Shown here piece by piece: positions 1 to 45,513 of a stretch of DNA of 45,513 bases (positions are counted from its first letter, which is position 1; the number at the start of each line of letters is the position of its first letter). Under the pieces are notes generated by a model. It was given only the letters and a program-made list of their open reading frames with translations, did not search any database and was not told where the DNA came from. This DNA is from Oscillospiraceae bacterium (lineage in GTDB: Bacteria; Bacillota; Clostridia; Oscillospirales; Ruminococcaceae), in the NCBI GenBank assembly GCA_024684395.1, contig JAIKWY010000216.1, positions 1-45,513 of the forward strand. The letters run 5' to 3'. The position numbers were made by a program, and so were the translations under genes.

Positions 1-344
<344 letters not shown>

Positions 345-563
345 GTTGTATCTCCAAACCAGTTTTACCCGGTTTAAAAATCTGCTCATTGCGAATCGCT
401 CGCAATTACTGTTCGTGTTTTATAGTCTTGTCTGACTTCTCATATTGATTCCAAAGAATCAACAAGGATTCCAGTTTTTCTTGCCTTTTCTTGTATTGTT
501 CAGTTTTCAAGATGCAGCGTCTTTGGCTTGTTTGCGTTGTTTTTAGCGCTCTCGCCTGACGAC
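345..563 (-). other. rRNA operon leader
   Basis: Transcribed spacer between the rRNA promoter and the 16S 5' end. It is AT-richer than the genes around it and shows no open frame with a ribosome binding site. The stretch CTTGAAAACTGAAC (minus strand, about 500-513) resembles the leader segments found before Firmicute 16S genes, which may take part in antitermination or RNase III processing. The role is inferred. Confidence 0.6.
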
Positions 564-569
564 TTATTT

Positions 570-598
570 ATTATACCACATGATTTTGCATTTGTCAA
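570..598 (-). promoter_or_regulatory. rRNA operon promoter, full consensus
   Basis: On the minus strand TTGACA (593-598) and TATAAT (570-575) are separated by exactly 17 bases, with an extended -10 (TGG before TATAAT). Upstream (599-620) lies an A/T-tract region that could act as an UP element. Transcription should start near 563. A perfect sigma-A promoter is expected for an rRNA operon. Confidence 0.9.
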
Positions 599-693
599 CG
601 CTTTTTTTCAAAAAATTTCCGATTTGTTAAATGTAACCACTTTTGCACTTTCTTCACAGTAGCCGTTTGCACTTTCTGCTGCAAGAAATGCCA

Positions 694-728
694 AAAACAG
701 CGGCACCCCGCCGTCAGGGTGCCGCTAT
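694..728 (-). terminator. terminator of the arginine operon
   Basis: A 10-bp perfect stem, AGCGGCACCC (699-708) with GGGTGCCGCT (717-726), loop of 8, followed on the minus strand by GTTTTTGG. It sits 15 bases after the argF stop and separates the operon from the rRNA promoter downstream. Confidence 0.85.
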
Positions 729-742
729 ACTATTATATAGAA

Positions 743-1657
743 TTACTCCGCATCGGGCATCATGAGCTTGACCATGACTGCCTTCTGTGCGTGCAGGCGG
801 TTCTCTGCCTCGTCAAAGATCTCGGCAGCGTGTGCTTCAAAGACCTTGGTCGTGATCTCTTCCTCACGATGTGCCGGCAGGCAGTGCAGTACCATTGCGT
901 CTGCGTGTGCCGCTGCCATCACGTCGTCGTTGATCTGGTAGCCCTTGAACGCCTTCTTGCGCTTCTCGATCTCTGCCTCCATGCCCATAGAAGACCATAC
1001 GTCCGTGATGAGCACGTCTGCGTTGGCAGCAGCCTCGAGCGGCGAATCGGTGATGGAGAAGCAGTCATAACCCTTGGTGAACTCCATGACCTGCGGATCC
1101 GGATGGTAATCCTTCGGGCATGCTACAGCGACTTCCATGCCCACCTTCAGACCGCCTACGATCAGAGAGTTCGCCATGTTGTTGCCGTCGCCGATGTAGC
1201 ACATCTTCAGACCGTCAAACGTGTCCTTATACTCCCGGATGGTCAGCAGGTCAGCAAGCACCTGGCAGGGATGGCAGAAGTCGGTCAGACCGTTGATGAC
1301 CGGGATAGAGCCATATTCAGCCAGATCCTCCACTTCCTTCTGCGCAAACGTGCGGATCATGATGCCGTCCAGGTAGCGGGACAGTACCCGTGCGGTATCC
1401 TGTACAGGCTCGCCTCTGCCGATCTGGAGGTCGTTTGCAGAGAGGAACAGCGGATAACCGCCGAGCTGGTACATGCCGGTCTCAAACGAAACTCTCGTCC
1501 GTGTAGATGCCTTCTGGAAGATCATGCCGAGCGTCTTGCCCTGTAAGATCGGGTGCGGGATGTTGTGCTTGGTCTGGTACTTGAGCTTGTCTGCCAGATC
1601 AAGGATGTCAAAAATTTCCTGCTGGCTCAGATCCAGCATTTTCAGTAAATGATTCAT
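743..1657 (-). CDS. argF: ornithine carbamoyltransferase
   Basis: Joins ornithine and carbamoyl phosphate to give citrulline, in the cytoplasm; the gene is the last of the arginine operon. The 304-residue length is usual. The carbamoyl-phosphate loop STRTR is at residues 51-55, HPCQ at 129-132, and the ornithine-side motif HCLPAHR begins at 258. I place the start at the ATG at 1657 because AGGAGG lies 8 bases before it; an in-frame ATG at 1663 is only 2 bases from the same site and is unlikely. It follows the LURP-one-like gene by 18 bases and ends in a strong hairpin. STRTR and HCLP together separate it from aspartate carbamoyltransferase. Confidence 0.96.
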   Translation of the reverse strand: MNHLLKMLDLSQQEIFDILDLADKLKYQTKHNIPHPILQGKTLGMIFQKASTRTRVSFETGMYQLGGYPLFLSANDLQIGRGEPVQDTARVLSRYLDGIMIRTFAQKEVEDLAEYGSIPVINGLTDFCHPCQVLADLLTIREYKDTFDGLKMCYIGDGNNMANSLIVGGLKVGMEVAVACPKDYHPDPQVMEFTKGYDCFSITDSPLEAAANADVLITDVWSSMGMEAEIEKRKKAFKGYQINDDVMAAAHADAMVLHCLPAHREEEITTKVFEAHAAEIFDEAENRLHAQKAVMVKLMMPDAE

Positions 1658-1675
1658 TCTCATATCCTCCTCTGA

Positions 1676-2140
1676 TTATCCGTTAAAACACTTATCCGCC
1701 ACAACTGCAAACAGCGGTATAAAATCATCAAATTTCTTATCCTCTACGATCAGACGGTACATCGGCTCGCCGTTCGCCTGCTTCTCTGTCTTGAGCGAAC
1801 CGATGACTTCATCGCCCTTTGTCAGCGTGAGATCATTCCAGTTCTTTCCCTTGAACATATACTCGCCGCCGGGACCGCTGAACGTGATGGTCGGATCGAC
1901 ATAGAGGGATTTGCATGTCGCATCCATAAAATGTGCCTCGTTGAATGTGATGTCGAACGCCGGCTTCTTGCCGCTCGCCGTCCGCACCATCGAATAGAGC
2001 ACATAGCCGCTTGCATCGTGTAGCGTGGTGATGGGATTACCGATCAGCTTTCGCTTTTTATTCACGGTGTAGATTTTTCTGTCCTTCTCATCGGTCACGG
2101 CGTATTTACCAGACCCCTTGGGAATGACGATCAGTTCCAT
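1676..2140 (-). CDS. small protein, possibly LURP-one/Tubby-C-like fold
   Basis: A 154-residue protein with no signal peptide or membrane segment. It alternates short strands and turns (GSGKYAVTDEKDRKIYTV, GYVLYSMVR, KKPAFDITF), which recalls the LURP-one-related / Tubby-C beta-barrel family in which a strand-turn unit repeats; this is a weak resemblance and the function is unknown. The ATG at 2140 is chosen because GGAGG lies 6 bases upstream inside the end of argD, leaving one base between the argD stop and this start. That tight coupling means it is made with ArgD and ArgF. Nothing ties it biochemically to arginine synthesis. Confidence 0.8.
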   Translation of the reverse strand: MELIVIPKGSGKYAVTDEKDRKIYTVNKKRKLIGNPITTLHDASGYVLYSMVRTASGKKPAFDITFNEAHFMDATCKSLYVDPTITFSGPGGEYMFKGKNWNDLTLTKGDEVIGSLKTEKQANGEPMYRLIVEDKKFDDFIPLFAVVADKCFNG

Positions 2141-2141
2141 A

Positions 2142-3308
2142 TTATCCCTCCAATACCTCGCAGAGAATGGCGGCACCTGCCTTTAGCTCATCCCACGAGA
2201 TGGTCAGCGGCGGGAGCAGTCTTACACGATCCTTTGCCGTCAGGACAAGCAATCCCTTATCCAGACAAGCCTTCAATACATCCGGTGCTTTTTTCGTCCT
2301 GAGAGATATTCCGATCATCAGACCAAGTCCTGTAACAGCCTCCACCTCTCCAAGGGCTGACAGTTTTTCACGGAGCCATGCGCTTTTCTCACGGATCTCC
2401 TCCATCTTTCCGGGTGCTGCAAGGGTGTTGAGCACCTGAGTGGCACCGGCGCATACCACCGGGTTGCCGCCGAATGTCGAGCCGTGGGCACCCTTGCCCA
2501 GGACATCTGCGCATTTTGCATTGGCAAGGCATGCACCGATCGGCAGACCGCCGCCAAGACCCTTGGCTGCTGTTGTCACATCCGCCTTCACACCGAACTG
2601 CTCGCCGGCAAACAGTGTGCCCGTTCTGCCGATGCCGGTCTGAACTTCATCGGCGATCATGATGATGTCCTTCTCGTCGCAGATCTTCCGGATCTCGTCC
2701 ACGAAGCTCTGCTCCAGCGCCATGACGCCGCCCTCGCCCTGCACGTACTCGATCATGATGCCGCAGACGGTATCATCGAGCTTATCATGCAGATCGGCAA
2801 TGTCATTCGCCTTGGCATACCGGAAACCCTCTGTAAACGGGAAGAAGTAGTTGTGGAACACGTCCTGCCCCGTTGCGGAAAGGGTCGTGATCGTCCGTCC
2901 GTGGAAGGAATTGACCAGCGTGATGATGGTCTGGCGTCCCTTCCCGTACTTGTCAAAGCTGTACTTTCTGGCGATCTTGATGGCGCACTCATTTGCTTCT
3001 GCGCCGCTGTTGCCGAAGAACAGCTTGGAATAACCGCTCATATTGCAGAGCTTCTCGGCAAGATCTGCCTGCGGCTGGTGGTAGAACAGGTTCGAGGTAT
3101 GCTGCACCTTCCGTACCTGCGCACAAACCGCATCCGCCCACGCCGGATCACAGAATCCGAGCGAGGAGGTGCCGATGCCGCTGCCGAAATCAATATAACT
3201 CTTGCCCTCGGCATCCTGGATCGTTGCGCCGCTGCCGTGGTCAAGCACCACATCGCTTCTGCCGTAAGTCCCCATGATGTGGGCGTTCGTCTGTTCAATT
3301 GTATTCAT
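2142..3308 (-). CDS. argD: acetylornithine aminotransferase
   Basis: PLP-dependent class III aminotransferase that converts N-acetylglutamate semialdehyde to N-acetylornithine. The 388-residue protein has FGNSGAEANE (98-107) for phosphate binding, IADEVQTG with Asp220 for the pyridine nitrogen, and the Schiff-base lysine Lys249 in TTAAKGLGGG. The ATG at 3308 is preferred over an in-frame GTG at 3323 because GAAGGG sits 7 bases before it. It lies 46 bases after the DUF3592-like gene in the arginine operon. Related aminotransferases (4-aminobutyrate, succinylornithine) share these motifs; the neighbours argB, argC and argF settle the assignment. Confidence 0.95.
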   Translation of the reverse strand: MNTIEQTNAHIMGTYGRSDVVLDHGSGATIQDAEGKSYIDFGSGIGTSSLGFCDPAWADAVCAQVRKVQHTSNLFYHQPQADLAEKLCNMSGYSKLFFGNSGAEANECAIKIARKYSFDKYGKGRQTIITLVNSFHGRTITTLSATGQDVFHNYFFPFTEGFRYAKANDIADLHDKLDDTVCGIMIEYVQGEGGVMALEQSFVDEIRKICDEKDIIMIADEVQTGIGRTGTLFAGEQFGVKADVTTAAKGLGGGLPIGACLANAKCADVLGKGAHGSTFGGNPVVCAGATQVLNTLAAPGKMEEIREKSAWLREKLSALGEVEAVTGLGLMIGISLRTKKAPDVLKACLDKGLLVLTAKDRVRLLPPLTISWDELKAGAAILCEVLEG

Positions 3309-3354
3309 CAGAATACCCTTCACTTTCTGTATGGTATTTGCAGCAGGTGCTGCG

Positions 3355-3768
3355 TTAATTCAAGTAATCCTGTACCCACAGCGCAGCCCCGGCGATCAGT
3401 GTACCGATGCCGATCGTCAGCAGGATGCACTTTCTCAGGTGTGTATCCGGATTCATGACGAACAGATCGGGCTGCTGTGTATTATAGGTGATGTCTACCG
3501 CATCGCCAAGATGATAGTTGTACTGCCACTCCGGCACATAATTCCGGCTTGCGGAAGTGATCTCGCCGCCCGGTGTCTGATAGCGGACAACGGGTGCAAA
3601 GGCAAGGATCTCGTTGCCGTGGCGATAGATCTTCTGGGTGCGGGTGCCGACCACTTCGCCCTGTGCAGCAGCGGGATGGTCGATTTTGCCCCGGCGCCCC
3701 GGCACGAATGCCAGGATGATGCAGAGCACTGCGATCACCGCCGGCACAAGCCGTATCAGCCAGATCAT
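3355..3768 (-). CDS. DUF3592-like membrane protein
   Basis: A 137-residue protein with a hydrophobic N-terminal segment (about 3-23), a polar middle, and a C-terminal hydrophobic segment (about 113-132). The middle part (VVRYQTPGGEITSAS, then a Gly-Asp-x-Val followed by Tyr-Asn-Thr and a DLFV-like end) follows the DUF3592 pattern: a short beta domain between two membrane helices. Function of the family is not established. Its ATG overlaps the argB stop by four bases (ATGA, 3765-3768), so it is translationally coupled to argB. It is one of four apparently unrelated genes inside the arginine operon. Confidence 0.85.
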   Translation of the reverse strand: MIWLIRLVPAVIAVLCIILAFVPGRRGKIDHPAAAQGEVVGTRTQKIYRHGNEILAFAPVVRYQTPGGEITSASRNYVPEWQYNYHLGDAVDITYNTQQPDLFVMNPDTHLRKCILLTIGIGTLIAGAALWVQDYLN

Positions 3769-4640
3769 CGGAACATCGTACCGATGCCCTCGTTGGAGAG
3801 GATCTCAATGAGGATGGAGTGCGGCACTCTGCCGTCGATGATGACGGTCTTCTTCACGCCTCGTCGCACTGCCTCCACGCAGCAGTCGATCTTCGGGATC
3901 ATGCCGCCGGAGATGATGCCACGGCGCTTCATGAACGGCACCTCGCTGACATTGACCTCCTGGATGAGGGTGGACGGATCGTCCTTGTCACGCAGAAGAC
4001 CGGCAATGTCGGTCATGAGGATGAGGTTCTCGGCGCCCAGCTCCGCTGCGATGCGGGCTGCTGCCGTATCGGCATTGACATTATATGCCTGACCGTTGGC
4101 ATCGCTTGCCACGGTGGCGATGACAGGGATCACGCCGTTGTCGAGCGCATCCCGGATAGGCTTGGCATTGACCTTGGTGATATTGCCCACAAAGCCCAGA
4201 TCCTCGTTGTTCGGACCGTAGGCACGCTCTGCGGTGAGCATCTGCTCATCGAGACCGCACATGCCGATGGCTGTACCGCCGTTGAGCCCCAGCAAGGAGA
4301 CGAGCTCCTTGTTGACCTTGCCGGCGAGCACCATCTTGACCACGTCCACGGTGGCTTCGTCTGTATAGCGCAGACCGCCGATGAACTTGCTCTCGATGTT
4401 CAGGCGCTTCAGCATATCACTGATCTCCGGACCGCCGCCGTGTACGAGCACGACCTTGATGCCGACGAGCGTCAGGAGCACCATATCGCTCATGACTGCC
4501 TGCTTGAGCTCCTCATTTGTCATGGCGTTGCCGCCGTATTTGATGACAACGATCTTGTCATGGTATTTCTGGATGTACGGAAGTGCGTCGTTCAGTACCT
4601 TGGAGCGCACCTCATTGGAGATCTGCATCCCGCTCAATTT
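3765..4640 (-). CDS. argB: acetylglutamate kinase
   Basis: Phosphorylates N-acetylglutamate, the second step of arginine synthesis. The amino-acid-kinase signatures are present: KYGGNAM near the N-terminus, VHGGGPEI for the phosphate loop, and IPVIATVASD further on. This form is often feedback-inhibited by arginine. The start is uncertain. A TTG at 4640 lies 8 bases after AAGGAG and is my choice (291 residues); a TTG at 4646 is too close to that site, and an ATG at 4628 has no clear site. It follows argJ by 18 bases. Confidence 0.94.
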   Translation of the reverse strand, partial: KLSGMQISNEVRSKVLNDALPYIQKYHDKIVVIKYGGNAMTNEELKQAVMSDMVLLTLVGIKVVLVHGGGPEISDMLKRLNIESKFIGGLRYTDEATVDVVKMVLAGKVNKELVSLLGLNGGTAIGMCGLDEQMLTAERAYGPNNEDLGFVGNITKVNAKPIRDALDNGVIPVIATVASDANGQAYNVNADTAAARIAAELGAENLILMTDIAGLLRDKDDPSTLIQEVNVSEVPFMKRRGIISGGMIPKIDCCVEAVRRGVKKTVIIDGRVPHSILIEILSNEGIGTMFR

Positions 4641-4658
4641 CAACACTCCTTCACTCTG

Positions 4659-5903
4659 TCAGGAACGGTAATCGCCGTTGATCCGGACATAATCATACGT
4701 CAGGTCGCAGCCCCATGCCACAGCACTGCCGGGACCCTTGCCGATGGTCACATGCACGAAGATCTCCTCCTCGCCGAGGATGACCTTTGCCTCCTCCTCG
4801 GAGAACGGCACACCTGCGCCCTTTTTGCAGACCTGGATGGTGCCCTTTGCAGAGCCGAGGCTCACATCGACCTTCTTGATATTGAACTCTGCCGGTGCAT
4901 AACCCACCGCACAGAGGATCCGTCCCCAGTTGGCGTCCTCGCCGAAGATCGCCGCCTTGAACAGGCTCGATGTGATGACGGACTTGGCAACGATCTCTGC
5001 CGTCTTGTCATCCTCGGCGCCTTCACACAGGCACTCGATCAGCTTGGTAGCGCCCTCGCCGTCTCTTGCCATCTTCCGGGCAAGGTTCATCAGCACGGCA
5101 TACAGCGCATCCTTGAAGACCTCGTAGTCCTCCTCATTGGTGACGATCGGGGCATTGCCCGCTTCACCGTTCGCCATGACACATACCATATCGTTGGTGG
5201 AGGTATCGCCGTCCACGCTGACACGGTTCAGTGTCACAAAGACCACCTCACGCAGCGCCGCTGCCAGCAGATCGTGGTCGATGGCACAGTCAGTCGTCAG
5301 GAAGGTCAGCGTTGTTGCCATGTTCGGATGGATCATGCCGCTGCCTTTGAGCATACCGCCGAGCCGGCAGGTCTTGCCGCCTGCGGTGAACTCCACAGCG
5401 ACCTCCTTCGGCTGGGTATCGGTCGTCATGATGGCGTTGACAGCTGCCGCATTGCCGGTCTCGGAAAGGCTCTCTGCCAGTGCCGGGACTGCCTTCTCGA
5501 TCGGCTCGATCGGGAGCGGCTGACCGATGACGCCGGTGGATGCCACGATGATGTCCTCCGGGTGCAGGTCAAGCGCCTTTGCGGCATATTCGCACATCAG
5601 GTTTGCCTTTTCCTCGCCGTCCGCATTGCAGGTGTTGGCATTGACGGAATTGACAATGACAGCCTGTGCCTGACCGTTGCGCAGATGGCGTCTGGTCACG
5701 ATGATCGGCGCACCCTGCACCTTGTTGGTCGTGTACATCGCCGCTGCCGTGCAGGGCTTGACGGAGCAGATCATTGCCAGATCATTCTTGTTCGGGTCGC
5801 TGCCGGGTTTCAGACCGGCATGGATGCCGCCCGCCTTGAAGCCCTGAGCGGCGCAGACACCGCCCTCTACAAAGGCATAGCCTTTAAACTTCTTATTTTT
5901 CAA
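4659..5903 (-). CDS. argJ: bifunctional ornithine acetyltransferase / N-acetylglutamate synthase
   Basis: Transfers the acetyl group from N-acetylornithine to glutamate, recycling acetyl groups; bifunctional members also use acetyl-CoA, which fits the absence of argA here. The 414-residue precursor contains the self-cleavage site HPNMATT; cleavage is expected between Ala196 and Thr197, with Thr197 becoming the catalytic N-terminus of the beta chain. Start: TTG at 5903, 8 bases after AGAGG; a GTG at 5939 would overlap the argC stop and has no site. The gene begins 32 bases after argC. Whether it is mono- or bifunctional cannot be read from sequence alone. Confidence 0.94.
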   Translation of the reverse strand: MKNKKFKGYAFVEGGVCAAQGFKAGGIHAGLKPGSDPNKNDLAMICSVKPCTAAAMYTTNKVQGAPIIVTRRHLRNGQAQAVIVNSVNANTCNADGEEKANLMCEYAAKALDLHPEDIIVASTGVIGQPLPIEPIEKAVPALAESLSETGNAAAVNAIMTTDTQPKEVAVEFTAGGKTCRLGGMLKGSGMIHPNMATTLTFLTTDCAIDHDLLAAALREVVFVTLNRVSVDGDTSTNDMVCVMANGEAGNAPIVTNEEDYEVFKDALYAVLMNLARKMARDGEGATKLIECLCEGAEDDKTAEIVAKSVITSSLFKAAIFGEDANWGRILCAVGYAPAEFNIKKVDVSLGSAKGTIQVCKKGAGVPFSEEEAKVILGEEEIFVHVTIGKGPGSAVAWGCDLTYDYVRINGDYRS

Positions 5904-5935
5904 TGTAAACACCTCTGTTATGCATGATGAACGGC

Positions 5936-6883
5936 TCACACAAGACCCGTTGTCTCATCAATGCCCATCATAATATTCAGATTCTGTACGGCAGCGCCGG
6001 AAGCGCCCTTGCCGAGATTGTCGAGCCGTGCGCAGAGCAGCATCTGGTCGTCGTTGCCGAAGGTGAAGATCTCGAGCTTGTTCTGTCCGGACAGCGTGTT
6101 CGATGCCAGGAAGAACTTGCCCTGTTCCTCGGGGAGCATCACGGGATTCACCGTCACGAGCTTGGCGCCCTCATAATGCGCCTGATACGCTGCATTGACC
6201 TCTGCCAAGGTCGGCTTCTTATCCAGCATTCTTGTCTGGAGCGGTACGGAAACGACCATGCCGCTGTAATAATCGCATACGATCGGGTTGAACATCGGCT
6301 TTTCGCTCAGACCCGAGAAAAGCTGCATCTCCGGGAGATGCTTGTGCGACTGGGAAAGCGCATACTGACGGGGAGAATTGAACTCCTCCGGCTTGTCCTC
6401 GCCCTCATAGATGGCGATGGCGCCCTTCCCTGCGCCGCTGTAGCCGGAAGTCGCATACGCAAATACCGGGAAATCCGCCGGGATCAAGCCTGCACTCACG
6501 AGCGGACGCAGCAGCGATACAAAACCGCTGGCATAGCAGCCCGGAACGGCAACTCTGTCGGAGCCGATGATCTTCTCACGGAAGTCAGCGCCCAGCTCCG
6601 GGAAGCCGTATGCCCATGCCGGGTTGGTACGGTGTGCCGTGGAAGCGTCGAGGATGCGGGTCTTCGTGCCCTTTGCAAGCTCGACCGCTTCGATGGATGC
6701 CGCATCCGGCAGACACAGGAAGGTGAAATCCGCCTGTGCCATCATCGCACGGCGGGCGTCGTTGTTGTGGCGGTCGGCATCGGCGATCTTCAGCAGCTCG
6801 ATGTCGTTTCTGCCGTTCAGGCGGTCAATGATCTTCAGACCGGTCGTACCTGCCTGACCATCTACATATACTTTAACGGACAT
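5936..6883 (-). CDS. argC: N-acetyl-gamma-glutamyl-phosphate reductase, short (type 2) form
   Basis: NADPH-dependent reduction of N-acetylglutamyl phosphate to the semialdehyde. At 315 residues it matches the shorter type-2 class rather than the usual ~345-residue form. The nucleotide-binding motif GQAGTTG is at 9-15 and the catalytic cysteine is Cys116 in AVPGCYASG. The open frame continues upstream, but the ATG at 6883 has AAGGAGG 5 bases before it and starts at the conserved VYVDGQAGTTG segment. It follows the 71-residue membrane protein by 10 bases. Confidence 0.95.
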   Translation of the reverse strand: MSVKVYVDGQAGTTGLKIIDRLNGRNDIELLKIADADRHNNDARRAMMAQADFTFLCLPDAASIEAVELAKGTKTRILDASTAHRTNPAWAYGFPELGADFREKIIGSDRVAVPGCYASGFVSLLRPLVSAGLIPADFPVFAYATSGYSGAGKGAIAIYEGEDKPEEFNSPRQYALSQSHKHLPEMQLFSGLSEKPMFNPIVCDYYSGMVVSVPLQTRMLDKKPTLAEVNAAYQAHYEGAKLVTVNPVMLPEEQGKFFLASNTLSGQNKLEIFTFGNDDQMLLCARLDNLGKGASGAAVQNLNIMMGIDETTGLV

Positions 6884-6893
6884 AGTGTCCTCC

Positions 6894-7109
6894 TTATGAT
6901 TTATCGTCTTCATCATCCTCGATCGGTTCCCTCGGACATTTCCACCCGCTATAGGCGAGACATGCCACCAGGCAGAAGATGCCCCAGCCCAGCGAGACAT
7001 AGTAGTTGTTGATGAAGATCCCGATGAGGATCTCCCCGATGAACCAGATCAGCACGGAAAGAGCCGACAATGCGAGGATGAATTTGATCGCACGCTTTTT
7101 CATGCTCAT
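6894..7109 (-). CDS. small two-helix membrane protein
   Basis: A 71-residue protein: a basic N-terminus (KKRAIK), two hydrophobic segments (about 9-33 and 38-53), and a very acidic end (EDDEDDKS). It overlaps the argH stop by four bases (ATGA, 7106-7109), so it is coupled to argH; an internal ATG at 7103 is also possible. No family recognised. The short loop and charged ends are typical of small inner-membrane proteins, but no role in arginine metabolism can be read from it. Confidence 0.75.
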   Translation of the reverse strand: MSMKKRAIKFILALSALSVLIWFIGEILIGIFINNYYVSLGWGIFCLVACLAYSGWKCPREPIEDDEDDKS

Positions 7110-8506
7110 TCAGCTGGCCAGTCCCACCAGCAAAGCTGTTCGAGCTCATAGCGGATGCCGTCGAGCTGCTCGGCAACTGCCTTCGGGGAAGGTCCGCCGT
7201 AGGAGGAACGTCCCTCCACGCAACGCTCCAGAGAGATGGCATCATAGACATCCTCTGCAAAGAGATCGGTCATCTGCTTGTATGTGTCAAGCGGCAGTGT
7301 TTCGAGCGTCAGCTCCTGCTCGATGCACTTTGCCACGAGCGTACCCGTGATCTTGTAAGCATCCCGGAAGGGCATCCCCTTCTTGACAAGATAATCTGCG
7401 CAGTCGGTCGCATTGATAAAGCCCTTTGCCGCAGCCTTGCGCATGTTCTCCTTCCGGACACGCATGGTCGTCAGCATGGGGATGAACGTCTTGACGCAGA
7501 GCTTCACGTTGTCCACCGCATCGAAAATGGCTTCCTTGTCCTCCTGCATGTCCTTGTTATAGGCAAGCGGGATGCCCTTGAGCATGGAGAGGAGCGTCAT
7601 CAGATCGCCGTTCACTCTGCCGGTCTTTCCACGGATCAGCTCGGTGACATCGGGATTCTTCTTTTGCGGCATGATGGACGAGCCGGTCGCATAGGCATCA
7701 TCCAGCTCGATGAACTTGAACTCCCACGAGCACCAGAGGATGATCTCCTCCGAGAAGCGGGACAGATGGGTCATGATGAGCGACAGCGCACAGCAGAGCT
7801 CCACGCAGAAGTCACGGTCGGAAACGCCGTCGAGGCTGTTTTCCACCGGACGGTCAAACTCCAGGAGCTTCGCCGTCTGCCAGCGGTCGATCGGGTAGGT
7901 CGTACCGGCGAGCGCACCGCAGCCGAGCGGGCATTCGTTCATGCGCTCCTTGGCATCCCGCAGACGCAGGAGGTCACGCCGCAGCATCTGTGCGTATGCC
8001 AGCAGATGATGGGCAAAGGTGACAGGCTGCGCTCTCTGCAAATGCGTATACCCCGGCATGATCGTGTCGGTGTGCTGCTCTGCCATATCGCAGAGCGCCG
8101 TGCAGAGCTTGTGTACCAGCTGTGCGATCTCATCGATCTCGTCACGCAGATACAGCCGGATGTCCAGAGCGACCTGATCGTTGCGGGAACGTGCGGTATG
8201 CAGGCGCTTGCCCGTGCTGCCAAGGCGCTTGGTCAGCTCCGCCTCCACGAACATGTGGATGTCCTCGGCGTTCGGATCAAACTCGAGCGCACCGCTCTGA
8301 AGGTCGGCAAGGATGCCTTTCAGTCCCTTGATGATGGTCTCCGACTCCGCCTTGTCGATCACGCCGCAGTCGCCGAGCATCGTCGCATGTGCGATGCTGC
8401 CCTGGATGTCGTGCGCATACATTCTTGCATCAAAAGCGATCGAGGAATTGAACGCATTGACCGTCTCATCGACCTCTTTTGAAAATCTGCCTGCCCAAAG
8501 TGCCAT
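7106..8506 (-). CDS. argH: argininosuccinate lyase
   Basis: Splits argininosuccinate into arginine and fumarate, the last step of the pathway; acts as a tetramer. At 466 residues it is normal length. It carries HTARSRNDQ (103-111), GYTHLQRAQP (152-161) and the superfamily signature GSSIMPQKKNPD (275-286) with the catalytic loop serine. The start ATG has GGAGG 8 bases upstream. A short hairpin (8539-8565) separates it from the pentapeptide gene. The C-terminus (CWWDWPAE) is unusually Trp-rich. Confidence 0.96.
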   Translation of the reverse strand: MALWAGRFSKEVDETVNAFNSSIAFDARMYAHDIQGSIAHATMLGDCGVIDKAESETIIKGLKGILADLQSGALEFDPNAEDIHMFVEAELTKRLGSTGKRLHTARSRNDQVALDIRLYLRDEIDEIAQLVHKLCTALCDMAEQHTDTIMPGYTHLQRAQPVTFAHHLLAYAQMLRRDLLRLRDAKERMNECPLGCGALAGTTYPIDRWQTAKLLEFDRPVENSLDGVSDRDFCVELCCALSLIMTHLSRFSEEIILWCSWEFKFIELDDAYATGSSIMPQKKNPDVTELIRGKTGRVNGDLMTLLSMLKGIPLAYNKDMQEDKEAIFDAVDNVKLCVKTFIPMLTTMRVRKENMRKAAAKGFINATDCADYLVKKGMPFRDAYKITGTLVAKCIEQELTLETLPLDTYKQMTDLFAEDVYDAISLERCVEGRSSYGGPSPKAVAEQLDGIRYELEQLCWWDWPAE

Positions 8507-8538
8507 AGTACTTCCTCCGGTAATAAAATGACAGCGCC

Positions 8539-8565
8539 GGAGGCTTTGGGAAATCAGAAGCCTCC
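8539..8565 (-). other. intercistronic hairpin in arg operon
   Basis: GGAGGCTT (8539-8546) pairs with AAGCCTCC (8558-8565) between the pentapeptide gene and argH. No T-run follows on the minus strand, so it is more likely an mRNA-stabilising or attenuating hairpin than a terminator. Confidence 0.45.
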
Positions 8566-8582
8566 GTGCTTATCGTCATATA

Positions 8583-9080
8583 TCAGTTATTATGCAGCTG
8601 CTGATAAGCAGCCAAAAGATCCTTGACGGGGATGCCGTCGATCTCCGCATCCGCCCAGTCGCAGACGTTGAACTTCGCACCGCCGAACACACAGTGCTCA
8701 AACACGGAACCGCTCAGGTTCAGATGGGAAAATCCGGCGTTGCTCATATCGAGATGCATGATCTTGGAATCCCGCAGATCCGCATTGGAAAAGATCGCAC
8801 CATGCATATCCATTGCCTGGAACGAGGCGTTTTTCATGCCCATGTTCCGGAACTGCGCATTCTGCATGGAACATTCCTCGATGCGTGTCTGGTCGAAATT
8901 CGAGCCGATCACAGCCACGCAGTACAGGTTGCCGGCGTTAAACACCGCACCGTCCAGATCCACACGCTCAAATACAGCGCCCTTATAGCTTTCGCCGGTG
9001 ATGATCTTGCCGGCATCCTCCTGCTCGGCAGCAGCAGCGGCGTCCGCAGTAGATTTGGTCTTTCTTTTCCGTTCAGCCAT
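8583..9080 (-). CDS. pentapeptide-repeat protein
   Basis: A 165-residue protein whose residues from about 33 to 145 follow the pentapeptide rule A(D/N)LXX with Phe/Leu/Met at the centre position (GAVFER, GAVFNAGNLY, ASFQAMDMHGAIFSNADLRDS, AGFSHLNLSGSVFEH). Such repeats build a right-handed square beta helix. The N-terminus is Lys/Arg- and Ala-rich, the C-terminus a short helix. Some family members mimic DNA and protect gyrase, but many have no known role. It lies 5 bases after argG, with AGAAGGA upstream of its ATG, so it is co-transcribed with argG and argH. The link to arginine synthesis is unknown. Confidence 0.9.
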   Translation of the reverse strand: MAERKRKTKSTADAAAAAEQEDAGKIITGESYKGAVFERVDLDGAVFNAGNLYCVAVIGSNFDQTRIEECSMQNAQFRNMGMKNASFQAMDMHGAIFSNADLRDSKIMHLDMSNAGFSHLNLSGSVFEHCVFGGAKFNVCDWADAEIDGIPVKDLLAAYQQLHNN

Positions 9081-9085
9081 TTCTA

Positions 9086-10324
9086 TCAGTCCTTCTGCTC
9101 AGCGGCACGCTTCTGATTCAGCTTTGCTCTTACCCAGATCGGCAGACCGAACAGGTTGATGAAGCCTGCGCTGTCAGCCTGGTTGTAAACATCGTCAGCA
9201 TCGAATGTCGCTACTTCTTCGTCATAGAGCGTGTACGGGCTGGTCACGCCGGCGTTGATGATGTTGCCCTTGTAGAGCTTGAGCTTTACGTCGCCGGTGA
9301 CGGTCTTCTGGGTCTCGCTGACGAATGCACTCAGTGCCTCACGCAGCGGGGTGTACCACTGACCGTTGTATACGATATCGGCAAACTTGATGCCGAGGTA
9401 CTGCTTTACTCTTGCAGTCTCCTTGTCGAGGGTGATGGTCTCGAGCACCTCGTGTGCATGGTACAGGATCGCACCGCCGGGGGTCTCGTAAACGCCTCTG
9501 GACTTCATGCCGACCAGACGGTTCTCCACGAGGTCAGCCAGACCGATGCCGTTCTCGCCGCCCAGCTTGTTCAGGGTGGTAACGATCTCGGTGCCGTTCA
9601 TCTTCTTGCCGTCGATGGCGGTCGGGATGCCCTGCTCAAAGTGGATGGTCACATAGGTGGGCTTGTCGGGAGCCATGATCGGGGAAACGCCCATTTCGAG
9701 GAAGCCGGGCTTCTCGTACTGCGGCTCGTTTGCCGGGTTCTCCAGATCCAGACCCTCATGGGACAGATGCCAGATGTTCTTGTCCTTGGAATAGTTGGTC
9801 TCACGGTTGATCTTCAGCGGGATGTCATGTGCCTCCGCATAGTCGATCTCCTCGTCACGGGACTTGATGTCCCAGATTCTCCACGGAGCGATGATCTGCA
9901 TATCCGGAGCAAATGCCTTGATAGCCAGCTCGAAGCGGACCTGGTCGTTGCCCTTGCCGGTGCAGCCGTGGCAGATGGCATCTGCGCCTTCCTTCAGAGC
10001 GATCTCAGCGATGCGCTTTGCGATGATCGGACGTGCAAAGGAGGTGCCGAGCATGTAGCGGTTCTCATAGATCGCACCCGCCTGCACGGTCGGGAATACG
10101 TAATCCGTGATGAACTCCTCGGTCAGATCCTCGATATAGAGCTTGGATGCGCCGGTCTTGAGCGCCTTCTCCTCGAGACCGTCGAGCTCGGTACCCTGAC
10201 CTACGTTGCCGGATACTGCGATGACCTCACAGTTGTTGTAGTTCTCCTTGAGCCACGGAATGATGATAGATGTATCCAGACCGCCGGAATACGCCAGAAC
10301 GACCTTCTTGATTTCCTTCGCCAT
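9086..10324 (-). CDS. argG: argininosuccinate synthase
   Basis: ATP-dependent condensation of citrulline and aspartate; first gene of the operon. The 412-residue protein has the N-type ATP pyrophosphatase P-loop AYSGGLDTS (10-18), followed by [15 protein letters not shown] and the citrulline/aspartate-binding [14 protein letters not shown] region. The ATG has AGGAGGT 8 bases upstream. Promoter, inverted repeat and ARG-like boxes lie at 10381-10492. It stands first although it acts sixth in the pathway. Confidence 0.97.
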
Positions 10325-10380
10325 AACAGCTTACCTCCTGAAATTCCGCCGGAGCGGAAAGTGATTTTTTTGACATATTC

Positions 10381-10409
10381 ATTATACACCCTTGACAGAG
10401 ACTTGTCAA
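10381..10409 (-). promoter_or_regulatory. arginine operon promoter with overlapping dyad
   Basis: TTGACA (10404-10409) and TATAAT (10381-10386) with a 17-base spacer, minus strand; transcription should start near 10374. An inverted repeat, CTTGACA (10391-10397) with TGTCAAG (10404-10410), covers the -35 box and most of the spacer. Binding there would block RNA polymerase, so it is a candidate operator, though it differs from an ARG box. Confidence 0.88.
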
Positions 10410-10417
10410 GCCTTTTT

Positions 10418-10492
10418 TGCATATTTATGCATATAATTTTTCTAAATCCGTCCAATTATTCATTTATACGTTAATATTCTGCATATTATGCA
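10418..10492. promoter_or_regulatory. ARG-box-like palindromes (ArgR/AhrC sites)
   Basis: TGCATATTTATGCA (10418-10431) has 5-base arms around four A/T bases, the layout of an ARG box (TGNAT-WWWW-ATNCA). A second palindrome, TGCATATTATGCA (10480-10492), has a 3-base centre, and a half-site ATTCATTTATA lies between. They sit just upstream of the argG -35 box. Regulation of the operon by an ArgR/AhrC protein bound to arginine is inferred; no argR gene is in the window. Confidence 0.6.
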
Positions 10493-10722
10493 TAAATGAT
10501 AGTTAAAATACCAGTCCGTGCCCCATGAAAACCTGTTTTTCAGCGGGAGACAATGCGCCCGGAAGCCCTTTCCTCTTTTTCACAGCGGTGCTTTTCCACA
10601 TGCATGTGCAGAAGTGGAAAGCCCGTCATCCGGCACGCAGCGTCATTCCCCGGCACGGTCTGCTCCGGAAGCGGCATTTCTTCACACGCTCTCCACAGGC
10701 TTCCAACATGCCGCCGGACGCC

Positions 10723-10729
10723 TTCGACA
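10723..10729. promoter_or_regulatory. 0A box upstream of spo0A
   Basis: TTCGACA is the complement of the Spo0A recognition heptamer TGTCGAA, and lies 41 bases before the -35 of the spo0A promoter. It suggests Spo0A acts on its own gene. A 7-mer can occur by chance, so position is the main support. Confidence 0.5.
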
Positions 10730-10769
10730 GAAGCTCCGCAAATGTTATAAATTATCTCTTTTTTCGCTA

Positions 10770-10798
10770 TTGATTCTTTCGGAAATATGTGGTACGAT
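10770..10798 (+). promoter_or_regulatory. spo0A promoter
   Basis: TTGATT (10770-10775), 17-base spacer, TACGAT (10793-10798) with an extended -10 TGG. Start expected near 10805, about 22 bases before the ATG. The rest of 10411-10760 holds no supported gene: an open frame runs through it in phase with spo0A but has no ribosome binding site. Confidence 0.7.
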
Positions 10799-10826
10799 AA
10801 TATACGTAGAGCAAAGGAGGAAGTCA

Positions 10827-11600
10827 ATGAACGAATCAAAACAGAAAGTGCTGATCGGTGACGATTCCGTTGATTTCGGGATCACGACCGCCAGCGCCCT
10901 CAGAGGATACGGACTTTATGCATTCACAAGGCGCAAGGACGGCAACACCATCCTGAACGCCATCCGGGAGGAAAAGCCCGATGTCGCCGTGATCGACTGC
11001 GTGATGCCGCACATGGATGCCATCGAGCTCATCAAACGCACGAAAGCGGAGGGCTTGCAGTTTCCCGCCTTCATCGTGACATCGACCTATGACAACCCGT
11101 TCGTGGAGCGGCAGATCATGGAGCTCGGGGCACGGTATTTCATGCTGAAACCCTTCGACAATTCGATGCTGGCAGAGCGCATCCTCTCGCTGACATCGCA
11201 GAGCGCACTTGCGGAAAAGCGAGCGCAGGATCTCGAGATCACCGTGACCGAGGTCATCCATCAGCTCGGCGTCCCGGCTCACGTCAAGGGCTATCACTAT
11301 CTGCGCTGCGCCATTCTTGCATCCATCGAGAACCCGGAGCTTCTCGACAGCGTGACAAAGCTGCTGTACCCGACCGTTGCACAGAAATTCGGCACGACGT
11401 CCTCCCGTGTGGAACGTGCCATCCGCCACGCCATCGAGATCGCATGGGACAGAGGGGATCTCGACGTGCTCAATGCCTTTTTCGGCTACACGGTCAACAC
11501 CTGCAAGGGCAAGCCGACCAACTCGGAGTTTATCGCTCTGGTGACAGACAAGCTCCGCCTCCAGCAGAAGACCGGCAGCGACCTCGCCAAGGTCAAGTGA
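10827..11600 (+). CDS. spo0A: sporulation response regulator Spo0A
   Basis: Master transcription regulator of entry into sporulation and stationary phase. The 257-residue protein has a receiver domain (about 6-125) with the acidic pair Asp12/Asp13, phospho-acceptor Asp57 in VAVIDCVMPHMD, a Thr/Ser switch in IVTST and Lys108 in MLKPF. The C-terminal domain (about 150-257) includes the family-specific recognition helix segment TSSRVERAIRHAIEIAW. AAAGGAGG lies 6 bases before the ATG at 10827; the frame is open further upstream but that part is non-coding. A terminator follows at 11633. No spoIVB neighbour is visible. The gene suggests, but does not prove, that the organism sporulates. Confidence 0.97.
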   Translation: MNESKQKVLIGDDSVDFGITTASALRGYGLYAFTRRKDGNTILNAIREEKPDVAVIDCVMPHMDAIELIKRTKAEGLQFPAFIVTSTYDNPFVERQIMELGARYFMLKPFDNSMLAERILSLTSQSALAEKRAQDLEITVTEVIHQLGVPAHVKGYHYLRCAILASIENPELLDSVTKLLYPTVAQKFGTTSSRVERAIRHAIEIAWDRGDLDVLNAFFGYTVNTCKGKPTNSEFIALVTDKLRLQQKTGSDLAKVK

Positions 11601-11632
11601 CCCCCTGTATAAGAAATGCGCATTCCTGTCGG

Positions 11633-11677
11633 AACCGGTAAACGCCGTCATGAAAGGGCGGTGTCTGCCGGTTTTTT
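11633..11677 (+). terminator. spo0A terminator
   Basis: Nested stem: AACCGG (11633-11638) pairs with CCGGTT (11668-11673), with CGCC/GGCG inside, followed by a run of six T (11672-11677). Confidence 0.8.
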
Positions 11678-11691
11678 GTCCGTTCAGATGC

Positions 11692-11723
11692 AAAACAGCC
11701 GCCCTCCCGGAGGAAAGCGGCTG
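11692..11723 (-). terminator. terminator of the 88-residue gene
   Basis: CAGCCGC (11696-11702) pairs with GCGGCTG (11717-11723); on the minus strand TTTTG follows the stem. It lies just after the stop at 11729 and makes a convergent terminator pair with spo0A. Confidence 0.65.
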
Positions 11724-11728
11724 TAGTC

Positions 11729-11995
11729 TCATATCGTATTCGGGATCTTCTCCATCAGCTCCGCATATTTGGAGTCGTTGAGCTTCTCGGCGTCGTTCAC
11801 GAGGTAATCCGTCCCACGATATACATGGAACTGAAACGGCGGGTTATAGCGGATGTTGACGAATTCCCCGTCCAGTTCGAGCGTCATTTCGAGATCCTCC
11901 GGCAGGATCGTCCCGAACCGCTTTTTGGTGTAGAAAATATAGGCATCGATTTCTTCCTGGGTCAGGCTGCCGCCTGTGACGTTGACCTTGATCAT
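11729..11995 (-). CDS. unrecognised 88-residue protein
   Basis: A small soluble protein, mixed alpha/beta, starting MIKVNVTGG and rich in acidic residues. The first half (TQEEIDAYIFYTKKRFG, then DLEMTLELDGEFVNIRY) looks like a helix followed by a strand pair, and the second half (YLVNDAEKLNDSKYAELMEK) like a helix. It faintly resembles small proteins annotated next to anaerobic ribonucleotide reductases; I would not transfer that name. The ATG at 11995 has GGAGGGAGAG upstream. It has its own promoter and terminator, so it is a single-gene unit. Confidence 0.75.
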   Translation of the reverse strand: MIKVNVTGGSLTQEEIDAYIFYTKKRFGTILPEDLEMTLELDGEFVNIRYNPPFQFHVYRGTDYLVNDAEKLNDSKYAELMEKIPNTI

Positions 11996-12029
11996 GGCAC
12001 TCTCTCCCTCCGGTGAATGATTTGCCATT

Positions 12030-12058
12030 ATTATACCACATTATGAGCAAAAATGCAA
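12030..12058 (-). promoter_or_regulatory. promoter of the 88-residue gene
   Basis: TATAAT (12030-12035) with extended TGG, and TTGCAT (12053-12058) 17 bases upstream, on the minus strand. The -35 box is weak, the extended -10 is strong. Confidence 0.65.
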
Positions 12059-12112
12059 GAGGGGAACGGAGATTTTCAGAAAAAACAATGACAAAGGATG
12101 CAATTTTCAGGA

Positions 12113-12190
12113 TCGCCGCAAAACCGCCCCCTCCGCCCGATGGGGGGAGGACACAGTGAAGGGTGCTGCGCACCCTCAAACCCGCTTTTT
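12113..12190. repeat. GC-rich intergenic multi-hairpin element (class B, copy 1)
   Basis: CCCCCTCC/GGGGGGAGG forms one hairpin (12127-12150) and GGGTGCTGCGCACCC (12161-12175) another, in an otherwise AT-rich gap. Similar blocks occur at 27378-27475 and 42179-42267. The shared layout (CCCTCC..GGGAGG hairpin, then GGTGCTGCGCACC or a GGGGTC/GACCCC hairpin) suggests a dispersed intergenic repeat family. It may also end transcription of the gene at 12227. Confidence 0.55.
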
Positions 12191-12226
12191 CTCAAAAATG
12201 GTTTCCGCAGTAGATTTTTCGCCGCC

Positions 12227-12811
12227 CTATGCATCCTTCCGCACCAGTCCCCAGCCGCCCCATTCCCAGAGCGTGACATTGCCGTCGGGATCCTCGATGC
12301 GCAGGACGCCGCTGTCATCGACCTGCATCCGCTGCCCACGCACCGGGATCTGCGAGGACATCCACACCGGATCGAGCCTGTCCGGGCGCTGCATGTCCCA
12401 TTCATAGATGAACAGATGCTCGGTAGGGCGGGCTTTGTCATCCGGCTTCTGCCAGAAGGGCTGGTGCTTTCCGAAGCTCCCGCGCCGCCAGACATGCAGC
12501 ATCACCTCGTCATAGCCGTCCCGGTCAAGATCACAGACAAAGCAGTCTGCCACCGCCCAGTCGCTCCCCGAGGTGAACAGCGGCACCTCCGCAGCCATGC
12601 ACAGCCGGCTGTCATGCAGCGTGACCGTGACGGTCTCCTCCCCTGCCGGGGTACGGATGACGGTCTGCTCGTCTGTTGTGCCGAACACGACCCACGGCGG
12701 CAGATCCCGCAGCAGATGCGCCCGCTGTGTCAGGAGCCCGCCGCACAGTGCCGGAACCGTCAGCACCGTGACGGCAAGCAGCAGCCGCTTAATTGGCTGT
12801 GCGCCAGTCAT
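12227..12811 (-). CDS. membrane-anchored protein with a DxDxDG loop
   Basis: A 194-residue protein with one N-terminal hydrophobic segment (about 9-28), probably a signal anchor, and an exported domain of strands. DLDRDGYDEV (about 93-102) is a calcium-binding-type loop as in FG-GAP/VCBS beta-propeller proteins, and WEWGGWGLV near the end is Trp-rich. Only one such loop is visible, so it is not a full propeller. The ATG at 12811 lies inside the DUF3160 gene (23-bp overlap), so the two are translationally coupled and may work together at the cell surface. No clear ribosome binding site, and function unknown. Confidence 0.75.
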   Translation of the reverse strand: MTGAQPIKRLLLAVTVLTVPALCGGLLTQRAHLLRDLPPWVVFGTTDEQTVIRTPAGEETVTVTLHDSRLCMAAEVPLFTSGSDWAVADCFVCDLDRDGYDEVMLHVWRRGSFGKHQPFWQKPDDKARPTEHLFIYEWDMQRPDRLDPVWMSSQIPVRGQRMQVDDSGVLRIEDPDGNVTLWEWGGWGLVRKDA

Positions 12812-15062
12812 ACATCAGGTCATGATACCAGTCAGGATACTGTACCTTGGTATCCTGCTCATATCTGCCTTCTTCATTCACCTCATAGCCGAGCATCGTG
12901 CGCCATTTGCTGTCTGTCAGGCGGTCGCTGATCGGCTGCTCGAACTGGTAGAACGAGTATACCGGACCGGATGCGACCTTCAGCTGACCGTCCACCTCTA
13001 CAACGACATACATCTCCATCGGCTTGCCGGTGCCGACTTCCAGACAGGTGCCGTTCGGATCCGTCGCAATATCGGCAACGATCGGCGCCGGATGCTCCGC
13101 TGTGGAGTGGTATTGCTCCTCCGGGAACTCCGCCTTCATGACCTCCTGCCAGAAGTGTTCGAGCTGACCGCCGATCGTGCGGATGAGCTCAAATTCCTCG
13201 TCTGTCGGCAGCTCGCCTGCCAGCTCCTTCTCGGCGATGGCGCAGAGCTTTCCGGAGAGCTCTGCCAGGATCCGCAGGTTCTCACGGTCGGCATCGGCGA
13301 GCATCCCATAGCCGGAAAGTCCCTCCGAGGTGGCTTCCACCAGCGCTTGCAGCCGTGCGAAGACCTCGGGCTCGGCTTCGACATAGCCTCTGTCGTCCGC
13401 ATCATCAATATCATAGCCGCCCATCTCGCCCATCATCTGCTTGGAATAGAGGATGGTGTCATGCTTGAGCTCGGTATAGCTGCCCTCGAATGTCAGGAGC
13501 TCCTTCCTGCGCCATGCATCGGACTGCATGAAGGTCGGATAGCTGCTGTCCTTCGTTTCAAGTAGCGGCATGAGCGTGTAGATCCATGCGGAATACAGAT
13601 TCGCCGTCCAGGTCTCAGCCGGCGCTTCCTTTGCCGTCCTGCGCACCTTTTCAAGCTGCTCCTTGTAGTTCGGATAGTTCGCCTTGCCTGCATTCTCCAC
13701 GATGGCAAGCGCCGTATCGGAGCCGAGCGCTGCCGGGAAATCGAGCGCATCCGGCAGCATGCGCTTGCCGCCGTCCGCATTCTCCTTCACCTGACGATAG
13801 GTGAGCTGTGTGAAGCTCGATTCGTCGATGGAGAAGCGCTGTCCCATGAAGCGGAAGCCCTTCTGTACGGCATCCCGCTCCTCGTCGGAAGTATCTTCAT
13901 AGACAGGGATGGAATTGATGGCAGGTGCCGGAAGATCCTTGCAGAGCGCCTTGAAGCTGTTCCACTGCGCATCCTTGCCGACCAGCTCCGAGGGATCGGA
14001 AACAGCGCCGTAAACCGCCTCGATGGTCGGGCGGATCTCGTAATAGCCAAGATCATCCGAAGCGCCCGCAAAGAACGATGTCACGTCATAGACCTTCGCC
14101 CATGTCTGGAAGGCATCGCCCTCCATGCCGAGCGTCACCAGCACGGATGCACGGCTGAGGTCCTCGCTGTCGAAGGAAAAGCCCATGCGGCCGTACCACA
14201 TCATCGCCTTGAAATAGCGCTTCAGATCCTCGGAGCCGTCATAGTAGCCACGGGGGATGTACTGGGAATAGTCCTCCATGTTCTCCGTGAAGATGTTGGA
14301 ATATTCGATGCCGGACGCCTCCGAGATGGCTTTCAGCTCCGCCTGAACCTCCGGAGCAACTGCATCCGGCACGACCGCATCCGGGTCGAGCAGCGAGCAG
14401 CCGACGGCAAAGTACGCCATCTCGATGCGGGCGGCATTTTCCCACTCGGTGCCTTTCAGCTTTTCGTACTGCTCTGCCGCATTGCTGAGCATGATCCGGG
14501 AAACGCCCAGCATATCGCCGCTGAGCTGTTCCTTTTCGAGCCGTTTCAGCAGATAGGCGAAGTACAGATGATAGGTATGCATCATCGAATCCACGGTGAC
14601 ATAATTCGCCCGCAGGTCATAGCGGTTGCCCTCATACATCTCAAAGAACTCGCTGTCATACTGCTCCGTCAGCGCAAAGCCGTTCCGATCCAGCAGCGAC
14701 TTGATCTCATCGTTAAGATAGAACGAACCCATGTAAACATTGGACAGCCCGCTCTCCTGCTTCTGGTAGGTATGGGTGCCCTTGTCGGCGACTGTCCGTT
14801 CGTTATAGTGTGCCGTCAGCAGAGAAGGTCTTGCAAGATAGCGCACATTGGCTACATCCACAGTGACTGTCTCCTGTGTCTGTGCAGCGGCTTCCGACGG
14901 TGCAAGCAGCTGCGGCGCCTCCGTCTCACCCGGTTCCGGCGATACAGCACTGCTGTCCTGTACAGAAACAGCACTCTCCGGCTGGGACGCAGACGGCTGC
15001 ACACCGCAGCCTGTCAGCAGCACAGCAATGCCCATCAGCAGGGCGATCGGCTTTCTTTTCAT
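12789..15062 (-). CDS. DUF3160 lipoprotein
   Basis: A 757-residue secreted lipoprotein: signal peptide with lipobox LLTGC (Cys19), a Ser/Pro/Glu-rich linker (about 20-60), then a large domain. The start of that domain, RYDLRANYVTVDSMMHTYHL (about 151-170), matches the DUF3160 pattern of an Asn-Tyr-Val-Thr-x-Asp-Ser-x-x-His-x-Tyr-His block; the end has a short beta region with GTCLEVGTGKPMEMYVVVEV. AAGGAGG lies 7 bases before the ATG. The family is found in secreted proteins of gut bacteria and archaea; no activity is established. A leader of about 150 bases with hairpins precedes it. Confidence 0.9.
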   Translation of the reverse strand: MKRKPIALLMGIAVLLTGCGVQPSASQPESAVSVQDSSAVSPEPGETEAPQLLAPSEAAAQTQETVTVDVANVRYLARPSLLTAHYNERTVADKGTHTYQKQESGLSNVYMGSFYLNDEIKSLLDRNGFALTEQYDSEFFEMYEGNRYDLRANYVTVDSMMHTYHLYFAYLLKRLEKEQLSGDMLGVSRIMLSNAAEQYEKLKGTEWENAARIEMAYFAVGCSLLDPDAVVPDAVAPEVQAELKAISEASGIEYSNIFTENMEDYSQYIPRGYYDGSEDLKRYFKAMMWYGRMGFSFDSEDLSRASVLVTLGMEGDAFQTWAKVYDVTSFFAGASDDLGYYEIRPTIEAVYGAVSDPSELVGKDAQWNSFKALCKDLPAPAINSIPVYEDTSDEERDAVQKGFRFMGQRFSIDESSFTQLTYRQVKENADGGKRMLPDALDFPAALGSDTALAIVENAGKANYPNYKEQLEKVRRTAKEAPAETWTANLYSAWIYTLMPLLETKDSSYPTFMQSDAWRRKELLTFEGSYTELKHDTILYSKQMMGEMGGYDIDDADDRGYVEAEPEVFARLQALVEATSEGLSGYGMLADADRENLRILAELSGKLCAIAEKELAGELPTDEEFELIRTIGGQLEHFWQEVMKAEFPEEQYHSTAEHPAPIVADIATDPNGTCLEVGTGKPMEMYVVVEVDGQLKVASGPVYSFYQFEQPISDRLTDSKWRTMLGYEVNEEGRYEQDTKVQYPDWYHDLMYDWRTAN

Positions 15063-15110
15063 GGTGGTTCCTCCTTATTCTCCGCCGCACGGACGGCGTT
15101 CACTGTCTGT

Positions 15111-15186
15111 ATTATAGCATATGAGCAGAGCGTTATGCTATAATCGCCCGAAATGCAGGGAGCAGATCCCGGATCTGCGGATCTGC
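15111..15186. other. inverted repeats in the DUF3160 leader
   Basis: ATTATAGCAT (15111-15120) and ATGCTATAAT (15135-15144) are a perfect 10-bp inverted repeat that also gives TATAAT outward on both strands. Next to it GCAGATCC (15162-15169) pairs with GGATCTGC (15171-15178), which is repeated once more in tandem (15179-15186). In RNA these would form two hairpins before the ribosome binding site; as DNA they could be an operator. Confidence 0.5.
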
Positions 15187-15219
15187 AAGGGCATCATTCA
15201 TAATGGATGCTATGCATTC

Positions 15220-15248
15220 ATTATAGCACATACTGCCATAGAAGTCAA
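15220..15248 (-). promoter_or_regulatory. promoter of the DUF3160 gene
   Basis: TTGACT (15243-15248), 17-base spacer, TATAAT (15220-15225) with extended TGC, minus strand. Transcription would start near 15213, giving a leader of about 150 bases. Confidence 0.7.
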
Positions 15249-15266
15249 ACCCCAATATAACACGTA

Positions 15267-15296
15267 CATCCCCGCACCAAAAATGATGCGGGGATG
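15267..15296 (-). terminator. hairpin downstream of GH5 gene
   Basis: CATCCCCGCA (15267-15276) pairs perfectly with TGCGGGGATG (15287-15296). No T-run follows on the minus strand, so it may be a weak terminator or a 3'-end stabilising hairpin for the GH5 mRNA. Confidence 0.5.
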
Positions 15297-15313
15297 CATT
15301 ACCCATAATACCC

Positions 15314-17140
15314 TTATCTGCCTGCAAGTACCTTTCTCTTTAATAATGCCAGATCGAATACGTCGATCACACCGTCTTCATTCATATCTGCCTGGTCGCT
15401 GTCGATCTCTGTCTGTACCAGGAGTAAATACTTCTGAAGAGTAATAATGTCAAGCACAGTAACAGCGCCGTCACCGTTAACATCGCCCAGAGACGCCGGC
15501 TGCGGGACATCCCCTTTTGGCACGGCGTACAGACCATACGCCGTCATCTTGCTCTGTGTCGCACTGATGAAGAGATTCTGCATGTCGCTGAGCTCCTCGC
15601 CCTCCTTCAGACCATCCTTGACATCAGCAAAGGTGAAGGTCTTCATGTAGGTCAGCTCGCTCTCCTCGCCTGCTGCGATGCGGTTCCAGGAATCCTTGCC
15701 GCTGCCCTGGAGCACGAGCTCGGGCGCTTTCTTGGACTCGTAGAAGAGCACGAGGTCATAATTCTCGTTGACATAATCTTTCCAGCCCGGAACAGTGAAG
15801 TTGTCCCATACATCGACTGCATCGCCGGCTTCGGACTTGTAGAGCTCGACCCAGTTGTCCTCGATCGGGAGATTGTCCCAGCCGAACTTCGGCTCGGTGA
15901 CTTCCTGATAGTCCGGAAGCGTTGCATTCACGCCGTAGACATCCATCATCGTCTGAATGACCGGCTTGGAGCAGTCGTACCAGGTACCATTGAGACGATA
16001 CAGATAGCCGTGTGCCTCACCATCGGATACGTTGATGACATTGTTGTCCCACAGAACGCACGGGATACCGGCGTTCTTCGCCTTGCTCAGGTAGGACGTT
16101 GCCCAGCGGCAGCGATCCTCGGTATTTCCGAAGTCGGAAGCGGAGAACTCACCGATGATGATCGGTGCGCCCTTGTCGTTCTGCACCTGGTTGAGCATGT
16201 TGAACATGGTCTCCAGTGCATACTCATAATCCTCGCCCCAGCCGCTCTGTCCGGGGAAGTTGTGGTTTGCCTTCTCATCGGTCGCCATCGTGAAGTAGTA
16301 CGGTGCATAGGCATGTACGGACAGTGCCACATTGCCTGCGCCCTGCGGGATCTCGATGTTGCGGATCGCATTCTCGCTCGAAGATGCCACATACCCCGGC
16401 AGCATCAGCAAGCGCTCCTTGTTCGCCGCAGAGCCGTTCCCTCTGACAGCATCCACGAACACCTTGTTCAGGCGGTTGATATAGCCCCAGCTATAGCCGT
16501 TGTCGCCGGAACCGTCGCCCCACTGCTGAACGCTCGGGTTGGCAGTCTGGCGGGGCTCGTTCATGCCCTCGAAGATGAGGTGCTGGTCGTAGTCCTTGAA
16601 CTTCTCAGCGACCTGTGTCCAGATGTCCTCCATCTTCTCGGCAGCATCAGCGTAGGTTTCCTCGGTGAACTGCTTGACGTTGATGAAATTCTCGTGGTGG
16701 ATGTTCAGGATGACGAACATGTCCCGGTCATAGGCATAGTCTACCGTCTGCTTGACGTAGTCCATCCACTGCTCATTGACCAGATACATCTGGGATTCCG
16801 CATCCCATTCGAGATGCTCGTACCAAGTGGTCGGGATACGCACGGTGTTGAAGCCGCCGTCCTTGAGCGCCTGGAACTGGAGCTCTGTCGGCTCCGGATT
16901 GCCCCATGCTGTGGCGAATTTCTTCGGTGCAGCGGTGGAAGACAGACCGGTGTTGCCGCAGTCGAGTGTGTTGCCGAGGTTCCAGCCGATGACCATTTTC
17001 GATGTGATTCCCTTCGCATCGAGACCCGTCAGACCCTCAGCGCCAGCCGGTAGTGCGGCAGAAAAGCTGCCGAGTGCTGTGACCGCCAGTGCAGCAGCGG
17101 ATACAGCGGACAGGATCCTGCCTTTGAGTTTCTTTTGCAT
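15314..17140 (-). CDS. secreted GH5 endoglucanase with dockerin
   Basis: Hydrolyses beta-1,4-glucan or related glycans outside the cell. The 608 residues comprise a signal peptide (1-34, ending PAGA), a GH5 domain (about 40-390), an uncharacterised beta-rich module (about 405-535, possibly carbohydrate-binding) and a type-I dockerin (about 540-605). In GH5, GWNLGNTLD (52-60), NIHHE (146-150), the acid/base Glu195 in EGMNEPR and the nucleophile Glu331 in IIIGEF are all present, as in subfamily 4. The dockerin has two calcium loops, GDVNGDGAVTVLD and DMNEDGVIDVFD. CGGAGGGG precedes the ATG. Its own promoter faces the lacI-type gene, a candidate regulator. Cellulase, xyloglucanase or mannanase specificity cannot be decided by eye. 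Confidence 0.94.
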   Translation of the reverse strand: MQKKLKGRILSAVSAAALAVTALGSFSAALPAGAEGLTGLDAKGITSKMVIGWNLGNTLDCGNTGLSSTAAPKKFATAWGNPEPTELQFQALKDGGFNTVRIPTTWYEHLEWDAESQMYLVNEQWMDYVKQTVDYAYDRDMFVILNIHHENFINVKQFTEETYADAAEKMEDIWTQVAEKFKDYDQHLIFEGMNEPRQTANPSVQQWGDGSGDNGYSWGYINRLNKVFVDAVRGNGSAANKERLLMLPGYVASSSENAIRNIEIPQGAGNVALSVHAYAPYYFTMATDEKANHNFPGQSGWGEDYEYALETMFNMLNQVQNDKGAPIIIGEFSASDFGNTEDRCRWATSYLSKAKNAGIPCVLWDNNVINVSDGEAHGYLYRLNGTWYDCSKPVIQTMMDVYGVNATLPDYQEVTEPKFGWDNLPIEDNWVELYKSEAGDAVDVWDNFTVPGWKDYVNENYDLVLFYESKKAPELVLQGSGKDSWNRIAAGEESELTYMKTFTFADVKDGLKEGEELSDMQNLFISATQSKMTAYGLYAVPKGDVPQPASLGDVNGDGAVTVLDIITLQKYLLLVQTEIDSDQADMNEDGVIDVFDLALLKRKVLAGR

Positions 17141-17216
17141 AATTTTCCCCTCCGTTTACTGTGGACTTCCACGGAAATTCCTCACGTTCCCGTATCGGTC
17201 CGGTTTGGTTTCCCTT

Positions 17217-17239
17217 GGCAGCCATAGCGCCTGGCTGCC
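17217..17239 (-). other. leader hairpin of GH5 mRNA
   Basis: GGCAGCCA (17217-17224) and TGGCTGCC (17232-17239) form an 8-bp stem within a ~130-base leader. The flanking bases GGCAACC and GGGAAACC are faintly reminiscent of cyclic-di-GMP-I riboswitches, but the conserved ACGCAAAGC core is not there, so I do not call a riboswitch. Confidence 0.4.
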
Positions 17240-17277
17240 GCAGTTCCTCTTTATGAAAGTGGTTGCCTTGTGATTCT

Positions 17278-17306
17278 ATTATACAATTATTTTGAAGCTC
17301 TGTCAA
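17278..17306 (-). promoter_or_regulatory. GH5 promoter, full consensus
   Basis: TTGACA (17301-17306), 17-base spacer, TATAAT (17278-17283), minus strand. Start near 17271, about 130 bases before the ATG. Such a strong core promoter implies control by repression or catabolite signals. Confidence 0.85.
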
Positions 17307-17372
17307 TGGAAATTGGCGAAATTTCACCCCAAAATGTTGTAAAAATATTATGACCTAAATATCATCTAAACA

Positions 17373-17390
17373 TGTTCATAAACTGTTCAT
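17373..17390. promoter_or_regulatory. direct repeat TGTTCAT x2 between GH5 and lacI-type gene
   Basis: TGTTCAT at 17373-17379 and 17384-17390, an 11-base period, one helical turn, upstream of the GH5 -35. A protein-binding site is possible. The rest of 17391-17500 shows nothing further. Confidence 0.35.
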
Positions 17391-17501
17391 TTTAATTCAG
17401 AACGTCCACCATCCGGTAGCAGAGTGCCACTGCGTTCCGGGCGCCGACGGGGCGATATTACATTGAGTAAATAAAAAATCTGAAAAATGATTAAAAAACA
17501 C

Positions 17502-17538
17502 TTGCAATTTAAGTAAATATCTGTTATACTATAAACAG
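17502..17538 (+). promoter_or_regulatory. lacI-type gene promoter and dyad
   Basis: TTGCAA (17502-17507), 17-base spacer, TATACT (17525-17530). An inverted repeat, CTGTT (17521-17525) with AACAG (17534-17538), spans the -10 box and could be an autoregulatory operator. Confidence 0.65.
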
Positions 17539-17568
17539 GACCAAATCATACAGAAAGGATCCATCATT

Positions 17569-18582
17569 ATGGCTAAGACTGTTAGAATGGCAGATATCGC
17601 CGAAAAACTCGGCGTCAGCGTTGTGACCGTCTCCAAGGCGCTCCGTGGAAAGGACGGCGTCGGCGAAGAGCTGCGTGCGCAGATCGCCAAGACCGCCGAG
17701 GAACTGGGATACATCGCCAAGGGCTCCGGCACGGACAGCTATGTCATCGGCATCCTCACGGCAGGACGCTATCTCGAACGTGGCTCCTCCTTTTATTGGA
17801 GCCTGTACGAGCGGCTGCTGGCGCATCTTTCGGCGGGCGGCGACTTCGGCTTTTTAGAGGTCATCAGCGCCGAGGATGAGGCGGCATGTGCGATCCCCCG
17901 CATCGTGCAGGAACGCCGTGCCGATGCGCTCATTGCGATGGGCACGCTCGAACTGCCCTACATGCAGATGCTCGGTGATCTGCGGCTCCCGCTGACCATG
18001 CTCGATACCTACGAGACCCGTCTGCCCTATGACACGGTCATTTCCGATGGATATTACGGCATGTGTACCCTGACCGACTATCTCATCCGGCAGGGACACC
18101 GCCAGATGGCATTTGTCGGCACAGTCGGCGCCACGAGCAGCATCACTGACCGGTATTACGGCTTCTGCCGTGCGCTCACCGAAGCGGGGCTGACACCCTC
18201 GCCGGATCTGCTGTTCCCCGATCGCTATGCCGACGGCAGCGTCTGCTACTGCATCCCGGAGGACATCACGAGCCGTGCGACCGCACTGGTCTGCAACTGC
18301 GACCTGACCGCCTACGCGGTCTGCAAGCATCTTGCGGAAAAAGGCATCCGTGTCCCGGAGGACATCTCGGTCATTGGCTTCGACAATTTCGCCCTCCCCA
18401 CGCTGAACGGTCCGGAGCTGACCACCTACAGCGTGGACATCGACGGTCTGGCAAAGGCAAGCGCCGCCCAGATCCGTGCCCGCATCTCCCACCCCCACGC
18501 CAGCCGCAGCATGGTGACAGTATGCGGCAGCATGGTGATCCGTGAGAGCAGTGGGGAGCCCCCGCTGACAGGCGCACGCTAA
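17569..18582 (+). CDS. LacI-family transcription regulator
   Basis: A 337-residue DNA-binding regulator. The LacI helix-turn-helix is at residues 6-25 (ADIAEKLGVSVVTVSKAL), followed by a hinge and a periplasmic-binding-protein-like sensor domain (about 60-325) with ISDGYYGM, GHRQMAFVG and the conserved DISVIGFDNF. The normal family end, VIRESS, is extended by GEPPLTGAR, which is encoded by part of a dispersed repeat also found in hemW. Divergent from the GH5 gene, so a sugar-responsive control of that cellulase is likely but unproven. AAAGGA lies 9 bases before the ATG. Confidence 0.93.
   Translation: MAKTVRMADIAEKLGVSVVTVSKALRGKDGVGEELRAQIAKTAEELGYIAKGSGTDSYVIGILTAGRYLERGSSFYWSLYERLLAHLSAGGDFGFLEVISAEDEAACAIPRIVQERRADALIAMGTLELPYMQMLGDLRLPLTMLDTYETRLPYDTVISDGYYGMCTLTDYLIRQGHRQMAFVGTVGATSSITDRYYGFCRALTEAGLTPSPDLLFPDRYADGSVCYCIPEDITSRATALVCNCDLTAYAVCKHLAEKGIRVPEDISVIGFDNFALPTLNGPELTTYSVDIDGLAKASAAQIRARISHPHASRSMVTVCGSMVIRESSGEPPLTGAR
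18549..18575 (+). repeat. partial copy of dispersed two-hairpin repeat (class A) in lacI-type gene
   Basis: These 27 bases match the minus strand of the hemW copy at 20702-20728 with two differences (CAGTGGGGAGCCCCCGCTG, then A/G, CAGG, T/C, GC). They encode the extra C-terminal residues SGEPPLTGA, in the same reading phase as the hemW copy. Confidence 0.65.
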
Positions 18583-18681
18583 GGCATTTTTCGATCGTGG
18601 ATGCGTTTCATGCGCTGTTAGTCTTTTGCATCTGGTAGAAAAACCAATTAGGCGGACGTACAAAAAGAATATAGCACCATG

Positions 18682-18724
18682 CCCGTTGGCAGCTTTTCCC
18701 ATTAGGAAGCTGCCGGCGGGTTTT
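18682..18724 (+). terminator. terminator of lacI-type gene
   Basis: A 14-bp stem including two G-T pairs (18682-18695 with 18707-18720) followed by TTTT. The 100 bases between the stop codon and this hairpin hold no recognised feature. Confidence 0.75.
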
Positions 18725-18838
18725 CGTTATGCAGCGGGAGCACTCTTTGGCACGATCTTCCAATCTCCTGCCGACTTCTTTTAGCTATTCCGCCCGGAAA
18801 TCATGTCCAGAATTGTGAAAATTCATGAATTTTCAAAA

Positions 18839-18864
18839 AGCACTTTGCAAGTGCTGTTTTTTTT
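18839..18864. terminator. palindromic terminator overlapping a promoter
   Basis: AGCACTT (18839-18845) and AAGTGCT (18849-18855) with a 3-base loop, then G and eight T on the plus strand; TTTTTG follows on the minus strand, so it can work both ways. It overlaps the -35 box and spacer of the next gene's promoter. Confidence 0.7.
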
Positions 18865-18872
18865 GGTATAAT
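18845..18872 (+). promoter_or_regulatory. promoter of DacF-like gene
   Basis: TTGCAA (18845-18850), 16-base spacer containing a T-run, TATAAT (18867-18872) with extended TGG. The -35 box lies inside the terminator hairpin. Confidence 0.65.
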
Positions 18873-18908
18873 AATGGAGTAGCTTATACAACTGGAGGCG
18901 ATTCTGCT

Positions 18909-20348
18909 ATGAAGAGGATTCTTGCCATCTGCCTGACTCTGGCAATGGTCTGCTGCTTCTTTGTCAATACGATCCCGGCGAAAGCCGTTTCTTTTACCCC
19001 GAGCTTTGACATCAACAGCTCGGCGGGATTGCTCATCAACCTCGACACCGATGAGGTGATGTACCAGAAAAATGCCGACACCCAATATATGCCCGGCGCT
19101 CTGGTGCAGATCATGGAAGCCATCGTCGTGCTGGAGAACTGCTCCAACCTGAGTATGCGCATCACTGCCGATGAAGCGCTCTATGACAGCTTCAAGGACA
19201 CGGCATATCCCGATGACCTGCGCTATGCGGAGATCAAGAACCACGATATCCTGACGGTCGAAGAGCTGCTGTACGCGCTGATGCTGACCTCCTCCTGTGA
19301 GGCGGCAGTGCTGCTGGCGAACCAGTTCGGCAACGGCAGCGTTTCCAATTTTGTGCAGATGATGAACGACAAAGCGACCGCACTCGGCTGCACACAGACG
19401 ACCTTCACCAACGTGACAGGCGAATACAGCACCGGTCAGAAGACCACTGCCAACGATCTGGCGCTGATCACGAAGTATGCGCTGTCCCTCGGCAGATTCG
19501 AGACGATCGCCTGCACGAACAACTTCCGCCCGACCTCTCCGAACCCGGAGCGGCACGATGACGAATGGATCTGGTCGCATTCCAACCTGATGACGCAGGA
19601 AACGAGCACCCATTATATGGAAAATGTCCATGGCATCAAGACCGCCAATCTGGCGATGCAGGGGCGCAACATCATCACCAAGGCATCCCGTGACGGCAAC
19701 AATTTCCTCGTGATCCTGCTGGCTGCGCCGTTTGAGGACGGCGAGGGCAATTTGCAGTACTACCACATGGACGATGCCAAGGCGCTGTTCGAGTGGGTAT
19801 TCGCTCACTTCTCCTTCCGCACGCTGCTGAGCGACAGCACGGAGCTCGGACAGGTCACTGTCAACAACAGCGAGGGCGCCAATTACGTGCTCGTCCGTCC
19901 GGAAAAGGCATTCGGAACGCTCTGGTACGACCAGGCAGACGAGACCTCGATCGTGAAGGAAGTCAACCTGAAGGAGCATGTGAGTGCGCCGGTCAAGAAG
20001 GGCGAAGTCCTCGGCACCGTGACGCTGAAATTCTCCGGCGAGGAGATCGCCGAGGTGAATCTGATCGCCACCACGGGCGTGGAGCTTTCCAAGGTCAAGT
20101 ACTATGCGACGCTGGTGAAGCATTTCCCGCAGACACCGTGGCTGACAAGGGCGATCCTGTTCAGCATTTTGCTCTGTGCGATCTATATTGCGCTCTGTCT
20201 GTATTCACACATCCAGTACCTCCAGCGCAAAAAGGCAGCACCGATCCACCTCCGACCCAATTCCTCCGCTGCCCGCAAGGAAGCCCATCAGGCGACCGAA
20301 GCCGACCGCAAGGCATCCCAGAAACCGCAGCAAAGCAAAAAGAAATAA
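18909..20348 (+). CDS. D,D-carboxypeptidase-like protein (DacF family) lacking catalytic motifs
   Basis: A 479-residue exported protein of the S11 penicillin-binding family: signal peptide (1-26), a peptidase-like domain (about 30-275), a beta domain (about 285-410) and a C-terminal membrane segment (about 417-437) with a basic tail. Overall family features align well, but the three active-site motifs are changed: SxxK reads ALVQ (64-67), SxN reads SSC (128-130) and KTG reads KTA (244-246). It should therefore not cleave peptidoglycan stem peptides, and may bind or scaffold them instead. GGAGG lies 10 bases before the ATG at 18909. The frame is intact, so it is a maintained non-enzyme rather than a decaying gene. 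Confidence 0.9.
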   Translation: MKRILAICLTLAMVCCFFVNTIPAKAVSFTPSFDINSSAGLLINLDTDEVMYQKNADTQYMPGALVQIMEAIVVLENCSNLSMRITADEALYDSFKDTAYPDDLRYAEIKNHDILTVEELLYALMLTSSCEAAVLLANQFGNGSVSNFVQMMNDKATALGCTQTTFTNVTGEYSTGQKTTANDLALITKYALSLGRFETIACTNNFRPTSPNPERHDDEWIWSHSNLMTQETSTHYMENVHGIKTANLAMQGRNIITKASRDGNNFLVILLAAPFEDGEGNLQYYHMDDAKALFEWVFAHFSFRTLLSDSTELGQVTVNNSEGANYVLVRPEKAFGTLWYDQADETSIVKEVNLKEHVSAPVKKGEVLGTVTLKFSGEEIAEVNLIATTGVELSKVKYYATLVKHFPQTPWLTRAILFSILLCAIYIALCLYSHIQYLQRKKAAPIHLRPNSSAARKEAHQATEADRKASQKPQQSKKK

Positions 20349-20353
20349 CACAA

Positions 20354-20380
20354 AGCCGCTGTCCGATCCGGGCAGCGGCT
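20354..20380. terminator. bidirectional hairpin between DacF-like gene and hemW
   Basis: AGCCGCTG (20354-20361) pairs with CAGCGGCT (20373-20380), with CC/GG inside. Only weak T-runs follow on either side. It lies 6 bases after one stop and 4 before the other. Confidence 0.6.
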
Positions 20381-20384
20381 GTTG

Positions 20385-21521
20385 TTATGCTTCGATGAGT
20401 TCGGCGATCACCGCATTCGATACGGCAAACCCCTCCGGGGTCAGGGCGATACGCTTCCCTGCCCTGCGCAGGTAGCCCGCCTGCAACAGCGCCGGGATGC
20501 GCCGTCTGGCTTTGGCAGAGAGCTCCACTTCCGGCACGCCCTCCGTCAGCCGGAGCGCAAGCATCAGCCGTTCCTCCCGGTCAAGCGGATGCTCGTCCAG
20601 GATCTCCACAGGCTGATGCTCCGCTGTGATGAAGGCTTCTATATCTTTCGGCACACAGAAGCGCTCCCCGCCGACCTTTGCCGCAAAGCGGCATTGGGAG
20701 GCACCTGCCAGCGGGGGCTCCCCACTGAAGCACGAGTGCGCTCCCGCACCGATGCCGAGATAGGGCTCACCGTGCCAGTATTTCAGGTTGTGGCGGCTCT
20801 CGTTTCCGGGCTTCGCAAAGCTCGACACCTCATACTGTAGGAATCCCGCCGCTTCGAGCGTCCGGACGGCTTGCAGATAGCGATCGACCGTCGCATCCTC
20901 ATCCGGGCAGCGGGAAAGAAGCGCCCCGTCCCGGGAGAGCGGCGTGCCTTCCTCGATCTGGAGCATATACGCCGATACATGCGTGATCGGCAGCGCCGTC
21001 AGGGCATCGAGCGTCTCCGAAAGCACATCCTCCGACTGGTCGGGCGTGGCAAGCATCAGGTCGCAGGAAAGATTCGTGAAGCCCGCCGCCTGCGCCGCAT
21101 AGACCGCATGGCGGTTGTCCTCGGCGGTGTGCGTCCTGCCGAGGAGCCGGAGCTGCGTGTCCGAAAAGCTCTGCGTTCCGATCGAGAGCCGGTTCACGCC
21201 CGCCGCCCGGACAGCTTTCAGATAGTCGTCACGCTTCCCGGTCGGGTTGAACTCCAGCGTGATCTCCGCATTTTCTGCGAGCTTGTACGCCTTTGCACAG
21301 GCATCCAAAATCTCCCCGATCTGCGCAGGCGTCAGCAGCGAGGGCGTTCCACCGCCGAAATAGAGCGTGTCCACCGTGTCTGTGATCTCGTAAAAGGCGA
21401 TATTACGCAGGATAGCCCCTACATAGCGGCTGACCGTCTCTTTGCGGTAGGAGACGGAATAAAAGTCGCAGTAGGGGCATTTCTTTGCACAGAACGGGAT
21501 ATGGAAATAGATGCCGGTCAT
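20385..21521 (-). CDS. hemW: HemW-like radical SAM protein with an inserted repeat
   Basis: Radical SAM protein related to oxygen-independent coproporphyrinogen oxidase; HemW proteins bind heme and are thought to insert or carry it. The 378 residues hold the cluster cysteines Cys11, Cys15 and Cys18 (CAKKCPYC), GGGTPS (56-61) and the family block GIGAGAHS (257-263). Residues 267-284 (starting GEPPLAGAS) have no place in the family pattern: deleting them restores AHSCFSGERF. They are encoded by a dispersed repeat (see 20670). The insertion is in frame and lies in a surface loop after GAHS, so the protein may still work. The start overlaps the stop of the zinc-ribbon gene by four bases. Confidence 0.9.
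   Translation of the reverse strand: MTGIYFHIPFCAKKCPYCDFYSVSYRKETVSRYVGAILRNIAFYEITDTVDTLYFGGGTPSLLTPAQIGEILDACAKAYKLAENAEITLEFNPTGKRDDYLKAVRAAGVNRLSIGTQSFSDTQLRLLGRTHTAEDNRHAVYAAQAAGFTNLSCDLMLATPDQSEDVLSETLDALTALPITHVSAYMLQIEEGTPLSRDGALLSRCPDEDATVDRYLQAVRTLEAAGFLQYEVSSFAKPGNESRHNLKYWHGEPYLGIGAGAHSCFSGEPPLAGASQCRFAAKVGGERFCVPKDIEAFITAEHQPVEILDEHPLDREERLMLALRLTEGVPEVELSAKARRRIPALLQAGYLRRAGKRIALTPEGFAVSNAVIAELIEA
20670..20723 (-). repeat. dispersed two-hairpin repeat (class A) inserted in frame in hemW
   Basis: A 54-bp block, exactly 18 codons, flanked on the minus strand by a 7-bp direct repeat GGGGAGC that looks like a target-site duplication. It contains two small palindromes, AGTGGGG/CCCCGCT and TGCCGC/GCGGCA. 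A 42-bp part (20668-20709) is identical to 21861-21902, and another part matches the end of the lacI-type gene. Confidence 0.75.
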
Positions 21522-21835
21522 TGCATCGTCCGGATGGGCTCGACCAGCTTGCCGAAGAACATGTCAAACAGGAGGTTGATCAGCAGGCTCCCGGCAATGC
21601 TCGCAGCGATGACGATGCTCGACGTGAGCTTGCTCTCCATCGCCAGATACGCAAAGATGGACACCGCCAGTGCGATGCCGGTCGTTGCCGAGGAAAAATA
21701 GATGCTCGACATGCCGTTGACACAGCGTCTGCCACAGTTCGGGCAGGGCTTGCCACGTCCCCGCATCGAGCCGCAGAGCGCCTTTTGCAGGGGGGTAAAA
21801 GATTTCTCATGACAATGCGGACATTCGTGTTTCAT
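21518..21835 (-). CDS. zinc-ribbon membrane protein
   Basis: A 105-residue protein with a zinc ribbon made by CPHC (5-8) and CPNC (31-34), followed by two membrane segments (about 48-67 and 72-95) and a short tail. The ATG at 21835 has AGAAAGGTG 7 bases upstream. It overlaps hemW by four bases, so the two are coupled. Function is unknown; the layout is common in small Firmicute proteins. Its ribosome binding site and first eight codons are duplicated upstream at 21919-21958. Confidence 0.82.
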   Translation of the reverse strand: MKHECPHCHEKSFTPLQKALCGSMRGRGKPCPNCGRRCVNGMSSIYFSSATTGIALAVSIFAYLAMESKLTSSIVIAASIAGSLLINLLFDMFFGKLVEPIRTMQ

Positions 21836-21958
21836 GCTCTTACACCTTTCTGTTATCATGCCGCCGACCTTTGCCGCAAAGCGGCATTGGGAGGCACCTG
21901 CCCTGTGTGGGCACGCACCAATGCGGACATTCGTGTTTCATAATTCTACACCTTTCTG
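21813..21958 (-). repeat. 40-bp direct repeats enclosing a class A element
   Basis: 21813-21852 and 21919-21958 match at about 36 of 40 positions, 106 bases apart. Each contains the ribosome binding site, ATG and first codons of the zinc-ribbon gene. Between them lies 66 bp that includes the 42-bp class A core identical to the one in hemW (21861-21902). Confidence 0.8.
21840..21941 (-). pseudogene. abortive 33-codon copy of zinc-ribbon gene start
   Basis: The upstream duplicate starts with a good ribosome binding site and reads MKHECPHW, then runs into the class A repeat (GRCLPMPLCGKGRR) and stops at TAA just before the true start. It may be translated as a short leader peptide, or be only a remnant of the duplication. 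Confidence 0.4.
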
Positions 21959-21983
21959 AATATGTGCGATCACGTTAGATCAT

Positions 21984-22535
21984 TTACCGCCAGATGGTAT
22001 CCGTAAATGTATCACCTGTCAGCTCCAGATCCTCATTAAAGCCGATATACTGGTACAGCTCCAGGTACTCGAAGTTCTCCGGGTCCGAATCTGGGTCATC
22101 GCCTGCATCGAATTCGAGATAAAAGCCCGGTTTATCCTTGAATATCAGAACCGCCTGGAAGGTGAACTCCGGCTCCATCGAGCTGGCGGGCAGTTCGTCC
22201 GCCAACACACGCAGATACGTCATTCCCGGCATCTGCGAGCGGGTGCCGTCCGGGAGACGCCGCCGGCTGGTGTAATTGCAGATCAGCTCCTCCTGTGCAG
22301 CATACCGCATGGCGGTCTTCACAAGCTCCGGCAGAGCTGCTTGCAGGCGCTCTGCAAATGCATAGGAGACCCGTTCGCCGATCTCCGCTTCCGTCTCAAA
22401 GCCTATGAACAGCAGCGAAGGATGCGTGCCGAACGCCGGACAGTCCAGAACCGTACCGAGACCATCGCCGCCCTTTCTCCGCTTTTCATGCAGCTGTTCC
22501 TGATGCAGTGCTGCCAAAAAATCCAGATCAGCCAT
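21984..22535 (-). CDS. unrecognised 183-residue protein
   Basis: A soluble acidic protein without signal peptide or membrane helix. A helical first half (LAALHQEQLHEKRRKGG, AERLQAALPELVKTAMRY) is followed by strands (FQAVLIFKDKPGFYLEFDA) and a very acidic loop (DDPDSDPENFEYLELYQY). No family recognised. An ATG overlaps the lepA stop at 22547, but the ATG at 22535 has GGAGG 5 bases upstream and is preferred. It is the second gene of a lepA unit. Confidence 0.8.
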   Translation of the reverse strand: MADLDFLAALHQEQLHEKRRKGGDGLGTVLDCPAFGTHPSLLFIGFETEAEIGERVSYAFAERLQAALPELVKTAMRYAAQEELICNYTSRRRLPDGTRSQMPGMTYLRVLADELPASSMEPEFTFQAVLIFKDKPGFYLEFDAGDDPDSDPENFEYLELYQYIGFNEDLELTGDTFTDTIWR

Positions 22536-22546
22536 AGAATCCTCCA

Positions 22547-24349
22547 TTACTCATCGAGCTTGAGCACGCTCATGAACGCCTCCTGCGGCACTTCTACCGT
22601 GCCGAGCTGGCGCATACGCTTCTTGCCTTCCTTCTGCTTTTCGAGCAGCTTCTTCTTACGGGTGATGTCACCGCCGTAGCACTTGGCAAGCACATCCTTG
22701 CGCATCGCCTTGACGGTCTCACGGGCGATGATCTTGCCGCCGATGGCTGCCTGGATCGGCACCTCGAAGAGCTGGCGTGGGATGTTCTCCTTCAGCTTTT
22801 CGGCGATCTTACGGGCTCTGGCATATGCCTTATCCGTGTGGATGATGAAGCTCAGCGCATCCACGATCTCGCCGTTCAGGAGGATATCCAGCTTCACGAG
22901 CTTGGACGGCGCATAGCCCATCAGCTCATAATCAAACGATGCATAGCCCTTGGTACGGGATTTCAGCGCATCGAAGAAGTCATAGACGATCTCGTTCAGC
23001 GGGAGCTCATATTTCAGCGTGACTCTCGTCTCGTCAAGGTACTGCATGTCCTTGAACGTGCCGCGTCTGTCCTGGCAGAGCTCCATGACATTGCCCACAT
23101 AGTCCTGCGGCACGAGGATGTCCGCCTTGACCATCGGCTCCTCTGCCACGGAAATGGTCGCAGGATCGGGGTAATTGGTCGGATTGTCGATATACTGCAC
23201 AGTGCCGTCCGTCAGCGTTACCTTATAGATAACGGAGGGCGCCGTTGTGATGAGGTCGAGGTTGTATTCACGTTCGAGACGCTCCTGGATGATCTCCATG
23301 TGGAGCAGTCCGAGGAAGCCGCAGCGGAAGCCGAAGCCGAGCGCCACGGAGGTCTCCGGCTCGAAGGACAGCGCCGCATCGTTGAGCTGGAGCTTTTCGA
23401 GGGCATCCCGGAGGTCGCCGTACTTGGCGCCGTCCGCCGGATAGATACCGGAGAACACCATCGGGTTGACCTTGCGGTAGCCGGGGAGGGCTTCATCGCA
23501 GGGGTTGTCTGCCAGCGTCACGGTGTCGCCGACCTGCGTGTCGCCGATGCTCTTGATGGAAGCGGCGATATAGCCGACCTCGCCGGCTGCCAGCGTGCCG
23601 GTGTTGACGAGCTGATCGGTCGTCATATAGCCGGTTTCCACAACTGTGAACTCGCTGCCGGTCGCCATCAGATGGATGGTATCGCCGACCTTGACGGTGC
23701 CTTCCTTGACACGGACATAGATGATTACGCCCTTGTAGCTGTCGTAATAGCTGTCGAAGATGAGCGCTTTGAGCGGCGCATCCGGGTCGCCCTTCGGGGC
23801 GGGGATGTCGGTCACGATGCGTTCGAGCACCTCCTCGACATTCGTGCCGAGCTTGGCGGAGATGCGGGGTGCATCCATTGCCGGGATGCCGATGACATCC
23901 TCGACCTCCTTGCAGACGACCTCCGGCTGTGCGGAGGGCAGGTCGATCTTGTTCACGACCGGCACGACCTCAAGGTCATGCTCAATGGCAAGGTAGGTGT
24001 TCGCCAGCGTCTGCGCCTCTATGCCTTGCGATGCATCCACAATGAGGATCGCACCCTCACAGGCGGCAAGGGAACGGGACACCTCATAGTTAAAGTCCAC
24101 ATGACCGGGCGTGTCGATAAGGTTGAAGACATAGGTCTCGCCGTCCTGCGCCGTATAGTTCAGGCGGACGGCTCTTGCCTTGATCGTGATGCCACGCTCA
24201 CGCTCAAGATCCATATTATCGAGGATCTGCTGCTCCATATCCCGCTCTGCGACCGTGCGGGTCTTTTCGAGGATACGGTCGGCAAGGGTGGACTTGCCGT
24301 GGTCGATATGGGCGATGATGCAGAAGTTTCTGATGTTCTCTGAATTCAA
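22547..24349 (-). CDS. lepA: elongation factor 4
   Basis: Ribosome-bound GTPase (EF4/LepA) that acts on translation initiation or back-translocation. The 600-residue protein has the G1 motif AHIDHGKST, the switch segment RGITIKA, DTPGH and NKIDLP, then EF-G-like domains II, III and V, and the LepA-specific C-terminal domain ending in [11 protein letters not shown]. The start is a TTG at 24349, 7 bases after GGAGG; the frame stays open far upstream but that part crosses the promoter. The next gene begins 11 bases after its stop. Confidence 0.97.
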
Positions 24350-24428
24350 GTGTATTCCTCCGTTCGGGGGTGGTTCTATCAAGTCTTCCGGGGATGCAGA
24401 TGCTCCGATCTGCAAGCCATATAGAATC

Positions 24429-24457
24429 ATTATACCATATTCCGGCGGAAATGTAAA
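24429..24457 (-). promoter_or_regulatory. lepA promoter
   Basis: TTTACA (24452-24457), 17-base spacer, TATAAT (24429-24434) with extended TGG, minus strand. Confidence 0.75.
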
Positions 24458-24614
24458 GTGGTGTTGCAGTTTTTTCATGGAAATCCATTTCCAGAAGCTT
24501 TCTATAGAGCATGGACCCTGCAAAACCGCCCCCTTAGAGCCGCTTTGCGTTAGATCCACCTGCCCCGCTTGTGGGGGCTGACTCTTTTTCCATTTACAAA
24601 TAGTAAAAAAACTA

Positions 24615-24643
24615 TTGACATTTACCGAACAATGTGGTAGAAT
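24615..24643 (+). promoter_or_regulatory. GH9 gene promoter
   Basis: TTGACA (24615-24620), 17-base spacer, TAGAAT (24638-24643) with extended TGG. Start near 24650. Between this and the lepA promoter (24458-24614) there is a possible worn class A repeat at about 24549-24583 and nothing else. Confidence 0.8.
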
Positions 24644-24709
24644 GATAGTATATCTATTCGCACCAGAAGGGGCGCACTGCGCCCGGATCATTAAGGGGGA
24701 GTAATGATT

Positions 24710-27301
24710 ATGAAGAAAACCATCCGCAACCGCATCAAAGCGGTCATCGCCAGTGCGGCGATGCTTGCCACTGCGATGACACCGGCAGCGTTTGCACCGC
24801 AGCCCGATGTCATTGCCGCAGATGCCACGGTCGAGGATTCCGGTCTGGACATCGACTACGCCAGAGCCTTGCAGTACTCCATCTACTTCTATGACGCCAA
24901 TATGTGCGGCACCGAGGTCGGCGAGAACACCCGCCTTTCCTACCGCGATGACTGCCACACCTACGATGCCCATGTTCCCATGGTGCCGTGGGACGGCAAT
25001 ACCATGGAAGGCGGCGGCACCAATCTCTCACAGGCCTTCATGGACAAGTACAAGGATGTCCTCGACCCGGACGGTGACGGCACGATCGACGTTGCCGGCG
25101 GTATGCACGATGCCGGTGACCACGTAGAATTCGGTATGCCCGAGAACTACGCCGCTGCAACACTCGGCTGGGGCTATTATGAGTTCCGGGATTCCTATGT
25201 GAAGCTCAAGCAGGACGATCACATCGAGACCATTCTCCGCTATTTCAATGACTATCTCATGAAGTGTACCTTCCGGGACAAGAGCGGCGAGGTCATCGCA
25301 TTCTGCTACCAGGTCGGCGAGGGCGGCATTGACCACTCCTACTGGGAAGCTCCCGAGATCGATACGATGGTACGTCCGGCGTACTTCCTGACCGCCGAGA
25401 AGCCGCAGACCGATTATGTGGTTTCTGCGTGCGCATCGCTTGCCATCAACTACCTCAACTTCAAGGACACCGATCCGGAATATGCCGAGAAATCCCTCGA
25501 CTATGCACTGGCGCTCTGGAATTTTGCCAATGCGAATGAGAAGGAGCTGTCCGACAACGGCGACGGCCCCGGTCAGTTCTATCAGTCGAGCAAGTGGGAG
25601 GATGACTACTGCTGGGCTGCCGCATGGCTCTATCTGGCGACCGGCGATGCCGCCGTCTTTGACGACGCCTACGAGATCTTCGACTACTATGCCGCATCCG
25701 GCTGGGTATACTGCTGGAACGATGTCTGGAGCGGTGCTTCCATCCTCTGGGCACGCATCAACCAGGAGCACCCGGAGCTCGATATGGTGCAGAAGTGCCG
25801 TGATGCACAGGGCAAGAACGAGTATGTGTTCGACGATTTCTGGGATGATGACTGCGTCGGCAAGATCCTGAAGACCTATAAGGGGAAAACCACCCCGCAG
25901 GACATGGTATTCATTGATGTCTGGGGAAGCTGCCGCTATGCTTCGGCATTTGCGCTGTGCTGCTTTGTCTATGACAAGTACCACAACGACGGCAAGCCGA
26001 GCGAATGGAGCGAATTCGGCAAGCACCAGATCGACTATATCCTCGGTGACAACGACATCACCTACAAGGAAAACGAGAAGCAGACCGTCCTCGCCGGCAG
26101 AAACGGCACACACGGCAAGAGAGTCTTCCTCTGCGGCTATGATCCGGTCTATTCCGTCATGAACCCGCACCACCGTGCAGCTTCCGGTCTGACGATGGCA
26201 GAGGATCCCCGTGAGCAGAAGCACGTCCTCTGGGGTGCGCTCGCAGGCGGCCCCGATGCCGATGATGCACACAGCGACAGCACCAATGACTGGCGTGAAA
26301 ATGAGGTTACTATCGACTACAATGCCGCATTCGTCGGCGCATGCGCTGCAGCGTATGAGTTCTACGGCACGGATGAGATGGCAGTCACTGCCAACTTCCC
26401 GCCCGAGGAGAAGGTCAGCGAGGACGAGCAGGGCGGTTCCGGCTACTGGGTAGAGGCCATCGGCAATGATGTCCGTATGGCAGACGGCACCGGCGCCATG
26501 GAGGTCTCCTTCAAGGTCTATTCCGGCGTGCCGAAGCCTGCGAAGGATATCACCGTGAGATATTATATCAACACCTCCGAGATCGGCGATCCGACAGTCG
26601 TACACGGCAAGAAGCTCTATGACCAGGCGGAGATGGAGATCAAGGGTGCTGAATGCACCGTCAGCAATCCCATCAAATGGGACAAAATGAAGGACACCTA
26701 CTATGTCGAGATCAAGTGGGACGGCTGCACCTTCGCCAACTCCGGCAAGAAGTGCCAGTTCGAGGTCGGCTTCTTCGGCAAGGGCAAGGAGGATCCGGAA
26801 ACACATGCGTATGAGATGTATGACTGGGATCCGAAGAACGACTGGAGCTACCAGACGCTGAAGCAGGGCAAGAAGGACGATTTCTTCGCCGTGGAGGATC
26901 CGCCGGAGGAACTCTGCGAGAACATCTGCGTCTATGACAACGGCGTGCTCGTCGGCGGTATCGAGCCGGACGGCACAAAGCCTGCCGAGGACGCTCCGCA
27001 GACAGATCCCACCCAGGACACCACCCAGGGTCCGACGCTCCCGACACAGGCTCCCACCCAGGGCCCGACACAGGCTACAGCCTCCAATGACAAGGTAACG
27101 CTGTACGGCGATGTGGATTGCAGCAAAAAGGTGGACATCGTGGATGTCATCACTCTGAACAAGAACCTGATGGTCGGCGAGGAGCTCAAGCCCCAGGGCA
27201 AGATCAATGCTGATGTGGACAACAGCGGCAAAATCGACGAGACGGATGCCCTCAACATCCTGAAGGCAGTCGTGGAAATGGTAACGCTGCCCATAGCCTA
27301 A
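24710..27301 (+). CDS. secreted GH9 cellulase with CBM3-like module and dockerin
   Basis: Inverting beta-1,4-glucanase. The 863 residues comprise a signal peptide (about 1-37), GH9 catalytic domain (about 48-565), CBM3c-like module (about 575-715) and a Thr/Pro/Gln linker before a dockerin (about 790-860). DAGDH (134-138) carries the catalytic-base aspartates, PHHRAASG is the substrate-side motif and [11 protein letters not shown] carries the acid Glu. An extra loop with DPDGDGTID (119-127) sits before DAGD. The dockerin loops ([25 protein letters not shown]) differ from those of the GH5 and pectate lyase. Start: ATG at 24710, 8 bases after GGGGGAG; an ATG at 24704 is too close. The module order suggests a processive endoglucanase. 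Confidence 0.95.
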
Positions 27302-27307
27302 ATGATG

Positions 27308-27350
27308 AACAGCCCCTGCTCTGTAATAAGAGCAGGGGCTGTTGCAGTTT
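27308..27350 (+). terminator. GH9 gene terminator
   Basis: A perfect 15-bp stem, AACAGCCCCTGCTCT (27308-27322) with AGAGCAGGGGCTGTT (27329-27343), then GCAGTTTT. A near copy of the stem (GCCCCTGCTC/GAGCAGGGGC) lies at 27487-27513, facing the convergent gene. Confidence 0.85.
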
Positions 27351-27377
27351 TGGGTAAAGCCCGGTTTCACGCTTCGA

Positions 27378-27475
27378 CTGCCCCCTCCGCCGCCGTTCGG
27401 CGGCACCTCCCCCATAGGGGGAGGCTATATTGCGGGGTCTTCGACCCCTGCACCCCAATGGGGCTGACGCCCCAT
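27378..27475. repeat. GC-rich intergenic multi-hairpin element (class B, copy 2)
   Basis: Successive palindromes: GCCGCCGTTCGGCGGC, CCTCCCCCATAGGGGGAGG, GGGGTCTTCGACCCC and GGGGCTGACGCCCC, all between the GH9 terminator and the hairpin at 27487. Same architecture as 12113-12190 and 42179-42267. Confidence 0.6.
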
Positions 27476-27486
27476 CCGACAGACAC

Positions 27487-27513
27487 GCCCCTGCTCCGTG
27501 AAAGAGCAGGGGC
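27487..27513 (-). terminator. hairpin after solute-binding-protein gene
   Basis: GCCCCTGCTC (27487-27496) pairs with GAGCAGGGGC (27504-27513), 14 bases after the stop. There is no good T-run on the minus strand; its stem is the same as the core of the GH9 terminator. Confidence 0.5.
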
Positions 27514-27527
27514 TGTGTTGTTTCATG

Positions 27528-28790
27528 TCAGGTATAGTCCTTTCGTATCGTCCGGTACAGCTGCTGTGAAGCCTCCTCCGGTGTCGCCTTATCATACACC
27601 ACCAGATCACAGGCTTCAATAAATGCGTCGATCAGCCCGGAATTTTCCACGAAGGCATTCATCTTGCCGAGCTCCGTGTTTTCCTCCATTTTCAGGGATG
27701 CCTGATACTGCAAACCTTGCAGCATCCCCTCCTCTTCGAGGGTCTGCCGTGCTGTCGTACTCAGCGGGATGCCCTTTTCAACACCCTGGAGCTTTGCCAT
27801 TTCGGGGCTGTTCAGGAGGAAGTCGAGCAGCATCGCCGATTCATGCGGATGCTCAGTGTTCTTGCTGATGGCATACATCGTTGCCGGCTTTGCATACCAT
27901 CCGGCACCGTGCTTCATGCCGCTCTTTGCCGTATAATCAGCGATCACGATCTCATAGCCCTTGTCTGCGGCGCCGCCGAAGTAGTTCTTCGCATCGCTCA
28001 CCCATGCGATACCGCCCGCATAGATGCCCTTTTCGATGTTGAGCCGGTCATAGTACTCCACCTGCGGGATGACCTTATTCTCGACCATCCTGTCATAAAA
28101 TTCCAGCATGATCCGGAGCTGATGCGCATTGAAATTCAGCGAGCCGTCATCCCGCAGGAAGGGTGTGCCGGTCATCTGCTCCGCATAGGTCAGCGTATAG
28201 AGCCACACGGACTTTGCCACGCCGCTCAGCGGGTAGACACCGTCCTTCTGCATGACAGCTGCCGCCGCAAAATAGTCGTCCCATGTCTCGGGCACGTCCA
28301 GACCGTACTTGTCGTAGATCGTCTTGTTGATGAAGATCGTCTCGGCGTTCATGGCGATGGGCACGGCATTGAGCACGCCGTTCTTCCGGCCGTAATCGAG
28401 CATCGGCTCGGTGAAGTTGGACAGATCGAGCGTATCCTCCACCTGTGAGAGATCATAGTAGCCCGTGCCGTCCTGGGAATATTCCGAGAGCCAGCCGAAA
28501 TTGATCTGCATGACATCGGCTTCCGTATCCGAGACCATCTGCACACGGCTTCGCGCCTCATAGCCCGACCATTCCGAATAGCTGCAATTCACCTTGATGT
28601 CCGGATGCAGCGCCTCAAATTCCTGCACGGCCTCGAGCGTGTATTCCGTTCTGGCGTCATTGCCCCACCAGGAGAGCGTGATCTCGGTCACGTTGCGATT
28701 CTCCGTCACGACCTGGTGCTCGGAGCAGCCGCCGAGAAAGCCGCACAGCAGCGCTGCCGCTGTCAGCAGCCCCTTAACCCTGTGCTTCAT
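27528..28790 (-). CDS. sugar-type solute-binding lipoprotein
   Basis: A 420-residue family-1 extracellular binding protein, the class that feeds ABC sugar transporters. Signal peptide with lipobox FLGGC, then ITLSWWGNDARTEY, the usual first strand, and later NAETIFINKTIYDKYG, SGVAKSV and a typical C-terminal helix set. The ATG at 28790 has AGGAGG 6 bases upstream, overlapping the end of the GGDEF gene by 17 bases. No permease or ATPase gene is adjacent; with the GGDEF sensor directly upstream, it may deliver a sugar signal to that sensor instead of, or besides, transport. The ligand is not predictable. Confidence 0.92.
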   Translation of the reverse strand: MKHRVKGLLTAAALLCGFLGGCSEHQVVTENRNVTEITLSWWGNDARTEYTLEAVQEFEALHPDIKVNCSYSEWSGYEARSRVQMVSDTEADVMQINFGWLSEYSQDGTGYYDLSQVEDTLDLSNFTEPMLDYGRKNGVLNAVPIAMNAETIFINKTIYDKYGLDVPETWDDYFAAAAVMQKDGVYPLSGVAKSVWLYTLTYAEQMTGTPFLRDDGSLNFNAHQLRIMLEFYDRMVENKVIPQVEYYDRLNIEKGIYAGGIAWVSDAKNYFGGAADKGYEIVIADYTAKSGMKHGAGWYAKPATMYAISKNTEHPHESAMLLDFLLNSPEMAKLQGVEKGIPLSTTARQTLEEEGMLQGLQYQASLKMEENTELGKMNAFVENSGLIDAFIEACDLVVYDKATPEEASQQLYRTIRKDYT

Positions 28791-30279
28791 GCGCATCCTC
28801 CTCCCCGGCAAACGTGTAGGTATCCTTGCCCTTTTCCTTAGAATGGTACAGCGCCTGATCCGCCGCCGCATAGAGCGTTGCAAAGTCAGAGCCGTCCTTC
28901 CCGAAGATCGCTACACCGATGCTGGCGGAGACCTTGTAGGTGCCGTCCTCGCCGGTGTAGTTGCTCCGGAATGCTTCGCAGAGCGACTCGCACTTGAACC
29001 GCACGAAATCCTCATAGCCGTCCCGATCCTCCGGCACCTGGTTCATGAAGATGCAGAACTCGTCGCCGCCGATGCGTCCGAGGTAATCCTCCGTGGAGAA
29101 CTCCGCACGCAGGATACTGCCGATCTTGGAAAGCACCTGGTCGCCGTAGGCATGACCGAGCGTATCATTCACGCCCTTGAAATTGTCCACATCGAGCAAG
29201 ATCATGGCGTGGTTTTCGATCGTCAGTGCCCCGGAAAGCCTGCCGGTGGTATAGTCCTCGAACGAACGCTTGTTGAGGATGCCTGTGAGCTGGTCGATGT
29301 GTGCCTTGGAATCGAGATTCGACACGATCGTCTCGACCGGGCTCGTCAGACGCAGCGTCAGCCAGATACCGAACAGCGCCGCTAAGATCGCAGCCAGCAC
29401 CGCCGTCATCCAGATGTAATACTGCATCTCATTCTTTTCCTTCAGGATGATCTTGGTCGGTATCGAGCAGACCACATACCAGTCATCGCCGCACGAATCG
29501 ACCGACACCAGATAGTTGTCATCCATGACCGTTGCGGCATTCCTGTCCCGGATCATCTCTGCCACAGCCTCCGGCAGCGGCTCGCCGACCTCATCGGGGA
29601 GGTTGGAATAGAGGATGTCGTGGTTCTGGTTGGTCAGGCGGATCTCCATCTCGCTCATCGTCTCGGGATTGTCGAACACCCGCTCGAGCTCTGCTGTGTA
29701 GAACGAGATCACGAGCAGCGCATTCTCATGGATGCGCTTGACATAGTAGATGCGCTTGAAATTGTCCTGATACCCTGCCGCCCAGCCGTCACGGGTACGC
29801 TGGCGGGTGATCATGCCCTCGAACTCGGTGAACATGTCGTCGCCGAACAGGTTGATCGTGCCGTTCGAGATCTTGCCGATGGCATGGTTATTGCGGTAGA
29901 CGATGCCGTAATCGACAAAGTTCTCCATGATACATAGGCTGTAGAGCTTGTCGGAGATCGCCTTCTCGGTCTGGAGGGCTTCGTATTCGTCATTGTCCGG
30001 ATCGGTCGCATCATAGGTATAGGTCTCCTGCGCCGCAAATGCCAGCGTGCCGATGGTCTCCATGCGGGAGAGATAGCTGTCCATATTCAGCTTCATCTGC
30101 ACATTCAGCGAAGCGACGAGCGAATTGACCTTATCCTTGAGCACCTGATCCGTTTTTTGCAGAGCAAGCATCGAAACGATGACGATCGCTCCCACAACGA
30201 TCAGCACATAGCTGATCCCCATCAGGTATTTTACCCGTTTCAGGCGTTTTAACCCGGGTCTGTTTTCCGTTGCTGCCAT
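28774..30279 (-). CDS. membrane diguanylate cyclase with extracellular sensor
   Basis: Makes cyclic di-GMP. The 501 residues: membrane helix (about 18-40), a long extracellular region (about 41-293) with Cache-like features, a second helix (about 295-318), and a GGDEF domain (about 335-495). The active motif is intact (RIGGDEF, 402-408), and LLDVDNFKGVND carries the metal-binding Asp. The inhibitory RxxD site is not conserved (STED). GTGAGGT precedes the ATG at 30279. Overlap with the binding-protein gene suggests that the two are one sensory unit. The frame is open upstream but crosses the promoter. Confidence 0.93.
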   Translation of the reverse strand: MAATENRPGLKRLKRVKYLMGISYVLIVVGAIVIVSMLALQKTDQVLKDKVNSLVASLNVQMKLNMDSYLSRMETIGTLAFAAQETYTYDATDPDNDEYEALQTEKAISDKLYSLCIMENFVDYGIVYRNNHAIGKISNGTINLFGDDMFTEFEGMITRQRTRDGWAAGYQDNFKRIYYVKRIHENALLVISFYTAELERVFDNPETMSEMEIRLTNQNHDILYSNLPDEVGEPLPEAVAEMIRDRNAATVMDDNYLVSVDSCGDDWYVVCSIPTKIILKEKNEMQYYIWMTAVLAAILAALFGIWLTLRLTSPVETIVSNLDSKAHIDQLTGILNKRSFEDYTTGRLSGALTIENHAMILLDVDNFKGVNDTLGHAYGDQVLSKIGSILRAEFSTEDYLGRIGGDEFCIFMNQVPEDRDGYEDFVRFKCESLCEAFRSNYTGEDGTYKVSASIGVAIFGKDGSDFATLYAAADQALYHSKEKGKDTYTFAGEEDAHEAQG

Positions 30280-30369
30280 ATCGTACCTCACATATCTGAA
30301 CAGGGCAGTACCGCACAGAACAGTGCTGCCGCCGGTCTTCTGTCTCTGACTGTGTGTCATCATAACTAT

Positions 30370-30398
30370 AGTATAGCACATTTTATTTGCAAATTCAA
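30370..30398 (-). promoter_or_regulatory. promoter of GGDEF/binding-protein unit
   Basis: TTGAAT (30393-30398), 17-base spacer, TATACT (30370-30375) with extended TGC, minus strand. Confidence 0.7.
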
Positions 30399-30552
30399 CA
30401 ATTATTTGTAAACATTTGTGCAAAGAATTCAAAAAGTTTACAATTCCAGATCCTGGCAGGCAGAACATCATTCTGCACAAGAAACGCCCACTGAATTTGT
30501 GCAGATCGGAGATTCTGCGCCGGAAGGATTCGTGTTCGTACAAGAAATATGG

Positions 30553-30558
30553 TATAAT
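30553..30558 (+). promoter_or_regulatory. -10 element of CotH-like gene
   Basis: TATAAT with extended TGG, 35 bases before the start codon. The -35 position (TCGTGT, 30530-30535) is poor. The stretch 30399-30529 between the divergent promoters shows nothing else. Confidence 0.55.
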
Positions 30559-30592
30559 AGAAATGTACATACTTTTCAGAAGGAGAACCGAT

Positions 30593-32230
30593 ATGAAACC
30601 GATCCGCATGTTAGTTGCCGTCACGCTGCCGCTGCTGCTCACTGCCTGCCATGCCGCAGAGCCCTCCCCTGCCCCGGCACCGCAGGAGAGCGCCGCAGAA
30701 AGCACAGCCGAGATCGCTGCCCCCGCAGAAAGTACCGCAGAGACCGCCGCCATGACAGAAGCGCCCGCCCCCGCCGAATCCGCCATGCCCGTGCTCTCGA
30801 TCCGCACCGTGAGCGATGCGCCGGATGTCATGCAGTTTGTGACGGATCCGGTCATGGGGCATGTCTCCGAGGCGATCGCCACCTGGACGAAGGGCTATAG
30901 CATCCCGCCGGAGCCCTATTATGAGCCGTGTACGATCACGCTGCAAAACGGCAGCACCGAGCTGCTCAATGCCCCGGCAGATGTCAAGGTACGTGGCAAC
31001 TGGACGACCGTCTATGAGAAAAAGCCGCTGCGCCTGAAATTTGCGGAGAAGCAGAGCCTGCTCGATCTGAATGACAGCGCCGAGCTGAAAAACTGGGTGC
31101 TCCTTGCGTCCTACAAGGATATGTCCATCCTGCGTGACAAGGCAGGTCTCGCCATGTCGCAGGAGATCCTCGGAGCGGACGGGCTCTATGCCGCCGACTG
31201 CGCCCTCGTGGAGGTGGAGATCAACGGCGAATACTGGGGCGTGTACCTGCTCACCGAGCAGCAGCAGATCAGCTCCCACCGCATTGACATCACGAAAGCC
31301 GAGGAAAACTATACCGGCACGGACATCGGCTATTTCCTGGAGTTTGACGGCTATTTCACAAATGAGGAGCCGTTGCAGGCATTTGCGATGGACTATGCCG
31401 ACAATGCCCCGCTCCTGTCCTTCAACGGCGATGATACGAATGCGCCCACGATCACGCCCCTGAGCGACGGCACCAACGAATACAGACAGGATACCGGCAT
31501 CACGATCAAGAGCGACATCTATTCGCAGGAGCAGCATGATTTCATTGCTTCCTATGTGAACAATGTCTACCGCATCCTGTACTATGCCGCCTATGAGGAC
31601 AAGGCCTATGCCTTCAATGCGGACTACACCGCCATCGCCCCCGCCGACGGCATGACCCCGCAGCAGGCAGCCGAAGCCGTGGTCAACATCAACTCTTTGG
31701 CGGATATGTACATCATCAGCGAAGTGGCATGTGATGCGGATATTTACTGGTCGAGCTTCTTCATGGATGCGGACTTCGGAGAGGGCGGCGACAAGCGGCT
31801 GACCTTTGAGGCGCCGTGGGATTTCGACTCGTCGATGGGCAACAAGGATCGCTGTGCGGACGGAAAGGGCTTCTATGCCGCCTCCATCGTGCCGGATGTC
31901 AACAACAACTACGAGAGCATCAACCCGTGGCTTGCCGTGCTGATGCAGGAGGAATGGTTCCGGGACATCATCCGGGAGAAATGGACGGCAGCCTATGACG
32001 GCGGCACCTTCACCCGCACGGTGCAGATGATCCGCAGTGACGCCGCTGCCTATGAGGATGCCTTCACCCGCAATCAGGATCGCTGGGGAGATGTCAAGCA
32101 GGATCCCTATGTCCGCAACGAGCTCTGCCGCCGCAGCGCCAAGTGCAAGACCGAAAAGGAATCCGCAGAGTACCTCGCCGACTGGCTGGAGGATCGTGTG
32201 AAGTTCCTGAATGACTACTGGCATAAATGA
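30593..32230 (+). CDS. CotH-kinase-like lipoprotein
   Basis: A 545-residue lipoprotein: signal peptide with lipobox LLLTAC (Cys19), an Ala/Glu/Pro/Thr-rich linker (about 20-65), then a CotH-like domain. Family motifs seen: VKVRGNWTTVYEKKPLRLKF (RGN-x-(T/S) and KKP-x-R-x-K), NWVLLASYKDMSILRD, YWGVYLLTEQ and WDFDSSMGN with acidic metal-binding residues. CotH proteins are atypical protein kinases in spore coats; in Ruminococcus, CotH domains occur among cellulosome-related proteins. AAGGAG lies 7 bases before the ATG. It is divergent from the GGDEF gene and upstream of the pectate lyase. Confidence 0.88.
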   Translation: MKPIRMLVAVTLPLLLTACHAAEPSPAPAPQESAAESTAEIAAPAESTAETAAMTEAPAPAESAMPVLSIRTVSDAPDVMQFVTDPVMGHVSEAIATWTKGYSIPPEPYYEPCTITLQNGSTELLNAPADVKVRGNWTTVYEKKPLRLKFAEKQSLLDLNDSAELKNWVLLASYKDMSILRDKAGLAMSQEILGADGLYAADCALVEVEINGEYWGVYLLTEQQQISSHRIDITKAEENYTGTDIGYFLEFDGYFTNEEPLQAFAMDYADNAPLLSFNGDDTNAPTITPLSDGTNEYRQDTGITIKSDIYSQEQHDFIASYVNNVYRILYYAAYEDKAYAFNADYTAIAPADGMTPQQAAEAVVNINSLADMYIISEVACDADIYWSSFFMDADFGEGGDKRLTFEAPWDFDSSMGNKDRCADGKGFYAASIVPDVNNNYESINPWLAVLMQEEWFRDIIREKWTAAYDGGTFTRTVQMIRSDAAAYEDAFTRNQDRWGDVKQDPYVRNELCRRSAKCKTEKESAEYLADWLEDRVKFLNDYWHK

Positions 32231-32339
32231 TGATGCAAAACAGGCACCATCCGGGTGCAAAATGCTGCCTTATTGGTGATCTTCGATAAGAAATGCACGG
32301 GAATAGCTAAAAATGCCATGTTCTCTGCACGGATTGCCA

Positions 32340-32368
32340 TTGACTTCACCCATTATCTATGATACAAT
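32340..32368 (+). promoter_or_regulatory. pectate lyase promoter
   Basis: TTGACT (32340-32345), 17-base spacer, TACAAT (32363-32368). About 60 bases before the start codon. Confidence 0.75.
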
Positions 32369-32434
32369 TAAGACAATAAGCCACGAATTTGTCCGGTCAA
32401 CTGCCGGAAAACGCATCACGAGGAGATGATGTCT

Positions 32435-35254
32435 ATGAACAAACACCCCCGCCTGCACCGCATTTTGTCTGCGGCGCTCGCACCGCTCATGACCGCCATG
32501 ATGCTGCCGGTGAGCAGCATGACGATGCCGGTCGCTGCCGCTTCGGTGGACTATCCGGCGCAGCTCATGACCCTCGCTTCCGTCAACAACAGCACCGTCC
32601 TCACGGAGAGCGGCACGGCAGACGGCTCGGCGCTCGTCATGAAGGCGTTCGGCAATGACCTGTCTGCGACATGGCGCTTTGACCGCGTCGGCGCAGAGAG
32701 CACCGGCACCTATTTCAAGCTGACCAATGTGGAATCCGGCAGGATGCTCACCCCGAACGGCTACAATGTCAAGTCCGGCACGGATGTCATCCTCTACGGC
32801 AGCGAATCCGCCCGCTCACAGCACTGGTTCGTTGTCCCTGTCTCGAAGGACAGCAAGGGCAATGACCTTGCCTACAAGATCGTCAACTACGAGGACAGGG
32901 ATCTTGCCATTACGCAGGGCACAAGCGGTCTGACGCTCGCACCGTACACCGGTGCCGAGAACCAGCAGTTCCTGCTGAATGCCGACGGCTTGCAGGGCTT
33001 TGCGGGCTATTGCAAGAACGACAACACCGGCAAGATCAAGGCGGCGAACATCGGCGGTCTCTTCGGTGAGACGGTCGAGGTCAGCACCTTCTCCGACCTC
33101 AAGAAATATGCCGAATCAAATGATCCCTACACGATCATCGTCAAGGGCAACATCGACGGCGGCAAGAACTACAAGACCGACGGCCAGAACCACCTCTACA
33201 ACCCGGACGGCCGTATCTACGTCACCGACAACAAGACCATCGTCGGCAGCTACGGCAACCATACCATGTACAATGTCGCCCTCTGCACCAAGCAGGGCAG
33301 CGGCAAGGGCAACAACGTCATCATCCGCAACTTCGACTTCCAGCATGATGCCGATGCCAACGGCAATGACAACATCGTGGTCTACTTCGGCTCCGGTCAG
33401 AACCTCTGGGTCGATCACTGCACCTTCAGCGGGCATCAGGACTACAACAAGGCATCCACCGGGCAGCCGGACTATGACAAGTTCCTTGCCTGCTGCTATG
33501 ATGCCGACTACTGCACCATCTCGGACTGCTCCTTCGGGCTGCATGAGTACGGCCTGATCCTCGGCTATCCGGATGATACCCAGGATGTCAAGAACAAGTA
33601 CGACGGCTATCCCCGTATGACAATCGCCTCGAACAAGTTCTACAAGACCCTCACGAGAGGACCGGGACTGATGCGCTGGGGCTATTTCCACTCGCTCTGC
33701 AACTATGTGGACACCTTCTCGATGGCATACACCGTCCACAGCGGATGTGACATCTATGCCGAGAACTGCTTCTATGCCAACGGCGGCAATGTCATCTGCG
33801 ACTGGAACCAGATCACCTATCCGGGCGCCTACTATGAGACCGGCTCCAAGTCCTCCAACGCGCAGCGGACTGTCCGTGGACAGGGCACAGCGAACAATCC
33901 TTCGCTCTCTGTCGAGTCGAGCTGGAGACCCTCCGGGAATTATGACTATGTCGGCATCTCGGCGGACAATGCCAAGAATTACTGCAACACCTATTCCGGC
34001 TGCCAGGCACAGAACAGCAACTGGATGTACCTGCGCTTTGCCAAGGCGGGCGTGCCGAGCTCCGGATTCTCCACAGCGCCTGACGAACCGATGGGACCGA
34101 CCAAGCCCACGGCGGCGGAATTTACCGAGGGCGCATGTTTCCGCATCAAGAACGTCAACTCCGGTCTGTATCTCCAGATCGCAGACGGCAAGGCGGAGAA
34201 CGGTGCCAATGTCCAGCAGTGGGGTACTGACGGGACATCTGTGCATGATGTATGGCGGTTCTACAGCGCCGGAGACGGCTATTACTACATTGTTTCCTGT
34301 GCAGGATATGGGGCTTTCTTTGTGCTGGATGTAGCGGGCAAAAAGACCGACAACGGCACGAACATCGACGTTTACCAGTACAACGGCGGTCAGAACCAGC
34401 AGTTCATGCTCGGCGACAACGGCGACGGCACTTACACGATCATGACCCGTGTCACCGGCGAGGCATCTGCTGTCGAGGTGGAGAGCGCCTCCAAGACCTC
34501 CGGTGCCAATGTACAGCAGTGGGAGCGCAACGGCGAGAGCTGCCAGAGCTGGGAGCTTGAACCTGTGACCGATCCGGGCAGCCCGGTGGCATCCACACTG
34601 TGCTATACCTTCGAGAATGTCAATTCCGGGCTGGTCATGGACATCGAGAACGGCGCAATGACAGCAGGCACCAATGTCCGCCAGTGGGAAAGCAACGGTC
34701 TGAACTGCCAGAAATGGATGCTGACCGATGCCGGTGACAATTACTACCGCATCCGTTCGATGGAGGATCCGAACTTCGCCCTCAGCGCTTCGGGCAGCGG
34801 CGACGGCGGCAATGTCGCCCTTGCAGCCTATGACGAAACGGACGATGCACAGCTCTTCCGCTTCATCAAGAACCTCGACACGACCTACACCATCGTGACC
34901 AAGGCGTCCGGCAACGAGCGCTTTGTCGAGGTCGAGGCAGCGTCCAAGACCGGCGGTGCCAATGTGCAGCAGTGGGGCAACACCGGCAGCACCTGCCAGC
35001 GCTGGAAGCTGACCGGCGAGGTACTCCCGGAGCCTACCACCGAGCCGACCACAGAACCGGAACCGCAGAAGATCCCCGGCGACATCAACGGTGACGGCGA
35101 AGCCTCCGTGCTCGATGTGGTACTGCTCCAGAAATGGCTGCTTGCCGTTCCGGATACAGTCCTCCCCGATCCGGATGCAGCTGATCTCAATGCAGACGGC
35201 GTGGTCGATGTATTCGACCTCGGACTGCTCAAACGGCTTGTCCTGAATGCATGA
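32435..35254 (+). CDS. secreted PL1 pectate lyase with ricin-type modules and dockerin
   Basis: Cleaves polygalacturonate by beta-elimination. The 939 residues: signal peptide (about 1-35), ricin/CBM13-like module (about 38-185), PL1 parallel beta-helix (about 190-545), two more ricin-like modules (about 570-700 and 720-855, each with N-V-(R/Q)-QW), a Thr/Glu/Pro linker and dockerin (about 878-939). PL1 features: NLWVDHCTFSG with the calcium Asp, and TRGPGLMRWGYFHSLCNY, the region of the catalytic arginine. The dockerin (GDINGDGEASVLD, DLNADGVVDVFD) is like that of the GH5. Start: ATG at 32435, 9 bases after GAGGAG; two closer ATGs (32426, 32429) touch that site. The lyase may target pectin linked to cellulose. 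Confidence 0.93.
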   Translation: MNKHPRLHRILSAALAPLMTAMMLPVSSMTMPVAAASVDYPAQLMTLASVNNSTVLTESGTADGSALVMKAFGNDLSATWRFDRVGAESTGTYFKLTNVESGRMLTPNGYNVKSGTDVILYGSESARSQHWFVVPVSKDSKGNDLAYKIVNYEDRDLAITQGTSGLTLAPYTGAENQQFLLNADGLQGFAGYCKNDNTGKIKAANIGGLFGETVEVSTFSDLKKYAESNDPYTIIVKGNIDGGKNYKTDGQNHLYNPDGRIYVTDNKTIVGSYGNHTMYNVALCTKQGSGKGNNVIIRNFDFQHDADANGNDNIVVYFGSGQNLWVDHCTFSGHQDYNKASTGQPDYDKFLACCYDADYCTISDCSFGLHEYGLILGYPDDTQDVKNKYDGYPRMTIASNKFYKTLTRGPGLMRWGYFHSLCNYVDTFSMAYTVHSGCDIYAENCFYANGGNVICDWNQITYPGAYYETGSKSSNAQRTVRGQGTANNPSLSVESSWRPSGNYDYVGISADNAKNYCNTYSGCQAQNSNWMYLRFAKAGVPSSGFSTAPDEPMGPTKPTAAEFTEGACFRIKNVNSGLYLQIADGKAENGANVQQWGTDGTSVHDVWRFYSAGDGYYYIVSCAGYGAFFVLDVAGKKTDNGTNIDVYQYNGGQNQQFMLGDNGDGTYTIMTRVTGEASAVEVESASKTSGANVQQWERNGESCQSWELEPVTDPGSPVASTLCYTFENVNSGLVMDIENGAMTAGTNVRQWESNGLNCQKWMLTDAGDNYYRIRSMEDPNFALSASGSGDGGNVALAAYDETDDAQLFRFIKNLDTTYTIVTKASGNERFVEVEAASKTGGANVQQWGNTGSTCQRWKLTGEVLPEPTTEPTTEPEPQKIPGDINGDGEASVLDVVLLQKWLLAVPDTVLPDPDAADLNADGVVDVFDLGLLKRLVLNA

Positions 35255-35261
35255 TCATAGC

Positions 35262-35301
35262 AAAAACGCTTCTGACGGAAGGAACCGTCAGAAGCGTTTT
35301 T
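35262..35301. terminator. bidirectional terminator
   Basis: A perfect 17-bp stem (35262-35278 with 35285-35301) with A5 and T5 at its ends, so it serves both the pectate lyase gene (plus) and dnaI (minus). Confidence 0.9.
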
Positions 35302-35306
35302 CTGTT

Positions 35307-36296
35307 TCAGAATCTTGCGGGGCTGCTCTTCTTTTTCAGCAGCCGGATGTCGGCGCCAATGAAGTGATAGCACTCATAGACCGCAAAGAGCCGGGAGACG
35401 ATGCGCTCCTCATAGCTCTGGTGGATGCTGGCGATGTCAAGATTGGTGCTGATGATGGTCGGGAGCCCACGGTTCAGGCGGGTGTTGATGATGTTGTAGA
35501 CCGTGGAAACATAGAACGGCGTTGTGAACTCGGCGCCCAGATCATCGAGGATCAGCAGATCCGCTTCGAGCAGGAGTGAGAGCGTGTCGGCATCGGCATC
35601 TCCCCTGCCGAAATGCTCTTTTTCGACCTGTCCGAGCAGATTGATGACCGAGTCATAGATCACGTCATAGCCCTTGTCGATCACAGCCTTGGCGATGGAA
35701 AGCGAGAGATGCGTCTTGCCAAGACCGCTGCTGCCATAGAACAGCAGGCTGGGCGATGCCAGAGAAAATGTCTCTGCATAGTGCAGACAGCCGTTGAAGA
35801 CCTTTTTCATGGCAGTGTAGCAGTCCTCCCCGTCCGGAGAGGTCCTGTTCTTGTAATACTCCAGCGAAAAGCCCGAAAAATCGCAGAGTTTGAGCTGTGC
35901 GGTGCGGTTCATGCGTGCGATCCCCGCAGCGGCGATCCTGCGGCGCAGGCAGTCGCAGAGCGAACCGCCGGAATAGCCGGTGTCCTGGCATTTCTCGCAG
36001 GTGTAATGCATGTCGAGATAATCCGCCGGATAGCCGTTCTCGACCAGGAGCCGTGCGCTGATCTGCTGCCCCTGCTCGTTCTGACGGCGCAGTGCTTCGA
36101 GCCGATCCTGCACATCCTCACCGCCCCGGAGGATCTCCACGATGCGGGTGGAGGTCAGTGCCAGCTGCGCATTGATCTCGGCAATGGGCGGGATCTTCGC
36201 ATTGATCTCGGCATAGCGGCGCTCGTTCTCCGCCTCCGCCCGGATGCGGCGTGACTGGATCTCCCGCAGCGCTTCCTGAAAAACAGATTCGTTCAT
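35307..36296 (-). CDS. dnaI: primosomal ATPase DnaI/DnaC-type helicase loader
   Basis: AAA+ protein that loads the replicative helicase. The 329 residues have an N-terminal helical region, a zinc site (YTCEKCQDTGYSGG, then CDC), Walker A GSSGLGKTH, Walker B LLILDDLGAE and sensor STNLD. IstB transposition helpers look similar, but the zinc region and the dnaD neighbour favour DnaI. AAGGAGG lies 7 bases before the ATG, which overlaps the dnaD stop by four bases. Confidence 0.93.
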   Translation of the reverse strand: MNESVFQEALREIQSRRIRAEAENERRYAEINAKIPPIAEINAQLALTSTRIVEILRGGEDVQDRLEALRRQNEQGQQISARLLVENGYPADYLDMHYTCEKCQDTGYSGGSLCDCLRRRIAAAGIARMNRTAQLKLCDFSGFSLEYYKNRTSPDGEDCYTAMKKVFNGCLHYAETFSLASPSLLFYGSSGLGKTHLSLSIAKAVIDKGYDVIYDSVINLLGQVEKEHFGRGDADADTLSLLLEADLLILDDLGAEFTTPFYVSTVYNIINTRLNRGLPTIISTNLDIASIHQSYEERIVSRLFAVYECYHFIGADIRLLKKKSSPARF

Positions 36297-37303
36297 TCTT
36301 CATCCTCCTTAAAGCGGTTTACAACGCTCAGATAGTCGTTCAGCTTGTCCATCAGCTGCGGAGAGACCGGCTCTGCGGCTTTTTTCCGGGATGCCGCCGG
36401 TTTCTGTGCAGCACCCGGCTTCGGCAGCGCCTTCACCTGCTCCGGTGTCGCAGCGCCCTGCTCTGTCCAGTTGGTCAGGAGCTTGTCCATGTAGGGGAAG
36501 TTCAGCTTCTCCGTGTTTTCCACCGTCACTTCGTAGGCATGATGCAGCAGCTCCATCGAAAAGCCTGCCGCCTTCCAGCGGTCGAAGAACTCCTTCTGCT
36601 TGGTGGTGGGGCTGCGCTTCATCTCGAACATGCGTCGCAGCTCTGCTTCATAGGTATGGGATGTCCGCATCTGCTCCACCGCTTCCTCGGCAAGGGGCAG
36701 CGTGTTGATCCCGTCCTTTTCCCAGTGAACGGCGATGGCTTCGGCATAGGAAATGCTGAATTTTTCGATGGATACACAGTAGCCGAGCAGTGTCAGGATG
36801 ACCTCGGTCGGCAGATGCAGATAGCTCTGCATCCACACAAGAGAGCGGTGATCCATGTGGTTGAGCGGCTTTCCCATGAGCTTTTCCGCCATAGAAAACA
36901 GGTCAGCCAGCTCCTTGGAATCCTGGATCATGGCGTCGATCTCCGAAGGATCGAGCTTGATCTCCTTGCTGCTGCCGTGTACAACGACCACCTGCTGTTC
37001 CGCAGGCTGTGCAGCAGGCGCTGCCGGTGCAGCCGCAGGCGCCGGCGCTGCAAAGGCGAATCCGGATGCTGCTGCGCTCTCCCCGTTGTCGAGGACATTC
37101 GCCTGCACCCAGAATTGCAGCGCATCCTCGACCTGTTCGGGATCCATTTTCAGATAGGATGCGATCTGTGCCGCATCGGCATTGCCGTCGCTCCGCAGCA
37201 GACAGAGCAGCACCTTGATCTGCCGCTCATCGGCAAGGCGTATGAAATGGTCAACCACGTCGCCCGGTACGGCGAAAACATGGGAACCGTAATTGATCTG
37301 CAT
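36293..37303 (-). CDS. dnaD: DnaD-domain replication initiation protein
   Basis: Primosomal protein that remodels origin DNA for helicase loading. The 336 residues: winged-helix N-terminus (IKVLLCLLRSDGNADAAQIA, about 29-60), an Ala/Pro linker (about 80-105), and two DnaD C-terminal regions (about 120-200 and 215-275) with TEVILTLLGYCV and LEKL-like helices ending in YMDKLLTNW. A Lys/Ala-rich tail follows. GGAGG is 9 bases before the ATG. With dnaI it forms the helicase-loading pair; a dnaB-type partner is not here. Confidence 0.9.
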   Translation of the reverse strand: MQINYGSHVFAVPGDVVDHFIRLADERQIKVLLCLLRSDGNADAAQIASYLKMDPEQVEDALQFWVQANVLDNGESAAASGFAFAAPAPAAAPAAPAAQPAEQQVVVVHGSSKEIKLDPSEIDAMIQDSKELADLFSMAEKLMGKPLNHMDHRSLVWMQSYLHLPTEVILTLLGYCVSIEKFSISYAEAIAVHWEKDGINTLPLAEEAVEQMRTSHTYEAELRRMFEMKRSPTTKQKEFFDRWKAAGFSMELLHHAYEVTVENTEKLNFPYMDKLLTNWTEQGAATPEQVKALPKPGAAQKPAASRKKAAEPVSPQLMDKLNDYLSVVNRFKEDEE

Positions 37304-37330
37304 GGCTTGGTGCCTCCGTTTCTGTCCGGC

Positions 37331-39916
37331 TTACAGATAGTGCCGGATCCATTTGAGATAGAACTTTCGGACAGGAGATGCCGTATCATAGAGCTTTTTG
37401 GCGAGCTCCCGGCAGGTGCGGATCAGGAGCTTGCGGTCTTCAACGGTCAGCGCGTGCGGACTGTAGCGAAGCCGTTTGCCGACATCGAGCGCCGCATCAA
37501 GCTGCTCCAGTGAAAACAGACCGATACATGCGGTATGCACCTCGGACATAAGGTCGGCTGCCGTGGTGACATCCGTATCGGCACCGCATTCCTTGAGCAG
37601 CTTCATCAGCCACTGCCATGCCGCAGCAGCGCCCTTCTTGCTGCGCAATGCCCGGATGCGGACACGCAGTGCGATCTGTCTTGCCGCCGCAAAGCCGAGC
37701 AGGATCATGCCGATCGTCAGCAGCACGAGCAAGATCACCCAGACGGCGCCGTTCGTGCCTTCGGGCTCCTCCACAAGCTCGGTGGGGGATTCATCCGTCC
37801 CGGACTGCTGGTGTACGGGCTCGGTCTGGCGTTCGGTCGGCGTCTGTGCCTGACCGTGATCCGTGGCAGGCTCGGTCGGTGCCGGCGGTTCCGTCGGTTT
37901 CTCACGGATGAAGACCGGCGGCGTGAAGTAGGAGTAGGTAAATTCAAACGGGATCCAGCCGATGCCGTCGATGTAGACCTCGCACCAGGCATGGGCGTTG
38001 CTGTCGAGGATCTCGGTGACATAGGCACCGTTCTCCTCGGTATACATCCCGTCGATCATGTAGCCCTCGCAGTAGCGTGCCGGGATGCCCGCCATCCGGG
38101 AAAGCAGCACGGCAGCGGTCGCATAGTGCGTGCAGTAGCCCTTTTTGTTATCAAGCAGGAAATAGCTGACAAAATCCGCATTGTCCGGCGTTTTGCCCGG
38201 TGCAAGCGAATACTCCACCTCATCGCAGAGCCGTTCCCGCAGGAGCTGGAGCTCCACGATCTTCTCCGGCGGCGTGGCGGTCTGTGCATCGAAGCTGTCG
38301 AGCAGATCGGCATAGGGCTCCCGGATGGCTGCCATTTCGGCTGTTTCGGGCAGTGTAAGATAATGCTCCCGCACAAAATCCCCATAGCCGCAAGCGCCTA
38401 ACACCGCCGCTTCCACGCCTGTCCGGGGCAGTGTCGCCACATCGTTCAGGACAAGGAGATCCTCGGGGATGCAGAGCGTCTCGTCCCTCCGATCCTCTGT
38501 CAGCGGCGTCAGGGCAGATGCATGGACGGGCGGACAGTAGTCCTCGAGCGTCCCGACATCCGTATCCATATAGCGTCCGAGCAGAACAAGATATTCATAG
38601 TCCATGCCGCCCGAGAAGGTATAGTCGAGCGTCTGGGTCTGTGCGATGCGGTCATTCGTGCAGAGGATCCGGCTGTCCTTCGCAAAGCCATAGGGGATGC
38701 ACTGCTGCAGCGTCGGATCGGGGTTTTCGAGCGTCATCCCGAGCAGGTGTCCGCCCAGCGGTACCGCCGTGCTGCAAAGGAACTCCGGCGGGTAGTAATC
38801 GAGCTTCCGGAACGTGTCAAAGACGGGCTCCCTGAAGGCGCTGTCCGGGAGACGGCTCCAGGTGCTGTTGCCGTAGATGTCGTAGGTCGCATATTTCAGA
38901 TAGATGCGGCTCTGCGGCTTTTCCGTGAAGAGGATGCGGGAAACGGCTGTGTTCTCGAACTCCCGCTTGTCATTGCTGGTGAGATCGACCTCATCCTCCG
39001 CTTCGGTGCCGGGGAGCTTCGGGAGGAAGTCCGGCACGAGCGTGGACAGGTCGTTGAGGTCGATGGAAGCCGCATAGTGCTGGAAATCGCTGCGCATCTG
39101 CTTAACACGCATCGGGCGCTCGTAGTGCATGGCGTTCAGCGTCCCCTCGCAGACCAGCGCCATGCCGAGAACGGCAAGCGCCGTCAGGACACCGGCGAAC
39201 TCCGGCAGCAGAAAGCGCATATCCGTCACGGGGAAGAAGATATTGTGCCGCCGCAGGAAGCCGCCCTTTCCGGTCTTGCGGTAGCTGCCGTAGCCGGCAA
39301 GCTGCACGGCGCCCATCCCGCACCAGAACGCAAACAGCCCGAACGCCGGGAGATGCTCCGGTGCGATGCCAAAGAAAAATCCGATCTCGGCAAAGGGAAA
39401 TGTCACGAGCAGGCTCAGGAAGAAATTCTGGTAGCGCATGACGGCATAGCTCAGCAGCCACAGCACCGGCACGGCGGCAACACAGATCAGGAAGGTCGTG
39501 CAGAGCTCCGGGGAGAGCTCGCTTTCGACCTCGAAAAAGTCCCAGTCGGTCATGTAGATCGTCCGGTAGGCGGCATTGAGCAGGTGCAGCATCCCCACAG
39601 CGGCGCAGTTCCGCTGCAATAAGGCTGTCACGGCAAAGGCACCGAGAAAGACTGCCATCGTGGGATGGATCGAGGTCGTGCGCTCGGCGTGCCAGCAGAA
39701 AAACAGCATCAGTGCGATAGTACAGAGCAGGATCACCGGGACATTGCAGGGCGGTGAGAACATGCTCAGCAGCGTGACGATGCTGCTCACGGCGCCGAGC
39801 AGCGCCAGCAGTACGAGCTGAAAACGGCTTCGTACAGGGCTTTTGCGCTGCAGAGCCATCGTCAGGACATTATCGACCTTGACACCGGACTCTGACGGCT
39901 GCGCATTCTGATTCAT
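37331..39916 (-). CDS. transglutaminase-like membrane protein
   Basis: An 861-residue protein: N-terminal membrane region of several helices (about 30-260), a large extracellular region with a transglutaminase/cysteine-protease fold (about 520-690), a Pro/Thr/Glu-rich stretch, a further helix (about 700-725) and a cytoplasmic tail. The catalytic set is visible: Cys in GYCTHYATAAVLLSRMAGIP, His in NAHAWCEVYI, and an acidic residue further on. AAGGAG lies 9 bases before the ATG at 39916. With moxR and DUF58 it forms a well-known triad, thought to act on the cell envelope; the substrate is unknown. Confidence 0.9.
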   Translation of the reverse strand: MNQNAQPSESGVKVDNVLTMALQRKSPVRSRFQLVLLALLGAVSSIVTLLSMFSPPCNVPVILLCTIALMLFFCWHAERTTSIHPTMAVFLGAFAVTALLQRNCAAVGMLHLLNAAYRTIYMTDWDFFEVESELSPELCTTFLICVAAVPVLWLLSYAVMRYQNFFLSLLVTFPFAEIGFFFGIAPEHLPAFGLFAFWCGMGAVQLAGYGSYRKTGKGGFLRRHNIFFPVTDMRFLLPEFAGVLTALAVLGMALVCEGTLNAMHYERPMRVKQMRSDFQHYAASIDLNDLSTLVPDFLPKLPGTEAEDEVDLTSNDKREFENTAVSRILFTEKPQSRIYLKYATYDIYGNSTWSRLPDSAFREPVFDTFRKLDYYPPEFLCSTAVPLGGHLLGMTLENPDPTLQQCIPYGFAKDSRILCTNDRIAQTQTLDYTFSGGMDYEYLVLLGRYMDTDVGTLEDYCPPVHASALTPLTEDRRDETLCIPEDLLVLNDVATLPRTGVEAAVLGACGYGDFVREHYLTLPETAEMAAIREPYADLLDSFDAQTATPPEKIVELQLLRERLCDEVEYSLAPGKTPDNADFVSYFLLDNKKGYCTHYATAAVLLSRMAGIPARYCEGYMIDGMYTEENGAYVTEILDSNAHAWCEVYIDGIGWIPFEFTYSYFTPPVFIREKPTEPPAPTEPATDHGQAQTPTERQTEPVHQQSGTDESPTELVEEPEGTNGAVWVILLVLLTIGMILLGFAAARQIALRVRIRALRSKKGAAAAWQWLMKLLKECGADTDVTTAADLMSEVHTACIGLFSLEQLDAALDVGKRLRYSPHALTVEDRKLLIRTCRELAKKLYDTASPVRKFYLKWIRHYL

Positions 39917-39933
39917 AGGAAAAAGCTCCTTAT

Positions 39934-41088
39934 TTATAGGATAAGCAGATCCAGCGACGGTTCCGCCGGATCCACACAGTGCAGAGTGATATTTCTCGCC
40001 GACAGTGCCGGGGGCTCCTTGCTGATGCAGATGAGATTCCGGCAATTCGCCTGTACATCCTCCGTCAGGAAGCCCGTCAGGACGGGATCGGGATCGTTCG
40101 TCAGCACCGTGGCGGAGGAATAGGGCATGGCGGAGAATGTCTCCCGTGCCGCTTCCGCATTGGTGCGCAGCGAATACAGACAGTCATACAGCGCCGCAAA
40201 GGCAGCATCGAGCTCCTCGAGCGTTTCCGGCTTGTGCAGCTGAACGGTTCCGGTGCGGCTGTCCGTCCATGCCAGATCACAGATATACCCGCCGCCGACC
40301 AGCGCATGGGCGATGGAATAGCTGAACTTCACCAGCGTCTCCGCCGTCAGCAGATCCTTGACGGGATGGTATTCAAGATAGAGCAGGCAGTTCTTCCGGA
40401 TGGGCGCACTGAAATCCTTCACGAGTAGCTCCTCGGAACGGGAGCTCAGCTTCCAGTGCATCCGGCTCACCTGGTCGCCGGGGCGGTATTCCCGGATAGC
40501 GAACACCTCAGACGGATCCTCGCCCGCCTTGCCGGAAAAACGCTCGCCGTCCGGCTGTTCCACCGGGGGCGCACCGTCCTGCAAAGGCAGGCTGAGCGGC
40601 TCCGGCAGCACGAGCAGCGTGGTGGTATCCACCGTCCGGCGGAGATTCGTCCGGAACAGGCAGAAAATATCATATGCACGCAGCTTCTTCACCCGGATCT
40701 CCACAATGCCGCAGCGGTCGGCTGTGACATAGAACGTCAGGCGGGTGACATTGCGGGCTTGCAGCGGGAATTTCATGCGCACCGTCTCACATTTCCGGGA
40801 AAAGGAATGGCGGACTGTCAGCTCCGCCTCTGCCCTTGGAAAAGCAAACGGGCACTTGCTCTCGATCAGCAGCGTCACGGGAACGGAATCGCCGACCCGG
40901 CAGCCGCCCCGGCGGAAGCAGAGCTCACTGGCGGAGGTAAAATGCAGCCAGAACAGCGCCGTCCGCAGGATAATTGGTATCACGAGCAGGCAGACCAGCA
41001 CCACGAGCGGGAACGAGTCGATAAATAGCACATAGAATACGACGATGGAGATGACCAGCGCCGCATACATCAGTTTCGCCCTGACCAT
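39934..41088 (-). CDS. DUF58 protein
   Basis: A 384-residue protein with two N-terminal membrane segments (about 7-42) and a C-terminal DUF58 domain. The family signature is clear: FAIREYRPGDQVSRMHWKLS (about 217-236), followed by LLVKDF. DUF58 domains relate to von Willebrand A folds and occur with MoxR ATPases. Start ATG overlaps the moxR stop by one base (TGATG), no clear ribosome binding site, so it is translated by coupling. Confidence 0.92.
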   Translation of the reverse strand: MVRAKLMYAALVISIVVFYVLFIDSFPLVVLVCLLVIPIILRTALFWLHFTSASELCFRRGGCRVGDSVPVTLLIESKCPFAFPRAEAELTVRHSFSRKCETVRMKFPLQARNVTRLTFYVTADRCGIVEIRVKKLRAYDIFCLFRTNLRRTVDTTTLLVLPEPLSLPLQDGAPPVEQPDGERFSGKAGEDPSEVFAIREYRPGDQVSRMHWKLSSRSEELLVKDFSAPIRKNCLLYLEYHPVKDLLTAETLVKFSYSIAHALVGGGYICDLAWTDSRTGTVQLHKPETLEELDAAFAALYDCLYSLRTNAEAARETFSAMPYSSATVLTNDPDPVLTGFLTEDVQANCRNLICISKEPPALSARNITLHCVDPAEPSLDLLIL

Positions 41089-42080
41089 CAGTCCGTCCAG
41101 GGCAGCGGCGTGGTCTGGAGCACCTCACGCACGATGGCAGCCGCCGCAGCGGGATCCTCGCCCGTGCCGTGCAGCAGCATCCGGTGGCAGAAGACATCCG
41201 GGCAGACGAAGACAATATCATCCGGCAGCAGATAATCCCGTCCCTGTGCAAATGCGGATGCCTTCGCCATCTGCATGAGCGCCAGTGACCCTCTCGGGCT
41301 GATGCCGAGGCGGAGGGAAGGATGGTTCCGGGTGGCATTCGTCAGGGCGACGATATAGGCATACAGGCTGTCGCTGACATAGACCTGCTCTACTTCACGC
41401 CGCAGCACGGCAAGCGCTGCCGCATCGGCAACACGCTCCACGGTATCGAGCGGATTGCCCGACTGCCGTGCCTTCAGCAGTGCGATCTCATGCGCCGCCC
41501 CCGGATAGCCGAGGGAGAGCCGCACCAGAAAGCGGTCAAGCTGCGACTCCGGCAGTCTCTGGGTGCCGACGCAGTTGATGGGATTCTGGGTCGCAATGAC
41601 GATATGGGGCGAGGGCAGCGGATGGGTCACGCCGTCGATGGTGACAGCGCCCTCCTCCATCAGTTCGAGCAGCGCCGACTGCGTTTTGCTGGAGGTACGG
41701 TTGATCTCATCGGCAAGGAGCAGATTGCAGAAGGCAGCGCCCTCCTTGAAGATAAAACGATCCTGCTCCTTGTTATACATCGTAAAGCCGACCACATCCG
41801 TCGGCAGGACATCCGGTGTGAACTGGATGCGCTTGCAGGAGAGGTCGAGCGTGCGGGAAATGGCAAGTGCCAGCGTGGTCTTGCCGACACCGGGCATATC
41901 TTCGAGCAGGATATGACCGCCGGCGAGGATCGCCAGCAGGATCTTATAGATCACATCGTCCTTGCCGTTGACGGCTTTGCCGATCTCGGCGAGCATCTCC
42001 CGGAGAAACGGGTTCACCGGACGAGCCTGCGCCATCGAAGCGGTCTCACGGACGGATGGTCTGTCTTTTGACTTTGGCAT
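41088..42080 (-). CDS. MoxR-family AAA+ ATPase
   Basis: Chaperone-type ATPase, first gene of the triad. In 330 residues: Walker A GVGKTTLALA, Walker B LLLADEINRT, sensor 1 ATQNP, arginine-finger region LDRFLVRLSLGYPG. MoxR proteins are thought to fold or activate partner proteins with VWA-like domains, such as the DUF58 protein here. ATG at 42080 has AAAGGA 9 bases upstream; an ATG at 42098 lies before that site and is not used. A promoter lies at 42122-42150. All five genes down to dnaI are tightly spaced. Confidence 0.94.
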   Translation of the reverse strand: MPKSKDRPSVRETASMAQARPVNPFLREMLAEIGKAVNGKDDVIYKILLAILAGGHILLEDMPGVGKTTLALAISRTLDLSCKRIQFTPDVLPTDVVGFTMYNKEQDRFIFKEGAAFCNLLLADEINRTSSKTQSALLELMEEGAVTIDGVTHPLPSPHIVIATQNPINCVGTQRLPESQLDRFLVRLSLGYPGAAHEIALLKARQSGNPLDTVERVADAAALAVLRREVEQVYVSDSLYAYIVALTNATRNHPSLRLGISPRGSLALMQMAKASAFAQGRDYLLPDDIVFVCPDVFCHRMLLHGTGEDPAAAAAIVREVLQTTPLPWTD

Positions 42081-42121
42081 GGGATCGATTCCTTTCATAT
42101 GCAGCTTACAGTTACCTATTT

Positions 42122-42150
42122 ATTATAGCATTTTTTGCAGCAGAATGCAA
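42122..42150 (-). promoter_or_regulatory. promoter of moxR-dnaI operon
   Basis: TTGCAT (42145-42150), 17-base spacer, TATAAT (42122-42127) with extended TGC, minus strand. Confidence 0.75.
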
Positions 42151-42178
42151 GCCCGGAACGGGAATAATTCTCCCCATC

Positions 42179-42267
42179 TGCCCTCCCCAAGGGGCGTGGG
42201 AGATTGGCGGTGCTGCGCACCGCAGCCGCTTTAGGGGGCTGGCGCCCCTAAAAACCCCGTTTTTTTG
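42179..42267. repeat. GC-rich intergenic multi-hairpin element (class B, copy 3)
   Basis: CCCTCCCCAAGGGGCGTGGG, GGTGCTGCGCACC and GGGGGCTGGCGCCCC follow each other, then CCCCG and seven T. The GGTGCTGCGCACC core matches copy 1 (GGGTGCTGCGCACCC). Confidence 0.6.
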
Positions 42268-42310
42268 CCCTCGGCGCTTTTTTGACGGATGGGAGGGGGA
42301 TCGTGCAGAT

Positions 42311-42372
42311 AAAAAAAGACTTTATCAACAAGCTGCACTGCCTTGCGGCGGCACAGCCTGTCAAAAAAGTCT
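42311..42372 (-). terminator. long-hairpin terminator of sigI-rsgI
   Basis: On the minus strand AGACTTT...AAAGTCT closes a 56-base imperfect hairpin (42317-42372) with a GC-rich upper stem, followed by T7 (42311-42317). It lies 39 bases after the rsgI stop. Confidence 0.65.
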
Positions 42373-42411
42373 AAAAATGGGGAATAGGGGATCGGATACA
42401 GGTGGCGCTGC

Positions 42412-43344
42412 TTACACGGGCGGCATCTGTACCGGGTGATCAGGCAATTTCACGGGCGCTTCCGCCGGCGGCACAGGGACAGTATCTGCCGGGGCAGGCT
42501 TTTCCTCTGCGGGCGCTTCGGGCGGAAGCGGGGGCTCCGGCGGGGTCTCCGTACCGGGCTCCGGCGGGGTAACGGGCGCAGGATCCTGTGCAGGCGTTTC
42601 CGGCTTGACCGGTGGCTCTGCCGGAGCAGGCGGCTCGACCTTCGGATCATGCGGTGCCGGCGGGGCAGGTTCTTCCTTCCCGGGCTGCGGCGGGGCTGGC
42701 GGTTCTTCCTTGCCATCCGGCGGCGCAGGTGCCACAGGCGGCTCTGCCGGGGCAGCAGGCGGAACAGGCGCCTGATCCAGTTCGCCGTGGACATCCGCTT
42801 GCAGCTCATGCGATGCAATGGACTGCTCCACCGTCTTCTCGAACTGCTCGGGATCCTTGTTTTTTTCCTTCTGATAATATACGCCAACGGTATCGCCCTT
42901 CTGGACAACGCCGTTTTCTACGGCACGTTCGATCAGCTCGCTGGTGACGGTGACCGGATCCTTGCCGCTGCATGTATAATCGGAGAGCAGCAGTGCCGCA
43001 TCCTGGTTGAGCGGCTGCACGGAAAGCACCTTGCCGCTGCGGCTGACCTCCATGCAGAGATTCGCCTCATCGGCACATACCATGACAGAAGAATACGGCG
43101 TATAATTCCCACGGTAATACAGTGCGCCGCCGCCAAGCATCAGGACAGCACAGGCTGCCACGGCGATACAGCGCTTCATGGTGACGCTGATGCGGGGCGC
43201 AGCCGTTTCCGGCTCCTGCAACAGCACTGGGTTTTCCACAGTCTGTCCGACCTCGTAATGCAGATTTGCCGCATACACGACCTGCGAAGCCTCGTCCATG
43301 AGGATGGCGTATGCCTTGTGACATTCCATGACCATATATTTCAC
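42412..43344 (-). CDS. rsgI: RsgI-type anti-sigma factor with Pro-rich ectodomain
   Basis: Membrane anti-sigma factor that holds SigI. The 310 residues: N-terminal cytoplasmic RsgI domain (about 3-40), one membrane helix (about 58-77), a juxtamembrane domain (about 82-185) with VSRSGKVLSVQPLN like the RsgI family, and a Pro/Glu/Ala tail (about 191-310; PEPPLPPEAP-type motifs). In Clostridium, RsgI tails are often carbohydrate-binding or enzyme modules; none is present. The Asn-Pro pair at which RsgI proteins self-cleave is not seen at the expected place (ADEANLCMEV). Start GTG at 43344, 9 bases after GGGAGG, overlaps the sigI stop by four bases. The membrane layout, family pattern and partner gene make the call firm. 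Confidence 0.88.
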   Translation of the reverse strand: MKYMVMECHKAYAILMDEASQVVYAANLHYEVGQTVENPVLLQEPETAAPRISVTMKRCIAVAACAVLMLGGGALYYRGNYTPYSSVMVCADEANLCMEVSRSGKVLSVQPLNQDAALLLSDYTCSGKDPVTVTSELIERAVENGVVQKGDTVGVYYQKEKNKDPEQFEKTVEQSIASHELQADVHGELDQAPVPPAAPAEPPVAPAPPDGKEEPPAPPQPGKEEPAPPAPHDPKVEPPAPAEPPVKPETPAQDPAPVTPPEPGTETPPEPPLPPEAPAEEKPAPADTVPVPPAEAPVKLPDHPVQMPPV

Positions 43345-44072
43345 GATGCTTCGCCTCCCTTCAATACCTGCATGATATGTCCACGCATGATCTCATAGCC
43401 GTTCGTGCAGACCAGCAGCACAGCCACAAGATAACGCCGGTGTCGTTCCAATGTCTTTTTCTCCACGCCTGCGCCCTCTGCCAGTCTCGTGAGCGGCACA
43501 CGCTTCGTGCGGAGAAATTCATCCAATACATCCTTATTGTTCCGTGCGTAGCAGACGGCTTTCTGACAGGCTGCCAGTGTGCGCTGCTGCTGGGGCGCAT
43601 TGTCCGCCACATCGGTCAGCTTCACGCCGAACTCCTCCATCTGGGCGGTGAGATGTGCGATCTCCTGCCGTGTGGCTTCCCGGACGCCAAACTCCTCGAA
43701 CGGGCGGCTCTCGTCCTGCACGGTATCCATGAGCGTCAGACCGTCCTCCTCGCTGCCGATGGGCGCATCGAGGGAGACCTGCCCCTGATGCCGCCGCTCC
43801 TTGCGGTAGTTATCGATGAGCCGGGAACGGATCTGGAGCGCTGCATATTTCAGAAATGCGCCTTTGAGCGGAGAATAGCTCCGGATTGCCTCATAGAACG
43901 CAAACATGGCGATGCTCAGCTCGTCATCCTCCGGGGAGGGATCACGCTTGAGGAACTTCGAGGTTTCCGACCGGATGAAGGGCATATACTGCTCGATCAG
44001 CCGATCACACGCCCTGGGATCCTTTTTGGCTTCATTGATCTCAGCCAGAAGCCGGTGTACATCAAGCTTCAT
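43341..44072 (-). CDS. sigI: RNA polymerase sigma factor SigI
   Basis: A 243-residue alternative sigma factor. Sigma-70 region 2 lies at about 20-95 (LIEQYMPFIRSETSKFL, DELSIAMFAFYEAIRSY, IRSRLIDNYRKERR). The SigI-specific C-terminal domain follows: an EIAHLTAQMEEFGVKLTDVA segment matching the EI-x-x-(L/F)-x-x-x-L-x-x-FG pattern, then a helix-turn-helix near RTLAACQKAV to VEKKTLERHRRYLVA. In Bacillus SigI responds to heat; in cellulolytic clostridia SigI factors with RsgI partners turn on cellulosome genes. Two upstream promoters are visible: sigma-A type (44180-44208) and SigI-like (44099-44126). AGAGAGGT lies 7 bases before the ATG. Confidence 0.93.
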   Translation of the reverse strand: MKLDVHRLLAEINEAKKDPRACDRLIEQYMPFIRSETSKFLKRDPSPEDDELSIAMFAFYEAIRSYSPLKGAFLKYAALQIRSRLIDNYRKERRHQGQVSLDAPIGSEEDGLTLMDTVQDESRPFEEFGVREATRQEIAHLTAQMEEFGVKLTDVADNAPQQQRTLAACQKAVCYARNNKDVLDEFLRTKRVPLTRLAEGAGVEKKTLERHRRYLVAVLLVCTNGYEIMRGHIMQVLKGGEAS

Positions 44073-44098
44073 ATGCTGTACCTCTCTATGCTATAGTA

Positions 44099-44126
44099 TA
44101 CGCACCGTATTTTTCAAAAACAGGGT
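44099..44126 (-). promoter_or_regulatory. candidate SigI-dependent promoter of sigI
   Basis: On the minus strand ACCC (44123-44126), 20 bases, CGTA (44099-44102). Bacillus SigI promoters have ACCCCC and CGAA boxes, and clostridial ones CGWA-type -10 boxes. The same arrangement precedes the divergent gene at 44320. It lies inside an imperfect hairpin (44102-44128). Confidence 0.5.
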
Positions 44127-44179
44127 GCTGACAAAAATTTATCTGAAAAAGTCGGATCTTGTTCGTCTGATTTATTATC

Positions 44180-44208
44180 AGTATAGCAGAATCATTCCGG
44201 GCTGTCAA
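44180..44208 (-). promoter_or_regulatory. sigma-A promoter of sigI-rsgI
   Basis: TTGACA (44203-44208), 17-base spacer, TATACT (44180-44185) with extended TGC, minus strand. It would give basal expression of the pair with a leader of about 100 bases. Confidence 0.8.
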
Positions 44209-44290
44209 GCAAAACGGGGTCCCCGGGAGCCTGCGCAAAAACTTTTTTGCATAAATATATGGCAATATATCTTGATTTTTTTCGATAGCG

Positions 44291-44347
44291 TAATTTTTTT
44301 TGAAAAAATTATGAGAAAGACCCCGTTTTCCGAAATCGTTTTCCGTA
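44291..44347 (+). promoter_or_regulatory. candidate SigI-dependent promoter of the Pro-rich repeat gene
   Basis: ACCC (44320-44323, part of ACCCCG), 20 bases, CGTA (44344-44347), the same spacing as upstream of sigI. The spacers share a GTTTT..GAAA pattern. Just upstream is an AT-rich palindrome, TAATTTTTT/AAAAAATTA (44291-44311). No good sigma-A promoter is visible for this gene between 44209 and 44435. Confidence 0.5.
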
Positions 44348-44435
44348 ACCTGTTAGTACAAGCAAAACAAAGCCGATGTCCTTGGAGAGGGACGTAAAAC
44401 ACTACTACATTTTAATGAAATCGAGGAGAACGATC

Positions 44436-45513
44436 ATGAGCAACAAAAAAAGACAGATCCTTGCGGCGCTGACTGTCGCATCTGCGATCGCTATGGTCGG
44501 CGGTGTCTCTGCATACGCAGCAGAGGAAGAGACCGCTGAGCCGGTGGATGCAGCTGTAGAAGCTACCGACGCTGCTGAGGAAGCACCTGCGGAAGAGACC
44601 CCGGCTGAGGAAGCAGAGGAGACCGCTGAGGAGAAGGAAGAGCCCGCAGCTCCGGCACCGGAGGCTGTAGATGCTTTCGATCTCGAAGTACCGGCACCGG
44701 CTGTAGCACCGGAAGAGGATGCTGAGAAGCCCGAGCCGCCGGCACCGGTAGCACCGGAAGACGCTGAGCTCCCTGAGCCGCCCGAGGTTCCTGTAGCTCC
44801 GGAAGATGCTGAGCTCCCTGAGCCGCCGGCACCGCCTGTTGCTCCGGAAGATGCTGAGCTCCCTGAGCCGCCCGAGGCTCCTGTAGCACCGGAAGACGCT
44901 GAGCTCCCTGAGCTGCCCGAGGCTCCTGTAGCTCCGGAAGACGCAGAGCTCCCTGAGCCGCCCGAGGCTCCTGTAGCTCCGGAAGACGCTGAGCTCCCTG
45001 AGCCGCCGGCACCGCCGGTTGCTCCGGATGAGACTGAGCGTCCCGAGCCGCCGGCACCGCCTGCTCCGCTGGCACCTCCGCCTCACGAAGCAGTTGAGTG
45101 GTTCGACATCGCAGGTCCGAAGCATCCGGCACCGCCTGCTCCGCACGTAGCACCGGATGAGGCTGAGAAGCCCGAGCCGCCGGCACTGCCTGTAGCTCCG
45201 GAAGATGCTGAGCTCCCTGAGCCGCCGGCACCGCCTGTTGCTCCGGAAGATGCTGAGCTCCCTGAGCCGCCGGCACCGCCTGTTGCTCCGGAAGAAATCG
45301 AAGCTCCCGAAGCTCCTATAGCTCCGGAAGAGGGCGAGCTCCCTGAGCCGCCGGCACCGCCTGTTGCTCCGGAAGGGGTTGAAGCTCCTGAGGCTCCCGA
45401 GGCTCCTGTAGCTCCGGAAGAGGTTGAGGCACCTGAGGCTCCCGAGGCTCCTGTAGCACCGGAAGAGGTTGAAGCACCTGAGGCTCCCGAGGCTCCTGTA
45501 GCTCCGGAAGAGG
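44436..45513 (+). CDS. secreted Pro/Glu/Ala tandem-repeat protein, runs off right edge
   Basis: The first 359 residues of a longer protein. A signal peptide (1-28, ending VSAYA) is followed by an acidic Ala/Glu segment (29-75) and then, from about 91, a 15-residue repeat of the type APEDAELPEPPEAPV. Toward the edge the unit becomes APEEVEAPEAPEAPV. One non-repeat stretch, HEAVEWFDIAGPKH (217-230), interrupts the array. Proline every second or third residue implies a stiff, extended rod; no Cys and few positive charges. GAGGAG lies 7 bases before the ATG at 44436; an in-frame ATG at 44415 precedes that site. A cell-wall-spanning or fibre protein is likely; any anchor or functional head would lie beyond the window. 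The open frame on the opposite strand is a shadow. Confidence 0.88.
   Translation, partial: MSNKKRQILAALTVASAIAMVGGVSAYAAEEETAEPVDAAVEATDAAEEAPAEETPAEEAEETAEEKEEPAAPAPEAVDAFDLEVPAPAVAPEEDAEKPEPPAPVAPEDAELPEPPEVPVAPEDAELPEPPAPPVAPEDAELPEPPEAPVAPEDAELPELPEAPVAPEDAELPEPPEAPVAPEDAELPEPPAPPVAPDETERPEPPAPPAPLAPPPHEAVEWFDIAGPKHPAPPAPHVAPDEAEKPEPPALPVAPEDAELPEPPAPPVAPEDAELPEPPAPPVAPEEIEAPEAPIAPEEGELPEPPAPPVAPEGVEAPEAPEAPVAPEEVEAPEAPEAPVAPEEVEAPEAPEAPVAPEE
44706..45513 (+). repeat. 45-bp tandem repeat array
   Basis: Units of 45 bp (15 codons) encoding the Pro-rich repeats; the core GAAGATGCTGAGCTCCCTGA recurs many times with small changes. The last three units in the window are almost identical and the window ends inside one. 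Recombination between units, and assembly errors, are likely here. Confidence 0.9.

Follow-up and report, generated by a model that had tools for sequence, protein, structure and literature searches.

Can a gene for an exported, proline-rich protein be the dedicated output of an alternative sigma factor whose anti-sigma factor carries an outside tail of the same kind, and what would such a pair sense? This question is raised by the right end of the window, the window being the whole stretch of 45,513 nucleotides that was analysed (contig C132, 1-45513). There, a sigI-rsgI operon lies next to a divergent repeat gene. SigI/RsgI pairs are wall-stress or fibre sensors, and their outputs include wall or fibre enzymes. 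Tail sensing by Bacillus subtilis RsgI is said to have been treated by Brunet in 2022, RsgI self-cleavage by Chen and by Brogan in 2023, and RsgI9 by Takayesu in 2024. The source bacterium is related to fibre-digesting ruminococci.

The reading preferred here, to which we assign a probability of about 0.6, is that the window carries a self-contained SigI/RsgI cassette, probably for envelope homeostasis, in which a single dedicated output is similar to what the sensor exposes outside the cell.

Genes and proteins at the locus

The sigI gene (43341-44072, minus strand) encodes an alternative sigma factor of 243 aa and overlaps by 4 bp with rsgI (42412-43344, minus strand, GTG start), which encodes a membrane anti-sigma factor of 310 aa. 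SigI was aligned over nearly its entire length with solved SigI6 (E 3e-16, residues 12-232) and SigI1 (E 2.9e-15, residues 20-240), and the SigI1 fragment 6ivu was matched as well. The Pfam search found Sigma70_r2 (33.3 bits against a cut-off of 24) and listed no family for region 4; the protein combines sigma region 2 with a SigI-type C-terminal domain and lacks region 4. The best NCBIfam models were both SigI models, TIGR02895 at 150.1 bits (cut-off 185) and NF006178 at 165.8 bits (cut-off 306), and since these scores lie below the curated cut-offs the protein was assigned to a divergent SigI subgroup. Its own genome holds a single SigI and no SigI set, the two other SigI-like matches being weak (29-31% identity over approximately residues 15-137).

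RsgI has a hydrophobic, membrane-like segment and a SEAL-like ectodomain, in which RsgI_M was found at 48.2 bits (cut-off 25.3) as the sole Pfam domain. The ectodomain was modelled by AlphaFold2 with a mean pLDDT of 85.9, and a profile of 31 window-type sequences matched solved RsgI 8t9n at E 1e-8. P, E and A make up 68% of the last 120 residues, with P at 40%. The N-terminus is well conserved over 81 loci; for the N-terminal sigma-binding domain RsgI_N, no Pfam match at E 1 or better was obtained in the window RsgI, and one relative gave a sub-threshold match (18.2 bits of 25). The Asn-Pro pair of the middle domain, which we take to be the self-cleavage site, is missing at 80 of the 81 loci, including the window, and present only in L084; it is kept in all 16 aligned RsgI_M domains of the lipoprotein targets described below. 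RsgI self-cleavage itself is reported in the literature.

The divergent gene (44436-45513, plus strand) starts with ATG at 44436 and its reading frame is open past the right end of the window. It encodes an exported P/E/A-rich protein, a predicted SigI target, with a signal-peptide-like N-terminus (translation read by eye, and a hydrophobicity rule) followed by tandem 45-bp (15-aa) repeats in 17.5 copies (Tandem Repeats Finder, score 492). Contig C47 of this genome opens with a matching end (L089:2-502), which keeps the repeat frame and consists of further repeats and then a non-repeat C-terminus in which no LPXTG motif was seen by eye. The two contig ends would thus belong to one gene. Synteny was dropped as support for this join, the C47 neighbour gene being absent from the loci of four close relatives, three of which have less than 1 kb upstream of sigI; because synteny gave no support there, the join is drawn from the repeat frame.

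A preliminary description of this DNA had listed the overlap of sigI and rsgI, a P/E/A-rich end of about 120 residues in RsgI, and a divergent gene with a signal peptide and P/E/A-rich 15-residue repeats, all of which were recovered here. Its precedent of RsgI proteins carrying carbohydrate-binding modules (CBMs) fits less well than the disordered-tail RsgI of B. subtilis. No CBM or other sugar-binding module was detected in RsgI using Pfam and NCBIfam, and carbohydrate sensing through a CBM was dropped.

Predicted promoters and conservation of the pairing

A motif, ACCCCGTTTT-N14-CGTA, was learned from sigI autoregulation. The predicted autoregulatory promoter of sigI-rsgI, ACCCTGTTTTTGAAAAATACGGTGCGTATACT, lies at 44095-44126 (minus strand), and the repeat gene has a predicted SigI-type promoter, ACCCCGTTTTCCGAAATCGTTTTCCGTAACCT, at 44320-44351 (plus strand); the spacer is 14 bases long in both. 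The adjacent anti-sigma gene and an autoregulatory promoter with a CGWA -10, recognized by its motif, fit a SigI. The pattern ACCCNNTTTN{11,15}CGWANNCT has exactly these two matches in the 4.21-Mb genome, one directed at sigI and the other at the repeat gene; no third site was found by a relaxed motif search of this genome, and 100 shuffles of the window gave 0 matches to the SigI-type motif. Among the 80 loci with enough upstream DNA, a relaxed motif precedes sigI at 78 (against 3 of 1600 mononucleotide shuffles) and a stricter one at 48. In the -35 region of the window and most loci, CCCC or CCCT is followed by a T-rich stretch; A-runs occur at a few loci (e.g., before sigI in L069, L077, and L087). 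A predicted sigma-70-like promoter, TTGACA-17-TATACT, lies at 44180-44208 (minus strand) and probably provides basal sigI-rsgI expression; it agrees with the consensus at 11 of 12 bases and has TG ahead of the -10, in a region holding three such sites against 1.6 expected, and a loose form was found upstream of sigI at 43 of 79 loci.

For 77 of the 81 loci, window included, the genome holds a gene for an exported low-complexity protein with such a motif in front of it, and the remaining four loci are cut by contig ends. The 77 comprise 70 from a first survey, in which targets were accepted with a signal-peptide-like start and more than 42% P+E+A+D+T+K after residue 30, and seven added later, one of them cut after the first codons. 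The position of the target relative to sigI-rsgI varies (divergent, after rsgI, or elsewhere in the genome); among the 70 cases it is divergent in 10 and after rsgI on the same strand in 52. In the culturable relatives Ruminococcus flavefaciens 007c and FD-1, the target follows rsgI directly. The earlier proposal that SigI turns on the repeat gene is thus strongly supported, as a prediction from the shared motif, its equal spacing and its two genomic matches. The expected conservation stood for the pairing of sigI-rsgI with a motif-bearing target and fell for the divergent order, which was dropped as a key feature, being one among several gene orders.

Within the genus, the pattern ACCCNNTTTN{11,15}CGWANNCT matched in all seven genomes in which this SigI was found (E 1e-40) and in two of the 31 others; in G005 the target has two motifs, yet no SigI match was obtained at the threshold used. 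Control searches with the reversed pattern gave 0 matches against 2 real ones in the own genome, 0 against 10 in 30 genomes, and 0 against 22 in 14 genomes (table counts for the last). Using loose patterns, 21 reversed against 75 real matches were counted in 50 genomes and 6 against 22 in 11 genomes (table counts), and because of these counts the loose searches served discovery only. Reversed matches were commoner than real ones in the genus search of 38 genomes (19 against 15, hand count), so lone matches prove little without their placement. Inspection of 20 motif-match regions yielded a target in seven, sigI in one, and other genes or nothing clear in 12 (L132, L135, L140-L148, and L150). 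The matches in L202, L203, L252, L253, L234-L237, and L250 look like chance and were rejected as targets. Further SigI targets beyond the one are possible, since looser patterns match elsewhere, in four regions (L135, L140, L145, and L146) before dockerin-like secreted proteins as read from the translations.

Two of these four lie in the genomes of the close relatives L010 and L011, and dockerin-like and repeated-module proteins were also read from translations of the own genome. Such proteins would be expected if RsgI sensed plant polysaccharide and SigI induced fibre-degrading or cellulosome surface proteins, as in Clostridium thermocellum. We nevertheless regard this as very improbable, given an RsgI devoid of sugar-binding modules, one SigI instead of a set, and the lack of a third site in the relaxed search; moreover, a published survey confines the dedicated RsgI set to Acetivibrio-type cellulosome producers (PMC11557425).

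Likeness of the sensor tail and the exported product

Compositions of RsgI tails and targets were compared in 69 of the 70 pairs; L010, cut at 92 aa, was left out and L084, with a lipoprotein as target, was included. The correlation was 0.34, and correcting for G+C left it at 0.30, whereas none of 5000 permutations exceeded 0.18; with the RsgI core as control it was 0.11 and 0.03, respectively. Independent contrasts gave 0.267, which none of 5000 sign flips reached; the value was 0.047 for the core control and 0.253 without L084 and L088, whose omission also lowered the composition figures slightly. Among single residues, robust covariation was seen only for A, G, and T. It was marginal for P (p 0.04, or 0.08 without L084 and L088; p values uncorrected for many residues) and absent for E, D, and K. 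The two most aromatic tails of the 69 pair with the two most aromatic targets (L088 and L084). That tail and product are of one chemical type, as had been proposed, is true, and the covariation over species extends the point, also after correction for relatedness. The P/E/A-rich RsgI tail is not special to this locus but characterizes the whole lineage: P+E+A reaches at least 30% of the tail at 80 of 81 loci (exception L088, 22%).

In other families, rsgI is followed by a gene for a lipoprotein that shares the folded RsgI_M domain of the RsgI ectodomain and often a similar tail. This set comprised 20 of 28 SigI places, the rest being mostly B. subtilis-like by their tails. RsgI_M was above the Pfam cut-off in eight and PepSY was present in seven of nine such proteins tested. 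Profile comparison of lipoprotein targets with RsgI ectodomains gave a probability of 96 (E 3.4e-9, 101 columns), and the target profile matched solved 8t9n at E 6.9e-7. The repeat DYGPxxDG.T.Y occurs alike in RsgI and target in four of 18 pairs; tail starts in this order/class set were placed by rule of thumb, and target tails shorter than 60 residues (3 of 18) were excluded from means. No motif was found at the L181 and L184 lipoprotein genes, the targets of L190 and L193 are without a low-complexity tail though their RsgI has a poly-Asp tail, and that of L200 has a tail of just a few residues. RsgI_M is absent from the Ruminococcus-type targets tested, so these are linked to the lipoproteins by position, promoter, and chemistry; in the window, sensor and output share tail chemistry only and not the folded domain.

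Another reading, in which SigI does control the gene but the likeness stems only from a shared base composition and from what secreted proteins generally consist of, is unlikely. The correlations are moderate, with individual support for A, G, T and marginally P only, but they survive correction for G+C and phylogeny, the RsgI core has none after correction, and other families share a domain and a repeat between sensor and product. Somewhat doubtful, though clearly more plausible, is a wall-gap sensor without mimicry, in which the tail probes peptidoglycan gaps and the exported protein reinforces or fills the wall, the likeness arising from shared disorder and survival in one wall. A low-complexity tail is indeed present at all 81 loci irrespective of gene order, and the disordered outside region of B. 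subtilis RsgI is proposed, in two reports, to detect peptidoglycan defects (PMC13059805, PMC10128001). The likeness exceeds disorder, however, with a folded domain and a repeat common to sensor and product in other families, and the covariation is species-specific, as with the aromatic-rich tails in L088.

Proposed circuit and known systems

In the preferred reading of a self-contained cassette, RsgI in the membrane would hold SigI inside the cell and reach into the envelope with its folded RsgI_M domain and with a long tail that is rich in proline, mostly acidic and probably disordered. Following a change in the tail or its surroundings, such as wall gaps or missing exported product, RsgI would be cut and SigI freed. 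SigI would then transcribe sigI-rsgI and the gene for the exported protein of sensor-tail chemistry, which would populate the envelope and damp the signal. Comparative sequence strongly supports three points, namely that both units carry predicted SigI-type motifs, that these motifs occur almost nowhere else in the genome, and that the pairing is conserved. SigI itself is the presumed transcribing factor; its release through proteolysis is proposed from known RsgI systems, and the envelope signal and the feedback of the look-alike on RsgI are likewise presumed.

Tentatively, the circuit could be a bacterial decoy-receptor loop, with an exported copy-in-kind of the sensor's outside part as the main output of the sigma factor. 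The copy might compete for the same partner, or for the same room in the wall, or serve as a tethered ruler, so that RsgI gauges the look-alike already in the envelope. If so, Ruminococcus and its kin, window included, would have retained only the tail half of the mimic.

In a large group of Clostridia, most of them uncultured, SigI/RsgI appears to work as a minimal closed loop with a sensor-like output. The analysis yields a promoter code for a divergent SigI subgroup and a predicted regulon of two units that is easy to test, and the locus offers a natural system to ask how a low-complexity extracellular tail may sense the envelope.

Like B. subtilis SigI-RsgI, the window has a single sigma/anti-sigma pair, the RsgI middle domain and an outside low-complexity region, and an envelope role is likely. 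SigI of B. subtilis is described as raising mreBH and lytE, whereas the recognizable output here is one exported look-alike; the near-general absence of Asn-Pro from the middle domain is a further difference. The composition of the window RsgI tail, known here from its sequence, fits a wall-probing tail of the B. subtilis type. With the SigI/RsgI set of Clostridium (Acetivibrio) thermocellum the window shares the SigI fold, RsgI_M, the CG(A/T)A -10, and the C-rich -35. In published descriptions, promoters of that species have CG(A/T)A at -10 (CGTA for SigI3) and a C-rich -35, and those of cellulosome producers an A-tract at the 3′ end of the -35. This A-tract is missing in the window, where, as at most loci, mostly CCCC and then a T-rich stretch is found; in addition, there is a single pair, with no CBM, PA14, or GH10 sensor module. 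Finally, the window-type ectodomain profile matches all six chains of the solved RsgI middle (SEAL) domains, 8t9n, 8hep, 8heq, 8hdj, 8u9o, and 8her, while in the targets this domain is part of a lipoprotein that lacks an anti-sigma portion, and PepSY and repeats usually come after it.

Sigma factor, anti-sigma factor and promoter motif

The genes sigI (43341-44072, minus strand), coding for a SigI-like sigma factor, and rsgI (42412-43344, minus strand), coding for a membrane-like segment and an RsgI_M domain, overlap, as the preliminary description had stated; they have 4 bp in common. The P/E/A-rich RsgI tail was also confirmed (P+E+A = 68% of the last 120 residues). Because its score lies under the curated SigI cut-offs despite almost full-length alignment with the solved SigI6 and SigI1, the SigI of the window is, as judged from its sequence, a divergent SigI member. 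The RsgI_M domain was modelled confidently by AlphaFold2 (mean pLDDT 85.9) and six solved RsgI or anti-sigma chains were matched by a profile of 31 window-type RsgI ectodomains. Downstream of rsgI, genes for a MoxR-type AAA ATPase, a DUF58 protein and a transglutaminase-like membrane protein (Pfam) lie in series (37331-42098, minus strand), where the window pattern search found no SigI motif.

Scanning named genomes for relatives of this SigI identified 119, and the analysis used the 80 best loci, most with Ruminococcus or Oscillospiraceae in their record titles. Reading of the 150 bp upstream of sigI in the window and these relatives yielded a common motif, ACCCCGTTTT, about 14 bases, and CGTAWACTAT. 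Where enough upstream DNA was available (80 loci), its relaxed form preceded sigI in 78, versus 3 of 1600 mononucleotide shuffles; a stricter form was found in 48 of 80, with a 14-base spacer in 43 of these 48. A sigma-70-like promoter, also upstream of sigI in the window and present in loose form in 43 of 79 loci, suggests basal expression of sigI.

The divergent repeat gene was confirmed, with a start at 44436, a signal peptide-like N-terminus and 45-bp repeats, and is preceded by the SigI-type motif, again with a 14-base spacer, on the strand opposite to that of sigI. The pattern ACCCNNTTTN{11,15}CGWANNCT matched the whole genome of the window twice, at the sigI and repeat-gene sites, and its reversed control did not match this genome; within the window, the two matches compare with none in 100 dinucleotide shuffles. 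Among 38 genomes of the genus, matches occurred in 7/7 with this SigI versus 2/31 without it. Since the reversed control outnumbered the real pattern in these genomes (19 versus 15 matches, counted from the table), the evidence is the placement of matches, not their number. In G005, one of these two genomes without a SigI match at 1e-40, a target-like gene with a Trp-rich segment has two motifs in tandem (L251, G005:C128); the sigma factor may be absent from the assembly.

The repeat gene crosses the contig end and is incomplete in the window. Five matches to it were found in its own genome; only one of them, C47:2-214, has its repeat with close identity (90%). This is the likely location of the missing end, where the reading frame continues with further repeats and a short non-repeat C-terminus. 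The relative L009, with a SigI 84% identical to that of the window, has a complete repeat gene with a similar C-terminus by reading of the sequence. Reading of translations also gave three other proteins in the window's own genome. One, encoded beside the likely end on C47 (L089:725-2782, minus strand), is secreted and glycosidase-like, its C-terminus resembling a dockerin; the second (L090, G000:C91), at least 1389 residues long, repeats cohesin-like modules and has Thr/Glu linkers; the third (L091:222-632) is small, with collagen-like GATGATG repeats.

Pairing with predicted exported targets

A second motif before an exported low-complexity protein (the predicted target) was found in the same genome for 70 of 81 loci, window included. 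Ten targets are divergent from sigI, all with the motif facing them (five by the strict pattern, the rest by a looser one); 52 lie beyond rsgI in the same orientation, including four at 3.0-3.5 kb from the sigI start; one (L026) lies about 6.4 kb away on the opposite strand and seven are on other contigs. Thus, in the sigI-rsgI-repeat-gene synteny that had been proposed for checking, the pairing is conserved and the divergent order is not (10 of 70 located targets), because targets under the motif occur in several gene orders. Six additional genomes had motif and target elsewhere in the genome, and L046 the motif and first target codons before the contig end. For L011, L015, L038 and L045 the pattern search gave no target elsewhere in the genome; their contigs stop next to sigI, within rsgI or shortly beyond it, or immediately behind the motif. 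For L010 and L011, which are closely related to the window, the genome also has a loose motif before a dockerin-like secreted protein (L145, L146), either by chance or as a further SigI target.

An order-wide search of 147 genomes gave SigI-like genes in 26 genomes at 28 places. Twenty regions were analysed and 15 (L179-L193) had a window-type RsgI, followed in 12 by an exported lipoprotein gene. Ten of these 12 encode an RsgI_M-like domain (profile) and the other two (L190, L193) PepSY-like proteins; the motif was upstream of ten and was not seen before those of L181 and L184. In L186, L187 and L189, from one genus, the rsgI neighbour encodes a large surface protein instead, and each genome has one unlinked pattern site preceding a lipoprotein with a domain homologous to the same family. 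Pfam placed RsgI_M in 8/9 and PepSY in 7/9 such proteins tested, including L084 from the first, Ruminococcus-type set. Sixteen target RsgI_M domains were homologous to the 31 window-type ectodomains (probability 96, E 3.4e-9). The wider class added two cases (L208, L209). With the B. subtilis-like RsgI of L195-L197 no such lipoprotein gene was found; L194 ends after rsgI and L198 has no rsgI match.

Upstream of its RsgI_M lipoprotein gene, L188 (G152:C2) has four near-identical tandem SigI-type motifs 105-115 bp apart. In L140 (G061:C9), two divergent SigI-like motifs, with starts about 107 bp apart, are flanked by a VTC-type gene, resembling polyphosphate polymerase genes, on one side and the gene of a dockerin-like secreted protein on the other; in L208, a similar VTC-type gene follows the RsgI_M lipoprotein gene (names by reading).

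Likeness of RsgI tail and target

The RsgI tail had been described as of the same chemical type as the repeat protein. Across 69 pairs (68 of Ruminococcus type plus L084), tail-target composition correlated at 0.34, above all 5000 permutations. After G+C correction the correlation was 0.30, and an RsgI-core control fell to 0.03. Independent contrasts on a SigI and RsgI-core tree gave 0.267, reached by 0/5000 sign flips (core 0.047). Without L084 and L088, whose RsgI tails are the two most aromatic-rich of the 69 and are paired with the two most aromatic-rich targets, the values were 0.30 overall, 0.22 G+C-corrected and 0.253 by contrasts. In single-residue tests A, G and T covaried, P was marginal, and E, D and K showed no covariation. 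Mean Asp was 31% in RsgI tails and 32% in target tails of the order/class set (15 pairs) and 7% in both for the Ruminococcus-type set (68 pairs), where Pro was 25% and 15%, respectively.

The repeat DYGPxxDG.T.Y was shared by RsgI and target in 4/18 pairs (L182 and L185, close relatives, and L184 and L192, likewise), was confined to the target in L180, L183, L188, L191, L208 and L084, and was absent from both proteins of the remaining eight pairs and from all Ruminococcus-type proteins. Against likeness, the L190 and L193 targets have no tail; the L190 RsgI has a stretch that, by reading, resembles its target's PepSY domain, which itself matches PepSY below the Pfam cut-off.

Proposed mechanism and known systems

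Promoter placement, pairing, and shared domain and chemistry are supported at the sequence level. Among window-type RsgI, 80 of 81 loci lack the Asn-Pro pair, which we take to be the known self-cleavage site of RsgI, so the first RsgI cut in this lineage may need another protease; a VNPEI stretch with this pair is invariant in 16/16 aligned exported RsgI_M domains. By analogy with known RsgI systems (PMC12203970), RsgI would hold SigI and its cleavage would release SigI. The RsgI tail would sample the envelope and the exported product would populate it, envelope homeostasis being the most economical reading of the function; the product could conceivably also influence RsgI, as a decoy or competitor.

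SigI/RsgI pairs are already known. Evidence for novelty of this SigI cassette is weak, because the literature searched leaves out most subscription papers; within it, no such cassette was seen described, including in passages of PMC3413522, PMC11557425 and PMC12203970, and no paper combined RsgI and PepSY. Compared with promoters described in PMC6056542 and PMC10575876, the -10 element here, CGTA, is like that of the SigI3 promoter in C. thermocellum and CCCC is like the CCC triad of that promoter, whereas the A-tract of promoters in cellulosome producers is mostly replaced here by a T-rich stretch.
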